Shown in pieces: positions 1 through 64,000 of a DNA stretch of 64,000 nt (within the stretch, counting starts at the first letter, position 1; each line of letters opens with the position of its first letter). The translations under genes were made by a program, and so were the position numbers. Source of the DNA: Clostridiales bacterium (GTDB lineage: Bacteria > Bacillota > Clostridia > Christensenellales > Borkfalkiaceae); the NCBI GenBank assembly GCA_015069425.1, contig SVIP01000001.1:186001-250000 (forward strand). Reading direction: 5' to 3'. Under the pieces are notes generated by a model, which ran no database searches, was not told the origin of the DNA, and worked only from the letters and a program-made list of their open reading frames with translations.

Positions 1-1130
1 TATTGCCCTATAACAATAATAGTTGGCTTAATAACGTCTTTTTCAACAAAAATTGTTACCGTCTTTTCTATCGATTTATTCCCAGCCCTATCACTAACAA
101 AGGCTATTACAGTATATTCTCCAAAAGCAGTAAAATCAAATTTTGAACTGTCTTGTTTGTTAGTAACGTCGTTCCCGTTAGGACCTTTAACCTTAAAAGT
201 AAATCCACTTTCTATTACACCGTCAACTAAATCATAAGCTTTCGCCGTTAATTTCTTATTATCTATACCTATTGAAATCATAATAGGTAATGTACTATCA
301 ATTAACTGTGTTCCTGCAAGGCTTTGTCCACAAAGTTCATATATAATAAATTTCGCCGTGTTTTTTTGGCTCTTGTTTTCAAAATGAATATCTACTGAGT
401 AGTTTTCAAAAACAGGTAAATTAGCATTTGTTAACTGATTTAAGTCATGAGTTGCGCCTTGTGAAACCTTCTCGTCACGCATATTTAACGTTTGTGTTGC
501 CATATCATATTCAAAACGGAATGGCAAATTTTTATTATTCATATATGCGGACTTTTCAGTAAAGCTATAACTCATCTTCTTAGTAATTTTATATAAACTT
601 GTTTCTTGTTCTGTTTTATCGTAGTAATAAATATTTAATTCTAAATAGTGATAAATAGATTGAACAAAACTGAACTTATAATACTGGTTTGGATTAGACA
701 AGTTCGTAAATTGAAAGGCAAGTCTACCATAGTCAGCAACAAACGTACTGTTTTCTACGCTATACTCATCATAAAAACCTTGCCCGATAATACTAAACTT
801 CCCATTATACGCTTCAATTAGGTTTACCGTTGAAGAGATGCCGTCCGCATTAGTTTCATACATATACCCACTTGTAAAGTCTACTAAACCACCAGAATAA
901 TAGTTTTTATAGTAGTCGCTTAAATCCCCATTTTTATTTAATAACAAACTTGAATACTTACCATCGTTTGCAGTAGAAATATCATAATCTTTATAAAGAG
1001 ATATTCCCTGCTGCTCTTCATTGTAATTTTCAGCTTTTACCGTAATGAAAGAACAAGCACACAAAGAACACAAAACAATTAAGCCGATAACAATTAAGTT
1101 TTTAATAGAAAAATTTTTTAACATAAACAT
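1..1130 (-). CDS. Secreted repeat protein with Ig-like domain, partial (3' end outside window)
   Basis: The frame is open from an ATG at 1130 (a second in-frame ATG is at 1124) to the window edge, so the C-terminus is missing. The N-terminus is a hydrophobic signal peptide ending near VKAEN. One ~220-residue module follows, nearly identical to the modules of the gene at 1322-3475 (it ends KFIIYELCGQ). After it comes a bacterial Ig-like region with the DRAGN motif typical of surface Ig folds, near the window edge. The start region has only a weak ribosome site. It lies 41 bp downstream of a small peptide gene and appears to belong to the long operon that begins at 13974. It is probably extracellular. 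The ligand is unknown, and no catalytic motif is visible. Confidence 0.75.
   Translation of the reverse strand, partial: MFMLKNFSIKNLIVIGLIVLCSLCACSFITVKAENYNEEQQGISLYKDYDISTANDGKYSSLLLNKNGDLSDYYKNYYSGGLVDFTSGYMYETNADGISSTVNLIEAYNGKFSIIGQGFYDEYSVENSTFVADYGRLAFQFTNLSNPNQYYKFSFVQSIYHYLELNIYYYDKTEQETSLYKITKKMSYSFTEKSAYMNNKNLPFRFEYDMATQTLNMRDEKVSQGATHDLNQLTNANLPVFENYSVDIHFENKSQKNTAKFIIYELCGQSLAGTQLIDSTLPIMISIGIDNKKLTAKAYDLVDGVIESGFTFKVKGPNGNDVTNKQDSSKFDFTAFGEYTVIAFVSDRAGNKSIEKTVTIFVEKDVIKPTIIVIGQ
323..1018. repeat. Direct repeat, copy A (module shared by two secreted proteins)
   Basis: This ~700-bp stretch aligns with 2677-3372 at a constant offset of 2354 bp with few differences; long runs around 360-600 match almost base for base. 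Both copies encode the same module of adjacent paralogous secreted proteins. A third, more diverged copy is at about 1990-2640. Confidence 0.85.
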
Positions 1131-1171
1131 TTACTCATAAATTAGCTAAAATCCAAATAAAATTCTACAGT

Positions 1172-1297
1172 TTAAGAAAAATCTGGGAAGAAGTTGTCCC
1201 CTGACGAAAAAATATCTAGATTGTTGTTTGATTCTAATAATACTTCTTTTATATTTATAATCATCATAACCATTTCTGGTCTATTATATCTTTTCAT
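1172..1297 (-). CDS. Small peptide gene (41 aa) between two secreted repeat proteins
   Basis: A 41-codon frame starts at an ATG (1297) with GGTGG seven bases upstream and ends at TAA (1174-1172). The peptide begins MKRYNRPEM, contains a short hydrophobic stretch and the motif EVLLES, and ends in an acidic, aromatic tail (FFPDFS). It has no signal peptide and no cysteine. It fills the gap between the repeat protein genes at 1322 and 1130 on the same strand, so it is probably co-transcribed. It resembles the small gene at 37021-37164 in layout: an early Pro followed by Glu or Asp, then an [E/D]V[L/I]L-x-S motif in mid-peptide. Function is unknown. The good ribosome site and position support it being real. 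Confidence 0.6.
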   Translation of the reverse strand: MKRYNRPEMVMMIINIKEVLLESNNNLDIFSSGDNFFPDFS

Positions 1298-1321
1298 ATT
1301 AATAACCACCTTACTTTTATA

Positions 1322-3475
1322 TTAATTGGAAATTCTTCCCAAATATGTGTCTATCATTGTACCTGTAATCCCATCTTCTTCTGCTTTTTGAGCAACTTGA
1401 TAAGGAGACCTTGCATTATTTATATCCGAATAATCTGTTGCTACCTTAACAGTATCACCATTATAAAGCGTAACTTCAACATAAGCACGTGCAGAATAAC
1501 TTGTCTTATAATGGTTTGAATTAATGTTAGAAAGCGTTATAAAATACCCTCTAACTCCTTCTTCACAATAATAATTTGATAAAACTTTACATTGACTCCC
1601 TGCCTCATCCAAATCAAAATCACCAACGATGCTGTCAGTATAAATTAACACGCCGTACATTTTTGCATTATCGCCAAACGCATTCATTACATTATCTTCA
1701 ATGTTAATAAGGAATCGAATTCCACCAACGTAATCTTGGCTAACATTAATACGAATACTTGCACCATTTACCATCGTAGGTTTAACAAACATTTGCTTTG
1801 CCGTTATATCTTTATCAACAGTAAGAACATATCCTGCAGGATAAATCTTGCCGTCTATTTCATATCCTACAAATCCTTTGGTATTATTTGCAGGTAAAAC
1901 GTATTTTGCACCTTCTACAGCAACGCTTTGCAACACTGTGTTTCCTTCCATGTTAGTTATATTAACATTTGCAGTATCGTTAAACGCATCATTACAAAGT
2001 TCATATACTATAAACTTAGCCGTGTTTTTTTGGCTCTTGTTTTCAAATAGCATATCTACTGAATAGTTTGAAAATACAGGTAAATTTGATCCTTCAAACA
2101 TTTCTGTAGCCAAATCATGTTCAATCACACCACTTATATCTCTAATATTTAACAAACCATTATTCATGTTATATTTGAACTTGAAAGGAATGTTTTTATT
2201 ATTATAATGAGCAACTGTTCCTGTAAAACTTGCACATATATTTTTAGTTACTTTGTTTAGATATGTGCTTTGCACATCTTTATCATAATAATACACATTC
2301 AATTCTAAATAATTTGAAGAAGATTGCGTAAAACTGAACTTGATGTATTGCTGACTATTTTCAGAATTGGTAAGTTGAACTGCAAATCTACTATAATCAC
2401 CAGTAAAGCCACTGCTACTTGCCGTAAAACTATCGTAGAATCCCTGCCCCACAATACTAAATTCACCATTATACTTGTTAAACAATCTTATCGAAGAAGA
2501 AGTACCTATCTTGCTACTTTCATACAAACGACCACTATTAAAATTGATATAATTGCCTGAATAATTTTTAGCAAAATAGTCAGAATTAAAGCTTGTAATG
2601 TCAATATAATATTCCTGATAAGCCCCATTATTTGCTGTTTCGATATCGTAATCATCAGCTATAACTTCATTAGGAATTTGTCCACAAAGTTCGTACAAAA
2701 TAAACTTTGCCGTGTTTTTTTGACTCTTGTTTTCAAAATGCATATCTACTGAGTAGTTTTCAAAAACAGGTAAATTAGCATTTGTTAACTGATTTAAGTC
2801 ATGACTTGCGCCTTGTGAAACCTTCTCGTCACGCATATTTAACGTTTGTGTTGCCATATCATATTCAAAACGGAATGGCAAATTTTTATTATTCATATAT
2901 GCGGACTTTTCAGTAAAGCTATAACTCATCTTCTTAGTAATTTTATATAAACTTGTATCTTGTTCTGCTTTATCGTAGTAATAAATATTTAATTCTAAAT
3001 AGTGATTGGATGTTTGAACAAAACTAAACTTATAGTACTGATTTACATCTTCAAGGTTTGTAAATTGAAAGGCAAGTCTACCGTAGTCAGCAACAAACGT
3101 ACTGTTTTCTACGCCATACTCATCATAAAAACCTTGTCCGATAATACTAAATACACCACTATAACTTTCAAGCAAATTAACAGTTGATGTGACGCCTGTT
3201 TTATCAGCCTCATACATATAGCCGTTTTTAAAGTCAACTACGCCACCAGAGTAATAGTTCTTGTAATAATCACTTAAATCGCTATTTTTGTTTAGTAGTA
3301 AATTAGCATATTTACCATCATTCGCTGTAGAGATATCATAATTCAAATGAATAGATACCCCTTGCTGTACTTGATAATATTCTGCGTTTACATTTAGACT
3401 ACTCAACGCTCCTATAAAGCACAACATTGCTATCCCGATTAAAACGGAAATCTTAACAACTCTTTTCTTCAACAT
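1322..3475 (-). CDS. Secreted two-module repeat protein with C-terminal 'GIRF'-type domain
   Basis: A GGAGG lies just upstream of the ATG at 3475; an in-frame TTG four codons earlier overlaps that ribosome site and was rejected. The mature start follows a signal peptide (hydrophobic core, then NVNAEYY). Two modules of about 230 residues follow, each ending in an ENKSQKNTAKF ... YELC segment. Around residues 515-570 there is an Ig- or InlB-repeat-like linker (GFVGYEIDGKIYPAGY). The last ~140 residues carry a domain beginning GASIRINVSQ and GGIRF that recurs near the N-terminus of the protein at 34250-37024. I see no LPXTG or catalytic signature, so it is most likely a released or wall-bound binding protein. 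It is the next gene after the ABC permeases, which suggests it helps capture their substrate. Confidence 0.75.
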   Translation of the reverse strand: MLKKRVVKISVLIGIAMLCFIGALSSLNVNAEYYQVQQGVSIHLNYDISTANDGKYANLLLNKNSDLSDYYKNYYSGGVVDFKNGYMYEADKTGVTSTVNLLESYSGVFSIIGQGFYDEYGVENSTFVADYGRLAFQFTNLEDVNQYYKFSFVQTSNHYLELNIYYYDKAEQDTSLYKITKKMSYSFTEKSAYMNNKNLPFRFEYDMATQTLNMRDEKVSQGASHDLNQLTNANLPVFENYSVDMHFENKSQKNTAKFILYELCGQIPNEVIADDYDIETANNGAYQEYYIDITSFNSDYFAKNYSGNYINFNSGRLYESSKIGTSSSIRLFNKYNGEFSIVGQGFYDSFTASSSGFTGDYSRFAVQLTNSENSQQYIKFSFTQSSSNYLELNVYYYDKDVQSTYLNKVTKNICASFTGTVAHYNNKNIPFKFKYNMNNGLLNIRDISGVIEHDLATEMFEGSNLPVFSNYSVDMLFENKSQKNTAKFIVYELCNDAFNDTANVNITNMEGNTVLQSVAVEGAKYVLPANNTKGFVGYEIDGKIYPAGYVLTVDKDITAKQMFVKPTMVNGASIRINVSQDYVGGIRFLINIEDNVMNAFGDNAKMYGVLIYTDSIVGDFDLDEAGSQCKVLSNYYCEEGVRGYFITLSNINSNHYKTSYSARAYVEVTLYNGDTVKVATDYSDINNARSPYQVAQKAEEDGITGTMIDTYLGRISN
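2677..3372. repeat. Direct repeat, copy B (module shared by two secreted proteins)
   Basis: This is the partner of 323-1018 and encodes the first module of the protein at 1322-3475. The very high nucleotide identity next to a diverged third copy points to recent duplication or gene conversion. Confidence 0.85.
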
Positions 3476-3515
3476 TTTTTCCTCCAAAATTTTTTATTTT
3501 AACGCTTTTTGCGTT

Positions 3516-4391
3516 TTATCCTTTTAAACCGCCCATTCTCACGTTTTTAAGACCAAACTTTTGTAAAGTAAAATACATTATACAAGTAGGAATTGAAACA
3601 ATTACAAACCCTGCAAGAATTGCCGGCATTGCAGCGCCAAGTCTTGGTGCTTCTAATTGGAAATTATACATTCCGTACGCCAAATTTGGATAATTTGGTA
3701 AAAACGTAATAGGTATCATATAATCGTTCCAGTGCCCGATAAATCCAAGAATAAAAAGTGTAGAAAAAGTTGGCATTATCATCGGAAACATAATCCTAAT
3801 CATAACTGTAAAATGCCCAGCGCCGTCAATAAACGCAGCCTCAGCATAAGTCCAAGATAACGACTTAAAAGCTCCGTACATAAGTATAAAGTTAAAGCCA
3901 AACGGACCTGCCGAAAAAATTAAATAAGGAATTAAATTATTATAAATACCTAATGCATTTGTAACACGAAGTTGAGAGGGCAAGTTACCAACGATAGGGA
4001 TTATCATAACTATAATCGCCGTGTTAAATATAACGTTTTTTAATTTGAAATTATATTTTGATACGATATACGCAGTAATCGTTGGTAAAAACACGTTCAT
4101 AAAACCTGATACAACTGCAATAACGAAACTATAAAATAACATATTATATATGTTGTATACAACTAATCTTCCATTAATAACCTTTTGACTTTCAAGGAGT
4201 TCAAACACGCTTAAATAATTTTCATACACAAATTGCTCAGGAAGTCCAAAAACGTTTAAAGCATAATCGATAGGGTCTTTAAACGAAGTAAGCAACATCC
4301 AAAAAAAAGGAACTAATAAACTTACACAAAATAGCATCAAGACTATGGCTGAAAATATCATTATAATATTAGATAACACCGTTTTTCTCAT
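3516..4391 (-). CDS. Sugar ABC transporter permease, MalG/CUT1 type
   Basis: This 291-residue inner-membrane protein has about six hydrophobic segments and the permease-ATPase contact loop (EAA loop) at about residues 184-203, beginning EAAFIDGAGHF. Length and layout match the second permease of carbohydrate (CUT1) importers. It follows the first permease by 15 bp and the binding protein precedes both, the usual order. No ATPase gene is nearby, so a shared MsmK-type ATPase encoded elsewhere is expected. The substrate is not readable from sequence; the flanking DUF4838 lipoprotein and repeat proteins suggest an oligosaccharide. Confidence 0.93.
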   Translation of the reverse strand: MRKTVLSNIIMIFSAIVLMLFCVSLLVPFFWMLLTSFKDPIDYALNVFGLPEQFVYENYLSVFELLESQKVINGRLVVYNIYNMLFYSFVIAVVSGFMNVFLPTITAYIVSKYNFKLKNVIFNTAIIVMIIPIVGNLPSQLRVTNALGIYNNLIPYLIFSAGPFGFNFILMYGAFKSLSWTYAEAAFIDGAGHFTVMIRIMFPMIMPTFSTLFILGFIGHWNDYMIPITFLPNYPNLAYGMYNFQLEAPRLGAAMPAILAGFVIVSIPTCIMYFTLQKFGLKNVRMGGLKG

Positions 4392-4406
4392 AAATAATCC
4401 CTCCTT

Positions 4407-5330
4407 TTATTCTTCCGATTGCGGACCAAATTTTTCCATAATAGTTCTTACACCTAACGTTAACGGTGCAGAAATAAAGGTAAAGATTAAGCCTGCCGCT
4501 GCAGCGTTAGGATAGTCTCTAAGTCCGTCCCCTGCCATTACTTTTTTAAACAAATAATAACCTGTATTATAAACGTTGCCTGGTGCGGAATAATTATATA
4601 TAATAAACAACGGTCCTTGCGAACTAAATATCGCTGCAACACCTGTAACCATATAGGTTGTTATCGTAGGATAAATGAGTGGCATTACAATATACCAAAG
4701 TTCTTGCAATTCACTAACACCGTCAAGCTCAGCACTTTCGACAATTTCACCAGATATTGCACTCATAGCGTTTGGATACATAATTAAGCTTGAAGTGAAC
4801 CCTGTCCACATAATATAAAATATGATAATTCCCAAATTATATCTTTCGTCATAAAATATACTACTTTGAAAATATACGCCAAAACCATTCAATACTTTCG
4901 TAACGACTTCTTCTGTAAATTTAACGAACATTAACCCCATTACCATGTTTGAAACGATAGATGGGAGCAAAATTATAAAACGAACGGCAGACGAGGCAAA
5001 CTTCTTTTTATATATGTAAAAACTAAACAACATATTAAGCGGAAAACCGATAATAAGCGTCGTAACAAATATAACAACTGAATTTTTAGCAGATATCAGT
5101 ATAACTTCCCCTTTAAACATCAATTTAAATGCATATATAAAATTGTTTAATCCAGCAAAACTTACGTTATAATCAATATCGTATTTTTTAAACGCAAGCA
5201 AAATAGAGTTTGCATTTACGCCTACGTACATAATTAAAAATTGTATCATAGGATATAGCAAGACTAAAAAAATAAATAATTTTTCTTTGCTTTTTTGTTT
5301 TAGTACGACATTTGTATTTTTATCTTTCAT
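4407..5330 (-). CDS. Sugar ABC transporter permease, MalF/LplB type
   Basis: This permease has about six membrane segments and an EAA loop beginning ESAELDGVSEL at about residues 198-217. The start was set at the ATG at 5330 because AAAGGA lies six bases upstream. A longer frame up to 5363 would overlap the stop of the binding-protein gene and has no ribosome site. It pairs with the permease at 3516-4391 to form the channel of a CUT1 importer. The N-terminus is a short lysine-rich cytoplasmic tail. Confidence 0.93.
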   Translation of the reverse strand: MKDKNTNVVLKQKSKEKLFIFLVLLYPMIQFLIMYVGVNANSILLAFKKYDIDYNVSFAGLNNFIYAFKLMFKGEVILISAKNSVVIFVTTLIIGFPLNMLFSFYIYKKKFASSAVRFIILLPSIVSNMVMGLMFVKFTEEVVTKVLNGFGVYFQSSIFYDERYNLGIIIFYIMWTGFTSSLIMYPNAMSAISGEIVESAELDGVSELQELWYIVMPLIYPTITTYMVTGVAAIFSSQGPLFIIYNYSAPGNVYNTGYYLFKKVMAGDGLRDYPNAAAAGLIFTFISAPLTLGVRTIMEKFGPQSEE

Positions 5331-5343
5331 ATTGTTTCCTTTA

Positions 5344-6948
5344 TTAAATTTGGTCGTATACACGTTTCCAGTATTCTGCGTTGTTATAATTTAAAAGTTC
5401 TTCCCAATAGTCCTCTGCATTAAGTGTTTGCAGAGCAAGGAACGCCTCGTTCGGTGTACTATTTCCAACTTTTGCAAGCCATCTTTGTACGTTTGGCGTA
5501 GTTGCATAGTTCATCGGAGAATTATATCTTTCAAGCGAAGTACGGATTAACGCAACGTGTTCCGTATCGTGATAAATCTCATAAGCATTTCTACCTAAAT
5601 TGGTAAGTTGACTAAGTTCTGCTTCAGTTAAAGTATAATCATAAGGTTTCATACCATTTGTAGCCAAAGTAAAGCGTTTTAACACCTTATCCGAGCAAGT
5701 ATACGCTATAAAACGTTTTGCAGCATCTAATTTTACTGGGTCTTTTTGCTTTTTAATAAATATAGTTGCGTTTTCAGAAATATTAAACACGCTAACACTA
5801 TTATCCCCACCTTCCATATTTGGCAGGGGCATAAATCTAAAATCACGTGTTCCGTATTTTTGAGTAGCGTCCCCTTTATTGTATAAACTGTTAAACGTTG
5901 TTCTCGCTTCGTTTTCCCACCAAACGCCCTCTACTATCATAGCGCTTCTTGGGTTATCAGGGTCGTTTTTATAACCTAAAATATAACTATCTTGTGCATC
6001 TCTATGTGAAGTTCCAAGTAGTTTTGCCTTTGGATGGATATAATCTTGTGCGCCCGTAAAATATCTTCCGGTCATATAAGTATCTACAAAATCTATCGCC
6101 TTTCTCTTCCCTTCCATTTGATAAGCAAGATAACCTGTTTCGGGCGTGATAACCGTCTTTTCGCCCGTTAAAGGATTCGTATACGTTCCATCATAATCAA
6201 ACGAAATCATATAATTTTCAATACCGTCATACTGAGCCCACATAGCCTCGTTAATAGATACTAAGTAGTCGGTAAACTTACGGTTCCAAATGAACGGAAA
6301 TATTCCGGTACTCTTAATATTTGCAAGTAATTCTTCCCAATCGTCAATATCTACTGGCAAGCCGTCGTCATAAGTACCCGCTTTTCCATCCTTACCAAGA
6401 GTGAGCGAACCGTCTGGGTTAGTAAACAACCAGTCGTTTTCAACGAATAAGTCATGGTCATAAATAAAACCTTGCATAGCATCTGTATTAGGAATAGCAT
6501 ACATTTTATCTTTGTGCGAAAAAGCCGATTTGAAAGAATCAAGTTTAATAATTTTTTCAGCAATCGTCCTATCGATACCTTCATCAGGTTTCATTTCATA
6601 TACGTCGTCTAACGGCTCAACTAATCCAAGTGCCGCAATTTCTTTGATAAGCGGAGTATTCGTAAAATATATATCGTAAATTGATACACCGGATTCTAAG
6701 TCCGAGCGAATTTTAGTATATGCATCGGGGTTAGGCAAAATTATAATTTCCGTTGCGGGATTCGCCTCGTTAAATTCTTGCGCGGAAGTTTCTAACCAGT
6801 CGTAACCAAATCCACCGTTAAATATAGACACGAAAACTTGTTTCTTGTTTTTGTCAAATTGACGCGTTGTCGTTAGACATCCAAAACTTGTTAACAATAT
6901 TCCAAACGCTAACAATATAGTTCCTATCCTTTTTATACAGTTCCTCAT
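5344..6948 (-). CDS. Extracellular solute-binding lipoprotein of sugar ABC importer
   Basis: The N-terminus is a lipoprotein signal with the acylated cysteine at about residue 24 (LTSFGC). The 534-residue body has the layout of family 1 sugar-binding proteins: an early VFVSIFNGGFGYDWL segment, the SAQEFNEANP motif, and tryptophan- and tyrosine-rich ligand-site regions. At this length it resembles binding proteins for complex or large oligosaccharides rather than simple maltose-type proteins. It sits 13 bp before the first permease. The ligand is unknown; the operon also encodes a DUF4838 protein and secreted repeat proteins. Confidence 0.88.
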   Translation of the reverse strand: MRNCIKRIGTILLAFGILLTSFGCLTTTRQFDKNKKQVFVSIFNGGFGYDWLETSAQEFNEANPATEIIILPNPDAYTKIRSDLESGVSIYDIYFTNTPLIKEIAALGLVEPLDDVYEMKPDEGIDRTIAEKIIKLDSFKSAFSHKDKMYAIPNTDAMQGFIYDHDLFVENDWLFTNPDGSLTLGKDGKAGTYDDGLPVDIDDWEELLANIKSTGIFPFIWNRKFTDYLVSINEAMWAQYDGIENYMISFDYDGTYTNPLTGEKTVITPETGYLAYQMEGKRKAIDFVDTYMTGRYFTGAQDYIHPKAKLLGTSHRDAQDSYILGYKNDPDNPRSAMIVEGVWWENEARTTFNSLYNKGDATQKYGTRDFRFMPLPNMEGGDNSVSVFNISENATIFIKKQKDPVKLDAAKRFIAYTCSDKVLKRFTLATNGMKPYDYTLTEAELSQLTNLGRNAYEIYHDTEHVALIRTSLERYNSPMNYATTPNVQRWLAKVGNSTPNEAFLALQTLNAEDYWEELLNYNNAEYWKRVYDQI

Positions 6949-6991
6949 ATTATTTTTCTCCTCATAAATACATTTTTAATGCAATTTTTTA

Positions 6992-9001
6992 TTATAAACC
7001 GTAAAGAGTTCTAAACTCTGCAATCGTACACGTCATTTTTTCCGCATAATATTTTGCACCAAGATACTCTAAATTATCAATTACTTTTTTAGCATATTCT
7101 TTTTCACCAAATTCGTAATAGTAATTGTAATTTTTTAAGAGCATCATTTGTGGCGTAATAATAATTTTTGTCAAGCGGAATTTAAGTTCTTGTTTTTCTT
7201 TTTCAGTCAATTCCGTATCTTTATCAACGTCATTTATAGCGTTTTGCACCAAACTCTCTACTTGTTCTAAGAATTCTATCGGATAATTTTCAGCGTGGAA
7301 GAATCCATCGTTACAATCATGTAAATCGGTGTGGAAACCTTGTTTCGCATCAAGAACAGCAAAATGGCGTTCCATCAATTCATAATACTTATCTGCAACT
7401 TCGTGATACTTGCCATAATAGTAATGGTTAAATTCTTCTACAAGTTTATTAACGTCCCTATGTGGGTTCCATTGCAGTTTAGAGAAAATGTAGTTATCTA
7501 AATCTGCTTGATAGAATTTCGATTCTCTCGGTGCTCCTTGATTTATAATCATATGAACACCACGTTCTTCATAAGCAATAAGGTTTTCTTTCATAACTCC
7601 CTTATTAGCAAAATACCATTGATGGTAAACGTAATTTATATTGTAGTCCCAAATCATTATGTTTTTGGTAAGAATGTTCCAGTTGTTAATGAGTGCACGT
7701 GAAGTAGCGTTTCTCGTACAACTTCCGTCAAACATAGGATGATAGAAGCAAGAATTGATAGGTGCTATCAAAATATATACGTTGTCTCTCGGTCTAACCT
7801 GTTCGCTAATAGGCTTTACTTCATCTCCATCAACAACCACTGGTGCTTTTTCTGTAAACTGATAAGCAAAAGTCACAATGTTAATTTTTCTACCATTAAG
7901 TTCTTCGTTTGCCCATCTTTCAATTTCTTCGGCTATTAAGTTAATAAAGACCATTAGCGTACCGCTATAAGTTTCATTAAAACGCTCGTAAGATGCTTTA
8001 CAACGCTCACAATCACAGAACGGATTGTTATCTTGTTGCCCTAACATCAAATATTTAATGTTTTCATTTTCTCTAATTGCCTTTTTAACATTCTTGAGCA
8101 TTTCTAAAATAACGCTAGTTTCTTTAGTGTAGTCAATTTTGCCGTCATCAGTAATACCGTTTGTCAAACATAGTTGACCTTTCTGTGGATTTTCAGGTAA
8201 AAGCCTATACCATTCAGGATGCGCTTCAGCATACTTACTAGGTGGTAAATATTCAAAGAAAGAGTGATTTTGGTTTACGTTCCAGTCGGTAAGATATCCG
8301 CCGCCATATTGTGGTTCGTTCGTATCGAAAGGCGCAACCATTCTCATTCTTGCAGCATGCAAGCCGTCGTATATAATATTTTCAGCGTAATAACTTCTAA
8401 TAGCGAAAGTTGGCTTTTCAACTATATCCAACGAATAAAAGAACAACTCGTCCGCCTTAGGAATATAAGTGTAGTCTACCGCAATAAATTTTACACCGAA
8501 AAGTTTTTCAACAAAATCGTAAACGCCATAAAGGGTTGCTCTTGGATAAGAACCTTTAATAAAAAGATTATCCCCCTCGGTTTTTATAATAAAGCCGTCT
8601 TTATTTAATGCCTCGCTATCAGCGATTATATGCGAAGAAATTTTTGTTTCCCCAACAGAAATAACCTTGTCCACACCGTTATAAGCACTTTCCTCAATAA
8701 CTTCAGCCGTAATACCTGTAATTTTATTGATAAAAGTATATAATTCCTTCGCTGCAAACTCAGTTGCCTCGTCAGTATTTGTAGGATGAACAATTTTGTA
8801 AAGAGAAACGCCGTCTTTAACAATGTGTTTTTTCTCACTACTAAAATCAATACCTCTGTTTGGGTCATAATCTGCAACAACAGTCGTTTGACTATCGTCC
8901 TTATCATTACCCCCATTGCAACTTGCGCAAGAAGCAAGTATAGTTGAGCTAACCAACATGAATATAACACCTCTCTTTAATATTTTTTTCAAAAAATTCA
9001 T
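6992..9001 (-). CDS. DUF4838-type lipoprotein, putative glycoside hydrolase
   Basis: A lipoprotein signal places the acylated cysteine at about residue 25 (ILASC). Residues ~60-195 look like the accessory N-terminal domain found before GH20- and GH67-type barrels (ATLYGVYDFVEKLFGVKF). Residues ~240-530 match the DUF4838 layout, with HPEWYRL, a LGQQDNNPFCDCERC segment (~320-335) that is characteristic of this family, and many aromatic residues. DUF4838 proteins are surface-exposed predicted glycosidases of undefined specificity. Its place directly upstream of the binding protein suggests it trims the polymer whose fragments the importer takes up. A true activity cannot be assigned. Confidence 0.75.
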   Translation of the reverse strand: MNFLKKILKRGVIFMLVSSTILASCASCNGGNDKDDSQTTVVADYDPNRGIDFSSEKKHIVKDGVSLYKIVHPTNTDEATEFAAKELYTFINKITGITAEVIEESAYNGVDKVISVGETKISSHIIADSEALNKDGFIIKTEGDNLFIKGSYPRATLYGVYDFVEKLFGVKFIAVDYTYIPKADELFFYSLDIVEKPTFAIRSYYAENIIYDGLHAARMRMVAPFDTNEPQYGGGYLTDWNVNQNHSFFEYLPPSKYAEAHPEWYRLLPENPQKGQLCLTNGITDDGKIDYTKETSVILEMLKNVKKAIRENENIKYLMLGQQDNNPFCDCERCKASYERFNETYSGTLMVFINLIAEEIERWANEELNGRKINIVTFAYQFTEKAPVVVDGDEVKPISEQVRPRDNVYILIAPINSCFYHPMFDGSCTRNATSRALINNWNILTKNIMIWDYNINYVYHQWYFANKGVMKENLIAYEERGVHMIINQGAPRESKFYQADLDNYIFSKLQWNPHRDVNKLVEEFNHYYYGKYHEVADKYYELMERHFAVLDAKQGFHTDLHDCNDGFFHAENYPIEFLEQVESLVQNAINDVDKDTELTEKEKQELKFRLTKIIITPQMMLLKNYNYYYEFGEKEYAKKVIDNLEYLGAKYYAEKMTCTIAEFRTLYGL

Positions 9002-9026
9002 TTTCGCCTCTCTTAAATAAATATTT

Positions 9027-9998
9027 TCAATTTATCACGTCGTTCGCTAAGTCCAAACCTTGCTGAACTTTATCCGTTTTTTTACCCTTTTTCTTGTTTT
9101 TAATTTCCTTTTGCGTTGCACCTAAAAGCACACCCAACAAAACAAAAACCGACGCAATCAAATACTGCCATCTAAATATATTTTCGCCCAATAATATCGC
9201 ACCGAATACACATGCAAATAACGGTTCGGTAAACTTAATTATAAATAGTATGGATAAATGACTGTTTTTTAATATGCCGTACCATAAACAATAACTTATT
9301 ATAGATGCAATGCAAATATATGAGAACGTTCCCATGCCTGCCCAAGAAAATTCGCCCAAATTTCCACCAGCACAAATTCCCACAACGAAAAGAACAATTC
9401 CACCTATTAACTGCGAATACCCTGTAACGACAACCGCATCTATATTACTTGCTCGTTTTTTTGTGACCAAGCTTGATACTACGGTGCAAAAAGACGCTAT
9501 AATAATTAAAACTTCGCCTATTCCTATTTCAATTGAAAAAGACTCAAAATTTAACGATACAATGCCCGCAAAACCTAAAAACGCACCCATCAATTTCCAT
9601 ATTGAAAACTTATCTTCTTTAAAAAATACAAAAGAAAAAGCTATAAAAATCAATGCGCCCAACTGTTTTAATAGTGCGGTTTCTGAACTATCCGTTTTAG
9701 CAAGTCCTATGTACGTACAGCTATAATGCAAAACAACTGATATCAACCCTATCAAACAAACGGTTGACCAATTTCTAACGCCTTGCAACTTCAAATCTTT
9801 CTTTCGAGTACAACAAAATAATAAAATTATAGCCCCGCATATTAAAAACCTTACCCCAGCGAACAACAACAAATTCGCAGGATTAGAAGAATCTATCGTA
9901 AAATTTTTATACGCTAATTTTACACAAGGAAATAACGAGCCCCACAGCAACATAATGAATAGAGCTAATAAAATTGTCCTCTTTTCTTTCTTTTCCAT
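9027..9998 (-). CDS. EamA/DMT family membrane transporter
   Basis: This protein of 323 residues has about ten hydrophobic segments arranged as two similar halves, the pattern of drug/metabolite (EamA) transporters. The start follows AAGGGTGT at a short distance. The C-terminus is a lysine-rich cytoplasmic tail (KKGKKTDK). It lies six bp downstream of the amidohydrolase and 25 bp upstream of the DUF4838 gene, inside the long operon. It may export a by-product or import a metabolite processed by the neighbouring dehydrogenases and amidohydrolase. The substrate is unknown. Confidence 0.85.
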   Translation of the reverse strand: MEKKEKRTILLALFIMLLWGSLFPCVKLAYKNFTIDSSNPANLLLFAGVRFLICGAIILLFCCTRKKDLKLQGVRNWSTVCLIGLISVVLHYSCTYIGLAKTDSSETALLKQLGALIFIAFSFVFFKEDKFSIWKLMGAFLGFAGIVSLNFESFSIEIGIGEVLIIIASFCTVVSSLVTKKRASNIDAVVVTGYSQLIGGIVLFVVGICAGGNLGEFSWAGMGTFSYICIASIISYCLWYGILKNSHLSILFIIKFTEPLFACVFGAILLGENIFRWQYLIASVFVLLGVLLGATQKEIKNKKKGKKTDKVQQGLDLANDVIN

Positions 9999-10004
9999 AC
10001 ACCC

Positions 10005-11084
10005 TTAAATATTTGCCCTAAACACAACTTGCCCGTTCTTAATCGTCAATAAATTTACGTAAGAATAATCGTTTTTCACACAATTACCCACTTTATCATA
10101 TATCTTGAAAGGGCTACTCCGATAATCTATAACTGAAATATCCGCTTTTTTATCAATATCAAGTTTACCTTTACAATCTTCTTGATTTATTATTTTTGCA
10201 GGAGTAGAAGTGACGGCTTTAAGAATTTTTTCCTCTTCCATTCCTAACTTTCTCATAATACTCATACAAAGTGTCATTCCATAGTTTCCACCTCGTATAA
10301 ACGCACTTACTTTTGTAATGTCCGTACTTATCGTATCAGGAAGTTGACCGTTATAAATAGCCCTCTTTGCTATGGAAAAATCAGTATGAACGCCACCTGC
10401 CATGCCATTATCAAGAACTATTCCTTTATCCTTAGCAAGTTTAAGACATTCAAAATTATTATAAATGCTGTTTTCCCCTCCGTGGAAAACGTGAGTACAT
10501 ATATCCCCTTTATTTAATATTTCAAACACCCTTTTCATAGGCACAGGAGAGCCCGTACTATGAACCAAAGTCCTTAACCCTTTCTCTTTTGCATATTCAC
10601 AAGTTTCTTTTAAAGGGGTTTCATCAATAATTTCTAAATTGCTTTTATCAAAACACAGTTTAACACCAAGAACACGATTTCCATAAACAGAAATCAATTT
10701 TTCCACCGTGCTAAAATCTGCGTGATTGTTGCTAATTCCTACACCTAAAAACACAAAAGTGTCTAAAAGCATATTATCTAAAATTTTAGTGCCGTCTCTA
10801 TCCGTCCACGCTTCAACAGCTGTTGTAACGCCAAACGGAAAACAACTTATTTCTGCCGGCATTCCGAAATATTCACTTCCGCAACCCTTTATATGGACAT
10901 GTAAATCGATTAATCCGCAAGACACGATAGCGCCATTTGCGTTGAAGATAAATTTTGCGTCATCTATAATGTTGTTGCCAATTTTACTAATTTTATCACC
11001 AACAATACCTACGTCATTTAACCCTTCTAAAAATTCATAACCGTTCCATATCTTACCGTTTTTGATGATGCAATCAAAGTTCAC
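10005..11084 (-). CDS. Amidohydrolase/deacetylase family metallohydrolase
   Basis: The protein has the amidohydrolase metal-site pattern: DLHVHIKG (two His) at about residue 60, a possible carbamylated Lys in GVKLCFDK, His in LVHSTG and CTHVFHGG, and Asp in STDITK. The layout fits the EF_0837/Atu3266-like branch related to dihydroorotases and D-aminoacylases. The start is GTG, with AGAGGT upstream lying inside the end of the preceding gene; the two genes overlap by 11 bp, which suggests coupled translation. The natural substrate is not readable. It would cleave an amide or ester of an acyl-amino compound in the cytoplasm. Confidence 0.8.
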   Translation of the reverse strand: MNFDCIIKNGKIWNGYEFLEGLNDVGIVGDKISKIGNNIIDDAKFIFNANGAIVSCGLIDLHVHIKGCGSEYFGMPAEISCFPFGVTTAVEAWTDRDGTKILDNMLLDTFVFLGVGISNNHADFSTVEKLISVYGNRVLGVKLCFDKSNLEIIDETPLKETCEYAKEKGLRTLVHSTGSPVPMKRVFEILNKGDICTHVFHGGENSIYNNFECLKLAKDKGIVLDNGMAGGVHTDFSIAKRAIYNGQLPDTISTDITKVSAFIRGGNYGMTLCMSIMRKLGMEEEKILKAVTSTPAKIINQEDCKGKLDIDKKADISVIDYRSSPFKIYDKVGNCVKNDYSYVNLLTIKNGQVVFRANI

Positions 11085-12066
11085 TTCTAACCTCTAATAC
11101 AACTTTACCAATATTTTCGCATCTTTCTAATATCATGTGTGCATCATAAGCTTGTTCAATCGGCAAAACTTTATAAACCGACGGTTGCATTTGTCCACTT
11201 TCAATCTTTGGCCAAACTTTTTCAACTAATTCTGAAAGCAAGTTTGCTTTTTCTTCCGAAGAACGTTTTCGTAGCATACTGCCAACTAAGTGTAAACTCT
11301 TTGTTAATAACGGACGCAATAAAACTTTAGTTTCAATCCCTGCAAGAGTAGAAATAACCACCCAATATCCACCGTCCGCCATATAAGGCAAACTTTTACC
11401 CAACATTTCACCGCTCAAACAGTCCATAGAAACGTTTACAGGGTGTCCATTTTCCTCTTCCTTTTTCAACACCTCAGAAGTATCTTGTAATGTAGAATTT
11501 ATAATGACGTCTGCGCCTAAACATTTTATTTTTTCTACAATTTCATCACTTAACACCGAAGTTATGACACGAGCACCAAACGCTTTTGCCATAGGTATTG
11601 CAACACTTGCTAACCCACTCGCCCCCGCAGGTATAAAAGCAGTTTGACCAGGTTTTAAATGTCCTTCGTAAAAAAGATTAAGGTATGAAGTAGCATACGC
11701 TTCTGGAAGTGCAGACGCCTCTACGAGTGTAAGATTTTTAGGTATCGGCATAACCATACCGTACGGAGCACAAACATATTCAGCATATCCACCGCCACCT
11801 AACAAGGCACAAACTTTATCGCCAACTTTTAATGAACTTTTTTCTTTGGCAATTTCGCCCATATCAGCAACAACACCAGCCACTTCCAAACCCATCCAAG
11901 CCGGCCAGCCCTTAGGTGATGGATAAGTTCCTTTTCTTTGTAATAAATCTGCACGGTTTAACGCAACCGCATATATTTCTATTAAAATTTCATCACCTTT
12001 TGGTTGTGGTTTTTCTACTTCTGTCCAAACGAGTCCTTGTTTTTCGTTGACCAACATTGCTTTCAT
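11074..12066 (-). CDS. MDR-family NAD(P)H:quinone oxidoreductase-like protein
   Basis: This medium-chain dehydrogenase/reductase of 330 residues resembles the PIG3/quinone oxidoreductase branch: NRADLLQRKG near residue 45, GLEVAGVV, and a nucleotide-binding loop in the GASGLASVAIPMAKAFG segment. No structural-zinc cysteine cluster is present, as expected for this branch. GGGAG lies upstream of the ATG. It is co-transcribed with another MDR enzyme upstream and an amidohydrolase downstream. It probably reduces an enone or quinone intermediate; this is inference. Confidence 0.85.
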   Translation of the reverse strand: MKAMLVNEKQGLVWTEVEKPQPKGDEILIEIYAVALNRADLLQRKGTYPSPKGWPAWMGLEVAGVVADMGEIAKEKSSLKVGDKVCALLGGGGYAEYVCAPYGMVMPIPKNLTLVEASALPEAYATSYLNLFYEGHLKPGQTAFIPAGASGLASVAIPMAKAFGARVITSVLSDEIVEKIKCLGADVIINSTLQDTSEVLKKEEENGHPVNVSMDCLSGEMLGKSLPYMADGGYWVVISTLAGIETKVLLRPLLTKSLHLVGSMLRKRSSEEKANLLSELVEKVWPKIESGQMQPSVYKVLPIEQAYDAHMILERCENIGKVVLEVRSEL

Positions 12067-12100
12067 ATTTAGCTTCTCCCTAAATTAAAACTTATTATTT

Positions 12101-13105
12101 TTAGTTAACTTCTCGCCAATTAAAAACCGTCCCTATCGGGAAATTTTTATTTTCGCAAAGTTCTTTGTAAATTTCAGGTGCTGTTTCAGGTTTTACCACT
12201 CTTGAAACAATAGGTTTAACCTGCACCTTTTTAGCAGAAATTAAATCCAAAATCGCTCTACAATCATCATGATGCGTCCAATGATGCGGATAACTTTCTT
12301 CTTTCGGTCTAACAAAATTATGCGCACCTATTAGTTTAACCCCTGTCAAATGAATTTTCTGATAATAGTCAATTTCACAGTCCGACACTCTCGTACAACC
12401 CAAAAGGGAAATTCTACCCATTCTTGAAGCACAATCAAGCGCCTGAGACATTGCCTTTGAAACGCCCGTAACTTCTACACAAGCATTAACACCCTTGCCT
12501 TTCGTTATTCTTTTTACTTGTTCAACAAAATCTTCGTCAGCAGGATTAAGTGCATAATCCGCACCAAGTTGCAAAGCTAAATCTCGCCTTTCTTTATTTA
12601 AATCAACTGCAATCAAGGGATTTGCACCAGAGAGAGCTAAAAACTGCACGGCAAATATTCCTAAAAGACCAAGTCCCATCACCATTGCAGACTCGCCAAG
12701 TTCAAACTCTAATTTTCTAACACCGCCAAGCCCCATAGATGCAACAACTACAAACGCCGCCTCCAACGAATCAATTTCCTCGTCCTCTACCTTTGTGACG
12801 TTACTATAATGAACAACGTTGATTGACGTATGTATGCCATGGTATACAAGCACTCTATCTCCGATATTTACGTTTTTTACCAAAGCGCCAACATCTTTTA
12901 CTGTCCCGACACCGCAATACCCGATTGTCATAGGAAACTTATTCCAAGTATTTTTTTCCGCCATAAGATTAGCTCTTTCCGTACCTCCGCTAATTACGGT
13001 ATAATGCATCTTTACGACAACACTTTCATCCGTCATAATAGGCAAAGGATTTTCTTTATAAACTACCTTTTGTGGCTTTTCAAAAATAATTTCTCTTCTA
13101 TTCAT
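12101..13105 (-). CDS. Zinc-type alcohol dehydrogenase-like protein (MDR)
   Basis: This 334-residue MDR protein has a Rossmann loop (MGLGLLGIFAVQFLALSG) and an SGGTERAN motif near the N-terminus, as in the BchC/threonine-dehydrogenase-like branch. The classical four-cysteine structural zinc site is absent. The start is the ATG at 13105, preceded by a 21-bp tandem duplication that creates a mini-ORF ending right at this ATG. It lies 41 bp after the dehydroquinase-like gene, and together they look like consecutive steps on a polyol or cyclitol-like substrate, which is inference. Confidence 0.82.
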   Translation of the reverse strand: MNRREIIFEKPQKVVYKENPLPIMTDESVVVKMHYTVISGGTERANLMAEKNTWNKFPMTIGYCGVGTVKDVGALVKNVNIGDRVLVYHGIHTSINVVHYSNVTKVEDEEIDSLEAAFVVVASMGLGGVRKLEFELGESAMVMGLGLLGIFAVQFLALSGANPLIAVDLNKERRDLALQLGADYALNPADEDFVEQVKRITKGKGVNACVEVTGVSKAMSQALDCASRMGRISLLGCTRVSDCEIDYYQKIHLTGVKLIGAHNFVRPKEESYPHHWTHHDDCRAILDLISAKKVQVKPIVSRVVKPETAPEIYKELCENKNFPIGTVFNWREVN

Positions 13106-13131
13106 TTATTTTTCTCTTCTATTCATTTATT
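13091..13131. repeat. 21-bp tandem duplication of a translation start region
   Basis: The same ~20-bp sequence occurs at 13091-13110 and 13112-13131. On the minus strand each copy contains an ATG and the next few codons. The upstream copy gives a six-residue frame (MNRREK, 13126-13106) whose TAA stop directly touches the ATG of the dehydrogenase gene at 13105. Confidence 0.85.
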
Positions 13132-13146
13132 AATTATTAAATAAAA

Positions 13147-13974
13147 TTACAACAACTTGTTAATACCTTCAATTACGTCTACGGTCGTTTTTAAATGTAG
13201 TTGGTCAACCGTATGACCTTCCGCATAATTGTCCACACAAAAAATCATATACGCACCGAGAAGTGGGTTTATAATACGAGTAAGTTTCCCCGTCTTTCCA
13301 TTACAATGAAAGTGAATTTTTACGCTCTTAATTTCTTTTTTCAAAGCGACCATTGTGTCGAACGCTTCAATCATTTCTTCGTCAGTGTTGCAAAGCGTGA
13401 CTATTTTTATAATATCAGGATTTCTTTGTTCTAAAAATTTAGCGAGCTCTATAATTTGTGCTTTTGTCATGAAAACATTCGGATGACAGCTAAGCAAAAC
13501 CTCCGCTCCTTTTTCATGAACCTTATCAATCAATTCCTTTTGTTTTTTGATAATGCTTTCATCAGTCACAACTTCTTTTGGATTGTTAGTAGTAAACGAA
13601 TATTTTTTTTTACCGACGTATCCGTCCCTTGATGGTAAATCATAGGTATATCCTTGAAAGTCAACAGCAGCAATTCCAGCATCAACAGCCATCATTAAAA
13701 GCGCAATTCTATCTTCCTCGCTACACTCATATCCGCCTTTATCTACTGTTATATTGTAGTTTAATCCAAGCATAGGCTTAGTCGTGCATTCAACAATGCT
13801 CTTTATACAATCGACCGTCCTATACTTTTCTTCTAAACACGACAAATGCAAATCAAACGCCGTAGCGCCATTAATTTCAGCATTCTTTATAGCAAATATT
13901 GCTTGCGTTGGTGTCTTTTCTCTAATTACCGCAGCACACACAGGGGCCTGCAACGTAGCAAAACTTTTTCTCAC
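13147..13974 (-). CDS. Type I 3-dehydroquinate dehydratase-like enzyme
   Basis: The 275-residue protein has the type I dehydroquinase layout. The catalytic pair appears as His164 (LLSCHPN) and the Schiff-base Lys190 (DIIKIVTLCN), spaced as in AroD, and Arg233 (KLTRI) is kept. It departs from AroD where the substrate-clamp segment TFRT becomes LNYN (~71-74) and the C-terminal APGQ loop becomes AEGHTVDQ. The start is GTG with GGGAG upstream. It heads a long catabolic operon rather than a shikimate cluster, so a related catabolic dehydratase (quinate-like or other cyclic acid) is more likely than housekeeping AroD. Confidence 0.78.
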   Translation of the reverse strand: MRKSFATLQAPVCAAVIREKTPTQAIFAIKNAEINGATAFDLHLSCLEEKYRTVDCIKSIVECTTKPMLGLNYNITVDKGGYECSEEDRIALLMMAVDAGIAAVDFQGYTYDLPSRDGYVGKKKYSFTTNNPKEVVTDESIIKKQKELIDKVHEKGAEVLLSCHPNVFMTKAQIIELAKFLEQRNPDIIKIVTLCNTDEEMIEAFDTMVALKKEIKSVKIHFHCNGKTGKLTRIINPLLGAYMIFCVDNYAEGHTVDQLHLKTTVDVIEGINKLL

Positions 13975-14006
13975 AAAAAATCTCCCAAATTACTTTTTAC
14001 AATATT

Positions 14007-14036
14007 ATCATATACTGTTTTAAAAATGAGTGTCAA
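14007..14036 (-). promoter_or_regulatory. Promoter of the 13974-to-1 operon
   Basis: On the minus strand a consensus -35 TTGACA (14036-14031) and a -10 TATGAT (14012-14007) are separated by 18 bp. One arm of an inverted repeat (TTAAAAATGA, 14020-14029) sits inside the spacer. Confidence 0.7.
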
Positions 14037-14076
14037 GATTTTTTGGATATCATTATTGTCTTTTTGTCATTTTTAA
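14020..14076. promoter_or_regulatory. Inverted-repeat operator candidate between divergent promoters
   Basis: Two exact 10-bp arms, TTAAAAATGA (14020-14029) and TCATTTTTAA (14067-14076), face each other across 37 bp. One arm is in the minus promoter spacer, and the other is about 24 bp upstream of the -35 for the AraC gene. A similar palindrome is at 17103-17130. Confidence 0.45.
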
Positions 14077-14099
14077 CACTATATGTTTTCAACTTTCCC

Positions 14100-14128
14100 T
14101 TGACATAATTTAAATTAAATAGTACAAT
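14100..14128 (+). promoter_or_regulatory. Promoter of AraC gene at 14169
   Basis: A consensus TTGACA (14100-14105), 17-bp spacer and TACAAT (14123-14128) lie upstream of a GGGGA ribosome site and the ATG at 14169. Confidence 0.8.
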
Positions 14129-14168
14129 GTTGCTATAAAATTGATATAAATTAGTTTTTTGGGGAATT

Positions 14169-14969
14169 ATGAGTAAGAACTTTTTATCGAATTTGTCAAT
14201 TCAAAACGTCGTTTCAGCAAATAGAATACACACGCAAAAAAACGTATCAACCACCAAGAAAGATAGGTTATATTGGGGTGTTTCTATTAAAATTAATGGC
14301 GAAACTAAATATAATTGCAAGGGAGAAGAAACAATATCTAATGCAAATAATATTGTAATTTTACCCAAAGGCGCAAACTATTTTTGGAATAGTAGTGGTG
14401 GCGAATGTTTATTAATCGATTTTGATTCAGAAACTACAGCTGATTCTATAATTTCCTTTCACGTTAAAGACAACTCAAAAATCATAGAATTATTTAACAA
14501 AATACAAACTTTGCTTGTGGTAAAACCCCCTCATTATAATATTAAGGCACTACATCTTGTATATAAACTTTTAGTTTTATTATTAGAATCAGAAAACAAA
14601 AAATATGTTCCTTCTCACAAAACGGAAAAAATTGCGCCCGCCGTGGATTATATGGTTCAAAATTATAACGATTCTAATATAACGGGTGAATTTTTAAGTT
14701 CTTTGGCTAAGGTTAGTTATACGTATTTTAGAAAGATATTTACCGAATCTTATGGTTGTGCACCAATGGAATATTTACATATGCTCCGCATGAAAAAAGC
14801 TGCTGAAATGTTAAAAACGGACTATGACAGCATTGAATCGATTTCAATTTCTGTTGGATACAACAGTATTTATCACTTTTCCAAAATGTTTAAAAAACAT
14901 TTTGGCATAAGTCCCTCTAAATACGTAACCCACCACCAAAAACCAGGTGTAAATATTCCCAAAAAGTGA
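14169..14969 (+). CDS. AraC-family transcriptional regulator
   Basis: The 266-residue protein has an N-terminal cupin-like sensing domain (~30-110) and a C-terminal double helix-turn-helix (~160-260), with the AraC signature segments FRKIFTESYGCAPMEYL and SISVGYNSIYHFSKMFKKHFG. The start follows GGGGA. It is divergent from the long operon starting at 13974, and a shared palindromic motif is found at both that promoter and the 17046 promoter. It is the likely local regulator of one or both operons, probably responding to an imported sugar; this is inference. Confidence 0.92.
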   Translation: MSKNFLSNLSIQNVVSANRIHTQKNVSTTKKDRLYWGVSIKINGETKYNCKGEETISNANNIVILPKGANYFWNSSGGECLLIDFDSETTADSIISFHVKDNSKIIELFNKIQTLLVVKPPHYNIKALHLVYKLLVLLLESENKKYVPSHKTEKIAPAVDYMVQNYNDSNITGEFLSSLAKVSYTYFRKIFTESYGCAPMEYLHMLRMKKAAEMLKTDYDSIESISISVGYNSIYHFSKMFKKHFGISPSKYVTHHQKPGVNIPKK

Positions 14970-14993
14970 TTGATATATTTATTTAACAAGCTT

Positions 14994-15034
14994 AAAAAGG
15001 CGCTTATCGTACAAACGATATGCGCCTTTTCTTT
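14994..15034. terminator. Bidirectional intrinsic terminator
   Basis: A strong stem (AAAAAGGCGC with ATCGT/ACGAT extension, four-base ACAA loop) is followed by a T-run. It lies between convergent genes ending at 14969 (+) and 15036 (-). Confidence 0.85.
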
Positions 15035-15035
15035 A

Positions 15036-16037
15036 TTATAATCCATTCCTTTTTAAATACTCATCCATTCTCTCACCGATAGGATTTTTGGGCGGAATAT
15101 ACCCTTGTGGTATATTCGCTATTTCCATTTTTAGTCCCTCTTTTAACGGCATTAATTCTTCTTGTTTTAAGCCGGTTAGCTCAAGGATTTTAGAGTTGTC
15201 GGAAATTCTACGAAACATTCTCGCATATTCAAGTTGCCACCTGCACCAATCACTTATTTCAGGGTCAATAATTGTAAGGTAATCTTCTTTATCCACCCAA
15301 ACGGTCTCTAAATTTACAAGCTCTTTATAGTAATATGCAATTTCACCCCACGTCTTACTTTCCGCAGAACAAACGTTATAATCTTCACGCTTTGCCTTTT
15401 CTTTAAACATTATTCTCGCTATCATTTTTGCAACGTCTCCCCCCCAACTGAGCGTTGCTGGTTTATTTTTTGCTTGTATCGGCACAACAACTTTTTTATT
15501 TTCAAGAGCTCTTGCCACCGTGTTTATAAACTCCAACGTGACCAACTGCAAACGCATTGTCCCGTAAGTTGTCGCAGGACGAACGATTGTCCAGTTATTA
15601 TAATTAGAATTTACTAAATACCTTTCTTGTTTCGCCTTGTAAATACAGTAATCTTGCGAATTTAACAACCTTTCGTCTTCCGAGCAATCAATAAGTTTTG
15701 GTGAAGTTTCTTTAACAGGCACTTCCTTATCAGCAAAAACCCTGCAAGAAGACAAGAAAATGTAGTGCTGAGTATTTTTTAAATATAGCTCTATAAAATC
15801 ATAAAAATTTGCCATACTGTACGTCATAAAATCTACAACACCATCAAATTTTTCTTCAAGAACTTTTTCTAAAAATGCCTTATCCATAGCATTTCCTTTA
15901 ACGTATAAAACGTTTTCATCATTACTTACAACGTCATCAATAGTTAATCCAACAACTTTGTACCCCAAAGAAACCAACTCTGGAACAAGATACTTTCCCA
16001 TTGCCCCTGTAGCTCCAACAACAAGAACTTTTTTCAT
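15036..16037 (-). CDS. NAD-dependent epimerase/dehydratase (extended SDR)
   Basis: The protein starts MKKVLVVGATGAMG, a nucleotide-binding GxTGxxG-type site at the very N-terminus. The rest follows the sugar-epimerase layout (FLSSCRVFAD; YCIYKAKQE, the Y-x-x-x-K catalytic pair; RPATTYG). The start at 16037 is set by AGGTGA six bases upstream; an upstream in-frame ATG at 16073 would run into the preceding gene. It follows a Gfo/Idh/MocA oxidoreductase in a two-gene operon. It likely acts on a sugar or sugar nucleotide in the cytoplasm. Confidence 0.85.
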   Translation of the reverse strand: MKKVLVVGATGAMGKYLVPELVSLGYKVVGLTIDDVVSNDENVLYVKGNAMDKAFLEKVLEEKFDGVVDFMTYSMANFYDFIELYLKNTQHYIFLSSCRVFADKEVPVKETSPKLIDCSEDERLLNSQDYCIYKAKQERYLVNSNYNNWTIVRPATTYGTMRLQLVTLEFINTVARALENKKVVVPIQAKNKPATLSWGGDVAKMIARIMFKEKAKREDYNVCSAESKTWGEIAYYYKELVNLETVWVDKEDYLTIIDPEISDWCRWQLEYARMFRRISDNSKILELTGLKQEELMPLKEGLKMEIANIPQGYIPPKNPIGERMDEYLKRNGL

Positions 16038-16056
16038 TTTATCACCTTTTAATTTT

Positions 16057-17046
16057 TTATTTATTGTTAACAATTTGCATTAAAACTTTTTGCACCAAAT
16101 AATCATGTTCGTATGAATACGGATTTTCTTTATTACCGACAACGTATTCATAAAAATCTTTCATCATTTCGTCATATCTTCCATACGCCAAATCGTCTTG
16201 CAAAACCTCTGTGACTTTATCATCCATATAGATATTATCAATACTTTTTTTATCGCTGTAATTGATAATACACGGCGATTCAATCGGCTTAATATCTATT
16301 GTCCCTCCACTCCCCGAAACAACGAACTGTCGCCTACCAAAGCCATTAACTTCAACCGACGAAACGTAAATGCGTGCAATAGTTTTATCATATTCTAACA
16401 CCACAAAATTATTGTCTTCAACATCTATTCCATCTTGATTTGTTTTTTTCAAAAACGCAGAAATAGATTTAGGCTCTCCCAGTAAATAAACGATTAAATC
16501 CACCATGTGGCTACCGAGAATATACATTATTCCGCCCTTGAAATTTTTCAACCATTTTCTGTACTGAGCAGAATGGCAAGTACTCATTTCGGCATTTATA
16601 GAATATATTTCGCCCAAATCACCACTTTTAACAAGGCTTATAGCTTTTTGTATTGCGGGATTATATCGATACATATACCCAAGTTGAACAACTAAGTTTT
16701 TAACTTCGGCAATATCTATCATTGATTTAAAATCTTCCAAATTTGCGCTTGCAGGTTTATCTAAATGAATATGTTTACCAGCAAGCACGCACTTTTTAGC
16801 TATTTCAGTTAAATTCCAAACGTCAGTTTCTACTAAAATGGCATCACATTTGTCAATTAGTTCATCAACTTCATATCTAACAAGTCCCTGATATGCTACG
16901 ATGCCCCCACGACTTTTAATCCACTCGTCATTCGTTTCCGCATATCCAACAACTTCAAACAAGTCAGGAAATTTTCTTACCGCAAGCATTTTAGCCTCAG
17001 CATGATTATGACCTATGCCAATTTGTCCAATTTTAATTTTTCTCAC
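16057..17046 (-). CDS. Gfo/Idh/MocA family oxidoreductase
   Basis: The 329-residue protein begins with a Rossmann motif (IGQIGIGHNHAEA). It has the family's catalytic-region lysine in a DKPAS variant of the usual EKP motif, and a C-terminal alpha/beta domain with a GSHMVDLIVYLLG segment. The start is GTG, with AAAGGGG upstream. It likely oxidises or reduces a sugar or inositol-like ring with NAD(P). It heads a two-gene operon with an epimerase, and its promoter carries the palindrome at 17103-17130. Confidence 0.88.
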   Translation of the reverse strand: MRKIKIGQIGIGHNHAEAKMLAVRKFPDLFEVVGYAETNDEWIKSRGGIVAYQGLVRYEVDELIDKCDAILVETDVWNLTEIAKKCVLAGKHIHLDKPASANLEDFKSMIDIAEVKNLVVQLGYMYRYNPAIQKAISLVKSGDLGEIYSINAEMSTCHSAQYRKWLKNFKGGIMYILGSHMVDLIVYLLGEPKSISAFLKKTNQDGIDVEDNNFVVLEYDKTIARIYVSSVEVNGFGRRQFVVSGSGGTIDIKPIESPCIINYSDKKSIDNIYMDDKVTEVLQDDLAYGRYDEMMKDFYEYVVGNKENPYSYEHDYLVQKVLMQIVNNK

Positions 17047-17071
17047 TTAATTTCCCCTTTAATTTTGTATA

Positions 17072-17100
17072 ATTATAACAAAGAAAAAAACCTATGTAAA
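17072..17100 (-). promoter_or_regulatory. Promoter of 17046-to-15036 operon
   Basis: On the minus strand TTTACA (17100-17095), a 17-bp spacer and TATAAT (17077-17072) are visible. Confidence 0.75.
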
Positions 17101-17102
17101 TG

Positions 17103-17130
17103 TCAAAAATGTTTTTTTTATCATTTTTGA
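17103..17130. promoter_or_regulatory. Palindromic operator candidate
   Basis: TCAAAAATG (17103-17111) and CATTTTTGA (17122-17130) form a perfect inverted repeat just upstream of the -35. The arms resemble those at 14020-14076, next to the AraC gene. Confidence 0.45.
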
Positions 17131-17292
17131 TTTTAATATTACAATTCTCCCAGTGTAACAAAAAAATCAACTCTTACTAAAATAGCCTAATTTAAACTTA
17201 GCAAATTTTTATTGGATTTTTGGGGAAATATTGGGGAAAAGAAATCTTAATTTCGTTAGCGAAATTCTAATGTTTTTATATTTTAATATTTT

Positions 17293-17317
17293 GGTTCGAA
17301 TTTTCTCCTCTCCGCCA
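17293..17317 (+). other. tRNA 3'-end-like sequence, possible attachment-site remnant
   Basis: The sequence starts GGTTCGAATTT and ends CTCTCCGCCA, like the T-arm and acceptor end of a tRNA-Ser. No 5' half is present and the T-stem does not pair well, so it is not a tRNA gene. It could be an att remnant or coincidence. Confidence 0.25.
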
Positions 17318-17320
17318 AAA

Positions 17321-17366
17321 AAAGAGCCTCCTAAAAGTTATGCACTTTTAGGAGGTTCTTTTTATT
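17321..17366. terminator. Intrinsic terminator hairpin
   Basis: A 15-bp stem (GAGCCTCCTAAAAGT with its complement, TATGC loop) is followed by a T-run on the plus strand and preceded by an A-run, so it can act in both directions. Confidence 0.8.
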
Positions 17367-17379
17367 AGATTTGACTTTT

Positions 17380-17573
17380 TTAATTATTTTTTAGAGAAAG
17401 TTTATTATAAAGTTTCATCCATTCGTCTGCAATAAGTCTATCCCCTGCACCATCAAACATTCCCGCTCTATATTCTTTACCATTATATGTGGTATTAAAG
17501 AATATTGATAAAGTTACGGCATCTCCCACTTCGTAAATGATTTCTCTATTAATCGTATTTTTATTTTGTCAAT
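17380..17573 (-). pseudogene. Truncated SGNH hydrolase C-terminal fragment
   Basis: On the minus strand a stop-to-stop frame ends with RLIADEWMKLYNK, which matches the last residues of the intact SGNH hydrolase at 21675-22298; about 60 bp are nearly identical at DNA level. The segment before it (VTLSIFFNTTYNGKEYRAG) does not match that gene. No start codon with a ribosome site is present. It is a remnant of a partial duplication joined to unrelated sequence. Confidence 0.65.
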
Positions 17574-17576
17574 ACT

Positions 17577-18362
17577 CTAATCTATTTGCTCGTCACCAAA
17601 CTCATCCATCCATTTTTTTGCTTCTTCATAAGCAGCAAGATTCATTCCTCCTAAAGCATTGTTATGCAATATCACGCCATCAATTTGACCATTTTTTATA
17701 AGCAATCTATTACAATCAAGTTGATATTTAACAAGTTCGGGTGTTGCTGGCTTATTTAACCCAAAATTAAACAAATAGCAACCTACTAGACGCTTTTTGC
17801 CAATAGTATTTTCTAATAACCAAGCTATACTTTTATGATATTCTATTATTGTTGGTTCATTCCAAAACCAAAACGAAACGCCATCGAAAACATCTAAATA
17901 CGGAGAAACCCTCTCGTCATTACATTGTGCTTGATAGAGAACAACCCACATCTCGCATCCTATTTCGTGAATCTTATCTCTCATTTCTACAAGTTCTTCA
18001 ATGGTATAATCAAGCCAATTCATTCTATATGGCGCACCCACTGCGCCAAAAAAATCGTCAAAAACCAACCTGTCTAATTTAGTAAATTGTTTAGATAATT
18101 CAAGTGTTTTTTTCAAACAATCCGCCTTTAACTCCCCCCAATTTTCAACCGCTAAACCAACCATATTAATACCTTGCATATCTTTGCTATATTCCGAAAT
18201 ATCCATTGGATGCCCAAAAGCCACATAAAATATGTTCTTAGCCCCCATATAACGTGCTCCTTGTGCGGGCGTAACATCAAACTTGTTTTCACCCACATTG
18301 TAGTCATTGCAAGATGCTGGTGGATGCCCCCATATCCAAAATTTGTCTTTTAATTGTTTCAT
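17577..18362 (-). CDS. Uncharacterised TIM-barrel-like protein
   Basis: I do not recognise the family with certainty. The 261-residue protein has no signal peptide. It is rich in aromatic residues and short beta-strand-like stretches ending in acidic residues (LVFDDFFG at ~100; EMWVVLYQAQ; GVSFWFWNEP; DGVILHNNA), an arrangement typical of glycosidase-like TIM barrels. It is the third gene of an operon with a phosphotriesterase-like protein and a creatinase-like protein, 63 bp after the latter. A cytoplasmic hydrolase or lyase acting on a sugar derivative is possible but unproven. Confidence 0.6.
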   Translation of the reverse strand: MKQLKDKFWIWGHPPASCNDYNVGENKFDVTPAQGARYMGAKNIFYVAFGHPMDISEYSKDMQGINMVGLAVENWGELKADCLKKTLELSKQFTKLDRLVFDDFFGAVGAPYRMNWLDYTIEELVEMRDKIHEIGCEMWVVLYQAQCNDERVSPYLDVFDGVSFWFWNEPTIIEYHKSIAWLLENTIGKKRLVGCYLFNFGLNKPATPELVKYQLDCNRLLIKNGQIDGVILHNNALGGMNLAAYEEAKKWMDEFGDEQID

Positions 18363-18425
18363 TTTATTTTCTCCTTTTTTATATAAACATTATGAACTTC
18401 AATTATTCCACTTAAACGTTAAAAA

Positions 18426-19595
18426 TTAAAGGCTCCAAAACTCTTTAGGATATGCAGTAAGGTTTTCAACACCATTTTCGGTAACTCTAATAACATCTTC
18501 AATTCTTAAACCTACCTTTTTCTCGTTTGATCCCAAAAATATATCCGCACAAAATGTCATATTCTTCTTCAATCGAAAGTCTGCAGTTGTCTCTATCCAA
18601 GGCGCCTCTCCTTCCATCTGCCCATTTCCATGACATGGTCCATATAATAACCAATCGCCATATCCTTTTTCTTTAACAAACGCCTCATGCATTTTCGCAA
18701 CATCACTAGCCTTAACACCTTCTTTAATCGTACTAAGCACATAGTCTTGAATCTTATACGCTGTATCGATAAGCTTTCTTTGTTCGTCTGTCATTTTCCC
18801 AAAAACCACAGGCCTACCAATACTAGATGCATAGCCAGCAACTCTCGCTCCTATTTGTAAAAATGTCAAATCTCCCTTTTCTATCTTTTTGTGACGTGGC
18901 CTACTTATTGCTTGATTAGATCCTTCGCCAGTAATAACCCATAATGGATAGGATTCTCTCTCCGCTCCTAACTCATGCATTTTACCTAAAGCAAGTCCAA
19001 CCACTTGACACTCTGTCATTCCAACTTTTATATTTTCCAAAACATAATCAAATGTCTGCTTAGTAATAAGTGCGGCACTTCTCATACAGTTTAATTCATT
19101 TTCTGTTTTTATCATGCGTAATTCCGCAATGAGTGCGTCCGCTTTCTCAATCTTGACACCAAATTTTGAAATAGATTGACTAAGTGCTTCATAAACACCT
19201 ATTGTCATAAGCGGTAATCCTGCGACACCAACTCGATTTACATTTTTTATACCGACCTCTTCAAAAACTGATTCAAAGGTATCGAGTTTTTTCCCTGGAT
19301 ATTCTGGCTCTGACGATTCTCTAAACGCTTTTAACAAACGTATATTCTTTATCTTAGATCTATCTGTGGCGTACGTAAGACTTTCTGGCCCTATAAGCAA
19401 ATATGGATTGCCCGTTTGAGGTATTAATACACCTGCTGTTTCAAAAGATGGCCAATAATCAGAAAAGTAGCGCACATATTGCGGTTCTGCCTCGTTTCCG
19501 TAACACAATATAAAATCATAGCCTTCACGAGCCATTAACGCTTGCGCTTTTACTATTCTTTCCTTAAACTCATAATCTGGTATTGACATTATCAT
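18426..19595 (-). CDS. Creatinase-like M24 family protein lacking metal aspartates
   Basis: The protein has the two-domain M24 layout: a creatinase N-terminal domain (~1-160) and a pita-bread domain (~165-385). His322 (CHGNG) and Glu366 (RIEDVIRVTENG) are kept. The two aspartates that normally bind metal are replaced: Gln247 in TFLQIGA and Ser257/258 in YASSIGRP. The third acidic position is Asp351. This pattern resembles metal-independent creatinase rather than Xaa-Pro peptidases. GGAGGAG precedes the start. It follows the phosphotriesterase-like gene by five bp. Confidence 0.8.
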   Translation of the reverse strand: MIMSIPDYEFKERIVKAQALMAREGYDFILCYGNEAEPQYVRYFSDYWPSFETAGVLIPQTGNPYLLIGPESLTYATDRSKIKNIRLLKAFRESSEPEYPGKKLDTFESVFEEVGIKNVNRVGVAGLPLMTIGVYEALSQSISKFGVKIEKADALIAELRMIKTENELNCMRSAALITKQTFDYVLENIKVGMTECQVVGLALGKMHELGAERESYPLWVITGEGSNQAISRPRHKKIEKGDLTFLQIGARVAGYASSIGRPVVFGKMTDEQRKLIDTAYKIQDYVLSTIKEGVKASDVAKMHEAFVKEKGYGDWLLYGPCHGNGQMEGEAPWIETTADFRLKKNMTFCADIFLGSNEKKVGLRIEDVIRVTENGVENLTAYPKEFWSL

Positions 19596-19600
19596 ATTGT

Positions 19601-20659
19601 TTATTCTCCTCCAAAAAGATATTTTTTAGGATTTTCTTTTATTATCCTATTAATTACAGATTGTGTTATCCCTATTTCATCTAGCATAGGTAATATATTT
19701 TTTAACACATGGTCATAACCATAACCACCATAAGTTTTTAACAAATTTTTCAAACACACATCACAACTTAAAAGTAATTGTTTTTCATACCCCTCAGAGA
19801 CCAACTTCTTGATGAGCTGAACCCTCTCTATATCTGAAACGAATAATCCGTATCCAGAATTTCGCACTTCCCTTCTAACGTGATATTCTTTGCCAAAATT
19901 ATCGAATTCAATATAAACTCCTTTATCTAAAAGTTTATATATATAATCTAAATTATTTTCTACATCTATATGACTAATACATATTGATTTCGAATTTACA
20001 CCTGCACTAAGTAAAATGTCGGTTGATTCAATTCCATTAGTTGTCCAAGGATTAATATGGACATTTATAGGAGCACCCGTCTTATGATGCGCAATTGCGC
20101 TTGCACGTAAAACCTTTCGTTCATCATCATTAAAAAATTCACTTATTCCAATTTCCCCAATAACTCCTGCTTTTATGCCTGTACTTTCTATCCCAACAGT
20201 TAATTCTTTTACAAAATCAGCAGACATTTCTTCTTCACTTTGCAATTTCACCTTCGGAGCATGAGTACTACTTACGTAATAACCTGTCCCCATAATAATG
20301 TTCACACCAGTTTCTTCAGACATCTTCCTAAGTTTTAATGGATCACGCCCTATACCTGGTAATGTCAAATCTACAACCGTTCCGCCGCCTGCACGCTTAA
20401 AAAAAGATATCTCTTCTTTTTGAACATCATAATCCTCATATATAAGATTATCTTTTAAAGCATACGGATCTAAATTTAATGTGCCTAGGTTTTTTATGCT
20501 AACTTTCTCACTTTCGGGATGTTCAACATTATACACCGAATGTTTATCAAAAAACGCCGTTAAATTTATAAATACGTGTTCATGTGGGGCTACCACTCCT
20601 AGCTCATCGGCTGTTTTTTCACCTAATACTGTATTGATCTTTTTTTCACCAAAATTCAT
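19601..20659 (-). CDS. Phosphotriesterase-related metal hydrolase
   Basis: The protein opens with APHEHVF (the H-x-H metal pair, ~25-28). It continues with VVDLTLPGIGRDP, the bridging acid region VIGEIGIS (~170), and His in NVHINPW and ISHIDVEN. The final metal Asp is in LLSCDV. This is the full ligand set of the phosphotriesterase-like lactonase/esterase family. The start follows GGAGAAAA. It heads a three-gene operon whose promoter is back-to-back with an AraC gene. The natural substrate is probably a lactone or ester; phosphotriester activity should not be assumed. Confidence 0.85.
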   Translation of the reverse strand: MNFGEKKINTVLGEKTADELGVVAPHEHVFINLTAFFDKHSVYNVEHPESEKVSIKNLGTLNLDPYALKDNLIYEDYDVQKEEISFFKRAGGGTVVDLTLPGIGRDPLKLRKMSEETGVNIIMGTGYYVSSTHAPKVKLQSEEEMSADFVKELTVGIESTGIKAGVIGEIGISEFFNDDERKVLRASAIAHHKTGAPINVHINPWTTNGIESTDILLSAGVNSKSICISHIDVENNLDYIYKLLDKGVYIEFDNFGKEYHVRREVRNSGYGLFVSDIERVQLIKKLVSEGYEKQLLLSCDVCLKNLLKTYGGYGYDHVLKNILPMLDEIGITQSVINRIIKENPKKYLFGGE

Positions 20660-20701
20660 TTTATTTTCTCCGCGCTCTTTTTGTACCGATCTTACTTTTA
20701 A

Positions 20702-20730
20702 ATTATAGTAGGGTTATAATATAAAAGCAA
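20702..20730 (-). promoter_or_regulatory. Promoter of 20659-to-17577 operon
   Basis: On the minus strand TTGCTT (20730-20725), 17 bp and TATAAT (20707-20702) precede the GGAGA and the ATG at 20659. Confidence 0.65.
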
Positions 20731-20793
20731 TACCAAAAACAATCGTATAGTTGCAAAAAATAAACACATTTATAATGTAAAAAATAAATATGA

Positions 20794-20822
20794 TTGACAA
20801 AAACACGATAATGATTTACAAT
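20794..20822 (+). promoter_or_regulatory. Promoter of AraC gene at 20829 (leaderless arrangement)
   Basis: TTGACA (20794-20799), 17 bp and TACAAT (20817-20822) are followed only six bases later by the ATG at 20829, so transcription should begin at or near the start codon. No ribosome site is present. Confidence 0.7.
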
Positions 20823-20828
20823 TAATAT

Positions 20829-21578
20829 ATGAAAGTTATTAATATTTCTCGAGCCGATGAAGGTTATACTCATAAAAATTGGTTCTACAAAAACATTTAT
20901 GTAAATTTCTCAATGATATATTATATAATTGATGGTACGGCATATTATAATGATGAGAAAGGAACTATATTATTAAAGAAAAACCACATATATATCTTCC
21001 CAGTTAAAAAAACGTTTACGCTTTACGATAATCCAAACAATCAACTTTATCATACTTACATACACGCCACAACATCTCCCTCTATTAATTCTCTTATTGA
21101 AATAGATGTAGAAAATACACCATTTTTAAAAGATACTATTTCTCTTTTACGAAAATATATTTCAACAGCTGATTATAATCTAGTTGCAAACTTTGTAAAC
21201 CTAATTTTATATTATATTTTTACTGAAAAAGCAATCGAATCCAACACGAAAAATCCTATTGCAATTGAACTAAAAAAATATATCGATGAAAATATAAATA
21301 AAAAAATAAATTTGGAAAATTTAAATAAAAAATTCTCATATTCTAAAGCACATTTAAATAGGATTTTTAAAAAAAATTTTAACAAATCACCTATAGAATA
21401 TTACAACGATAAAAGGCTTGAATTATCTATAAAATATTTACTTGAAAATAAAAGCAGTAAAGATATAAGCATTATGCTTAATTATGCAACGCCAGCGGCT
21501 TATAGTAATGCTTTTAAAATGAAGTATGGCCTTTCCCCATGCAGATACATGGAGACTATTGAAAAGATAAATAATTAA
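20829..21578 (+). CDS. AraC-family transcriptional regulator
   Basis: The 249-residue protein has an N-terminal cupin-like half (with YYIIDGTAYYNDEKGTILL) and a C-terminal AraC DNA-binding domain (~150-245) with NRIFKKNFNKSPIEYYNDKR and YATPAAYSNAFKMKYGLSP. It is divergent from the phosphotriesterase/creatinase-like operon and likely controls it. The start codon sits at the predicted transcription start, with no Shine-Dalgarno. Codon use is very AT-rich, like its neighbours. Confidence 0.9.
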   Translation: MKVINISRADEGYTHKNWFYKNIYVNFSMIYYIIDGTAYYNDEKGTILLKKNHIYIFPVKKTFTLYDNPNNQLYHTYIHATTSPSINSLIEIDVENTPFLKDTISLLRKYISTADYNLVANFVNLILYYIFTEKAIESNTKNPIAIELKKYIDENINKKINLENLNKKFSYSKAHLNRIFKKNFNKSPIEYYNDKRLELSIKYLLENKSSKDISIMLNYATPAAYSNAFKMKYGLSPCRYMETIEKINN

Positions 21579-21628
21579 TTAAAAAATAAACGTTGTGTTT
21601 ATTGCCAACTAATTTAAATTTCCCACAT

Positions 21629-21676
21629 AAAAGATTAACCAGCAATACCTTACAAGGTATTGCTGGTTAATCTTTT
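21629..21676. terminator. Bidirectional intrinsic terminator
   Basis: A 22-bp perfect stem with an A-run before and a T-run after (starting AAAAGATTAACCAGC) separates the convergent AraC gene and the ten-gene operon. Its 3' arm reaches the stop of the SGNH gene. Confidence 0.9.
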
Positions 21677-22298
21677 ATTGAAAGTGTTTATTGTAAAGTT
21701 TCATCCATTCGTCTGCAATAAGTCTAGCCCCTGCAACATCAGGATGGACACCGTCGTATAAATAATTTTTAGGAGAAGTTTTTTCTGCCACTTGGTCGAA
21801 TTTCTCTTGTAAAGGTAAAAATTCAAGTGAATATTTTTCCGCAAGTGATCTAATCGCTTTTGCGTATTCTTTAACCTCTAAAAATCTTTCGTAATTCTTT
21901 TCCGTTGCTATCCCTTTTAACACAAATGGTTCACAAATAATTATTTTTAAATTGGGCAACTCTTTTAGCGTATCCGAGATAAGCATATCATAAACCTTTA
22001 TAAATCTTTCAAGATCTACACCGTTTTGCCTATCAATTTCATGCCAAATATCGTTTACACCAACTAAAATATTTAACACGTCTGGTTTAAGATTCCAAAC
22101 GTCTCTTTTTACTCTAGCGTAAAGGTCAACAATTCTGTTTCCACCTATACCACGGTTTATTATTTCTACAGAGGGATCTTTGCTTTTTATATCTCCAGCG
22201 ACGTAAAAAACAAATCCATTACCTAAGCCAAAAACATCGTCTGTTTCATAGTTTCTACACATCTCAGTTATTGAGTCACCAAAAAATAATATTTTCAT
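21675..22298 (-). CDS. SGNH/GDSL-family hydrolase (carbohydrate esterase-like)
   Basis: All four SGNH blocks are visible: Ser9 in FGDSITE, Gly in GIGGNR (~51-55), Asn82 in GVNDIW, and Asp182/His185 in DGVHPD. The length of 207 residues is typical for cytoplasmic SGNH esterases acting on acetylated sugars, and no signal peptide is present. It is the last gene of the ten-gene glycan operon, so it may remove O-acetyl groups from imported sugars. A fragment of its C-terminus is duplicated at 17380-17460. Confidence 0.9.
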   Translation of the reverse strand: MKILFFGDSITEMCRNYETDDVFGLGNGFVFYVAGDIKSKDPSVEIINRGIGGNRIVDLYARVKRDVWNLKPDVLNILVGVNDIWHEIDRQNGVDLERFIKVYDMLISDTLKELPNLKIIICEPFVLKGIATEKNYERFLEVKEYAKAIRSLAEKYSLEFLPLQEKFDQVAEKTSPKNYLYDGVHPDVAGARLIADEWMKLYNKHFQ

Positions 22299-22335
22299 TT
22301 AACATTTTCTCCTTTTTATTTATTTACAATAATTA

Positions 22336-23211
22336 TTAAATCACGAATAATGTTGTTGCAACAACAGAAATTACAATTTGCAAAATAGTACATTTATCCA
22401 ACTTTTCTTTGAATATCGCTAAAGCCAATATAGGCGTAAAAAATAAAGAGCCACCAGTAATTAACGGATAAACTAAAGATGCATTTTCAGTAACCGCACA
22501 GAACAACTGCAAAACAGTTGCAACACAATGTACTATAGCATAAGCAGAACTACAAACAATACTTTTTTTATTTAAAAGTCCCCTAAAACTATTTCCAGTC
22601 CGGACAGTAAAGAGCATTAATAGTCCAAAAAAAGTTCTAAACATATATTTAATTGTCAGCATATCTAATGTGCCCACGCTATTAGGATTAATTTGATGCA
22701 ACTTACCCACCGTAGCATTTGCGCCATTTAATGCAAAAACTAAAACACATAAAATAATAAATAATGCATTTACTTTATTTTCAGACTTGTCTTTTTTCTT
22801 AAATAGTGGTAAAAACAAGGCAAACATAAGTAAAAATAAAGCCAATGCACTGGCTAAATTTATTTCCTCATTTAAAAAGAAAACGCCAACCATAAACGGA
22901 ACTACTGTTCCACCCGACATATTAAACAAAGTTAGTATTGCAAGCGACCCAATAGAAATTGCTTTTATAGAAACAACATTTGCTATAATATATAAAAGAG
23001 CCAACAAGAATGCACACAAAATTGAAACAAATGAAAAACTTATTTGAAAGCCATTTACAATAAACAACATTAAAAACATTACTAAACCAGTAATAAATAT
23101 AAAATGAACTGTAGATTTGTATGTAGACCCGATATATCTTTCATATGATTTCGTGAAAATAAATTCCGAAGAAAACAAAAAGCCAGATACAAGTAGTAAA
23201 AAATTATTCAT
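22336..23211 (-). CDS. DMT-superfamily membrane transporter
   Basis: The 291-residue protein is hydrophobic throughout, with about ten membrane segments and the inverted-half layout of the EamA/DMT superfamily (GGTVVPFMVGVFFLNEE in one half, LVYPLITGGSLFFTP in the other). AAAGGG precedes the start. It sits between the aldose epimerase and the esterase genes of the ten-gene operon, where it may import a monosaccharide or export a product. It is the only transporter in that operon. Confidence 0.82.
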   Translation of the reverse strand: MNNFLLLVSGFLFSSEFIFTKSYERYIGSTYKSTVHFIFITGLVMFLMLFIVNGFQISFSFVSILCAFLLALLYIIANVVSIKAISIGSLAILTLFNMSGGTVVPFMVGVFFLNEEINLASALALFLLMFALFLPLFKKKDKSENKVNALFIILCVLVFALNGANATVGKLHQINPNSVGTLDMLTIKYMFRTFFGLLMLFTVRTGNSFRGLLNKKSIVCSSAYAIVHCVATVLQLFCAVTENASLVYPLITGGSLFFTPILALAIFKEKLDKCTILQIVISVVATTLFVI

Positions 23212-23229
23212 ATAAAAAACCCTTTCATA

Positions 23230-24111
23230 TTACTCGTTAAAAGTTAATTCTATAAAAGTTTCATACTCACTGTTTGTTTGCAAATTAATAATATCTCTTT
23301 TTGTTTCCAATTTATCAACAATACCATCGTAAGATGGAATACCATGCCATGGTTCAATACATAAAAAAGGGGCTTCAGTATTAAGCGTATGCCATAAAAC
23401 TAAATGCTCTACGTCTTTATAGGATAAATTTATATACCGTTTAGTCTTGTTACATTTTAGCGTAACGTCAGTTCCTATATTACTTAAAACAATAGAATTG
23501 CTTTCAAATAATTTGTGACTCAACGGCAAGTATCTGTTCTCTTGTAAATCGTATGGAACTTCAACGCCTGAACATAAACCATTAGACGAACCAAGTTCCC
23601 TAATAAGATTTTGTTCTTTGATAAAATCTATATAATGCTCATCAAATTTAGCATCATCGCACAATGGGATATTAAATCCATAATGCACACCAAAAGAAAA
23701 GTATAAATTTTCTATTCCTTTATTTTCGATCTCAATTTCTTGTTTTAACTTAGCATCAATAAGAGTATATTTAATTCTCAAACAAAACCAAAAGGGATAA
23801 ATAGATAAAGTTTGTTCATTAGTTTTCAATTCAAAAACAATTGAATTATCTTCTTTATTAACCACGTCAAACATCATGTTTTTTGCAAAACCATGAATCC
23901 CCATCTTATATTCTTTTCCGTTATATGTATACTTTCCCTCATAAAGCCTACCACATATCGGAAAAAGATTGTACGCCCTTCCGGACCAAAATTCGGGGTT
24001 TCCTTGCCATAAATATTCAAACTTAGTTGTCTTACCATAGATTGATTGCAATTCTGCCCCCAAATCAGATATATCTACTCTTAAATTTTTATTTTCAATA
24101 CGATAATTCAT
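23230..24111 (-). CDS. Aldose 1-epimerase family protein (LacX-like)
   Basis: The 293-residue beta-rich protein matches the aldose-epimerase/LacX layout: an early AELQSIYG, a WQGNPEFWSGRAYNLFPICG segment, His in GIHGFAKN (~76) and FGVHYGFN (~152), and ending CIEPWHGIP. It probably interconverts sugar anomers in the cytoplasm, consistent with release of galactose or hexoses by the operon's glycosidases. It lies 30 bp after the deacetylase gene. The exact sugar is not certain, and this subgroup differs from classical GalM. Confidence 0.85.
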   Translation of the reverse strand: MNYRIENKNLRVDISDLGAELQSIYGKTTKFEYLWQGNPEFWSGRAYNLFPICGRLYEGKYTYNGKEYKMGIHGFAKNMMFDVVNKEDNSIVFELKTNEQTLSIYPFWFCLRIKYTLIDAKLKQEIEIENKGIENLYFSFGVHYGFNIPLCDDAKFDEHYIDFIKEQNLIRELGSSNGLCSGVEVPYDLQENRYLPLSHKLFESNSIVLSNIGTDVTLKCNKTKRYINLSYKDVEHLVLWHTLNTEAPFLCIEPWHGIPSYDGIVDKLETKRDIINLQTNSEYETFIELTFNE

Positions 24112-24141
24112 TGACTTTAACCCTATTATTCGTTATAAAAA

Positions 24142-25002
24142 TTATTTTAAATACACTGTTTCCCCAGATTTAAGCAAAAATTGATTGCCGTAATAATCAA
24201 TATAAATTTGTGTTGAAGTTGGATTATACACATAATTCTCACAACATCCCCAAATTAAGCTATCATACGCATGAACGTATTCATAAATCTGTCCATTAGT
24301 TGCATACCAAATATTTTCTTTACCACCTATAAATTTTGCAAACCTTTCAAAGACGTGCCAATTATTGAATATTTCAAATTCATAACTATGTCCCCAAACA
24401 AAAAACACTTTGGGTTGACATCTACGCGCTTCATCATTACTTTTTACAAACTTTTTTGCAAGCTGTATTAAACTTGGCTCTGAATGGTGACAAGTAGGAT
24501 TCCAGCATAAAAAATCTACTGGTAGTTCAAAATTATTAGTCGGCAAAACAGTTCTTGAATACTTTATTCCGTGGTTAATCAATACCTTTTTAATATCGTC
24601 GTTATAACTGCCAAAAGGGTATGCACAGCCTATAATCATTTTATTAAAAATTTTTTCTAACTTAATTCTGTCTGTCTTAATTTCTTTAATTAGTTCAACA
24701 AAATTTATATTTGCCCAATGCGCGTGTTTATGGCCATGAATTGCTATTTCAAAATCAGCATATAGAGACAAGGCATCATCAACACTCATTCTTTCAATAA
24801 TGAAATTATCATTTTTAAACTTTTTAGAAAATAAACCTGAATTTAGATTAAAAGTTCCCTTCAATCCGTTTTCATTCATAATTTCGACTAATTTTCTATC
24901 GCCTTTAACACCATCGTCATAACTAATAGTTACAGCCTTTGATTTAAAACCAGGAAATCTCAAATAAACTCTTTTCACAACAAAATTCCTTTCTCCACTC
25001 AT
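24142..25002 (-). CDS. Polysaccharide deacetylase family protein
   Basis: The catalytic NodB-type motifs are present: TISYDDG (~25-31, Asp-Asp) and HGHKHAHW (~95, metal His pair), followed by CAYPFGSYND (~140). No signal peptide is present, so this acts inside the cell on a soluble N- or O-acetylated sugar rather than on cell-wall polymer. The ATG overlaps the TAA stop of the upstream gene (TAATG), suggesting coupling; a GTG at 24978 with AAAGGA upstream is an alternative start that removes eight residues. It is part of the ten-gene glycan operon. Confidence 0.85.
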   Translation of the reverse strand: MSGERNFVVKRVYLRFPGFKSKAVTISYDDGVKGDRKLVEIMNENGLKGTFNLNSGLFSKKFKNDNFIIERMSVDDALSLYADFEIAIHGHKHAHWANINFVELIKEIKTDRIKLEKIFNKMIIGCAYPFGSYNDDIKKVLINHGIKYSRTVLPTNNFELPVDFLCWNPTCHHSEPSLIQLAKKFVKSNDEARRCQPKVFFVWGHSYEFEIFNNWHVFERFAKFIGGKENIWYATNGQIYEYVHAYDSLIWGCCENYVYNPTSTQIYIDYYGNQFLLKSGETVYLK

Positions 25003-25799
25003 TAGATAAACTCAAAAAATTCACCGCAATCAACGTAATCGACTTGGAGATTATTAAACTTGTTCGCTAAAAATTCTGCAAAATATTTCATTCCCAAAAA
25101 TTCAGACGAATAATGCCCTAATGCGATTATATTTTTGTTTAGACCTAATGCTTTAGCATCTGCACAGTACGAACCGCTTGGCAAGTCATATACTTCACCG
25201 CAAATATACAGTTCACACTCAGTTTTAGAAAGTGAATTATAATCAGTTAAACACTGCCCTAAGCCAAAATGAATACATCTAACTTTATTGTTAATATCCC
25301 CAAAAAACCTTACTTTTTCCAACTTTAATTTTTGCTTAATTTCCGAAATAATATATTTAATAGATAATGAATCTTTTAACATTATACCTTTCGAACCGAA
25401 AGAGAGCATATAGCAGTCATCGGCATTAAATCCTAACTCAACTTCATTTAAAAAACCCTTTAAAATAATATCGGGAAAAACATAATGTGCTACATCGTGG
25501 AATCTATAAATTAATATATCTGATTTTTTTAGCAAATCATTTTTTCTTAAAGCAATTTCATCTTGAAGTAAATCTATATATTTAGGTTCGTGATAAAAAG
25601 CACCCTCATGAACGATTATCATATCAACGTTTTCTTCAATACATTTATTCATAACGTCAATAGTTAATAAAAATACCGATGCAACTTTTTTTACTATTTT
25701 TTTAGGATTACCATTTAAAATTATGTCCCTTTGTATACTTTTATCAGTTAAACCAATCAAAAAATTAATAATGTCTTCCCCAGTAATATTATTACACAT
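25002..25799 (-). CDS. Nif3-like (DUF34) dinuclear metal-site protein
   Basis: The 265-residue protein has the Nif3/YbgI layout: a first metal motif near IIVHEGAFYHEP (~62-72) and a second near ALGHYSSE (~228), with the family's GE- and CG-rich end (YVDCGEFFEF). These proteins form hexamers with a two-metal site, and their biochemical role is undefined. Here it is embedded in the glycan operon between GH36 and the deacetylase, with a TAATG overlap to the latter, which suggests a metal-dependent hydrolase role on sugar or nucleotide compounds. That is inference. Confidence 0.78.
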   Translation of the reverse strand: MCNNITGEDIINFLIGLTDKSIQRDIILNGNPKKIVKKVASVFLLTIDVMNKCIEENVDMIIVHEGAFYHEPKYIDLLQDEIALRKNDLLKKSDILIYRFHDVAHYVFPDIILKGFLNEVELGFNADDCYMLSFGSKGIMLKDSLSIKYIISEIKQKLKLEKVRFFGDINNKVRCIHFGLGQCLTDYNSLSKTECELYICGEVYDLPSGSYCADAKALGLNKNIIALGHYSSEFLGMKYFAEFLANKFNNLQVDYVDCGEFFEFI

Positions 25800-25825
25800 A
25801 TCTAGACTCCAAAAATAATTAGATT

Positions 25826-27706
25826 TTAACTATTTAATTCAACTACTACGCAATCGTTTTGAGTTATTCCACTACACATTATGCCGTTATTCATAATGTC
25901 AACGCCTAAAACTTTTTCCTCGTGAAGTTTATACCTCTTTGATGGCGATACAACAGGATAAATTATAATATTGTCTTGTAAAATTTTCTTTGTAAATATT
26001 TGAATATAATTTTTTGTATAATTATTATCAAAATATTGCAAAACAGTAATATTTTCATCGTCAACCAAAAGTTTAACCATAGCATTTTTAAAGAAATTTC
26101 TTTCTTTTTTGTATTTTGATATAAACTTTTTAAGTTTTAGCTTATAGTCATTTGGTAAAGAAACCAAATCACAAGAAAAACCGATAGGACCACCTTTTAA
26201 AAACTCAAACGCATAATCGTCTGTAACTTTTGTAACGTCCGTCCAAGTTGCATTGTTACAATAAACTACTGCATCTTTAGGTACTAATTGCGTATAAATA
26301 GGCACGTTTTTACATATGCCAGTAACAAGCCATTTTTCTATCGCAAATGAAGGTACTCTTTTAACGTAATCTTTATAAATTCTCAATCCATCAATAGGCC
26401 CTTGATTATCAGTAAACCAGTAACTTTCGCAAGATTTGAATGTTTCTAAATCTAAATGTTGACCACCAGATGCACAAAATGAAACGTATAGATTTGGATA
26501 TTTTTGCCTTAAATTTTCAAAGAAGTCTCTTTGTCCCTCATAGTATTTCACAAAAGCGGAATTGCGTGCATCATAACATGCTGTAGCATTATAATCAAAC
26601 TTCATAAAGTCTAAATTATACTTTTCAATAAGTTCACAAGTCTTGTTAAAAATATACTCCCTTGCTTCAGCGTTAGCAAAGTCTAACAACTTATCCTGTT
26701 CATCTACATCAAAATAAAAATTAGGATTTTCTTTATACGCTTTAGAATTTACGTTTGCACGCTGTGGTTCCATCCACAAGCCAAATTTAATTTTTAAACT
26801 ATGTACAGCATCAGATAGTTCTTTCAATCTTCCACATAAAGCGCCATCATCATTTTCTTCCCAATCCCCTACGCTTTCACGCCATTTTAATTCTTTACCA
26901 AACCAACCTGCGTCTACTACAAAATATTCAACGCCTAACTTTGAACACTGTACAGCCTGATTATATAACGCATCAAACGAAATACCGTCAAAATTATAAA
27001 GCCAACTATTATATATAATTGGTAAAGACTTTTTTTCGTTATCTAACAACCACTTTCGTTGCATTTTATATGCGTCAAAGTCAACTGAATTAGTACCGTC
27101 AGTAATGTATATTTGCGGTAAATATAGTTTTTCACCAGGTTTAAGTTCCAACGTCAACCCCTCGTCGTTAAAACCAATTTCCACAACAGTAGCAAACAAT
27201 AAATCTTCTATAGGAACGACCTTTGCTTGTATTTTCCAACGACAATTTGGTAAGACGTTAAAAGTTATAACTCGTGAAGATAAGTCATCTTTTATAGAAA
27301 CAAACGGCGTTGCGCCTGCACAACTACGAGAACCAAAATTTTCTGCAACAATGCTTGTATTTAACTTTTGCCAACTGCCAACGTTTTCATTTTGCCAAGA
27401 ATTTCTTTGTGTATATACACTATAATTATTTCCATAAAACGCAAATCTTGAAGAAATTTTTGATAATATAATTGTTTTATCGCTATTATTAACAATAAAA
27501 TCTTTTCTTACTATAATTTCATCAGATTTAATAAATTCGGCAACAATATCTAGGTTGTTTTTTTGATAATGATAAATTTCACTTTCATTTGAAATTTTGT
27601 TTTCTTTTAAACAACTTTCGTTAATAATAAAATCCTTTGAAACAACGTTGAACAAACCGCCAAAAGAAACATTTGAATTTTTAATATATATGTTTTTAAT
27701 CTTCAT
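25826..27706 (-). CDS. GH36-family alpha-galactosidase
   Basis: Motifs of GH36 are clear: VVDAGWFGK with a following GDWEEN segment, the nucleophile Asp371 in MKFDYN, the SCASGGQHLD block, and the acid/base Asp433 in YWFTDN. The start was moved to 27706, where GAGGTAATA precedes the ATG; a longer frame to 27727 has no ribosome site. Of about 626 residues, it lacks a signal peptide, so it acts in the cytoplasm on imported alpha-galactosides (or N-acetylgalactosaminides). It follows nagA in the operon. Confidence 0.9.
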   Translation of the reverse strand: MKIKNIYIKNSNVSFGGLFNVVSKDFIINESCLKENKISNESEIYHYQKNNLDIVAEFIKSDEIIVRKDFIVNNSDKTIILSKISSRFAFYGNNYSVYTQRNSWQNENVGSWQKLNTSIVAENFGSRSCAGATPFVSIKDDLSSRVITFNVLPNCRWKIQAKVVPIEDLLFATVVEIGFNDEGLTLELKPGEKLYLPQIYITDGTNSVDFDAYKMQRKWLLDNEKKSLPIIYNSWLYNFDGISFDALYNQAVQCSKLGVEYFVVDAGWFGKELKWRESVGDWEENDDGALCGRLKELSDAVHSLKIKFGLWMEPQRANVNSKAYKENPNFYFDVDEQDKLLDFANAEAREYIFNKTCELIEKYNLDFMKFDYNATACYDARNSAFVKYYEGQRDFFENLRQKYPNLYVSFCASGGQHLDLETFKSCESYWFTDNQGPIDGLRIYKDYVKRVPSFAIEKWLVTGICKNVPIYTQLVPKDAVVYCNNATWTDVTKVTDDYAFEFLKGGPIGFSCDLVSLPNDYKLKLKKFISKYKKERNFFKNAMVKLLVDDENITVLQYFDNNYTKNYIQIFTKKILQDNIIIYPVVSPSKRYKLHEEKVLGVDIMNNGIMCSGITQNDCVVVELNS

Positions 27707-27751
27707 TATTACCTCTTTAAACAACAAATTAAAACAAGCTCTTAAAAGGCC

Positions 27752-28897
27752 TTAAATCACCTTTACTCCTGCGACAAAGGCACTACTAATATTAATATCG
27801 TCATCAAAAACAACTAAGTCTGCATCTTTCCCTTTTGCAATCTCACCTTTATTTAGTTTCAATATTTCATTAGGAACCTTAGTTATCATCTTAACAGCAG
27901 TTATTAAATCCTTACCACACTCGTTAATTAGGACTTTAACAAGTTTGTCTGCAGTTGCCACGCTACCACAAAAAGCGCTTCTATCTTTAAGCTTACAAAC
28001 GCCATCTTCTACTATATATTCAGTGCCATCTGAAACACCCGCAACAGAGTTTGTCCCCGCAATAGCCATACTGTCAGTTATTAAAGCCACTTTATCAGTT
28101 CCCTTTATTTTAATAATCATATTTATAAGTTCAGGAGGCAGATGTTTGCCATCTGCTATTATTTCTACAAATAAATCGTCCTCTAAAAAAGCGGTTTCAA
28201 TAACTCCAAGTCGTCTAAATCCATTCTCTCTAGTAACTGTTGAAGTACAAGAATATAAATGCGTTACTAAGTTACAACCATTATTTATCGCAATTTTCAT
28301 ATCTTGATATATTGCATCCGTATGACCGGCAGATGCAATTATATTATTTTGAGTTAAAAATTTACAAAACGTTCCGTTTTTATCCCTTTCAGGAGCAAAA
28401 GACCAGCGTTTAATATATTTACCGAATTCATTAATGAGTGATTCATAATCCTCTTTAATTGGTTCAGTTATAAAATCTGGATACTGTGCGCCACATTGCC
28501 TAAGAGAAAAATAAGGTCCCTCAATATGCGCCCCAATAATATTTGACTTGCATTTTTTTGATTCTATTGCTTTTGCAATATTCATTACTGAAGATTTAAT
28601 TTCATCAATCGGCAAAGAAGATATTGTTGGTAAAATGGACGTAGTACCGTGTAACAAATGAAAATCGCAAGCATTAATAATATCTTCGCTATTTCTATTA
28701 GAAAAAGAATAGCCACCAGCACCATGAGTATGAATATCGATAAACCCAGGAGAAACATATTTACCCGTATAATCATAAAAAGACTGCGAATCAATATCTT
28801 CCTTACTAACGGAATAAATTTTATTATCAACAATATAGACAAAGCCGTCAAAAAGACCTTTTTCGGTAATTATTTTATCGCTTTTAATCTTAATCAT
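27752..28897 (-). CDS. nagA: N-acetylglucosamine-6-phosphate deacetylase
   Basis: Metal and substrate motifs of NagA are present: DIHTHGAG (His pair, ~56-58), HIEGPYF (Glu ~126), SAGHTDA, VTHLYSC and LITDSMAIAG. The ATG at 28897 follows AAGGA; a TTG two codons earlier was rejected. It removes acetate from GlcNAc-6-P in the cytoplasm, feeding the nagB product three genes upstream. It sits between the GH63-like gene (stop and start three bp apart) and GH36. The length of 382 residues is normal. Confidence 0.93.
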   Translation of the reverse strand: MIKIKSDKIITEKGLFDGFVYIVDNKIYSVSKEDIDSQSFYDYTGKYVSPGFIDIHTHGAGGYSFSNRNSEDIINACDFHLLHGTTSILPTISSLPIDEIKSSVMNIAKAIESKKCKSNIIGAHIEGPYFSLRQCGAQYPDFITEPIKEDYESLINEFGKYIKRWSFAPERDKNGTFCKFLTQNNIIASAGHTDAIYQDMKIAINNGCNLVTHLYSCTSTVTRENGFRRLGVIETAFLEDDLFVEIIADGKHLPPELINMIIKIKGTDKVALITDSMAIAGTNSVAGVSDGTEYIVEDGVCKLKDRSAFCGSVATADKLVKVLINECGKDLITAVKMITKVPNEILKLNKGEIAKGKDADLVVFDDDINISSAFVAGVKVI

Positions 28898-28899
28898 AA

Positions 28900-31509
28900 T
28901 CAATTCCTTGTAATTTTAACGTGTCCTTCGTGTCCAGGTAATAATAAATAATATAAACAACTATTTACCTTAACACACTCGGTTAACTTTTCATTAATGT
29001 AAAAATTATAATTATTTTCATCTAAACAAATCAAAATCATAGATTTATCCCTTTCTTGAATATAATCAAATTCTATATTAGATAAATCAAGTTCAAGATT
29101 TTTGTTAAATATAGATGTTAGAAAACCTGTTGAAATTGAGCCTTTATTAAAATAAGCCTTATACCATAATAACGGCGGAGTAGAAAGCCCTGAAAATTGA
29201 TGGAAACCGCAACCTCTCCCCGTTTCAATTGAAAAGTTTTCAGAAGAGCGATAACATTCATCCATCTCTTTTTTCCAAACATTAAGTGCTTTAAACGCAA
29301 TCTCCGTTGCTAACTCAGTTTCACAATGGTCTAATAACGATTTCCATAATATCCACTGATGCGGAAACCAAATATTACCATTCCAATAACCTTTAGAAGA
29401 ATAATAAGGTGCTCTTAAATCCACAACGCTTACGCCATATTCAGTCATTAAGCCATTTTTTATATTGTCAATTATTTTTGATGACTGCTCATCTGTCGTT
29501 ATGTTGGAAATATAAGGATAAATACCATCAAATCCACTATTAAACAATGTTTCTTTATCATGCTTAAAAAAACATTTAGGATTACCGTTTTTATCGTGAA
29601 CTAAATATTGAAAATAGCCAGAACTTTCATCATAACAGTTTTCTTGAATTGCTTTACTAAAATAAACAATATCATTATCGAAGATAGCAACGTCATCTTT
29701 TTTATCAAATAAAATTGCTATTTTCCTTAAAATTTTTGCAATTAAAATTGTTACGGCGGTGGTTATAACAGGCGTAGTATTTTCAGGACAAGCGCCATCA
29801 AGATTTTCAATACCATTAAATCTATTGTCCAAAGCTTTCTGTGGCGGATAGTCATCCCAACCACCCGAGTTATAAACAAGATGCCAGCATTTTAATAGTC
29901 CAGACTTCATTTGAGAAGAGTCGTTTTTTAAATTAGAATAGAACATATAATAACTCTTCATTAGCGGATATAATTTTTCAAGTTTGTCTTTCTCGTTAAA
30001 ATTATTGATTAAATCATCATACAAAAAAACTTGAGTCGGCATTATAGTACCGCTAAAGACAAATGGAGAATGAATATCGTTTTCTGGTGTTAAATAAGTA
30101 TTTAAACACTCATACGCACGATTAAAATCAATAGTTGCAAGCCCCAAACCTATAAAACCATTATCCCACTGATACAAAGAATTCCATAACCTACCCGGAG
30201 TAGAGTGAACGATAAAATTTCTTCTGTTATATATGGGATAAACGACGTTCAACAAGGTATTATAAGCCAACATATTTTGTGAAAAAGCAAAATCCTTACC
30301 ATCTTGGTTTGTGTTGAACTTAAAAACACTTTGAGCGTTTGAGAAAAATTGCTTACTAGGTTTATCGTTTGAAATATAATAATTAATAATTTTATTACTT
30401 CTTGAGCCAACTGAAATACAATCGGTATGCAAATTTTGATAAATTTTGAAAGTGGGATTAGCACTAGGAATATTATTAAACAAAGAATTGTGTATATCTT
30501 TTTTTAATGTAATACCAATATTATCCGTATAATACTTTCTAAACATTGTCGGTTCAGTATCCCACGAAATAAAATATGAATTTAAAACATTGTTATACTC
30601 TACTTGCAAACCGTTTTCAATATTATTTAATATAGGGTTTACATCATATTTAAATGGTTCAAACTTTGCGTTGCCAACGTTGTTGCCAACTATCAAACAA
30701 TCTAAAGTAAATTTATTTCCGTTAGAATAAACTTTAATTTCATCAATCAAAGTTTCATCTAAATTAAAGACATAAAAACCAAAACCCTCTGTTTTACATA
30801 AATCAATAAAATGCTTCTTACCTAAAACTTCCAAAGCTATGGTAATATCATTATTGCTTTTATATCTTAAACCGATAGAATTAGTTTTTATTTTGCAAAA
30901 TTTATACGATAAAAAATCCGTACTATCATGCCCAAAAAACTTATCACTTATAGCCGTTCCCTTATTTGTTGAATTATTAACGAACGCCTCACCCAAATAA
31001 AAACCGTCTTCTGCAATTTTTTGGCCAATTGAAATACTTTGATAATCTACAGCATCAACGTAAATCATTGAATCATCAATAAAGTATTCGTCAATTTTTT
31101 TATAACCAACAATATCGTAATAATAGAAATTTGTTGGATAATTTAAGGAAAGACAAACGTCTAAAGATAAACTCTGCTCAAAATCAGAATTATTAACGAA
31201 GTTGCATTGGACAGAAATTTTATTATCATCTTTAATGCTAAAGGCAATATCGCAATAAACTTTGTCCTTCCACTCTAGTTCATAACGGTAAACAAAATAA
31301 GTAAGGTCACAGTTAGCGCCCCACATTTTAACGCCGGCATCAACCATATTAATTGGGTCACACAAAACCGTTTGTCGTTGAATACCAGGGAAAAATTCCA
31401 CGTTAAAAGTAGCGCCTTTATTTTCGTCAGCTATATGGCAAACGCCTAAAAACTCCTTATTATAGGGTCCCCACTTTCCTGTTTTTATTCCGTATTCTTT
31501 ATCAATCAT
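28900..31509 (-). CDS. GH63/MGH1-like (alpha/alpha)6 glycosidase
   Basis: The 869-residue cytoplasmic protein has a beta-rich N-terminal half and an (alpha/alpha)6 barrel in its C-terminal half. Barrel motifs include GGWDDYPPQ (~548; likely catalytic acid region), YWNGNIWFPHQW (~708) and a late FHQFSGLSTPP (~768), as in GH63 and mannosylglycerate-hydrolase-like enzymes. Trehalase and glucosidase relatives share these motifs, so the sugar is not certain. Its position between nagB and nagA suggests action on the same glycan, such as alpha-mannosyl or alpha-glucosyl residues. Confidence 0.8.
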   Translation of the reverse strand: MIDKEYGIKTGKWGPYNKEFLGVCHIADENKGATFNVEFFPGIQRQTVLCDPINMVDAGVKMWGANCDLTYFVYRYELEWKDKVYCDIAFSIKDDNKISVQCNFVNNSDFEQSLSLDVCLSLNYPTNFYYYDIVGYKKIDEYFIDDSMIYVDAVDYQSISIGQKIAEDGFYLGEAFVNNSTNKGTAISDKFFGHDSTDFLSYKFCKIKTNSIGLRYKSNNDITIALEVLGKKHFIDLCKTEGFGFYVFNLDETLIDEIKVYSNGNKFTLDCLIVGNNVGNAKFEPFKYDVNPILNNIENGLQVEYNNVLNSYFISWDTEPTMFRKYYTDNIGITLKKDIHNSLFNNIPSANPTFKIYQNLHTDCISVGSRSNKIINYYISNDKPSKQFFSNAQSVFKFNTNQDGKDFAFSQNMLAYNTLLNVVYPIYNRRNFIVHSTPGRLWNSLYQWDNGFIGLGLATIDFNRAYECLNTYLTPENDIHSPFVFSGTIMPTQVFLYDDLINNFNEKDKLEKLYPLMKSYYMFYSNLKNDSSQMKSGLLKCWHLVYNSGGWDDYPPQKALDNRFNGIENLDGACPENTTPVITTAVTILIAKILRKIAILFDKKDDVAIFDNDIVYFSKAIQENCYDESSGYFQYLVHDKNGNPKCFFKHDKETLFNSGFDGIYPYISNITTDEQSSKIIDNIKNGLMTEYGVSVVDLRAPYYSSKGYWNGNIWFPHQWILWKSLLDHCETELATEIAFKALNVWKKEMDECYRSSENFSIETGRGCGFHQFSGLSTPPLLWYKAYFNKGSISTGFLTSIFNKNLELDLSNIEFDYIQERDKSMILICLDENNYNFYINEKLTECVKVNSCLYYLLLPGHEGHVKITRN

Positions 31510-31521
31510 AAAACACCTAAA

Positions 31522-32277
31522 TTATAATAGTGCAGAACTTTGGTCATCTAAATAAAGTTTTGCATTTTTATGCAAACGCAAAATTGACGCAGGACAATGT
31601 TCGTCAATGCTTCCATTAATAGTTTCGTAAACAGCCTTATCTTTGTTTTTAGCAGGTACAATGCAAAAAAGATTACCACCATTAAACAAAGTAGGTACAG
31701 TTAAAGTAAGGGCGTGAGTAGGCACCAGTTCAATAGAAGCAAAGCATCCATCGTTGACCTGTTGCTGTCTACAAATGTTGTCTAATTCAACGACCTTAAT
31801 AGGTTTATTGTCTTTAAAATCCGCAACGTGTGGGTCATTAAAAGCAATATGACCATTCTCTCCAATACCCATTATAACTAAATCAATTGTATTTTTCAAC
31901 AATAACTCTTGATATCTTTTTATGTTATCATCCGTATTGTCAGAATAAGCAATATAATTAATGCTTTTAAATGGAACCTTGTCAAAAATGGCGTTTTTCA
32001 AGAAATTACCAAAGCGTTGCGGAGCGGATTCCTCCAATCCAATATACTCGTCCATGTGATAAGCGTTAATTTTAGACCAGTCAATGTCTTTATTTAGAAT
32101 AAGACTACCAAGAACGTCATTTTGAGAGGGTGCAGCGGCAAAAATAATATTACACTCAGATTTATTTGCCAAAACACCTTTAATACAATCACTTATATCT
32201 TTTGCAGCAGCATCCCCCATAAGTTGCCTATTTCTATATATGTAAACTTCCAAATTATCTTTTTTAAAATTTCGCAC
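31522..32277 (-). CDS. nagB: Glucosamine-6-phosphate deaminase
   Basis: The catalytic residues are present: Asp76 in YHMDEYIG, and His143 and Asp148 in GIGENGHIAFNDP. The length (251 residues) is typical. It converts glucosamine-6-P to fructose-6-P and ammonia in the cytoplasm, completing the pathway after NagA. It follows GH20 by ten bp and precedes the GH63-like gene by twelve bp, all in one operon. It contrasts with two divergent NagB-superfamily genes at 59404-61324. Confidence 0.95.
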   Translation of the reverse strand: MRNFKKDNLEVYIYRNRQLMGDAAAKDISDCIKGVLANKSECNIIFAAAPSQNDVLGSLILNKDIDWSKINAYHMDEYIGLEESAPQRFGNFLKNAIFDKVPFKSINYIAYSDNTDDNIKRYQELLLKNTIDLVIMGIGENGHIAFNDPHVADFKDNKPIKVVELDNICRQQQVNDGCFASIELVPTHALTLTVPTLFNGGNLFCIVPAKNKDKAVYETINGSIDEHCPASILRLHKNAKLYLDDQSSALL

Positions 32278-32287
32278 TTCTTCTTCC

Positions 32288-34171
32288 TCAATTAAAAAAT
32301 ATTTTTATCGCACTTATTTTACTTGCAAGCGATAAATCGTTTGCGTGTTCTATTCCACTTTCATATCCAAGTTCAGCAAAGGAATTATCAGATTTTAAAA
32401 CTTTTTCGGGATTAATAACATTTCCGCATAAAGTTTCAACGCTTGTTGGCAATCGTTTATCACCACACGTTAGAACACGAACGTTTTCAACGTATTGATT
32501 ACCCTCCCCGAATACACTCAATACAATGTATTCAACTTTCTTATTTTCTATAAGAAACTTTAATGAATAAGTTCCACAAGTATCATAAACCACAAGACTT
32601 GGCTTAAGAGTTCCAATATATATACTTTTTTCTTCTTCCCCACAATATTTTATTTTAGGTTCAGACTTAACTGTGGAAAAGCCGTCTTGAAGCATTAAAT
32701 CCAAAAACATCAATCCAGTTTTCGTATTATTTTTAATAACGTTAATAATATTATTAATTAAATTATTATAACCGTTGTATTTTCTTTCTAAATCACCTTT
32801 GAAACTCTCAATACCATTGCGATATTTGTTCCAAAGTCTATCTAAATCGCTTTTAATTTTAGCGTATTCATCTTTAATAAATTCAAGTTTATTAATTAGG
32901 ACATCTTTATCTACACATCCCATTTCCACTTGATTGTAAAACTCTGCACCAATAGCTTGAATTTCATAATCTAGATAACAAGCCAAGATGTTGTTATAAA
33001 TATTAATATAAACGTCGTTATTACAAGAGTTCCTAAATGCCTTAAGTTTTGGCATAAAATAATCCAACTCTCGTTTTTGAATAAATTTAATCAAATAATC
33101 ACGTTCACAAAGCACGCCAAAGTTTTTATGCGAAAAGAAATGTGCAGGTAAATTTATCGTGTATAAAATTTCTGCAATTTCCTTATTTCCATCACAATAT
33201 TTGGCGAATATATTAATTGCGTCTTCACGGCTATTTATTCTACCTTGAAAGAGTGCTACGGTATATTCAATAAAGGGATACGACCCAAAATAGAAACTTT
33301 CCGAATGACACCAAGCCGTAGCGACAATACCTTTTGCATTATATTTTCTAATATAATTATTGTAGATTGAATCTACGTTATAAGTAGATGAAGAATGGTG
33401 TGAATAAACTAGCATCATGTATTCTAAACCTAGTTTATCGTAATAAGCAAAAGCATCTCTTTTTACCCTACTTGTCCAATGTCCCGGCAGTTCGTCTGCA
33501 ACAAAAACATAACTCCAACTAGTTATAATAACGTCTTTTGGCAATCTATCTGCAATGTCATAATATTCAAAAAAATCGTCATACATCATCATGCGTTTAC
33601 CAAGACTAGAAACTAGACCATGGCAAAATAGTGCGTATTCAGCAAATAAATCTGCTTTCGTTTTACCATTTTGAAGTTGCTCTTTACACCTTTCACATTC
33701 AGCAAAATCGAACGGCTCGTCAAGCCCAACGTGTATATACTTGCTATGAAATATTGTTGACACTTCAGAAATATATTTTGTTACAAACTCCTTTAATTTA
33801 GGATTAGAAACGCACGCACAAGTACCGTTTTTATAACCATCGTTAAAGCGTTTGTTTTTTCCGTCAATACATTCTGCTAAATGTTCTAATTCTTTATACT
33901 CTAAGAATTTTTCCATATGCGGAAGCACTTCAAAACAAGGAATAACGTCTAAGCCAATACTTTCTGCATAATTAACAATTTCGGACATTTCTTCAATAGA
34001 ATATGTATCTTTTTCATTAAAAAACCAAGTGCTTTCAGTACGCACTGCATTTTCAAGATATAAGAATAAAGTATTATATCCACAACTTTTAATAAAGTCC
34101 GCATAACTTTTAACGTATTCAACACTTTCCTTTTGTCTAGCCAAGTCAAGTTGTGCGCAATATATTTCCAT
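32288..34171 (-). CDS. GH20-type beta-N-acetylhexosaminidase
   Basis: The barrel carries the catalytic Asp-Glu pair in HVGLDEP (151-152), followed by FDFAECERC, plus conserved tryptophans (TSWSY; TAWCHSESF). The first methionine already starts at the barrel, so the usual N-terminal GH20b domain is missing and no signal peptide exists: it is an intracellular enzyme of about 627 residues. Residues ~400-627 form a long alpha-helical then beta extension. It is the first gene of the ten-gene operon; together with nagB and nagA it would release and process GlcNAc (or GalNAc) from imported oligosaccharides. Confidence 0.85.
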   Translation of the reverse strand: MEIYCAQLDLARQKESVEYVKSYADFIKSCGYNTLFLYLENAVRTESTWFFNEKDTYSIEEMSEIVNYAESIGLDVIPCFEVLPHMEKFLEYKELEHLAECIDGKNKRFNDGYKNGTCACVSNPKLKEFVTKYISEVSTIFHSKYIHVGLDEPFDFAECERCKEQLQNGKTKADLFAEYALFCHGLVSSLGKRMMMYDDFFEYYDIADRLPKDVIITSWSYVFVADELPGHWTSRVKRDAFAYYDKLGLEYMMLVYSHHSSSTYNVDSIYNNYIRKYNAKGIVATAWCHSESFYFGSYPFIEYTVALFQGRINSREDAINIFAKYCDGNKEIAEILYTINLPAHFFSHKNFGVLCERDYLIKFIQKRELDYFMPKLKAFRNSCNNDVYINIYNNILACYLDYEIQAIGAEFYNQVEMGCVDKDVLINKLEFIKDEYAKIKSDLDRLWNKYRNGIESFKGDLERKYNGYNNLINNIINVIKNNTKTGLMFLDLMLQDGFSTVKSEPKIKYCGEEEKSIYIGTLKPSLVVYDTCGTYSLKFLIENKKVEYIVLSVFGEGNQYVENVRVLTCGDKRLPTSVETLCGNVINPEKVLKSDNSFAELGYESGIEHANDLSLASKISAIKIFFN

Positions 34172-34197
34172 TTTTCACCTCTAAAAAAATATATCTA

Positions 34198-34228
34198 CAC
34201 GCTACCATAAATTTTTTATGGTAGCGTG
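34198..34228 (-). terminator. Intrinsic terminator between secreted-protein and glycan operons
   Basis: On the minus strand a 13-bp stem (CACGCTACCATAA and its complement) with a seven-base loop is followed by a run of T after a short gap. It lies after the stop at 34250 and only 27 bp before the GH20 start, with no clear promoter in between. Confidence 0.8.
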
Positions 34229-34249
34229 CAATATTTTGCTTAATTTGTT

Positions 34250-37024
34250 CTACTTCTTAATCCAAGTAGGAATTCCGTCAACAATTTCCCAATACTCTTC
34301 ACTAAATGATGAGTAATCGTTTGTTGCACCTTGCATTGCCTCAACTGTCGCATATCTCGTTATACCTGCAATGTTATCATATATTGGATAACTACTTGTG
34401 CTTAAACCATAATAGTCATTTAACGGCATGTTTGATATTACGTAGTTATTTTTGAGAACGTCCGTATCGCCTACACTTTGATTCTTATCTACAATAGTTT
34501 CACTACCAAAGAATGATCCCTGATTATATTGAGCACCTAGCTTGCAAGCTAAAGCCTTAACTATTACATTTTCAATCACAGGATATTTCATACCACCATC
34601 AACAGTAGCAATAACTCCTCTAAAACCTGTTGAGCCATCTTCAACTTGAATATATACGTTCTTTATAACTGGACGTAAAGGAACTAACGGATTAGTATTC
34701 CAATCGTATTCACGAAGATGTTTCGAACTAATTACCGCAGCGTAATCTGCAGAAACGTTTTCAAAAGCAACGTTTGCGATTACTGCAGGGTATCTGATTT
34801 GACCAAACAATGAGCCATTTATATTATCACTTGCACCAGAAACGTTAAGATTTTTAACTGTGTAACCACGACCATCAAATATACCAGTAAATATATTATT
34901 CTGTCTAATACCGCCAGAAAGGTCTAAAGTTGTTCCTACACCAATATTTGCGCCTAAAGCATAAACACCATTTAAATCTTCTTGCGCTTTAAATAACTTT
35001 TCAAATTCTGTCTCATTGTCAATTACTTGACTGTATACTTTTACGTTAGTTAAAGTTGTTGTGCCTTTTTTTGAAGTAACCTTAACTGATATTGCAGGAA
35101 CTGCATCTTCAAACGTTGTTACGTATGATAAGTTGTCACCCGTCAAGGTTACTCGTTTCGTTGCGTTAATATTTGATGCTGTTATAGTTAATTCAGGGAG
35201 CACACCATCTGTTACTGCAAAGTTAACACCGTTAATTTCAATTGCGGTAATATCTTTTTCTTCAAATCCTAAACCACTTACGTCTAACTTTTTAGCACTT
35301 AAGTCAAATACTCTTTCCTTAGCATCTATTTCAGGAATAGAAGTCGTATTATTCCAAGCAGGAATTCCACTATCGGTATTCCAATAATCTTCACTAAATG
35401 ATGAGTAATCGTTTGTTGCACCTTGCATTGCCTCAACTGTAGCATATCTCTTTATGCCTGTATAGGTATCATATTCTGCAATACCCCAATAGTTATTTAA
35501 CTCTAAATTAGATATTACGTAGTTGTTTTTAAGAACACTTGTGTCTCCTGAGCTTTTTTCAACAAACCAGTCGCTTCCAAAGAAAGACCCTACATTTTCG
35601 TTAGCACCACCACGGTCACATTCTAACGCTTTTACTACAACGTTTTCAATTACTGGATAGAATGCAGATTGCACATCTTTTGTTGCAATAACTCCTCTAA
35701 AACCTGTTGAGCCATCTTTAACTTGAATATAGACGTTCTTTATAACTGGACGTTGTGGTACTGCACTACCAGTTGACCAATCATACATATTTTTTGTTAT
35801 AAGTTTATTACTAATTACGGCAGCGTAATCTGCGGTTACATTTTCAAAAGCAACGTTTTCAATTACTGCAGGGTATTTGATTTGACCAAATAATGAACCA
35901 TTTTTATTATCACTTGTGCCAGATACGTTAAGATTTGTTATAGTATATCCACAGCCGTCGAAAGTACCGGTAAATAAGCTATTTTGTCTAATACCGCCAG
36001 AAAGATTTACAGATTCAGCATCGATATTCTTTGCAAGCTTGTAATATCCATTTAATTCCTCATCAGGAGAATCAAAAATTGTTTTCAAATCCTCAGCACT
36101 GTCAATTATGCTTATGCACTTAACAGGAATTCTCTTTACGTTGCAGTTTTCATCGAATACAGAAAGATAAGCATCTTCACCAGATTCAACTTCGCCCACA
36201 CCTTCTAAAGTTAATACGTCTTGGCTAGCCTTTAACGTAACGGGTTTACCCTTCCATGCATAAGTAACGTCACTTTCTGCTTTATATCCTTGAAGTTGTC
36301 CACTTAAAACATCATAATATACCGTTTCATCAGATTCGGTTATGTTGCCAAGATACTGACCAATTAATTGGCTATCTGTCACATGTCCGTCGATTACAGC
36401 GGCGTCCATAATAGCACGCATAGAACGATCGGCTGTGCCACCATAGCCCTCCTTAACCTCTCCATTAACCTCTCCATATACTTTATAGAATGGTCTTGCT
36501 GTCAAGTCCATTTTAAATGCTTGTCTTAAGAGAGCTGCATCATCTTTTGTTTTAAGGTCTTCGTTGTTTTTAATGGCATCTAACATTTTATCAATATCAT
36601 ACATTACTGCTACTTGATATTCTGCATAACCGTCTTTAAACTCAATTTTATCTGAAATGTCAGAGTTTCCATTTCCTTTACTTAAGATAGGTAAAACTTC
36701 GGGGAAACTAGCGTTCAAAGCTTCAATGTTATCAATATCTTCAGTTGGCGCTATATACGCACCGAAATCAATCTTAGCGCCTTGACCATTAGCTTCAATT
36801 AAACTATTATACAAGCCCTCACCAACTACGATATTGTATCTTATTCCCGCAACTGTATCGTCAGTTCTAATTTGTGCACCAGTTACATAAAAATCTTTAC
36901 TCAATTCACCACTAGCACTAACTTTTGTCATATTCGGTGATAATAAAGTAATACCGAATAATACTACACAGGAAAAAAACGAACATAGTAATATCGTTAA
37001 AAATTTATTTTTGCCTTTAATCAT
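34250..37024 (-). CDS. Secreted GLUG-like repeat protein
   Basis: The start is the ATG at 37024, preceded by GGAGG; an upstream in-frame ATG at 37057 lies inside the small gene before it. A signal peptide ends near KVSASGE. A domain follows that begins GAQIRTDD and AGIRYNI, like the last domain of the protein at 1322-3475. Two near-identical modules (period about 364 residues) then carry GLUG-like FDGRGYT / SLFGQI repeats. The protein ends at a plain lysine tail with no sorting motif. It is probably an extracellular glycan-binding or adhesin-like protein, co-expressed with the small gene. Confidence 0.78.
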   Translation of the reverse strand: MIKGKNKFLTILLCSFFSCVVLFGITLLSPNMTKVSASGELSKDFYVTGAQIRTDDTVAGIRYNIVVGEGLYNSLIEANGQGAKIDFGAYIAPTEDIDNIEALNASFPEVLPILSKGNGNSDISDKIEFKDGYAEYQVAVMYDIDKMLDAIKNNEDLKTKDDAALLRQAFKMDLTARPFYKVYGEVNGEVKEGYGGTADRSMRAIMDAAVIDGHVTDSQLIGQYLGNITESDETVYYDVLSGQLQGYKAESDVTYAWKGKPVTLKASQDVLTLEGVGEVESGEDAYLSVFDENCNVKRIPVKCISIIDSAEDLKTIFDSPDEELNGYYKLAKNIDAESVNLSGGIRQNSLFTGTFDGCGYTITNLNVSGTSDNKNGSLFGQIKYPAVIENVAFENVTADYAAVISNKLITKNMYDWSTGSAVPQRPVIKNVYIQVKDGSTGFRGVIATKDVQSAFYPVIENVVVKALECDRGGANENVGSFFGSDWFVEKSSGDTSVLKNNYVISNLELNNYWGIAEYDTYTGIKRYATVEAMQGATNDYSSFSEDYWNTDSGIPAWNNTTSIPEIDAKERVFDLSAKKLDVSGLGFEEKDITAIEINGVNFAVTDGVLPELTITASNINATKRVTLTGDNLSYVTTFEDAVPAISVKVTSKKGTTTLTNVKVYSQVIDNETEFEKLFKAQEDLNGVYALGANIGVGTTLDLSGGIRQNNIFTGIFDGRGYTVKNLNVSGASDNINGSLFGQIRYPAVIANVAFENVSADYAAVISSKHLREYDWNTNPLVPLRPVIKNVYIQVEDGSTGFRGVIATVDGGMKYPVIENVIVKALACKLGAQYNQGSFFGSETIVDKNQSVGDTDVLKNNYVISNMPLNDYYGLSTSSYPIYDNIAGITRYATVEAMQGATNDYSSFSEEYWEIVDGIPTWIKK
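34262..35000. repeat. Module repeat, copy 1 (GLUG-like)
   Basis: This aligns with 35354-36092 at an offset of 1092 bp; for example, the bases encoding SSFSE are shared around 34300 and 35393. It is an in-gene tandem repeat. Confidence 0.8.
35354..36092. repeat. Module repeat, copy 2 (GLUG-like)
   Basis: This is the partner of 34262-35000 in the same secreted protein. Identity is high but not perfect. Confidence 0.8.
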
Positions 37025-37164
37025 AAGCTTTTTTCCTCCTCTTCTGTAGCCAACCAATTTATATTATAATTACCAATCCCTAGCCTTGACGTCAATATTA
37101 CGTCTTCAAAATTTGCATGCATATAAATATCTGGTTGGACGTAAATTTTTTTGAAGTTTTTCAT
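37021..37164 (-). CDS. Small peptide gene (47 aa) coupled to secreted repeat protein
   Basis: A 47-codon frame has AAGGAG six bases before its ATG (37164). Its TGA stop overlaps the ATG of the large secreted protein by four bases (ATGA), the classic layout for translational coupling. The peptide starts MKNFKKIYVQPD, has EDVILTS in mid-peptide, and then GIGNYNINWL before an acidic tail. The last block nearly repeats GVGDFNINWL at the C-terminus of the protein encoded at 37330. It has no signal peptide. Function is unknown; layout and ribosome site make it a real gene. Confidence 0.7.
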   Translation of the reverse strand: MKNFKKIYVQPDIYMHANFEDVILTSRLGIGNYNINWLATEEEEKSL

Positions 37165-37207
37165 AAATTACTCCTTTTTAATTTTTTATATTTGCAAAAA
37201 TACTATG

Positions 37208-37274
37208 CTAAACAACAATACACTCTACACACACGTTATAATTACTATTGTGTGTGGCTATTTTTACCTCCTTT
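37208..37274 (-). other. Strong ribosome site without a normal start codon, and hairpin
   Basis: On the minus strand AAAGGAGGT (37274-37266) is followed five bases later by ATA instead of ATG (37261). The frame from that ATA runs 17 codons to TAG (37208) and contains two Cys. The same region can form a CACACAC/GTGTGTG hairpin. It may be a decayed small gene or a non-canonical start. Confidence 0.3.
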
Positions 37275-37429
37275 ATATTTTTATATTGCATTTAGCATAA
37301 AGCCACGTTATTTAAGTTTCCTTTTGTTATTAAGACACTGCTTTTAACCAATTTATATTAAAGTCACCAACACCAAAATCTGTCGGCAACGGTGGTAATA
37401 TCGGGTCGTCTTCAAGATCGCCTCCCCAA

Positions 37430-38524
37430 ACAGGTATTCCACCGTCAACCACTGTCCAACAATAGTTAAACGTAGAATAGTCATTTCCCGCTGCTCTCAT
37501 TGCTGTAATACTGTCATATCTCTTAATATCTCCAAAAATATATGCCTCTGCATTCTTAAACGTCGTTATATACTCTCTTGATATCAAATAACAGTCATTT
37601 GCAACTATTGAATCTTTAGTTAAATAATCAGTATATCCGATAAATGCGCCTTTTGCGGTTGTTGTATCGTCTCCCGTTATATTTCCCGTATACTCTACAA
37701 TTACGTTGTTTAACCTTACGTGTCCTTTTGTTGTATTAGGTCCATGACCTACTATGCCATAGAAATCTGTGGTTTCTTCTGATACTTTCACGTATACGTT
37801 ACTTATCATCGGCGCTGGATATCCGCCAAAATCACATAAGTTATATCCTGCACTTGCTGCTATTACCGAAGAGCCGTTTGCCGTTACGTTAACTATCCCT
37901 AAATTTCTTACTACTGCATTTGCTGACATAGAGCCAAAAAGTGAACCTATTTTGCTAGTCGACGATGAAATGTTAAGATTGCTTATCGTATATCCCATAC
38001 CGTCAAATATACCAGTAAATATTTGATGTTCTCTCTTCGCACCAGTTAGTGTTATCGTGCTTGCATCAATATCATTGCTCAATGCATAATACCCACCTAA
38101 CGCTCCTGACTGTCCGAAAAATGCCTCAAGTTCATCAGGTGTACTAATTACGTCGCTATAAACGTGTACGTTATTAAGAATAAAATACCCATCATTTGTG
38201 TAAATTTTAAACTTTAATGCATCAAAATATTTTCCGTCTGCACTTTTTGTTAGAACTATAGGTTCTTCTATACCTCTTATTGTCAATTGGAGAGTGTATT
38301 CTGAATTATGTGCAAAGTTCTCAGCGCCCTTAGTTGAGTGCAATAGAGTCATAGACGGGAACACACCGTTAGGTGTTTCGAGTTTAGAGCCATTAATTTC
38401 AACAGCGACTATTTCAGATTGTGTTACGTTAATTCCAGTTAAATCAAGCGTTCCATCAGTTGTCGAATATGCTCTATTCATATTATCAACAGGAATGGTA
38501 GACGTACCAGAAAGTTTCTTCCAT
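37430..38524. repeat. Tandem module repeat, copy 1
   Basis: This ~1.1-kb unit matches 38525-39457 at a 1095-bp offset; several stretches of over 100 bp are nearly identical. Confidence 0.85.
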
Positions 38525-39457
38525 ACTGGTATTCCACCGCCAACCACTGTCCAACAATAGTTAAACGTAGAATAGTCATTTCCCGCTGCTCTCATTGCTG
38601 TTATACTGTCATATCTCTTAATATTTCCAAAAGTATATGCTTCTGCATTATTAAACGTCGTTATATACTCTCTTGATATCAAATAACAGTCATTTGCAAC
38701 TATTGAAACTTCAGTTAAATAATCAGTATATCCGATAAATGCGCCTTTTGCTGTTTTTGTATCGTCTCCCGTTATATTTCCCGTATACTCTACAATTACG
38801 TTGTTTAATCTTGCATGTCCTTTTGTTGCATTAGGGCCATGACCTACTATGCCATAGAAATCTGTGGTTTCTTCTGATACTTTAACGTATACGTTACTTA
38901 TCATCGGCGCTGGATATCCGCCAAAATCACATAAGTTATATCCTGCACCTGCTGCTATTACCGAAGAGCCGTTTGCCGTTACGTTAACTATTCCTAAATT
39001 TCTTACTACTGCATTTGAATCCAAAACACCGAATAACGAACCCTTATTTGACGTTGCTGTTGAAATGTCAAGATTACTTATCGTATATCCCATACCGTCA
39101 AATATGCCCGTAAACATTTGATTTCCTCTCTTCGCACCAGTTAGTGTTACCGTACTTGCATCAATATGTTCACCTAATGCATAATAACCGTTCAATTTTC
39201 CTTTTTGCCCAAAAATAGAGTATAAATCTTGAACGTCTGTTATCAATTGACTAAACACTTGAACGTTTTTAAGTTCGTATATATAACCGCTGTCCATATA
39301 TAAAGTCATACTAACCGCCTCAAACCCTCTTTTATTTGAAAGTTCAGTTAAGGTTATAGGATTTAAAAGTCCTTCAACTGTTAGTTGCAAAGTGTATTTA
39401 TCGTTATGTTCTAAATTCGCAGCGCCCTCTGTTGAATGTACCAATTCCATCTTTGGA
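38525..39457. repeat. Tandem module repeat, copy 2 (truncated)
   Basis: This is the partner of 37430-38524. Its homology stops near 39457, at the head-to-head junction. Confidence 0.85.
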
Positions 39458-39475
39458 AATTGTTTAAAGGTGATT
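39457..39475. other. Head-to-head truncation junction
   Basis: At this point a minus-strand repeat-protein gene and a plus-strand beta-helix gene both lose their N-terminal coding parts. No promoter, ribosome site or signal peptide exists for either. A deletion, an inversion endpoint or an assembly join would all give this picture. Confidence 0.7.
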
Positions 39476-40581
39476 ACATAGGTCAAAACAGAAATTTAAA
39501 AGATGGGCTTTATGCATCCGATGAGCAGTCATGGGCGTACTCATTTGGAGCAATGCGTTTTAAAAATGCGGATAATTGTAGCATTTATGATTGTGAATTT
39601 TATGCATTAGGCTTATATGCTATAGAATTAATCTCAGCTTGCCAAAACATTAGAGTGGAAAAATGTGACATTCATGATTTAGGTGGAGGTGGCATTAAAG
39701 TTCTCGGTGCAGACAAAAGCCAAGCAAAAGAACAGCAATGTACTCACAACGTGTTCAGTAACAATCATATTTACCGTTGTGGTAGACGCTATTACGCATC
39801 TTGCGGTATATTATTGTGTCATTCTTCTTATAACGAAATTTCAAACAATACTGTACACGATATAAATTATACAGGTATTTCAGTTGGCTGGATATGGGGA
39901 TATGACGACAGTAATTCTCACTCAAATTTAATAAAGCATAACCACGTTTACAACATAGGTATGGGTCCCCTTTCAGACATGGGTGCAATATATCTTCTAG
40001 GGAAACAACCAGGTACTGTCGTACAATACAATATAGTGCACGACGTCTTATCTAAACACGGCGGTACGTATGGGTTATATGCAGATGAAGGAACTTCTTA
40101 CGTAACCTTTGAAAACAACGTAGTATATAACACAATGCTTGCTTCTATGCACGTACACCTAGGCAATGAAAATGTAATAAGAAACAACGTCTTTGCTTTT
40201 GGAAAACGAAACATTATAAACGTATCTATGCGTGAAAACCATAACATCGCACTGTTTGAAGAAAACGTATTTATTGCAGAAGAAGAAAAAATTTATGGTA
40301 ATTCTTATAAAGATAACGTTTATCCAAACCCCTCTTTCTATTCAGATAATAATTTAATAATTGGTCTAAATAAAAAGCCACTCATTACAAAAATAGGCAC
40401 GTCTAGCAAAGAAATTTATTTAGACAAATGGAAGTCCGTATATGGTTTAGATAAAAATAGTAAAACCGTAATATTTAAGCAAAATTTACACGAATATTTT
40501 GACAATATACCATTTTATATCGAAAAAATTGGGATAGAAGAAACAGTAAAAAAAGTATTGAAAAAATTTAAGAATAATTAA
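39470..40581 (+). pseudogene. Right-handed parallel beta-helix protein, 5' end lost
   Basis: From GDYIGQNRNLKDG onward the frame matches beta-helix glycan-processing proteins (GH141-like or pectate-lyase-like): repeated asparagine-ladder turns such as NCSIYDCEF, SYNEISNNTVHDI, HSNLIKHNHVYNIG and NNVVYNTM. The nominal ATG at 39436 lies in sequence that is homologous to the opposite-strand repeat protein and has no ribosome site, so the true N-terminus is missing. Family members are usually several hundred residues longer. The C-terminal part appears intact, ending at a terminator. Substrate is unknown. Confidence 0.72.
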
Positions 40582-40587
40582 AATATT

Positions 40588-40621
40588 AAAAAATTCTCGC
40601 TCAGCAGAGCGAGAATTTTTT
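40588..40621 (+). terminator. Intrinsic terminator
   Basis: AAATTCTCGCTC with AGCA loop and its complement, followed by T-run, lies just after the beta-helix frame. Confidence 0.85.
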
Positions 40622-40679
40622 AATTAATTCATATTTTAGAGGACTGTTTTGATTTTTATAATTTTAATAATTAGTAATA

Positions 40680-41993
40680 TTATTTGTTTTTCAACTCATC
40701 AATATATACGTTTCTATCTGAAACTCTAGATAAATCTGCTGCATACACACACAAATGTCCGTTTACAGAATCATCTAACGAGGTGCAACTTATAGATGGT
40801 TCAGCACCTAGCATATAATTTACAAAGTCATGCGCAAGCAACTCGTCGCCACCAAAATGGCCACCCGATTCACTCTGGTCTCTATTCTTAAAATCTATAA
40901 CTCTTTCTTTGCCTTTATCGATATTTTTGCGATTAACATCATCGAAAGTTCTAATATAAATCTTTCCGTCGCCACCCCAGCCTTCGATTTCTCCGTGTGT
41001 GCCGAGAATATAAAATGATCTTCCTGCTCTTTGTGCTGAACACAATAGTCCGTGAGTAGCGGTTGAACCATTCTCAAACTCTATCATAACTGCTTGATGG
41101 TCAACTACGTTGGCGTTAGTTTTATATGCACATTCACCGTGAGGATTATAAGTTTTCAAGGATTCAATTCTTTCCTCATTGGAAACTTCATACCACTCTT
41201 TTCCTGTGCATTGCCAAGGATATTGTCCTAAATAGTCATTACTTTCTAAACACATCATTTTTGCTGAATATTGACAAGTATCAACAAGTGGACAATCGAC
41301 AATGCATCTATTACCTGATTCTTTCGGGGCTTTTTCTGGTATTATAAAATTTCTACCACCAAAACTAGAAACTTTTTTGGGTTTAGTAGCGTTATTAAAC
41401 CAACAGATTAAGTCTATGTCATGAGAACATTTTGCTAACAACATAGACGAGCCACATTCTTGTTCGTTGTTCCACTTGCCCCTTATGTACGAGATGCAGT
41501 TATGTGCAACACCTACACGTTCGGTTGTTTCAATATGAACAACTTCGCCTATTTCTCCGTTTAAGATAGCTTTTTTTGCTTCTTTATAAAAATCTGAATA
41601 CCTAAGAACGTGACACACCATAACTTTATTATGATATTTGTCAACTATTTCTTTTAATTTTAATAAATCTTTTGCATTATTTGTTATGGGCTTTTCCAAA
41701 AGCAAATCATAGCCTTGTTCTAAAAATGGTATAGAAGTTTCAATATGCAAATTGTCCATTGTACCATTAATTACGCAATCTGCAATTTTCCCCAACTTTA
41801 AAACTTCATCAATATGTCTAAAACATCTTTCATCTGGTACGTTAAATTTAGATTTGTTTAATTCTAAAATATGCTCGTCGGGATCTACTATCGCAACAAT
41901 TTTAAATTTATCTGAATATTTTATTGCCGTTTCGGCATATTCTCTTGCTCTATGTCCACATCCAACTATAATTGCGGTTACTTGATCTTTCAT
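40680..41993 (-). CDS. Gfo/Idh/MocA oxidoreductase with cysteine-rich insert
   Basis: A Rossmann motif (VGCGHRAREYAETA) and the EKPI motif identify the Gfo/Idh/MocA family. At about residues 230-250 a cluster CIVDCPLVDTCQYSAKMMC occurs, found in a subset of these proteins and likely a metal-site or structural loop. The 437-residue length is longer than the 330-360 typical of plain members. It has its own promoter (TTTACA-16-TATAAT) divergent from an AraC gene, with the TTGCATT-type motif upstream. The substrate is probably a sugar or glycoside; it is not readable from sequence. Confidence 0.87.
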   Translation of the reverse strand: MKDQVTAIIVGCGHRAREYAETAIKYSDKFKIVAIVDPDEHILELNKSKFNVPDERCFRHIDEVLKLGKIADCVINGTMDNLHIETSIPFLEQGYDLLLEKPITNNAKDLLKLKEIVDKYHNKVMVCHVLRYSDFYKEAKKAILNGEIGEVVHIETTERVGVAHNCISYIRGKWNNEQECGSSMLLAKCSHDIDLICWFNNATKPKKVSSFGGRNFIIPEKAPKESGNRCIVDCPLVDTCQYSAKMMCLESNDYLGQYPWQCTGKEWYEVSNEERIESLKTYNPHGECAYKTNANVVDHQAVMIEFENGSTATHGLLCSAQRAGRSFYILGTHGEIEGWGGDGKIYIRTFDDVNRKNIDKGKERVIDFKNRDQSESGGHFGGDELLAHDFVNYMLGAEPSISCTSLDDSVNGHLCVYAADLSRVSDRNVYIDELKNK

Positions 41994-42026
41994 ATAAACA
42001 CCTTGTCGAATAAATTTTATACACTA

Positions 42027-42054
42027 ATTATATCACTAAAAAATCAAATGTAAA
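42027..42054 (-). promoter_or_regulatory. Promoter of 41993 gene
   Basis: On the minus strand TTTACA (42054-42049), 16 bp and TATAAT (42032-42027) lie upstream of the ATG at 41993. Confidence 0.65.
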
Positions 42055-42074
42055 TTGCTATTTCAACAAAAAAC

Positions 42075-42091
42075 ATTGCAATTTTTGCATT
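42075..42091. promoter_or_regulatory. TTGCATT-type operator candidate
   Basis: ATTGCAA (42075-42081) and TTGCATT (42085-42091) lie between divergent promoters, 20-37 bp upstream of the minus -35. The same hexamer recurs at 43005-43031, 45082-45110 and 50745-50771. Confidence 0.4.
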
Positions 42092-42107
42092 ATTATATTT
42101 AATTTCC

Positions 42108-42137
42108 TTGTCAACTAAAAAAGGAATATGCTATAAT
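42108..42137 (+). promoter_or_regulatory. Promoter of AraC gene at 42144 (leaderless arrangement)
   Basis: TTGTCA (42108-42113), 18 bp and TATAAT (42132-42137) end six bases before the ATG at 42144. No ribosome site lies between. Confidence 0.65.
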
Positions 42138-42143
42138 TAAAAT

Positions 42144-42953
42144 ATGATTTATTCGTTTAAAGAAAATTATCATTTAGAACACAAAATTTCACCAGTTTCA
42201 AAAAAGGAACATTATATTAACCATATGCACCTTGAATGGGAATTGTACTACCTTGTAAACGGTAGCACAAATTTTTTTGTAAACAATACGACTTATCAGT
42301 TAAAGGCTGGAGATTTATTACTTATTAAGCCAACAATGTTTCACTTCTCCATGCCAAAAAACAACGAGGTTTACGAAAGAATATTGATAACTTTCCCAAA
42401 CGATATAATTCCACCTTTTTTACTGGAAAAACTTAATGAATTGCCATCGTTTTTTTCTCCACACAATTCAGAACTTATTAACACTTTATTTATGTCGTTA
42501 TCAGAAACCGCACAAACATATTCAACTGAAGATGCCGCCGTTGCTGTAACCAACATTGTAAATATCATATTATTACAATTAAAATATTATCATTCATCAT
42601 ATATCCCCTCTACACAATCTACAATAACTAATCCACTACTTAAGGATATACTTGATTATATAGAAAACAATATATTTGAATGTTCTAACTTAGAGGATTT
42701 AGCTAAACATTTTTATATTTCAACATCGTGGCTTTCTCATACTTTTAAACAAAATTTAAATATTTCACCTAAACAATATATAAATTTTAAGAAAATTTTA
42801 CACGCCCAAAAACTTATACACACAGGTGCCTCACCATCTTCTGTATATCAAACTCTTGGGTTTAACGATTATTCAACGTTTTATCGTTTATATAAAAAAT
42901 TCCTTAAAAACTCACCTCAAATAGATAATAAGAAAAAAAACAAAAATAAATAA
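42144..42953 (+). CDS. AraC-family transcriptional regulator
   Basis: The N-terminal half is a cupin sensing domain (HLEWELYYLVNGSTNFFVN, KAGDLLLIKPTMFH). The C-terminal AraC domain (~165-260) has a HTH with STSWLSHTFKQNLNISPKQYI and GFNDYSTFYRLYKKFLK. Its predicted transcription start coincides with the start codon. It is divergent from the Gfo/Idh/MocA gene at 41993 and is likely its regulator. The protein ends in a lysine-rich tail. Confidence 0.92.
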   Translation: MIYSFKENYHLEHKISPVSKKEHYINHMHLEWELYYLVNGSTNFFVNNTTYQLKAGDLLLIKPTMFHFSMPKNNEVYERILITFPNDIIPPFLLEKLNELPSFFSPHNSELINTLFMSLSETAQTYSTEDAAVAVTNIVNIILLQLKYYHSSYIPSTQSTITNPLLKDILDYIENNIFECSNLEDLAKHFYISTSWLSHTFKQNLNISPKQYINFKKILHAQKLIHTGASPSSVYQTLGFNDYSTFYRLYKKFLKNSPQIDNKKKNKNK

Positions 42954-42960
42954 ACGTAAT

Positions 42961-43002
42961 CAAGTCTGTTTAGCTACTAAATGTAATTAAACAGACTTGT
43001 TT
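42961..43002 (+). terminator. Intrinsic terminator
   Basis: CAAGTCTGTTTA pairs with TAAACAGACTTG across a 15-base loop, followed by TTTTATT. It ends the AraC gene. Confidence 0.85.
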
Positions 43003-43004
43003 TA

Positions 43005-43031
43005 TTGCACAAAACGCAATCTTTTATGCAA
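43005..43031. promoter_or_regulatory. TTGCA-type inverted motif upstream of lipoprotein gene
   Basis: TTGCA (43005-43009) and TGCAA (43027-43031) face each other with 22-bp spacing upstream of the -35 at 43041. Confidence 0.35.
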
Positions 43032-43040
43032 TTTTAGCAC

Positions 43041-43068
43041 TTTACTCCAATTTTCCGTGTGTTATAAT
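43041..43068 (+). promoter_or_regulatory. Promoter of lipoprotein gene
   Basis: TTTACT (43041-43046), 16 bp and TATAAT (43063-43068) precede a GGAAGAGG ribosome site. Confidence 0.6.
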
Positions 43069-43105
43069 TATAAAAACATTTATTTATTAAACGGAAGAGG
43101 TGTAC

Positions 43106-44107
43106 ATGAAAAAATTAATTATAGCATTATGTTTTTTGATTTTTATAACAAATTCTCATCTTTTAGTTGGTTGCAACAATAAAGACAAGGATAATAATTC
43201 TCAAACCAATCCCCCCGCCCCTTCTCATACATGCGAAGCAAATTATAATATTACTTATCGGGAAGCAAACGGAATTCTTACAATTGGCTATCCTTGTAAA
43301 ACCTGTAATAAAATTTTTGATCCACAGTCGGAAATTACTGCAGATTTTGTAATAAAAACGACTGATTATAATATTAACTCTATTCTTTCAGCAGTAAAAC
43401 CAGGAGACGTAATCGTATATAAAAGCGGAAAACACTCATCAGATTTGCAAGTGTCATTAAATGAAATTACTATTTATGGCGAAACTGGTACAATATTAAA
43501 CGGTTTAAAATGTGGAAATTTAACAAACACTAAAATTGAAAACATAGAGTTCGAATCTCATACCGAATTAAAAACTGACGTTAACGGATTATCTTTTAAA
43601 AATTGTAAATTTAGTTTCGGTGTACTATGTGAATCGCCAATTAAGAACATCTCTTTTGATAGATGTGAATTTATTGATATTACGTCATCAAAAGAAACCG
43701 CAATAAGACTATATAATTACGATAATTTAACAGTTAAAAATTGTGTGTTTGAAAATATTGCATATAACGCAATGCAAGTAGGAAAAGGAAAAGGAAACTG
43801 CCAAATTTATGGCAATACATTTAAAGACATTAAAAGCCGTATAATTTATTTAATTGAAATTGATAATTTATCTTCATGCGTAATTGAAAACAATATCTTT
43901 TATGACCATCACCAAAATTACGTACCCGATGAATCGTATGATGATATGGGGTGCAAAAAAGAAACAGGCGTTTACATTTACACAAAATCTTCTTCTGGTG
44001 TTATTAATATCGGCATCAATACTTGGGAAAATATCCCGGAATACTCAATAGAATTTATCACCCCTTTGGCTGTTTATAATTACAACGAGCAAATAAAACT
44101 AATCTAA
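43106..44107 (+). CDS. Beta-helix-type lipoprotein
   Basis: The start is the ATG at 43106, preceded by GGAAGAGG; a GTG two codons upstream was rejected. A lipoprotein signal places the acylated Cys in LLVGC (~23). The body shows beta-helix turns: SFKNCKFSF, SFDRCEFIDI, TVKNCVFENIAYN, QIYGNTFKDI and VIENNIFYDH. A CKTC pair lies near residue 70. Cell-surface lyases and carbohydrate-binding beta-helix proteins look like this. It is intact, unlike the truncated beta-helix gene at 39470. The substrate is unknown. Confidence 0.8.
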   Translation: MKKLIIALCFLIFITNSHLLVGCNNKDKDNNSQTNPPAPSHTCEANYNITYREANGILTIGYPCKTCNKIFDPQSEITADFVIKTTDYNINSILSAVKPGDVIVYKSGKHSSDLQVSLNEITIYGETGTILNGLKCGNLTNTKIENIEFESHTELKTDVNGLSFKNCKFSFGVLCESPIKNISFDRCEFIDITSSKETAIRLYNYDNLTVKNCVFENIAYNAMQVGKGKGNCQIYGNTFKDIKSRIIYLIEIDNLSSCVIENNIFYDHHQNYVPDESYDDMGCKKETGVYIYTKSSSGVINIGINTWENIPEYSIEFITPLAVYNYNEQIKLI

Positions 44108-44110
44108 AAC

Positions 44111-44147
44111 AAAGTCCCTACTAAAATGAACTTTTAGCAGGGACTTT
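44111..44147. terminator. Bidirectional intrinsic terminator
   Basis: AAAGTCCCT-A-CTAAAA pairs with TTTTAG-C-AGGGACTTT with a short loop between convergent genes. Confidence 0.8.
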
Positions 44148-44182
44148 CAAATTATTGTTTAGATAAAACTTAAATAAACTTT

Positions 44183-45034
44183 TTATTTATATTCACTAGG
44201 TGAAATACCGAAATGCTTTTTAAAATTACGATAAAACGTACTAATATCACTATATCCCAATTCCATAGCTGCCGAAATAACGAGTTTGCCAGACTTTATC
44301 AAAGTCGCCGCTTTCTCAACTCTTTCCCTATTTAAATAATTATTAAAGCTCTCTCCTGTTATTTCACGAAAATTCTTACAAAAGGACGATTTCGACATCG
44401 CAGTTCGTTTTGCCATCTCTTGAAGCGTTATATGTTCGGAAAGATGATTTTTTATATAGCCAAGACAGTGCAATATAATCTCTCTATCCGAAGAAAATCG
44501 GACGTTTTCCACTCGCGCCCCAAGATAAGCACGAGCAAAAATAGAAAGTATAAGCGATAGCGAGGATTTAATTAAAGCGACCTTGCCGATTGTGTTTGAT
44601 GAAAATTCTTTCATTATTTTCAAAACCAAAGTATCCGTAAGTTCAATATCTTCCGCCAATAAGGTTAAACTTGGTTCGACACGCCCGTTTGAAAGGTCTG
44701 TAATGCAGTGCATAAAATCAGCGACCAGTTTATTTGATTTAACAATGTCAATAATATATGATGGCATAAAACAGATAGAATAAAAACACAAGTCCTTTGA
44801 CTCTGTTTTTATATAATGAGGCATATTAGGTGGTATAATAAACACGTCTCTTGCTTTTAACTCTGCGCTACCATTTTCAAGGCTGTGAGTCAACTTGCCA
44901 CTTTTCACATAATATATCTGATAATACTCATGCGTGTGCAAGGAAAGGGCTTCTCTTGGCTTAGTTATTTCTTTAATATAAAAGTCCTCTGTTGCGTTTG
45001 AATAATACGATAAAACGAATTTCTTGATATCCAT
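44183..45034 (-). CDS. AraC-family transcriptional regulator
   Basis: The N-terminal cupin domain carries the HTHEYYQIYYVKSGKL segment. The C-terminal domain has two HTH units (AKRTAMSKSSFCKNFREITG and ELGYSDISTFYRNFKKHFG). The minus promoter reads TTGCAT (45088-45083), 17 bp, TATAAT (45065-45060). It is divergent from the esterase gene at 45246, whose -35 contains the mirror TTGCAT, so it is a candidate regulator of both genes and possibly of other TTGCATT-marked promoters. Confidence 0.93.
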   Translation of the reverse strand: MDIKKFVLSYYSNATEDFYIKEITKPREALSLHTHEYYQIYYVKSGKLTHSLENGSAELKARDVFIIPPNMPHYIKTESKDLCFYSICFMPSYIIDIVKSNKLVADFMHCITDLSNGRVEPSLTLLAEDIELTDTLVLKIMKEFSSNTIGKVALIKSSLSLILSIFARAYLGARVENVRFSSDREIILHCLGYIKNHLSEHITLQEMAKRTAMSKSSFCKNFREITGESFNNYLNRERVEKAATLIKSGKLVISAAMELGYSDISTFYRNFKKHFGISPSEYK

Positions 45035-45081
45035 TAAAACCTTCTATTTTTTTTATTTTATTATACTATTTCTTTGGACAA

Positions 45082-45110
45082 AATGCAAATTGTTTTACAC
45101 TTTTTGCATT
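45082..45110. promoter_or_regulatory. Mirror-image TTGCATT elements in divergent promoters
   Basis: AATGCAA (45082-45088) and TTGCATT (45104-45110) face each other. They coincide with the -35 of the AraC gene (minus) and of the esterase (plus; TTGCAT, 17 bp, TATGAT at 45127-45132). Confidence 0.5.
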
Positions 45111-45245
45111 GAAAATTATTTATCTGTATGATAAAATGAAATTACTTTAAGGAAAGTTCAAACGAAAATTTATTTAATACTAACTTTTATGGTTGATTAA
45201 AAAACTTTCCTATTATAAACTATATAATATAAAGGAGTAAATGAA

Positions 45246-46196
45246 ATGATTTACGAAAACAACAAAGAAGAGAAACTTAAAAATCAAATTATTCCTCAAA
45301 CAGCTAACGATGATTTTGAGGAATTTTGGAAATCTGAACTTGAAAAACTTAGACAAAAGAAATTAGTGGTAGAGCGTAAAATAAAAGACTTTCCATATAC
45401 TAATATTACTACGTGGGAAGTAAAATATAACACTCACGACGATACCATTGTAAAAGCATATTTTTCAGTTCCTAACGACGGGAAGAAAAAGCATGCTTGT
45501 GTAATTGATTATCATGGTGGCGGTGCAAGAAAATCTGTAAACGTGCAATATCTTGCCTGTGGCGTGGCTTGTTTCTCGATTGACGTTCGTTCTCAAGGTG
45601 GCGAAACTGTTGATAAAGCTAATTACAGTATGGGCGACATGATGGGCGGAATAATGACTCGTGGTTTGATTGACCAGCACGAATTCTATATGAAAAACAT
45701 CTATCTTGACGCTATACGTGCTGTAGACGTAGTTGCTTCCTTTGAAGAAGTAGATACCGACAAAATAATTACCTTTGGTGGTAGTCAAGGCGGTGCACTT
45801 TCAGTAGTTGCGGCTGCTCTAAGCGGAAAGGTCAAAAAATGTTATACTGTTGTTACCAGTTATTGTTGTATAGACAAGCGTGTTGAGGCTGGAACTGGAG
45901 TGTTTGAAAGCACTCACGCATTTTTACATGCTAATCCCCAATATACCGACGCAGCACTAAACACTCTAACCTACTTTGACATTAATAATTTAATATCACT
46001 TCTTAAAGTTCCCACCTCATTTTGTATTGCTCTTGCAGATAAAATATGTTTACCTGAATATGTTTATTCAGTATATACTCATGCCAATTGCGAAAAGGAG
46101 TTATCTATGGTTCCCTTTGCTCCTCACGGTGTGCCGGGTAGTTTCTTTATGAAATCATGTTATGATTTTGCTGAACTTGCAAAAGAATGCAATTAG
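45246..46196 (+). CDS. AXE1-family acetyl esterase/alpha-beta hydrolase
   Basis: The nucleophile is Ser180 in GGSQGGAL, with the oxyanion-region segment DYHGGGARKS (~89-98) and the catalytic His in APHGVPG near residue 296; Asp in ALADKIC is the likely third member. This fits the acetyl-xylan esterase (AXE1)/cephalosporin-C deacetylase family, without a signal peptide, so it deacetylates small imported oligosaccharides in the cytoplasm. The start follows AAAGGAG; an earlier ATG at 45241 runs into a stop. The leader of about 100 bp is long. Confidence 0.88.
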   Translation: MIYENNKEEKLKNQIIPQTANDDFEEFWKSELEKLRQKKLVVERKIKDFPYTNITTWEVKYNTHDDTIVKAYFSVPNDGKKKHACVIDYHGGGARKSVNVQYLACGVACFSIDVRSQGGETVDKANYSMGDMMGGIMTRGLIDQHEFYMKNIYLDAIRAVDVVASFEEVDTDKIITFGGSQGGALSVVAAALSGKVKKCYTVVTSYCCIDKRVEAGTGVFESTHAFLHANPQYTDAALNTLTYFDINNLISLLKVPTSFCIALADKICLPEYVYSVYTHANCEKELSMVPFAPHGVPGSFFMKSCYDFAELAKECN

Positions 46197-46240
46197 CAAA
46201 AAACTTTAACATCTATATATAAAAAGAAAATTTCACGAAT

Positions 46241-46284
46241 AATAAAACACTGCAAAGATACGCTTATCTTTGCGGTGTTTTATT
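46241..46284. terminator. Bidirectional intrinsic terminator
   Basis: A 20-bp stem (AATAAAACACTGCAAAGATA and its complement with one G-T pair, CGCT loop) has A- and T-runs on both sides between convergent genes. Confidence 0.88.
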
Positions 46285-46327
46285 ATAAATATTTAATCTT
46301 TAAAACTATATCAAAACAAAAGGGTTA

Positions 46328-46951
46328 TCAATAGAGCTTAGTGTATTTAAATTCACTGTCAACACCCAATTTTGACAAAGCGGCTTCTTTTCTTTTAGCG
46401 ATAGTTTCATCTAATTTGTCAAAATAATTATTGCCCTCAGTGTCAATATCTACAATGAAAGGACCTAGTTCGTTTAACTTAAAAAACCACGCAGCTTCTA
46501 TTCTTCCTAATTCATCATAAAGATGCACGTCTTGAACTTCAATTGAATCAATCCATAAATTAGGACTAACAGAACGAGGGGAAACGTGTACGCACTTCTT
46601 CTCTTTCATCATCTTTGCGGTTTCCTCACCCATGGTTGTTTTTCCAATAATCATTTTTAATCCCCATTCATCAACACTTTTCGCTCCCCATTTCTCAAAA
46701 CGAATACTAGACGTAGGCATAAACGACATAAGTTTCCATTTGCCATTTTCCTTAATAACAATAGGTCCGTTATGAATTAAAACGTTTCTATCCTTAGTAT
46801 CAAATGGTAAAGTATTTTTCTCATCAAATATATACTTTTGAAGTCGTGAACGACACGTAAAGCATTCTCCACTTATATAAACTGTATCACCTATTTTAAG
46901 CTTTGATACGTCCTCGTCCGTAAGTGGACTTTTTAAATGATATTCTGCCAT
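46328..46951 (-). CDS. Fe-S hydro-lyase (tartrate dehydratase/fumarase class I) beta subunit
   Basis: The 207-residue protein matches the beta subunit of two-part class I hydro-lyases: an early CRSRLQKYI, NGPIVIKENGKW, and the metal/substrate loop GKTTMGEETAKMMKEKKC. The last part holds WFFKLNELGPFIVDIDTEGN. It pairs with the alpha subunit immediately upstream (12 bp). Such enzymes add or remove water on tartrate, fumarate or related hydroxy acids, with an Fe-S cluster held by the alpha subunit. Confidence 0.9.
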   Translation of the reverse strand: MAEYHLKSPLTDEDVSKLKIGDTVYISGECFTCRSRLQKYIFDEKNTLPFDTKDRNVLIHNGPIVIKENGKWKLMSFMPTSSIRFEKWGAKSVDEWGLKMIIGKTTMGEETAKMMKEKKCVHVSPRSVSPNLWIDSIEVQDVHLYDELGRIEAAWFFKLNELGPFIVDIDTEGNNYFDKLDETIAKRKEAALSKLGVDSEFKYTKLY

Positions 46952-46962
46952 AAGTTTACCTC

Positions 46963-47880
46963 CTATCTATCTCCAAACCACATTGGGCTTTGCATTTTAA
47001 CAACTGTTTGGTCGGCATTTATACGTGTTGACGCACGACGAGCAACCATACAGTTCGTACTTGTTGCGCACGCAATTCCTGCAATATGAGTATACGCATA
47101 CTCAACGTTTACTGCAAGCACAGAAGTATCGCCACCAGCACCCAAAATTCCAACTCCAAGACTGTTAAGTGCATCATATAACTCTTCTTCTATTTCTGCA
47201 AACATTGGATCTGGGTGTTTTGATCCAACAGTTCTTAAACATGCTGCTTCTTTTGCTAGATTAGCAGCGACGTTTGCTGTTCCACCAATACCTATACCAA
47301 GTACTGACGGAGGACAAACCGCACCTGCTCTTGCTGACGCAACAAAACTATCCACTACAAATTTTTTTATGCCTTTAACACCGTCTGCAAACGCAACAAT
47401 TCTATGTCTTGTACCGCCAAAACACTCACTTCCGCCACCCTTTGCAGCATAGGAAATTTCTATAAAATCTCCATCAACGAATTTATATGTAAAATCTGGA
47501 ATGTTCATACCAATATTATTACCGGGGTCATATCCAGTTAATGGATGTTTCATCGTCGCTCTAAGATATCCTAATTCCGTAGCCTTTGCTACCGCACGCC
47601 TTGCTGCATTTTCGAGTTCAACGAACCCTCCCTCAAGTTCGCAATTATTACCTACTTTGAAATAAAAAATAGGCCAACCTGTATCTACACAAAGTGGATT
47701 TTCTCTTATTTTTGACATCTCCATACTATTTAGAGTTGCCTCAAGACCCTTTTTCGCATCGAGATTACTTTCTTTCTCTATTGCTTTTACAAACGCACCC
47801 TTAACGTCTGGTGATATTTCAGTTGCGCCACGTTTAATTGTTTCAAAAAGAACTTGTTCATAAATTTCTGTTTTAATCAT
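46963..47880 (-). CDS. Fe-S hydro-lyase (tartrate dehydratase/fumarase class I) alpha subunit
   Basis: The protein has the cluster cysteines expected of class I hydro-lyase alpha subunits: PLCVDTGWP, VCPPSVLGIGIGG and CLRTVGSKHPDP, plus the substrate motif GGGSECFGG. The start was placed at the ATG at 47880, whose bases overlap the stop of the M20 gene (ATGATTAA, eight-base overlap); the longer frame to 47925 lies inside that gene. The substrate (tartrate, fumarate, mesaconate or similar) is not decided by sequence. The M20/DUF4387/AtuA neighbours argue against a plain TCA-cycle role. Confidence 0.9.
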   Translation of the reverse strand: MIKTEIYEQVLFETIKRGATEISPDVKGAFVKAIEKESNLDAKKGLEATLNSMEMSKIRENPLCVDTGWPIFYFKVGNNCELEGGFVELENAARRAVAKATELGYLRATMKHPLTGYDPGNNIGMNIPDFTYKFVDGDFIEISYAAKGGGSECFGGTRHRIVAFADGVKGIKKFVVDSFVASARAGAVCPPSVLGIGIGGTANVAANLAKEAACLRTVGSKHPDPMFAEIEEELYDALNSLGVGILGAGGDTSVLAVNVEYAYTHIAGIACATSTNCMVARRASTRINADQTVVKMQSPMWFGDR

Positions 47881-49075
47881 TGTTTTTCTCTCTTTCATCT
47901 GAATTATATATTTTTTGTGTATCAATTCCTTTCATGTAGTCTAAAACAAATTGGACACACGTATCGCTACCAATTGGTAGTGCATTTTCATCTATCATAA
48001 AGTCATTATTATGAGGAAGCGTTACACATCCCATTTCTTCATTTCTAGTGCCGAGACGAATATAAACGCCTGGTTTTTTAACAAGATACTGTGCGAAATC
48101 TTCAGAACTCAACTTTTCTGGCATTTTAGCAATGTTTTCTTCTCCAACAACCTTTTTAGCAGAGTTAAGCGCTAAAGTTGATAGATAAGGATTGTTATAT
48201 AGCACGTGAGCTTGAAGACTTGTATCAAACACAGCCTTTGCCCCTATCTCGTCGGCAGAATTTCTAGCAATTTCTTCAATTCTTTTGGTTATATAACTAT
48301 CAACTTCCATATCAAACGTTCTTATCGTTCCAAGCATAAACGCATGATCAGCAATAACGTTTTGAGTAGTTCCGCCTTGCAATTTACCTATTGAACAGAC
48401 GAATTTTGAAAATGGATTTATTTCTCGGCTGGTCATATACTGAATATTGTTATAAGTTCGAATTGCCACGGCAAGTGCGTCCACTCCCGTGTGAGGAAGT
48501 GTTGCATGTGCAGTAGCGCCATAAAAATCAATTCTAAAATTCCTACTAGACGCCATAGATCTACCACTACAAACACCCACACAACCAGACCTCAACCAGT
48601 TTTCAACGTGTAGACCTATGATGACGTCAATTTCATCCATTAGACCGCCATTTACAAGTTCCTGTGCTCCGCTTCGCACACCTTCTTCACTTGGTTGAAA
48701 TATTAAAGCTACTCTACAATCTAAGTCCTTTTCCATGCTTTTAAGCGCTTTAGCCGTTCCCAAAAGCATAGCCGTATGTGCATCGTGACCACAAGCGTGC
48801 ATTTGCCCTTCAATTTTAGATTTATAGAAAATATCATTTTTTTCTTCAATTGCTAAAGCATCCATATCAGCACGAATACCTATGGTGAAATGCTTTTTAT
48901 TAGGATTTATAAACCCAACGACACTCGATTCGCCATACTTATTTGTAAACGGTATATCAAGAGCATTTAATTCTCTTTCTACTACCGCTATCGTTTTTTC
49001 AAGGTCAAACCCAATCTCTGGATATTGATGAATTTCACGCCTTAAATTTACAATATAGTCTTTATTTGCGTACAT
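47873..49075 (-). CDS. M20-family amidohydrolase
   Basis: The 400-residue protein carries the M20 metal motifs: IRADMDAL (~80), CGHDAHTAM (~101-109), QPSEEG and GLHVENW. It resembles the amidohydrolase branch that hydrolyses N-acyl amino acids or amido acids rather than true peptidases. It is the third gene of the 50697-46328 operon and its stop overlaps the start of the hydro-lyase alpha gene. It may release an acid that is then dehydrated by that enzyme. Confidence 0.88.
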   Translation of the reverse strand: MYANKDYIVNLRREIHQYPEIGFDLEKTIAVVERELNALDIPFTNKYGESSVVGFINPNKKHFTIGIRADMDALAIEEKNDIFYKSKIEGQMHACGHDAHTAMLLGTAKALKSMEKDLDCRVALIFQPSEEGVRSGAQELVNGGLMDEIDVIIGLHVENWLRSGCVGVCSGRSMASSRNFRIDFYGATAHATLPHTGVDALAVAIRTYNNIQYMTSREINPFSKFVCSIGKLQGGTTQNVIADHAFMLGTIRTFDMEVDSYITKRIEEIARNSADEIGAKAVFDTSLQAHVLYNNPYLSTLALNSAKKVVGEENIAKMPEKLSSEDFAQYLVKKPGVYIRLGTRNEEMGCVTLPHNNDFMIDENALPIGSDTCVQFVLDYMKGIDTQKIYNSDEREKNND

Positions 49076-49089
49076 TTTTCTATTCCTTT

Positions 49090-49389
49090 TTATATTTCAA
49101 TATTTGCAAGTGGCATATGTTGCTGACAACCATATATATCATTATCCGCTAAACAGCCACTGATATTTTTTCTTGGAAAGGTGATTTTTATAGAATTAAC
49201 TACTCTGTAGCAAATTATATCTATTTTATTCTCCGCAACCCCGTATGCCTTTGCAATCATTTCTTTTTTTAAATTTTCCGAAACGTATTCCATATCGTTA
49301 GAATTGTTAAAAATCAAATCAAAAGTAATAAAAAGCGGTCCTGCGTTTTTACTCCTAAGTATTTTTGTATAATCGATAAGTTTCTTCAT
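49090..49389 (-). CDS. DUF4387 family small protein
   Basis: The 99-residue protein has the DUF4387 pattern: an N-terminal LRSKNAGPLFITFDLIF segment and an IKITFPRKNISG stretch followed by GCQQHMPL near the C-terminus. DUF4387 genes are usually found directly after AtuA-like genes, as here (three bp apart). No enzyme motif is visible; a structural or subunit role for the AtuA partner is likely. Confidence 0.85.
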   Translation of the reverse strand: MKKLIDYTKILRSKNAGPLFITFDLIFNNSNDMEYVSENLKKEMIAKAYGVAENKIDIICYRVVNSIKITFPRKNISGCLADNDIYGCQQHMPLANIEI

Positions 49390-49392
49390 TTT

Positions 49393-50697
49393 TTAAATCT
49401 CCTCGACAATTATTTTTGCAGTTTCAAGAAGTGAATCTACTTTTACAAGATGGAAAACTGAAAATTCATAAACTTCGCCAACGTGAATATCAGAAGGCGA
49501 AAAAAGAAAAGCAAGATTTCCAGCCGAAGACTTTCTACCTTCATAATCACAGTGTAACATTCTGCTTCTAGCGAGTGCACAAACTGTATCAGCGAACGCC
49601 TGCGTTTTAGCAACAACGTCTATCATAATTCCCATAGAACTTTCTTTTCCGCCACTAGTCTTGAAGAAAATCTTATAGCTATCTTTAGGTAATGAGTCTT
49701 TTGTGTTTTCTTTAACGAATTCTGTTACCGTATTTATTATAATATCTATATTTTCAATAGTCTTAGGGTCATAAATTGTTGCAGGACAAATAGTTCTGTA
49801 ACCTGCAATTTTTACTCCTTCAAGTTTAAGCGTCTTTTCCTCAGCTTCATGAAAAACCGAACCACTTACCCTTACAGTGCGTTCATCTACTTGCTCAAAT
49901 TTAGAATTAGTTAAATCGCATACTCCATCTGGTTCAAAAATAAGATAAGGATTTGATTGTTCGTATAAAGTATGTGCAGCCACTCTATCCACAGTGCATT
50001 TTCTAATAGGATTAGCTGGACGAAGTTCAAAATAATCATCGTATATGTACGCTTGCATAACATCTGCCGCTGCAACTGGTTCCGAACACATAGCTCCACA
50101 CTCCATAATTTTTGCCATGTGAAAAGCAAGCCCCTCATCATATCCCTCGTAAACACATGGTGCAGCATAAATCGCAGTATCGCATGCACGCCCACACAAA
50201 ATTACATCTACCTTTTGTTCAAGAAGTTTTATTATTGGTGCAACACCAATTTGGCTAACAATACGTTTACTTTCTTTTATTTCGGCAGTAAATTCTTCGC
50301 TCATAGCAATCATTTTACCGTCATTAAACTTTTCTATAGCATAATCGATTGATACGTCACTTAAAACAGTGCCTAATTTAAAATTTAAACTTTTCTCTTT
50401 TGCAATTTCAAGCAATATCTCTTTAAGCCAAGCAACGTGCTCGCTACTTCCTGCACCACCAGCAGTTCCGATTATAAAAGGTGTTTTATGCTCCAATGCC
50501 TTGGGAAGCGCTAGCATTAAGTCTCTTTTTACAGCCCCACGATCAGTAAATGACTTCCCGCTACCTAAATAATACGGGCCAGGATCTGTTGATCCAGCAT
50601 CAACACCAAGATAATCAACTTTTTCAGAAAAAGCAACGTTTAACGCTTCTTCACTATAGCCATAACCTAATAATCCGTTTAATGCAACAATTTTCAT
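49393..50697 (-). CDS. AtuA-like (DUF1446) acyclic terpene utilisation family protein
   Basis: The 434-residue protein opens with the family's GLLGYGYSEEAL and VDYLGVDAGSTDPGP motifs and GTAGGAGSS (~80). In aerobes AtuA takes part in terpenoid-CoA breakdown, but the family is wider and its reaction is not defined. In this operon it is followed by DUF4387, an M20 hydrolase and a hydro-lyase pair, which suggests anaerobic breakdown of a carboxylic acid or amide. The start has AAAGGAG and its promoter carries a tandem TTGCATT site. Confidence 0.85.
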   Translation of the reverse strand: MKIVALNGLLGYGYSEEALNVAFSEKVDYLGVDAGSTDPGPYYLGSGKSFTDRGAVKRDLMLALPKALEHKTPFIIGTAGGAGSSEHVAWLKEILLEIAKEKSLNFKLGTVLSDVSIDYAIEKFNDGKMIAMSEEFTAEIKESKRIVSQIGVAPIIKLLEQKVDVILCGRACDTAIYAAPCVYEGYDEGLAFHMAKIMECGAMCSEPVAAADVMQAYIYDDYFELRPANPIRKCTVDRVAAHTLYEQSNPYLIFEPDGVCDLTNSKFEQVDERTVRVSGSVFHEAEEKTLKLEGVKIAGYRTICPATIYDPKTIENIDIIINTVTEFVKENTKDSLPKDSYKIFFKTSGGKESSMGIMIDVVAKTQAFADTVCALARSRMLHCDYEGRKSSAGNLAFLFSPSDIHVGEVYEFSVFHLVKVDSLLETAKIIVEEI

Positions 50698-50717
50698 ATT
50701 TTATCTCCTTTATAATA

Positions 50718-50771
50718 ATTTTAGCATAATTAAATTACAAAACATTGCATTTTATCTTTTTTATATTGCAT
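50718..50771 (-). promoter_or_regulatory. Activator-type promoter with 21-bp-spaced half-sites
   Basis: On the minus strand an extended -10 TGC-TAAAAT (50726-50718) has a poor -35 (AATGTT). Two copies of the same heptamer (TTGCATT on the plus strand, 50745-50751 and 50766-50772) are spaced 21 bp, and the nearer one overlaps the -35. This matches the layout of AraC-type activator sites. Confidence 0.5.
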
Positions 50772-50850
50772 TAAGATTATAAAATTATCGATATTCACCA
50801 CAAAAATATAAATCCCAGCGCACGGCATCGCTTACAAACTAAATTATTGA

Positions 50851-50879
50851 AAATACCCCCTAATAATTGAGGGGGTATT
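50851..50879 (-). terminator. Intrinsic terminator of 55819-to-50878 operon
   Basis: A GC-rich stem (AATACCCCC ... GGGGGTATT with a short loop) overlaps the galM stop codon. Confidence 0.8.
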
Positions 50880-51783
50880 ATTTGTTTAATATGTTAAAAA
50901 TAAAAAATGTGCTAGTTTTAAATGTTTTATTTTTTTCTAAATATACTTTTCCTTTTATTACGTCTTGAGGATTAAATTGAGTTTCAACACAAAACCCATT
51001 GTTACGATTATATTCTCTTTTTCCTTTTGTTTTGCCAAGCTCATTCGCCGTGTAAAACTGTACGCAAGGCATATCTGATAAAACTTTTAGTTCAATGTTT
51101 GTTGTTTGACTATAAGCTTTAGAAATTTCCCTAACCCCCTCTCCATAAATATCTATATTTTCATCATATTCTTTTTTAAGTAAATTGTCGCTATTCAATT
51201 CATTATCTTTATTTAAACAATTAAACTTAAAATAATGGTTAAATATATCGCCTATACCGTCAAGATTGAAATAGCTATGATTAGTTATATTAAATGGTGT
51301 ATCTTTATCACAAATCGCACTGTAATTTATACAAAGTGAATTTTGGTTTAATTCATATAAAACCTTAACTTGTAAATTACCTAAGTAGCCGTCTTCCTTA
51401 TCTAGACACGACGCAGATAACATCAAACTATCTTCATTGATTTTGTAATTCCAAATCTTTTTACTTAATCCATTTACGCCACCATGAAGATGATCTTCGC
51501 CATCATTTTTGGAAAGCAAATATTCTTTTCCAAGAAAATCAAGTTTAGCATTTTTTATGCTATTTACCGTCCTACCGATTATAGCACCGAAGTAATTTTT
51601 ATCTGCGACGTAACAATCTAAAGATTCATAACCTAAAACTACGTCAAGATTTTTTTCTTTTACCACTAGCGATTGTATGATACCACCAAAGTTTAATATT
51701 TTTACTTTAAGATATGTATTTTCCAAGGTAAAAGCATAAACACTTTTACCATTTATCTCTCCAAAAAGTTCTTTTTTAATCAT
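50878..51783 (-). CDS. galM: Aldose 1-epimerase (GalM)
   Basis: The protein matches classical GalM: ILNFGGIIQSLVVKE at the start, a GAIIGRTVNSI segment, HLHGG (~98-102), the catalytic His region FNITNHSYFNL (~165) and the FCVETQFNPQD block carrying the catalytic Glu (~270). It lacks a signal peptide. Its ATG overlaps the stop of the cupin gene by four bases. It equilibrates anomers of hexoses in the cytoplasm, here the last gene of the sugar-acid operon. Confidence 0.92.
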   Translation of the reverse strand: MIKKELFGEINGKSVYAFTLENTYLKVKILNFGGIIQSLVVKEKNLDVVLGYESLDCYVADKNYFGAIIGRTVNSIKNAKLDFLGKEYLLSKNDGEDHLHGGVNGLSKKIWNYKINEDSLMLSASCLDKEDGYLGNLQVKVLYELNQNSLCINYSAICDKDTPFNITNHSYFNLDGIGDIFNHYFKFNCLNKDNELNSDNLLKKEYDENIDIYGEGVREISKAYSQTTNIELKVLSDMPCVQFYTANELGKTKGKREYNRNNGFCVETQFNPQDVIKGKVYLEKNKTFKTSTFFIFNILNK

Positions 51784-52112
51784 AGATTTTTAATTACTAT
51801 TGCATACATAACCAAATCCGACTTAGCGGAATTTATTATTTTGTGCCAACTGTTTTTAGGGCAGTAATGAACTGCGCCTTTTTTTAATTGCTCAGTTTCG
51901 CCGTTACATATAGCAATACCTTCGCCTGATAAGACGTAAATAATTTCGCTGTCATCAGTATGAATATGTTCGCCTATACTTGAACCTTCCGTTAAAACAC
52001 TTTGCATAATTTTAACAGTATTATCTTCAACCTTTTTCAAATACAATTCGCCTAGTCCATTTTTAAAATTAACAATTTTTTTATTTTCTAATAAATCAAA
52101 CTCTATTTTCAT
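51780..52112 (-). CDS. Small cupin-domain protein
   Basis: The 110-residue single-domain protein has cupin motif 1 (GEHIHTDDSEIIYVLSGEG) and motif 2 (CPKNSWHKI), with metal-binding His and Asp/Glu positions present. It overlaps galM by four bases and follows the alcohol dehydrogenase by three. Such small cupins in sugar operons are often isomerases or metal-dependent sugar-processing proteins; the exact role is unknown. Confidence 0.85.
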   Translation of the reverse strand: MKIEFDLLENKKIVNFKNGLGELYLKKVEDNTVKIMQSVLTEGSSIGEHIHTDDSEIIYVLSGEGIAICNGETEQLKKGAVHYCPKNSWHKIINSAKSDLVMYAIVIKNL

Positions 52113-52115
52113 ATT

Positions 52116-53135
52116 TTACGGATTTAAAACTATTTTTATCATATCTTTTGGCTTGTTATCCAAAATTTCAATCGCTTTATTTATTTGATTTAACGGCAAC
52201 ACTGTAGTAACCATATCTTTTAAATTAAGTTTGCCATCTTTTGCAAACTCAATAACCTTTTCCCATGCTAATGAATTTCCAGTGTATCCACAAATGTTAA
52301 TTTGATTTAGAATAACGTCAAAAACAGGAAGTTTTACACTAAAACTTTTATCCGGTAACCCATAAAGAATAATGTTTCCGCCTTTTTTAATATAATTAAA
52401 ACTTTCGGCTATTATTTTTTCACTACCAGTTGCGTCTGCAAAATAATCCACGCCAAGTCCATTAGTTTCTTCCTTTATTCTTTGTAAAACACTTTCTTTA
52501 GAGCTGTCTATAACTACGTCCGCACCAAAATGATACGCTTGTGCTTTCTTAACATCATTTCTCACAACGCAAATAACTTTGCTTGCGTTATATAGTTTAG
52601 CCGCTTGAATAAACGACAATCCCGCAACACCAGCACCATAAACAAGTACAGTTTTATCCGCCACGTTAGAGGACATAATTGCACCGAACGGACAAACAAC
52701 GGCTTCCATTATCCCCGCTTCGTTGTCGCTTATTTGATCTGGTAAAAAATGCACACAAGACCTTGGAACACACACGTAATCTGCATGCCCTCCATTAAAA
52801 GGTGGATAACCTATTTCCCCTGCGTCGCATAAATGTCTCATACCATTTTTACAAAATTCACACTCATTACAACCAACGTAAGTTTCCACTACAACACGCT
52901 TACCAATTACGTCATTTTCAACTCCGTTGCCAACTTCTACAATTTCACCGCATATTTCATGTCCTAAAATGTGCGGTGGATTGCATAAAGTAATCTTTCC
53001 CGTTATAATATGATGTTCAGTAACACAGAAACCAGTAGCGAGAACCTTTAATTTAACCCACCCATCTTTAACTTTCGGCTCGGCAGTTTGTTCATATCGA
53101 ACATCTCTTTCTCCATACCAAACAAGTGCGTTCAT
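52116..53135 (-). CDS. Zinc-dependent alcohol dehydrogenase (MDR)
   Basis: The four-cysteine structural zinc site CNECEFCKNGMRHLC (~94-108), a catalytic-zinc region starting GFCVTEHHIITG and GHEICGE, and a coenzyme loop (YGAGVAGLSFIQ) are all visible. The 339-residue length is typical. Its ATG overlaps the upstream aldolase stop by four bases. It probably reduces the aldehyde released by the aldolase, or oxidises a polyol or aldonate, in this operon. Confidence 0.9.
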   Translation of the reverse strand: MNALVWYGERDVRYEQTAEPKVKDGWVKLKVLATGFCVTEHHIITGKITLCNPPHILGHEICGEIVEVGNGVENDVIGKRVVVETYVGCNECEFCKNGMRHLCDAGEIGYPPFNGGHADYVCVPRSCVHFLPDQISDNEAGIMEAVVCPFGAIMSSNVADKTVLVYGAGVAGLSFIQAAKLYNASKVICVVRNDVKKAQAYHFGADVVIDSSKESVLQRIKEETNGLGVDYFADATGSEKIIAESFNYIKKGGNIILYGLPDKSFSVKLPVFDVILNQINICGYTGNSLAWEKVIEFAKDGKLNLKDMVTTVLPLNQINKAIEILDNKPKDMIKIVLNP

Positions 53136-54022
53136 GATTTTAATTTCCTTATTTCATCTTTCATTTGCAAGTATAAATCTTCAGCTTTATCAACGTTAGA
53201 TAAAACAGATATTTCACCAACGTCTAAGCCATTCGCTTTTGCCACTAACTTATAGCCATCTGGGAAAACAAGACTATCCGCCAAGCGCAACAACGGCAAT
53301 ATACTTCTTTGTACTTCCATCGCTTTTTCTAAATTTCCATTTTGATAATTCTTGTATATTTCTTTAATAGTATTTGGGAAAATAGCACCAAATGCCGTCA
53401 TGCTTCCTTTAACACCAGCAATCAACGATGGTAATAAACAATCGTCAGTACCAGAATAAATAATAAAATCTGGTCTTAACTTTCTTGCAACATCACACTC
53501 ATGAGAAATTTTTTTCAAATTTCCTGAAGAATCTTTCATACCCACAAGATTTGGAATTTTTAGCATTTCTTTAAAAGTATCTAACATAATTTCCGTTGTG
53601 AAAAAATGCACGTTGTATGCAATTATTCTCATTTCACCAGCATACTCACACACTTCTTTATAAAAAGACAAAACTTCATCTTGTTTTAACGGATAGTAAT
53701 ATGGTGGACAAATTAAACACGCATCATATTCTAATTCTTTTGCCTTGTCGATATACGCTTTAATTTCGTTTAATGAAACAGCACACGCTCCAGCAACTAA
53801 AAACTTTCTGCCTTTGTTAACTTCTTTGACCACTTCCATCATTTTGATTTTATCTTCAAATGAAAGTTTTGGATACTCTCCTGTTGAAGAACAAGGAAAA
53901 ATTCCGTCTATCTCTGTATTACATAGTTCTTCAACTTGTTTTTTTACTTCTTCATAGTTCGGTTTTTCACCATTAATAAATGGCGTTACAGTAACTCCGA
54001 TTTCACCTCTAATATCTCTCAT
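53132..54022 (-). CDS. DapA/KDG-aldolase family protein
   Basis: The Schiff-base Lys163 in VGMKDSSGN, Tyr136 in IAYNVHFF, and the substrate carboxylate site CSSTGEY (~44-50) mark the dihydrodipicolinate synthase/N-acetylneuraminate lyase superfamily. Directly after an enolase-superfamily dehydratase, it most likely splits a 2-keto-3-deoxy-aldonate to pyruvate and an aldehyde. The length of 296 residues is typical. The exact sugar acid is not determined. Confidence 0.9.
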   Translation of the reverse strand: MRDIRGEIGVTVTPFINGEKPNYEEVKKQVEELCNTEIDGIFPCSSTGEYPKLSFEDKIKMMEVVKEVNKGRKFLVAGACAVSLNEIKAYIDKAKELEYDACLICPPYYYPLKQDEVLSFYKEVCEYAGEMRIIAYNVHFFTTEIMLDTFKEMLKIPNLVGMKDSSGNLKKISHECDVARKLRPDFIIYSGTDDCLLPSLIAGVKGSMTAFGAIFPNTIKEIYKNYQNGNLEKAMEVQRSILPLLRLADSLVFPDGYKLVAKANGLDVGEISVLSNVDKAEDLYLQMKDEIRKLKS

Positions 54023-54026
54023 AATC

Positions 54027-55154
54027 TTATCCTTTTACGCTAAATCTCTTAACTGCATCGTAATTTAAATCAATTCCTAAACCTTTTGTCATAGGAATAT
54101 GCACGAAACCATCGTCGTCAATCTTAAAAATTGGACTTGTAAGTGTCTTTCTTAAAATTGTTTCTTGTTCACAGAACTCTTGATACCAAGCGTTAGGAAG
54201 TGATGCTATATATTGAAGTGTTGCACTCATCAAAATGTTTGTTTTAAATGCGTGAGGAATTACAGTCGCATTGTATTGCTCAGCAAGGTCTATTAATTTT
54301 CTTGCAATAGTTAATCCACCGCAACGACTCATATCTGGTTGAACAATATCAACACATCCATTTTCTAAAAGTTCTCTATATTCATGAAGGGTGCCGACTT
54401 CTTCACCACCAGAAATCCTAGTAGTAGTATTTCTATTGAGTCTTGCATAGCCATCAATATTATCTGGATGAAACGGTTCTTCTACCCAATAAACGTCATA
54501 CTCTTCAAACTCTTTAACGGCTTTCATTGCTCCCTTAACGTCAGTCCAACGCATACCGATATCAATCATTAACTTTTTATCATCGCCAAGAGCCTTTCTA
54601 CACCATTTAACTAAATTTACGTCTTTTTCAAAACTTTCGCCAAGCGCACCCCAGCCCAATTTAATACCCTTATAATGTCCGGGAGCCATGTGCTTTTCTA
54701 TAAGTTCATAAACTTCTTTTTCCGTGCCAGGCATTAAAACGGAACAATAAGCTTCAACCTTGTCCCTATAAACGCCACCAAGTGCTTTGGCTGTTGGAAC
54801 TCCGTATTTCTTACCGATAATATCCCACAATGCCATATCTACACCGCTTATTGCTTGTATACCTGCACCACGTCTACCATAATATATTGACTTATCATAC
54901 ATTTTTCTCCAAAGTCTTTCAACGTCTAATGGGTCTTCGCCAATCAAAACGTCTCTAAGTCCAAAACAAGCCATATGTGACGCTGGTGTTTTTATAATTG
55001 CATCCATTACATACGGAGAACTATCAATTTCACCTATACCGTAAATACCTTCGTCAGTTTCAACTAAAACAACAATTGTATCTTGACTTCCATCGCCAAT
55101 AATCTCAATTTTATCTTGCTTTAATATAAATGTTTTTACATCTGTAATTTTCAT
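54027..55154 (-). CDS. Mandelate racemase/enolase-superfamily sugar-acid dehydratase
   Basis: The barrel keeps catalytic residues: Lys162/Lys165 (KGIKLG), metal ligands Asp198 (MIDIGMRW), Glu225 (VEEPF) and Glu251 (SGGEE), and His301 (IPHAFK). This arrangement resembles mandelate-racemase subgroup aldonate/aldarate dehydratases. In context with the next-gene DapA-like aldolase it would dehydrate an aldonate to a 2-keto-3-deoxy acid. The substrate stereochemistry cannot be called from sequence. Confidence 0.88.
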   Translation of the reverse strand: MKITDVKTFILKQDKIEIIGDGSQDTIVVLVETDEGIYGIGEIDSSPYVMDAIIKTPASHMACFGLRDVLIGEDPLDVERLWRKMYDKSIYYGRRGAGIQAISGVDMALWDIIGKKYGVPTAKALGGVYRDKVEAYCSVLMPGTEKEVYELIEKHMAPGHYKGIKLGWGALGESFEKDVNLVKWCRKALGDDKKLMIDIGMRWTDVKGAMKAVKEFEEYDVYWVEEPFHPDNIDGYARLNRNTTTRISGGEEVGTLHEYRELLENGCVDIVQPDMSRCGGLTIARKLIDLAEQYNATVIPHAFKTNILMSATLQYIASLPNAWYQEFCEQETILRKTLTSPIFKIDDDGFVHIPMTKGLGIDLNYDAVKRFSVKG

Positions 55155-55165
55155 AAAACACCTTC

Positions 55166-55819
55166 CTATTTTAATATAAATTTTTCTATTTCAAGCGGAT
55201 AATCAAATAATTTTTCATATCCGTTTTTAGTTATAATGTAATCATTTTCAAGCCTAATGCCAAATTTATTTTTAATGTATATGCCCGGTTCTAATGTTAC
55301 TATATCCCCAACTTTTAAGGCTTTTGTATTATTTGGTAAAAATTGAGGTTGAAGCAATCTTTTACGCCCAATTAGATGCCCTGCGTGATGAAAAAAAGTA
55401 TTTTCAAAAGGCATTAATCGTTGTCTCATAAAATCATAAATATCACACGCCTTTAAATTTGGCCTTAAAATTTTTTCTGTCTCTTCTAACGCACAACGAA
55501 CAAGATTATAAATATAAACTTGCTCTTTGCTTGGCTTTCCAACAAAAAAAGTTCTCGTTGTATCAACGCAAACACCATCTTTCCTCGGTAGCAAATCAAG
55601 TATAATACAATCTCCTTGCTTTATCTGATAATCGCTTGCATCACCTTCCCCTAAAGAAGCTCTCTCTCCAGCAACTATATCCCCCTTAAACGAGAATTTG
55701 CCAAGTTCTTTTTTATAAACAGACATAACGTACTTTTTAATTTGTTTTTCCGTTTTCATTATCTGCATTCCATCATAAATTTTAGACGTTGCCTGTAATA
55801 AATTTTGTATTTTTGTCAT
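55166..55819 (-). CDS. M24-family metallopeptidase, stand-alone catalytic domain
   Basis: The 217-residue protein contains only the pita-bread domain, with all five metal ligands visible: Asp in ILDLLP, Asp in CVDTTRTF, His in HHAGHLIG, Glu in TLEPGIY and Glu in IRLENDY. The usual N-terminal creatinase domain is absent. Unlike the creatinase-like gene at 18426 it should bind two metals. It is the first gene of the sugar-acid operon, where a peptidase is unexpected; it may act on an amino-acid or amide-linked sugar derivative. Start follows AAAGGAA. Confidence 0.82.
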   Translation of the reverse strand: MTKIQNLLQATSKIYDGMQIMKTEKQIKKYVMSVYKKELGKFSFKGDIVAGERASLGEGDASDYQIKQGDCIILDLLPRKDGVCVDTTRTFFVGKPSKEQVYIYNLVRCALEETEKILRPNLKACDIYDFMRQRLMPFENTFFHHAGHLIGRKRLLQPQFLPNNTKALKVGDIVTLEPGIYIKNKFGIRLENDYIITKNGYEKLFDYPLEIEKFILK

Positions 55820-55873
55820 AGTATTCCTTTAACTTTTAATTCAAGTTTTTAAAGAACTTATCATTTAAATTTT

Positions 55874-55901
55874 ATTATAAACACTTAATAATTATTGTCA
55901 A
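55874..55901 (-). promoter_or_regulatory. Promoter of 55819-to-50878 operon
   Basis: On the minus strand TTGACA (55901-55896), 16 bp and TATAAT (55879-55874). Confidence 0.75.
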
Positions 55902-55960
55902 GACCTACTAAATCAAATTGTATTTTTTTGCTAAAAATTAGAACTATTTTACCATTTCGT

Positions 55961-55989
55961 TTGACTTTTCTTTTTTGTTTTTGTATTAT
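55961..55989 (+). promoter_or_regulatory. Promoter of PocR-AraC gene
   Basis: TTGACT (55961-55966), 17 bp and TATTAT (55984-55989) precede an AAGGA ribosome site. Confidence 0.75.
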
Positions 55990-56018
55990 TTAAAAAAATA
56001 GTTGGATAAGGAAATAAA

Positions 56019-56861
56019 ATGACCGAAATAAATATAAATACAGATTTATTGTTTAACACTTTAAAATCTTTTTATACTTTAACCAAACTTAAAATAGTTG
56101 TATTCAACGAAAACTATGAAAAAATAATATCTTTTCCAGAACAAGATTCATTATTTTGTTCATACATTCAAACGCATCCTTTATTTAAGAGCAAATGTGA
56201 AGAATGCGTTAAATTTTTTTGTGAAAATTGCAAAGCAAAAAAAGGTTTATATATAAATCAGTGTCATGCCGGCTTAACAGAGGCTGTTTTGCCATTAATA
56301 GACGACAACGATATAATTTTAGGTTATATTATGTTTGGGCAAACCTCTGAATATGCAACAAGAAAACAATTGATTAACCACGTTAAAAAAGTTTGCCAAA
56401 ACGTATGTAAACTTGATGATAATTCTCTAAATTATTTAAAAAAGATACAACTTAGACCTACTGATGAAATTCTATCGGCGGCAGAAATTCTAAAAGCAAT
56501 AGGTAATTATATTACAATTAATCAATTTATTGCTAAAAAAGCAAATTACTTTATGTTAGACTTATATTCATATATCGATCAACATGTTTGTGATAAAATT
56601 ACAGTTGATGACATTTGTAAAAATCTTTACATTTCAAAAACAAAGTTGTATAGTTTAATTTCAAAAGAACTCCCTGATGGTTTGAACAATTATATAATGA
56701 ATAAAAAATTAAGTATAGTTTTAAATCTTTTATATTCTACCAATAAAAATCTTTCCCAAATAGCAAAAGAAGTTGGCATTGACAATGCAAATTATCTTTG
56801 CAAATTATTTAAAAAAAGTTACAATATAACTCCTACTGAATACAGAAAAAAATTCAGATAA
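56019..56861 (+). CDS. PocR-domain AraC-family regulator
   Basis: The N-terminal half has the PocR sensory layout: a cysteine-rich CEECVKFFCENC stretch, CHAGLTEAVLPL and LGYIMFGQTSE. The C-terminal AraC domain has the HTH with ICKNLYISKTKLYSLISKE and NYLCKLFKKSYNITPTEYR. PocR domains sense small organic ligands, so this is a good candidate regulator of the divergent sugar-acid operon (55819). Length is 280 residues. Confidence 0.9.
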   Translation: MTEININTDLLFNTLKSFYTLTKLKIVVFNENYEKIISFPEQDSLFCSYIQTHPLFKSKCEECVKFFCENCKAKKGLYINQCHAGLTEAVLPLIDDNDIILGYIMFGQTSEYATRKQLINHVKKVCQNVCKLDDNSLNYLKKIQLRPTDEILSAAEILKAIGNYITINQFIAKKANYFMLDLYSYIDQHVCDKITVDDICKNLYISKTKLYSLISKELPDGLNNYIMNKKLSIVLNLLYSTNKNLSQIAKEVGIDNANYLCKLFKKSYNITPTEYRKKFR

Positions 56862-57032
56862 ATCTATGTATTGAATAACATATAAAAAAGCCCTATAAAC
56901 ATTATGCATAACACAATAGAGTATAAGGCTCAAATTTTATATTAAGTTTGTCGAGTAAAAGCTTTATGTCTTCTGCAATAGTGCTCAGAACTTCCAAAAT
57001 TCAGCTATTTTTACTAATACAGTGGATAAATA

Positions 57033-58187
57033 TTAAAAAATTTGCTTTCCTTCCAAAAAGACTTTTTTAACATTGAAAGCACTATCAACAAGTATAATGT
57101 CGGCAATTTTGCCTTCTTCAATCGAACCGTAATCCTTATCAATGCCAATAAGTTTTGCAGGATTTAAACTAGCCATGCGTACAACGTTACACATGCCGTA
57201 AGGAGTATAAGACATAACGTTTCTACAAGCACTATCCAATGTTAAATGGCTCCCAGCAAGCCATCCTTCTGGATCATAGTTAAGGTCGGGGCCCCATTTT
57301 ACACCTTTTTCTTCAGCATTCGTGTAATCACCAGTTTTTGGATAGCTATCCGAAATAAGAATAATTTTTTCTACACCTTTAGCACGAATAACTGAATTTA
57401 TTGTATAAGGCGATAGATGAACTCCGTTCTGGTCACAAATTAGTTCCGCGTAAATATCGGGGTTGCAAAGCGTATATTCGTCGCACCCTGCACCATGTCT
57501 ACCTTGATTTATTTTTGGAGGTTTTCCGCTATCACCGTGATGAGTTTGGACTTTTACGCCTAAATTAGCAACTTTTTCGCATTGCTCCGACGTTGCCCCA
57601 GAATGTCCAAAAGCAAAAATAGCATTACTATTTACACTTTTTACATAGTTCATAAACTCTATAATATTTTTTCTTGCAGGGTCAATCGCCCAAACTTTAA
57701 CGTAGTTAGCAATATTATCCACAAGTTCTTTATATTTTGAGATATGTATTTCATCAGCCCATTTAAAAAGTGCCATGTTGCTTCCTCCTGAACGCATATA
57801 TGGCGCTTCCATATATAGACCTTTGATTATTTTTCCCTTGCTAGTTTTCGAAAACTCTTTTAACTTTTCACACCCCAAAATCATTTCTTGTGCTGTATAT
57901 GTTTGATAAAAAGTTGGTAATACCGTAGTTTGACCATGCATTAAAAAATGATTACAACATTCTTCGGGATTATCAATAAAAAAATTATTTTCTGAACCAT
58001 GATTATGAATATCAATAAGTCCAGGTGATGAGAATAGACCGTTTGCATCTATAATATCAGTGGACGTTGGGATTTCAATATCAACCATTTTACAAACTTT
58101 TAATATTCTATCATTTTCAAATAAGATTACACCATCAAATATTATTCCCTTTTCAAGAATAATATTTGTATTTATAATTGCTTTCAC
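57033..58187 (-). CDS. NagA-like amidohydrolase (divergent)
   Basis: Amidohydrolase motifs are kept: DIHNHGSE (His pair), GLYMEAPYM (Glu), AFGHSGA, QTHHGDSG and LISDSYPKTG (Asp). Insertions and altered segments (INQGRHGAGCDEY) set it apart from the classical NagA at 27752. The start is GTG at 58187, with AAAGGA nine bases upstream; a longer frame to 58229 has no ribosome site. It follows an amidohydrolase_2 and two NagB-superfamily genes, so the operon looks like a second amino-sugar-type pathway, but on a different sugar. Confidence 0.82.
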   Translation of the reverse strand: MKAIINTNIILEKGIIFDGVILFENDRILKVCKMVDIEIPTSTDIIDANGLFSSPGLIDIHNHGSENNFFIDNPEECCNHFLMHGQTTVLPTFYQTYTAQEMILGCEKLKEFSKTSKGKIIKGLYMEAPYMRSGGSNMALFKWADEIHISKYKELVDNIANYVKVWAIDPARKNIIEFMNYVKSVNSNAIFAFGHSGATSEQCEKVANLGVKVQTHHGDSGKPPKINQGRHGAGCDEYTLCNPDIYAELICDQNGVHLSPYTINSVIRAKGVEKIILISDSYPKTGDYTNAEEKGVKWGPDLNYDPEGWLAGSHLTLDSACRNVMSYTPYGMCNVVRMASLNPAKLIGIDKDYGSIEEGKIADIILVDSAFNVKKVFLEGKQIF

Positions 58188-58267
58188 TGTAGATCTTCCT
58201 TTCAAATACGTACTTATTAAACTTAACACTTCTTACGTTTGCTTATACGTATATTATAATTATTTTA

Positions 58268-59290
58268 TTAAAATTTAATACTGTAAAGTTCGCCTGCATT
58301 CTTCCACATAATATCATCAATATCTTCTTTAGAAAGCGAAAGATTTATTGACGCTTTCTTAAATGCTCGCAATATTTCATAACAGAAATTAGTAACGTTC
58401 TTTTCGTCTGTTTCTTTCATATGGATATCATTTGATACATCTCCATACATACCTCTTGGTACAACGTTGATATAATTACCATTTTCACTTATTCTGTACA
58501 TTCTCATTTTAGCAATAGGCATATCCGTTCCAAATAGCACTCTCTTGCTACCCATTAAGTTAATGCACTTTTCTATTGCATAAGAATAAGTATTTGCAGA
58601 AAAGTCAAACATCATATTTTTTGTATTTGAGGCTAATATCTCGAGTGCATCACCCAAATCTTCAGGCGAATACGCTCTGCCTATGTGCGCAACAATAAGT
58701 TTTACGTTTGGATATTTTTGTTCTATTTCTATTAGTTGTTTTATATTAGTTGAATTTTTTAATCTATCATTTTTAGAAATATGTAAAACGACTTTCCAAC
58801 CGTATTTATCACATACTTTTAGATGCTCTTCTGGTAAAAAATCAAATATATCAGCATCTGCACCTTTCACATTAGTATTACAGTTGTTCAAATATGGTTT
58901 TAAGCCTTGAAACCCACCATTTATCACCTGTTCTTCTATAAACTCGGCACTGTCTATAAACTTATTCATAAATAGTGCTGGATAGCCTTTTTCTTTACTT
59001 AACCTAGATACGTATTCATTGCTTTCAAGTACCAATCCACTAGGCGTGCCAAAAATAACAGGAACAACTTTTTTACCTGGAAAAAGTTCATCATAGCGAG
59101 CCAAAGATTCTTCAATGCTAGCCTCATTGTAAACATAATTTGTCCAACCATTTACTGCACCAGCTTTTTTCAATTTACTATGTTCCGGTAAAAATATGTG
59201 AACATGAGAATCAACAATTTTATCGGGCAGAAAATCATATAATTCTTCTTCATATACTTTCTTATCGTACAAATTAATTAAATCACTCAT
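58268..59290 (-). CDS. Amidohydrolase_2 family protein
   Basis: The TIM-barrel motifs are DSHVHIF (~27), VVLHISKND, VAHIGRAY and LFGTDMPIA, typical of the amidohydrolase_2 (lactonase/decarboxylase) group. Length is 340 residues. It lies between the NagB-like genes (113-bp gap) and the NagA-like gene in one direction. It could open a lactone or deacylate an intermediate. The substrate is unknown. Confidence 0.82.
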   Translation of the reverse strand: MSDLINLYDKKVYEEELYDFLPDKIVDSHVHIFLPEHSKLKKAGAVNGWTNYVYNEASIEESLARYDELFPGKKVVPVIFGTPSGLVLESNEYVSRLSKEKGYPALFMNKFIDSAEFIEEQVINGGFQGLKPYLNNCNTNVKGADADIFDFLPEEHLKVCDKYGWKVVLHISKNDRLKNSTNIKQLIEIEQKYPNVKLIVAHIGRAYSPEDLGDALEILASNTKNMMFDFSANTYSYAIEKCINLMGSKRVLFGTDMPIAKMRMYRISENGNYINVVPRGMYGDVSNDIHMKETDEKNVTNFCYEILRAFKKASINLSLSKEDIDDIMWKNAGELYSIKF

Positions 59291-59403
59291 ATACCAACCT
59301 TTTTTATCTTAAATTTTTGCAACTTGTTTTTTATTATGTTAATATTAGCACAACACCTTTAATTTCTAACAATTTTATATCTTTTTTATACAATAATTAT
59401 AAA

Positions 59404-60333
59404 TTAAAGTTCGATAAGTTCCATCGGTTCAATGGGGCGCGCCATATCTTCACTAACATAAATAGTGCCTTTAGTAAGTTGGAAAATCGATGCTGGTACT
59501 TCCATGCAAACTGGTCCGTAAAGTTGAAGTCTAGATATCATTCTTTCCCATGCTGAATAACCGCCCACACTCTGCAAGTCGTGTCTTTCAAGATGTTCAC
59601 GTGCATGTAAAACATCGTACGGGCCAATAGAAACCGAATATCGTGGCGTGTGCCATAACGGAGCGTTACCACCAGAATTTTGCTGAATTGTCAAACGGTG
59701 ATTATCTACAAAGCAAGCTTTTATCTTAAGGAAATCCTCAAGATTATCAGCCTTAAATGCCTTTGTGTTTGGATCAACAAACGCAGTATGACCAATCCAT
59801 CCTGTTGCTGAAAGTAACAAATCTGCTCCACCATCACCTTCTTCAGCAATCATATCTGAATATGATTTTATATTCTCATTAGTGTAGTAATGCATTTGTT
59901 TAAGTGGTGGTCTTAAATCCTCCCTAAATTGCATATAAAACTCAGTCATAAAGTGTCCGCCTAACGAGCGATACCAAGATATAGGCGCAACGTTTCCGTC
60001 TTCATCTGCGTATTCATCCATGCAGAAAGTATGAATATTTCTTGCTGATACGTTAAATTCATTGCACATATGCGCAACTGCAGTGTAAATATTTTTCCAT
60101 GAGTTTGGGAAAACAATTACGGTTTTCTTATCCATAACGTCTGATTTATATATCCAGTCAAAAAGTTCGCAAGCAACCGCACTAGATGGATGAGGAACAA
60201 CTTTAATACTATAACCGTTTTTGTTGGTTATTTCCATTTCACTTCTCTTTATATTTCTACAATATTCAAGCACTGCCTTATCTTGAGTTGGAAGCCAAGC
60301 ACTTGGTTTAAAATCAAATAAACTTCTATTCAT
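59404..60333 (-). CDS. NagB-superfamily protein (glucosamine-6-P isomerase-like), variant
   Basis: The fold is recognisable by FCMDEYADEDG (Asp106) and GWIGHTAFVDP (His182, Asp187), matching the active-site blocks of NagB. Other positions differ, for example VFPNSWKNIY in place of the usual phosphate loop, and the protein is about 60 residues longer than NagB. It may deaminate or isomerise a different amino sugar or work with the paralogue encoded next to it. It is the second gene of the 61324 operon, 13 bp after its paralogue. Confidence 0.82.
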   Translation of the reverse strand: MNRSLFDFKPSAWLPTQDKAVLEYCRNIKRSEMEITNKNGYSIKVVPHPSSAVACELFDWIYKSDVMDKKTVIVFPNSWKNIYTAVAHMCNEFNVSARNIHTFCMDEYADEDGNVAPISWYRSLGGHFMTEFYMQFREDLRPPLKQMHYYTNENIKSYSDMIAEEGDGGADLLLSATGWIGHTAFVDPNTKAFKADNLEDFLKIKACFVDNHRLTIQQNSGGNAPLWHTPRYSVSIGPYDVLHAREHLERHDLQSVGGYSAWERMISRLQLYGPVCMEVPASIFQLTKGTIYVSEDMARPIEPMELIEL

Positions 60334-60346
60334 GTTTTTTCTCTCC

Positions 60347-61324
60347 TTACTTTTCTTCCTTAGCTTTTATTTGAGCTATCTTTTCCAATATGTCATAGTC
60401 AGGCAAAGTTGTTGGTGGAACAGCAACTTCCTCAGATACGTAACAAATTCCTTTATTTAAACGCATGATAGAGCCAGGATTTTTCTCCGATATCGGACCA
60501 AACATTGCTAGGCGAAGTGGGAATTTTTGGTGAGAAACTCCACCACAACCAACTAGATACTCAACGTCAATCCACTCTTTAGCAGACATTAAGTCCTTAG
60601 GTCCAACTGTTACAGCCATTGGAGGAACATTCGCTATATCCCCTGCACAGCCGAACATACCGCGCAGCGAATCGTGAGCAATCATTTCTGGCATAGGCGT
60701 AACTAAACGAGAACCCATAGAAAGAAATTCATTTATGTCATTAGCAGGGAAAGATTCAAAATCAATTGCGCCAATACCACCCGACCAACTAAGTGCTGTG
60801 TAAGCAACATCTGCTCCACCTAATGCACTGAGTTCTTCTGAATATGTGGCAACGTTTTCATCTGTCCAAAAATGAATATTTTCAATAGGCATACGCAATG
60901 AAGCCTCTATTTTATTGTAGAAATACTTCATAAATTGCCCCGTGCGACTATAGGGACTTTGCCATGGTGCAACTTCACCTTTTTCGTTAGCATATTCATA
61001 TAAGAAGAAAACGTGAACATTGCGACAACTAATTTTATATTTGTTAATCATTTCCGCAACATTAATAAACACAGGGTTTTCTGGTGTAGGAAGAATAACT
61101 ACCAATTTCTCGTCTTTAATATCAGAAATTCGTATTCTTTGCATAAGATCAATAGCAAAATAATTGTGCACGTCAGAAACTACTTTTAATTCAAAGTTCG
61201 GATTTTCAAAGTTCTTACCTTGTTTAGCGTAAAAATCTTCTTTCATTACATTTAAGAGAACCTCTTCATCTCTAAAAGCAAGCCATTCTGCTGGTGCAAA
61301 TTTAAAATTCAGTTCATAAGCCAT
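60347..61324 (-). CDS. NagB-superfamily protein with lost catalytic residues
   Basis: The sequence aligns with its neighbour at 59404 along the whole length. At the catalytic Asp block FLYEYANEKG replaces MDEY, so Tyr109 stands where Asp should be. At the His block SWSGGIGAIDFE puts Gly183 where His should be. Both key residues are therefore gone, although Asp188 remains. It probably acts as a non-catalytic partner, a ligand sensor, or has a new function. It starts after AAAAGGAGA and heads the operon. Confidence 0.82.
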   Translation of the reverse strand: MAYELNFKFAPAEWLAFRDEEVLLNVMKEDFYAKQGKNFENPNFELKVVSDVHNYFAIDLMQRIRISDIKDEKLVVILPTPENPVFINVAEMINKYKISCRNVHVFFLYEYANEKGEVAPWQSPYSRTGQFMKYFYNKIEASLRMPIENIHFWTDENVATYSEELSALGGADVAYTALSWSGGIGAIDFESFPANDINEFLSMGSRLVTPMPEMIAHDSLRGMFGCAGDIANVPPMAVTVGPKDLMSAKEWIDVEYLVGCGGVSHQKFPLRLAMFGPISEKNPGSIMRLNKGICYVSEEVAVPPTTLPDYDILEKIAQIKAKEEK

Positions 61325-61389
61325 ATTTAGTCTCCTTTTCTCTTTTTAATATTTATAAAAATCAGTTTAAGCTGAAAATTTACAATTTC

Positions 61390-61418
61390 ATTTTATCAAA
61401 GCAAATTTTAATTGTCAA
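61390..61418 (-). promoter_or_regulatory. Promoter of 61324-to-57033 operon
   Basis: On the minus strand TTGACA (61418-61413), 17 bp and TAAAAT (61395-61390). A perfect seven-base inverted repeat lies just upstream. Confidence 0.75.
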
Positions 61419-61419
61419 T

Positions 61420-61452
61420 GCACGATTAGGCTTTTTATTGGTACTATCGTGC
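61420..61452. promoter_or_regulatory. Palindromic operator candidate
   Basis: GCACGAT (61420-61426) and ATCGTGC (61446-61452) form a perfect inverted repeat directly upstream of the minus -35, between this operon and the divergent AraC gene. Confidence 0.5.
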
Positions 61453-61493
61453 TTTTAAATATCAATTTTTTTAATTTTTTAAGCATTTTTATA

Positions 61494-61522
61494 TTGACAT
61501 TTTGTTTACAATAATATAACAT
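61494..61522 (+). promoter_or_regulatory. Promoter of AraC gene at 61577
   Basis: TTGACA (61494-61499), 17 bp and TAACAT (61517-61522) precede the AAAGGA ribosome site. Confidence 0.6.
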
Positions 61523-61576
61523 TAATTTGTTGATAATCAAAAAACACTAGATAATATTTAATAAAGGAAATATAAA

Positions 61577-62398
61577 ATGAAACCAGAAAACAACTGCAGT
61601 AATTTAAGTAAAATACTTTATCAAAACAACACCGTCCATTTTAAAAATAATTCTATTTTCTTTTTAGAACACGCATCAAAAAATACAATACTACATTGGC
61701 ACGATGCTGTAGAACTCATCTACATTATAAAAGGAACTATTGAATTTAATTTTAATAGCGAGACTTTTACAGCAAGTGACCGAGAACTTATATTCGTTAA
61801 TGCAAATACAATTCATTCCTTTAACCACACGTCTACAACTGCCGATTATTATTTTCTTGTTGTAGAAAATAAATTTTTAAAAAACAATAATCTTTATTCA
61901 GAAACTGCATTTTTTGAGAAAAAATTAAATGATGAAGAAAGCCTTGCTTTCTTTGAAAAAATCATAAAGGAAAGTCAAAAGAACGATGATTTTTCAAATA
62001 TTGCAATTACATCAACAATAATGTCTCTTTTCGTACATCTTAATAGAAAATATTTAACCAAACCTAATCTAAGCAAAGTCGCAAGTAAACAATTGGAACT
62101 TGTTAAAAGCACGTTAACTTACATTAATGAGAATTATAAAGAAAAACTAAAGGTTGAAGACGTGGCAAATCAACTTTATTTTAGTAAAAGTTATCTTTCT
62201 CATACTTTTAAGAAAGTGACGGGGATATCTATAATTGATTATATTAATCTTGTAAAATGTCAGACGGCAAAAACACTAATTCTTAATGGTTTAGAAATTT
62301 TAGAAGCAGCAAAAGAGTGTGGATTTACAGATTTTTCTTATTTTACTAGAGTTTTCAAAAAAACGCTTGGTATTCTTCCGTCTAATGTTAAAAAATAA
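61577..62398 (+). CDS. AraC-family transcriptional regulator
   Basis: The N-terminal cupin domain shows LHWHDAVELIYIIKGTIEF; the C-terminal AraC domain shows YFSKSYLSHTFKKVTGISI and GFTDFSYFTRVFKKTLG. Start follows AAAGGA. It is divergent from the 61324 operon, with the palindrome at 61420-61452 between them, so it likely regulates the NagB-like operon. Length is 273 residues. Confidence 0.93.
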   Translation: MKPENNCSNLSKILYQNNTVHFKNNSIFFLEHASKNTILHWHDAVELIYIIKGTIEFNFNSETFTASDRELIFVNANTIHSFNHTSTTADYYFLVVENKFLKNNNLYSETAFFEKKLNDEESLAFFEKIIKESQKNDDFSNIAITSTIMSLFVHLNRKYLTKPNLSKVASKQLELVKSTLTYINENYKEKLKVEDVANQLYFSKSYLSHTFKKVTGISIIDYINLVKCQTAKTLILNGLEILEAAKECGFTDFSYFTRVFKKTLGILPSNVKK

Positions 62399-62408
62399 AA
62401 TGTAAAAA

Positions 62409-62440
62409 CGCCCCGAAAAACAAATGTTTTTCGGGGCGCT
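62409..62440. terminator. Bidirectional intrinsic terminator
   Basis: A GC-rich stem (CGCCCCGAAAAACA ... TGTTTTTCGGGGCG) is followed by T-rich sequence on either side between convergent genes. Confidence 0.9.
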
Positions 62441-62481
62441 AATATATTTTAACTTACAACACAAACTTAGTTTTAATACTA

Positions 62482-63609
62482 TTAAACCAATTTAAAAACC
62501 TGCGTTGCCATGGCTTTTAAATTTGAATATGCATTATCTGTATTCATCGCCTCTTCTAAACTACAAGGTTTTTGTAAGATAGGAAAATATGCATCAATAC
62601 CTGCACTATTGCACTTTTCTGCTCCATCTCCTATACAACCTGAAAAGGCTATTACCTTTTTATTATATTTTTTTGCAAGCTTTGCAACGCCTATGGGTGC
62701 TTTTCCCATAACGCTTTGTTTATCTAACCGACCTTCACCCGTTACAACGATATCAGCATCTTTGACAAAAGATTCTAAATTAGTTTCTTTTATAACGAGT
62801 TCTATTCCAGATTGCATTTTACCACGCAAATATGCTAAAAATGCAAAACCTAACCCCCCTGCTGCTCCTGCTCCCTCGGCATTTTTATCTGCGAACGAAT
62901 ATATTTCTTTGGTCAACTCCGCATATTTTTTTAACCACTCATCCATTAGAGGAATTGTTTCATCCGTGCCACCCTTTTGACGAGCAAAAACAGACGAACA
63001 CCCATTTTCACCACAAAGTGGATTTTTCACGTCGCAAGCGACCAAGAATTCGCAACCTCTTAAATCCTTATTTGCATTGTCGGTTACTATAGTTTTGAGA
63101 GTTTTTAAACCTATCGCGCCATGGGAAACTTGTTTACCTTTATCATCTAAAAAATCAAAGCCCAATGCTTGCAACATTCCAACACCGCCATCGTTTGTTG
63201 CACTACCACCAATACCAACAATAAATTTTCTACAGCCCTTATTAATAGCATCTAAAATCATTTCTCCTACACCATAGGTGGTTGTAAATAAAGGATTTCT
63301 TTCCTTGTCTTCAATCAGTGTCAACCCTGCGGCAGTAGCCATCTCAATTACAGCCGTTTTCCTTTTAGGAATGATTCCATATTTTGCAATTATTCTTTTA
63401 CCAACTGGGTTTAAAACAGATACTTCGTGTATTTCTCCTTCATTAGATAACACTATCGCCTCCATTGTTCCCTCGCCACCATCTGCAAGTGGGCAAACCG
63501 AAACCTCCGCTTCTGAAAAAACATTTTTAACTGCTTCTGAAATTGCTGTTCCCGCTTGAAAAGAGGATAAACTTCCTTTAAAGGAGTCTATTGCAACTGT
63601 TATTTTCAT
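62482..63609 (-). CDS. Glycerate kinase type 1 (GlxK/GarK family)
   Basis: The sequence has the glycerate kinase hallmarks: DSFKGSLSSFQAGTAISEA (~8-26), PLADGGEGTMEA (~41), GGSATNDGGVGMLQALG (~134-150) and VTGEGRLDKQSV (~285). The length of 375 residues is normal. It phosphorylates glycerate with ATP in the cytoplasm, to give 2- or 3-phosphoglycerate, and so could accept products of the dehydratase/aldolase pathway. It has its own promoter (TTGACT-17-TATTAT). Confidence 0.95.
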   Translation of the reverse strand: MKITVAIDSFKGSLSSFQAGTAISEAVKNVFSEAEVSVCPLADGGEGTMEAIVLSNEGEIHEVSVLNPVGKRIIAKYGIIPKRKTAVIEMATAAGLTLIEDKERNPLFTTTYGVGEMILDAINKGCRKFIVGIGGSATNDGGVGMLQALGFDFLDDKGKQVSHGAIGLKTLKTIVTDNANKDLRGCEFLVACDVKNPLCGENGCSSVFARQKGGTDETIPLMDEWLKKYAELTKEIYSFADKNAEGAGAAGGLGFAFLAYLRGKMQSGIELVIKETNLESFVKDADIVVTGEGRLDKQSVMGKAPIGVAKLAKKYNKKVIAFSGCIGDGAEKCNSAGIDAYFPILQKPCSLEEAMNTDNAYSNLKAMATQVFKLV

Positions 63610-63687
63610 TTAATCTCTCCTTTGCTTATTTTACATTTTGGATTAACAAAATAAAAAATACATATTAAGTTCTGTATCATAGTGCAT

Positions 63688-63716
63688 ATAATAGCAAAAA
63701 ATTAACTGCAAGTCAA
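63688..63716 (-). promoter_or_regulatory. Promoter of glycerate kinase gene
   Basis: On the minus strand TTGACT (63716-63711), 17 bp and TATTAT (63693-63688), with AAAGGAG before the ATG at 63609. Confidence 0.75.
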
Positions 63717-63814
63717 ATCAAATTTTATATTACCAGCGACCAGGTATAAGTTTTCTGCACTTAAATTTGATTTAAATTATAACTTTATTCAATCATCTGA
63801 ATCATATAATCAAC

Positions 63815-63848
63815 GAAAAAAAAACCGCATTTTATGCGGTTTTTTTCT
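63815..63848 (-). terminator. Intrinsic terminator
   Basis: AAAACCGCA and TGCGGTTTT pair around a short loop and sit between A- and T-runs after the FGGY kinase stop. Confidence 0.85.
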
Positions 63849-63863
63849 TTTAATTTATTAATT

Positions 63864-64000
63864 TTATTTTATAAACGCTCTTATTGCTGCTCCAACTGCA
63901 CCACTATCAACACCGTACACTACTTCAACAGGTTTATTAATAACGTAACGTATTATATCCACCCATAGTTTACTTTGTGAAGGACCTCCTGCCATCTTAA
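63864..64000 (-). CDS. FGGY-family sugar kinase, C-terminal fragment (window edge)
   Basis: Only the last 45 or so residues are in the window: MAGGPSQSKLWVDIIRYV and VYGVDSGAVGAAIRAFIK, then TAA. The GG-x-x-S-x-L-W and ADEx-like DSGAVGAA ends are typical for xylulokinase-like FGGY enzymes. The gene continues past the edge. Confidence 0.85.
   Translation of the reverse strand, partial: KMAGGPSQSKLWVDIIRYVINKPVEVVYGVDSGAVGAAIRAFIK

Follow-up and report, generated by a model that had tools for sequence, protein, structure and literature searches.

A predicted linear polyphosphorylated peptide-like precursor gene overlapping an exported-protein gene in a Clostridia genome

The window (the whole 64,000-nucleotide stretch of Clostridiales DNA analysed here) carries a gene for a 47-residue peptide between two large open reading frames on the same strand, one encoding a 924-residue repeat protein and the other a related protein of 718 residues (Table 1). 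Several features named in the original prediction were found on reading the sequence: a well-matched ribosome site ahead of the peptide ATG, the four bases ATGA, in which the TGA of the peptide overlaps the start codon of the 924-residue gene, the GIGNYNINWL block, and the lack of any hydrophobic segment that could act as a signal peptide in the 47 residues. The large partner begins with a hydrophobic, signal-like segment in agreement with its proposed export, 'signal-like' here and below denoting a simple hydrophobicity rule and no signal-peptide predictor. The acidic tail of the peptide also exists (EEEEK, from GAAGAGGAGGAAAAA), but the gene overlap accounts for at least part of it, because GAAGAGGAGGAAAAA also contains the Shine-Dalgarno sequence of the 924-residue gene. 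Near its N terminus the peptide reads Y8-V-Q-P11, a YxxP motif, followed by DVILTS, in which Ser26 lies 18 residues after Tyr8.

Searches of the peptide and both large proteins against Pfam and NCBIfam returned nothing over cut-off, and a structure model of the 924-residue partner, built from two sequences, was unusable (mean pLDDT 41). Upstream of the peptide, an Rfam search gave no riboswitch or RNA element match, and the 165-nt leader folded no better than shuffled sequence (z −0.63). A promoter scan found 3 candidates against 2.9 expected. A terminator scan found 1 against 0.1 expected, a stem in the last codons of the 718-residue frame, so this frame may have a transcript separate from that of the peptide.

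Table 1. Features of the peptide locus, in window coordinates.
Feature	Position	Strand	Basis or remark
Exported repeat protein (partner), 924 aa, N-terminal GAQIR..GIR..RSM domain	34250..37024	-	start overlaps peptide stop
Putative LPP-like precursor peptide gene, 47 aa, ATG start	37021..37164	-	ORF reading, profile search, alignment
GAGGAGG, Shine-Dalgarno of the 924-aa gene, within acidic-tail codons of the peptide	37035..37041	-	sequence; 10 nt 5' of ATG
YNINWL motif, peptide core	37051..37068	-	sequence; similar motif in tail of 718-aa ORF and in relatives
Leader motif, Tyr8 (YxxP, RRE-binding type) to Ser26 (predicted phospho-acceptor, Tyr+18)	37087..37143	-	sequence and 90-member alignment
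AAGGAG, ribosome site of the peptide gene	37171..37176	-	sequence reading; ends 6 nt 5' of ATG
718-aa ORF, related to repeats of the partner, C-terminal tail DFGVGDFNINWLKAVS	37330..39486	-	5' part cut off at about 39467

Searched as a single sequence, the peptide matched 46 of the 301 genomes of the window's taxonomic family at E ≤ 1, many of the matches lying within unrelated long frames. Six short frames from that search were combined with the window peptide as the seed of a profile, which matched 103/301 genomes at E ≤ 0.5, some by chance (for example, in G022, inside a long frame). We aligned 90 peptide loci, covering most, though not every one, of the top matches listed in the profile search. 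Tyrosine and serine were each present in 89/90 members, proline in 75/90 and Asp/Glu in 88/90, a motif already contained in the seed profile. The Tyr-to-Ser spacing was 18 in 34 members and 19 in 33 (67/90 together), with 23 unassigned by a simple pattern; the consensus before the predicted cleavage site is D-[VI]-[VI], read as DVI in the window peptide. The C-terminal halves are acidic and aromatic, and the genes are scattered, so that one genome can carry as many as 18 of them at separate sites. Values of pN/pS in five sets of close relatives were 0.12–0.44; the window peptide, with no relative close enough for such a comparison, belongs to none of them. Together, the profile matches, near-invariant residues and selection in relatives bear out the expected conservation of the frame and confirm, at the level of sequence, that it is a member of a diverse peptide family and more than a chance open reading frame.

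The window genome (G000) encodes a PqqD protein (over the Pfam cut-off), an HprK-like kinase and an SpI-like protein, all distant from the peptide: the peptide gene is on contig C1, the kinase and PqqD genes side by side on C12 and the SpI gene on C11, leaving the precursor outside the biosynthetic cluster. All 44 genomes of the window's genus gave a PqqD match, and all 44 an SpI match. Fifteen PqqD proteins, G000's included, were recovered by pattern from 22 loci, and residues matching LppB N33 and D70 were kept in all 15. A structure model (pLDDT 93) of a kinase sharing 81% identity with the G000 kinase had HPr kinases as its five best PDB matches, at modest TM-scores of 0.31–0.39. The kinase, SpI and ABC proteins fell below NCBIfam cut-offs, and two SpI profile members matched TIGR02228 under its cut-off. 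Some peptides lie beside the machinery itself: in G014 and G031 the kinase gene follows immediately after the peptide, and in G011 the PqqD gene does. A leader model built from the 90 peptides was run on 80 kinase loci, the best of 569, and gave 24 matches at E ≤ 1e-3. These fell in 20 loci, with 22/24 on the kinase strand and a distance of at most 3 kb in 16 loci.

Peptide and machinery also occur together. Among 291 class-level genomes, a full-length kinase was present in 32/33 peptide carriers versus 13/258 others (53/258 when partial matches are counted), and among the 301 family genomes PqqD was present in 59/68 peptide genomes versus 47/233 others, taking 106 genomes as PqqD-positive with 13 weaker matches set aside; the Fisher tests applied to these co-occurrences ignore shared ancestry. 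A strong PqqD match was absent from 9/68 peptide genomes, and peptides also occur in some genomes with no PqqD detected, G087 and G147 among them. Conversely, among the matches listed, 14 of the 44 same-genus genomes had no match to the first peptide profile, all of them with PqqD and SpI, and one of these, G006, was matched with a later profile.

This combination resembles the linear polyphosphorylated peptide (LPP) RiPPs described from the lpp cluster of Paenibacillus alginolyticus (Popov et al., May 2026, PMC13381572). According to that paper, an RRE binds the leader of the precursor LppA, an HprK-like kinase phosphorylates the serine 18 residues after the Tyr, and leader removal falls to a SipW-like peptidase; LppA runs from Y-16 to S3, a Tyr-to-Ser distance of 18, and the role of the peptides is stated there as unknown. 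The system studied here shares with it the YxxP leader, a serine at Tyr+18, a discrete RRE with equivalents of N33 and D70, an HprK-like kinase, an archaeal-type SpI-like protein, and small precursors with variable C termini. It differs in that the precursors are scattered, multi-copy and, in the window's taxonomic family, paired with exported-protein genes, that the DVI type stands where the published IxFET consensus precedes the cleavage site, and that PqqD and SpI are so uniformly present in the genus. A possible further difference is that neither an MsbA-like exporter nor an NTP transferase was seen adjoining the machinery genes of G000; an ABC exporter was seen in relatives' loci L111, L117, L121, L125 and L220, the last also with a likely NTP transferase. 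No named family had been recognized for the peptide, and none scored over cut-off in Pfam or NCBIfam, but its leader follows the precursor plan set out in PMC13381572, the only paper describing such peptides that we found in the open-licence literature.

The neighbourhood of the peptides is equally recurrent. A signal-like gene lay at most 60 bp downstream of 65/90 peptides versus 59/265 controls. The 4-base overlap seen in the window, whose lack of conservation had been named as grounds for rejecting the prediction, was indeed not kept in relatives: among 67 downstream neighbours within 60 bp, gaps ranged from −10 to 51, with −4 in 6 and 9–17 in 41. The frame and its adjacency were kept, and the conserved feature is adjacency, not the exact overlap. 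In the reverse direction, we took genes with the shared N-terminal domain of the partner (the best-ranked matches that start at most 10 residues from the domain start, leaving out those at contig edges and one whose peptide frame is known to be broken) and found a peptide just upstream on the same strand at E < 0.05 in 50/72, compared with 0/452 control genes. Removing genes that the peptide search had already turned up, which number at least 16 of the 72, left 34/56, and 22/72 domain-bearing genes had no detectable peptide. Motif conservation, purifying selection in relatives and this reverse test all favour the proposal that the peptide is made in step with the exported protein. In other taxonomic families the peptide is mostly downstream of the large gene, and coupling to the start of the partner is therefore not general.

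In the window subtype, a near-identical motif, [FY]-[NE]-x-x-W-L, occurs both in the peptide and in the C-terminal tail of the exported protein encoded upstream, and a similar motif was found in the upstream protein's tail at 4 loci. Tail sharing was significant for upstream neighbours (0/200 permutations, 65 pairs), a signal that comes mainly from those four loci, in three of which the upstream proteins are related; it was not significant for downstream partners (59/200 permutations, 34 pairs). A search for FN-P-x-WL as a genome-wide tail gave 9 DNA matches in 8 genomes, of which 5 were unrelated and 4 belonged to the system (three upstream-protein tails and one other peptide), and it was rejected as such.

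Considering these observations together, we think it probable that the 47-residue gene encodes an LPP-like RiPP precursor, matured by the RRE, kinase and peptidase, that is made with and likely serves its exported neighbour. The main competitor keeps the same processed phosphopeptide but sees in it a diffusible signal or an antimicrobial with no relation to that neighbour, the neighbourhood reflecting shared regulation only. This account fits the variable cores and a copy number that reaches 18 in a genome, features that recall the prochlorosins and synechococsins, which (PMC10783134) likewise have many scattered precursors with variable cores and one promiscuous modification system, but use Nif11-type precursors and lanthipeptide chemistry. 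The repeated pairing with exported proteins across the family's genera and the similar motif in the upstream tails speak against it, and we regard it as a minority possibility. We know of no pairing of prochlorosins or synechococsins with large exported proteins.

An unmodified peptide acting as a dedicated chaperone, secretion helper or anti-aggregation factor of the exported protein would suit the tight placement and the acidic-aromatic C-terminal halves, but it leaves the near-invariant Tyr, Pro and Ser and the co-occurrence with PqqD and kinase unexplained. Four domain-bearing exported genes of PqqD-less genomes (one each in G055 and G030, two in G129; the set leaves out genes in G013, G067 and G124, which likewise gave no PqqD match) have no peptide, which also counts against an unmodified helper, but the peptides of G087 and G147 pull the other way. 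We judge this account improbable. More broadly, none of the roles first offered for the peptide (chaperone, secretion helper, regulator or signal) was borne out, and the evidence points instead to a RiPP-type precursor.

A lasso or other ring-forming precursor with a cyclised core is slightly less likely still. YxxP leaders bind lasso RREs (PMC13381572), the leader and TS junction resemble those of lasso peptides, and the best matches of the PqqD proteins are lasso ones, both among NCBIfam models (lasso PqqD, below cut-off) and in the PDB (lasso B1 proteins). Paeninodin-type and rumen lasso clusters (PMC13381572 and PMC7533575) share the [Y/W]xxP leader, the PqqD-type RRE and the HprK-like kinase; they differ in that G000 has no match to the B2 peptidase and most peptides have no ring-forming core pattern. 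The B2 family PF13471 exceeded its cut-off in 1/301 family genomes, and Gly right after Ser with Asp/Glu at 7–9 occurs in 15/89 cores, the window core by reading not among them. The lasso reading is largely refuted, and the machinery found, kinase with SpI, is that of linear LPPs. Finally, an upstream frame of irrelevant sequence, present solely to couple translation of the exported protein, would account for the partner's Shine-Dalgarno within the frame and the overlapping stop and start, but is contradicted by the conserved amino-acid motif, the low pN/pS in relatives, the copies downstream of large genes elsewhere and the rarity of the −4 gap, making it the least credible of all.

Returning to the LPP-like precursor, the following scheme is modelled on the published pathway. 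The 47-residue gene would be translated in step with the 924-residue exported protein, and peptide and protein would therefore be made together. Its N-terminal half (YVQP...DVILTS) would serve as the leader, with Tyr8 and Pro11 as the contacts for the PqqD-type RRE of G000. Ser26 would then be phosphorylated by the HprK-like kinase whose gene adjoins that of the RRE, and a SipW-like peptidase encoded elsewhere would remove the leader, probably just before residue 24. The product, presumably exported, would be a short acidic-aromatic peptide with YNINWL, most likely serving the 924-residue protein or its lipoprotein-like neighbour at the cell surface.

More speculatively, one RRE, kinase and peptidase set might mature many scattered precursors in Clostridia. 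Each would be encoded next to a large surface or secreted protein of its own and would work as a ligand, tag or cap for that protein, and core motifs, [FY]N-x-x-WL for example, would recur in the tail of the adjacent exported protein. Such a 'one phosphopeptide per exported protein' arrangement is possible, though we hold it with much less confidence than the precursor assignment itself. Relatives of LPP precursors are repeatedly encoded close to large exported proteins, with several in one genome, and these unannotated peptides of about 40–50 residues may now be approached through a testable hypothesis, namely that a system for maturing phosphopeptides is dedicated to exported proteins.

The frame predicted for the peptide gene was borne out: it opens with ATG, runs for 47 codons and has AAGGAG six bases 5' of its start. 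Its TGA shares ATGA with the start of the gene for the 924-aa partner, and a hydrophobic signal-like segment at the partner's N-terminus agrees with the proposal of a large secreted neighbour. The Shine-Dalgarno sequence of the 924-aa gene falls within the codons of the peptide's acidic tail (GAAGAGGAGGAAAAA), and the overlap thus accounts for this tail at least in part. The region directly before the peptide gene had no Rfam match and folded no better than its shuffles. Given the terminator-like stem further 5', peptide and partner may form a separate transcript of their own.

Features of the peptide locus and its surroundings (window positions)
Feature	Position	Strand	Description
Peptide gene	37021-37164	-	47 codons
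Partner gene	34250-37024	-	924-aa exported protein
N-terminal domain common to many partners	36125-37024	-	GASVR...GIRF...RSM; from alignment of partners
Leader region before peptide	37165-37329	-	nested inverted repeats ATGCTAAA/TTTAGCAT around CACACAC/GTGTGTG, AAGGAGG within
Terminator-like stem	37363-37390	-	in last codons of 718-aa ORF; 1 found versus 0.1 expected
Glycan-gene run downstream of partner	25826-34171	-	GH20, glucosamine-6-phosphate isomerase, amidohydrolase, MGH1-like glycosidase, GH36
Right-handed beta-helix ORF	39436-40581	+	N-terminal part seemingly missing

As sole query, the window peptide matched 46 of the 301 genomes of its taxonomic family (E ≤ 1); many matches lay within unrelated long ORFs, and six were short frames directly 5' of genes whose products have a signal-like N-terminus (signal-like genes). 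A profile built from the window peptide and those six matched 103 of the 301 genomes (E ≤ 0.5) in 14 of 18 genera, with up to nine matches per genome and chance matches among them. We fetched and aligned 90 peptides, comprising most of the best matches listed. Tyr (89/90), Pro (75/90), Asp or Glu (88/90) and Ser (89/90) recurred, figures that depend on the search since the motif was already present in the seed profile. The C-terminal part was variable, yet each of the 89 cores inspected had an aromatic residue, and their charge averaged -4; 87 of the 90 genes had a Shine-Dalgarno-like sequence 5'. The low nonsynonymous rates proposed as a check on coding were found in relatives: pooled pN/pS in five close-relative groups was 0.21, 0.44, 0.12, 0.41 and 0.34, the window peptide itself falling outside all five because its nearest relatives are too distant. 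A second family member in the window genome (contig C6) lies directly 5' of a partner-domain gene. Clostridia outside the family carried up to 18 peptide copies per genome (G514).

The suggested placement before large exported proteins was frequent within the family. A signal-like gene began within 60 bp downstream of 65/90 peptides versus 59/265 other genes of the same loci; nine peptides sat after a signal-like gene, five fitted neither arrangement, and 11 followed a gene with no detected signal-like N-terminus, some of whose starts are perhaps mis-called or beyond the fetched stretch. Nothing in the 924-aa protein exceeded Pfam cut-offs, its N-terminal domain included. That domain occurred (E ≤ 1e-8) in 65 of 151 genomes searched, up to 15 times per genome. 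In a reverse test, 50 of 72 domain-bearing genes had a leader-type peptide directly 5' (E < 0.05), always on the gene's strand and at gaps of -14 to 36; at least 16 of the 72 were known beforehand from the peptide search, and without those 16 the count was 34/56. None of 452 control genes had a same-strand peptide with a gap between -20 and 40, and six had a match farther away or on the opposite strand, five of these being known family peptides. Four domain-bearing genes in genomes where PqqD had no match (G055, G030 and two in G129) lacked an upstream peptide; as a counter-example, G087 and G147, among genomes without detected PqqD, have peptides.

Candidate maturation genes recurred as a set: an HprK-like kinase, a putative PqqD-type leader-binding protein (RRE) and an archaeal-type signal-peptidase-like protein (SpI), joined in part of the genomes by an MsbA-like ABC exporter. 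PqqD exceeded its Pfam cut-off, and the other three fell below NCBIfam cut-offs. The peptide lies directly 5' of the kinase gene in G014 and G031 and of PqqD in G011. In the window genome, PqqD and kinase are adjacent on contig C12 and the peptidase-like gene is on C11. Across the genus, PqqD and the peptidase profile each matched in 44/44 genomes, and the kinase adjoined PqqD in all six loci examined (L107-L110, L120, L123; called only as a fragment in L108). A kinase model from an 81%-identical relative (pLDDT 93) had HPr kinases as its five best solved matches (TM-scores 0.31-0.39), followed by PEP carboxykinases intermixed with further HPr kinases. The nearest named kinases include Clostridia MAGs from sheep colon and yak rectum. 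The kinase was also found in MAGs labelled Bacteroidales (L282, L286, L290), which could mean transfer, a broader distribution or wrongly labelled bins.

Linear polyphosphorylated peptides (LPPs) are described in Bacillota; N33 and D70 help LppB to bind LppA at its YxxP leader, LppK puts phosphates on Ser3 of the LppA core, 18 residues past the leader Tyr, and LppS cuts after T-1 (PMC13381572). Ser26 of the window peptide likewise lies 18 residues past Tyr8; in the family this spacing was 18 in 34/90 and 19 in 33/90, the other 23 falling outside a simple pattern. Residues equivalent to N33 and D70 were present in 15/15 aligned PqqD proteins, the window genome's included. Judged by sequence, the window peptide is LPP-like rather than a strict LPP because the family lacks the FET residues that LPPs have ahead of the cleavage site and the window precursor lies away from the biosynthetic cluster. 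Elsewhere in the genus, G208 carries an LPP-type cluster (contig C40, L220:3343-9624) of ABC exporter, 127-aa precursor, PqqD, SpI and HprK-like kinase, with a further gene that is likely a nucleotidyltransferase.

Peptide (E ≤ 0.01) and strong PqqD matches were associated across the 301 genomes (both in 59, the peptide alone in 9, PqqD alone in 47, neither in 186; odds ratio 26, shared ancestry ignored). With the first profile, 14 of 44 genus genomes had no peptide match although PqqD and SpI matched in all 14; one of these, G006, gained a match with a later profile. In a class-level sample, 33/291 genomes had the peptide, and a full-length kinase occurred in 32 of these 33 versus 13/258 others (53/258 counting partial matches), again ignoring shared ancestry. 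A leader model made from the 90 peptides and run on 80 named kinase loci (the best 80 of 569) gave 24 matches in 20 loci, Lachnospiraceae and Ruminococcus records included; 22 of the 24 were on the kinase strand, and 16 loci had a match within 3 kb of the kinase. Where 3 kb was available on both sides, 10/45 loci had a match.

The neighbourhood of the window peptide is devoted to hexosamine-glycan use: it encodes GH20 and GH36 enzymes, glucosamine-6-phosphate isomerase, an MGH1-like glycosidase and what reads as a NagA-type amidohydrolase. AraC-type regulators are close by. By strand and spacing, the run downstream of the partner looks like a hexosamine-glycan use operon. At about 39460-39490, the 718-aa ORF (minus strand) is cut short at its N-terminal side, close to where the beta-helix ORF also seems to be missing its N-terminal part, through inversion, deletion or assembly chimera.

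From homology and the Tyr-Ser spacing, the most likely order of events is that the RRE would bind the leader, the kinase would phosphorylate Ser26, the peptidase would remove the leader, and the core would act beside the exported partner translated from the same message. Upstream of the peptide gene, the 718-aa ORF is related to the 924-aa protein (38% across residues 306-922), and its C-terminus, DFGVGDFNINWLKAVS, is close to the peptide's GIGNYNINWL. In a four-locus subtype (window, G167, G258, G089), [FY]-[NE]-x-x-WL occurs in the peptide core and FN-x-x-WL forms the C-terminus of the exported protein encoded upstream, which hints that core and tail may bind the same target. An intact upstream protein with this tail occurs in the relatives; in the window, the 718-aa ORF lacks its start and is separated from the peptide by the terminator-like stem.

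In other families, 19 of 29 loci read (L389-L417, of which L410 is from the window's own genus) have a large gene ending 12-22 bp before the peptide; its start, where a signal segment would be, lies mostly beyond the fetched stretch. On that account the boldest proposal, that Clostridia may deploy one phosphopeptide per exported protein, with scattered precursors each serving the neighbouring exported protein, is judged slightly less likely than at first and a rather doubtful possibility.
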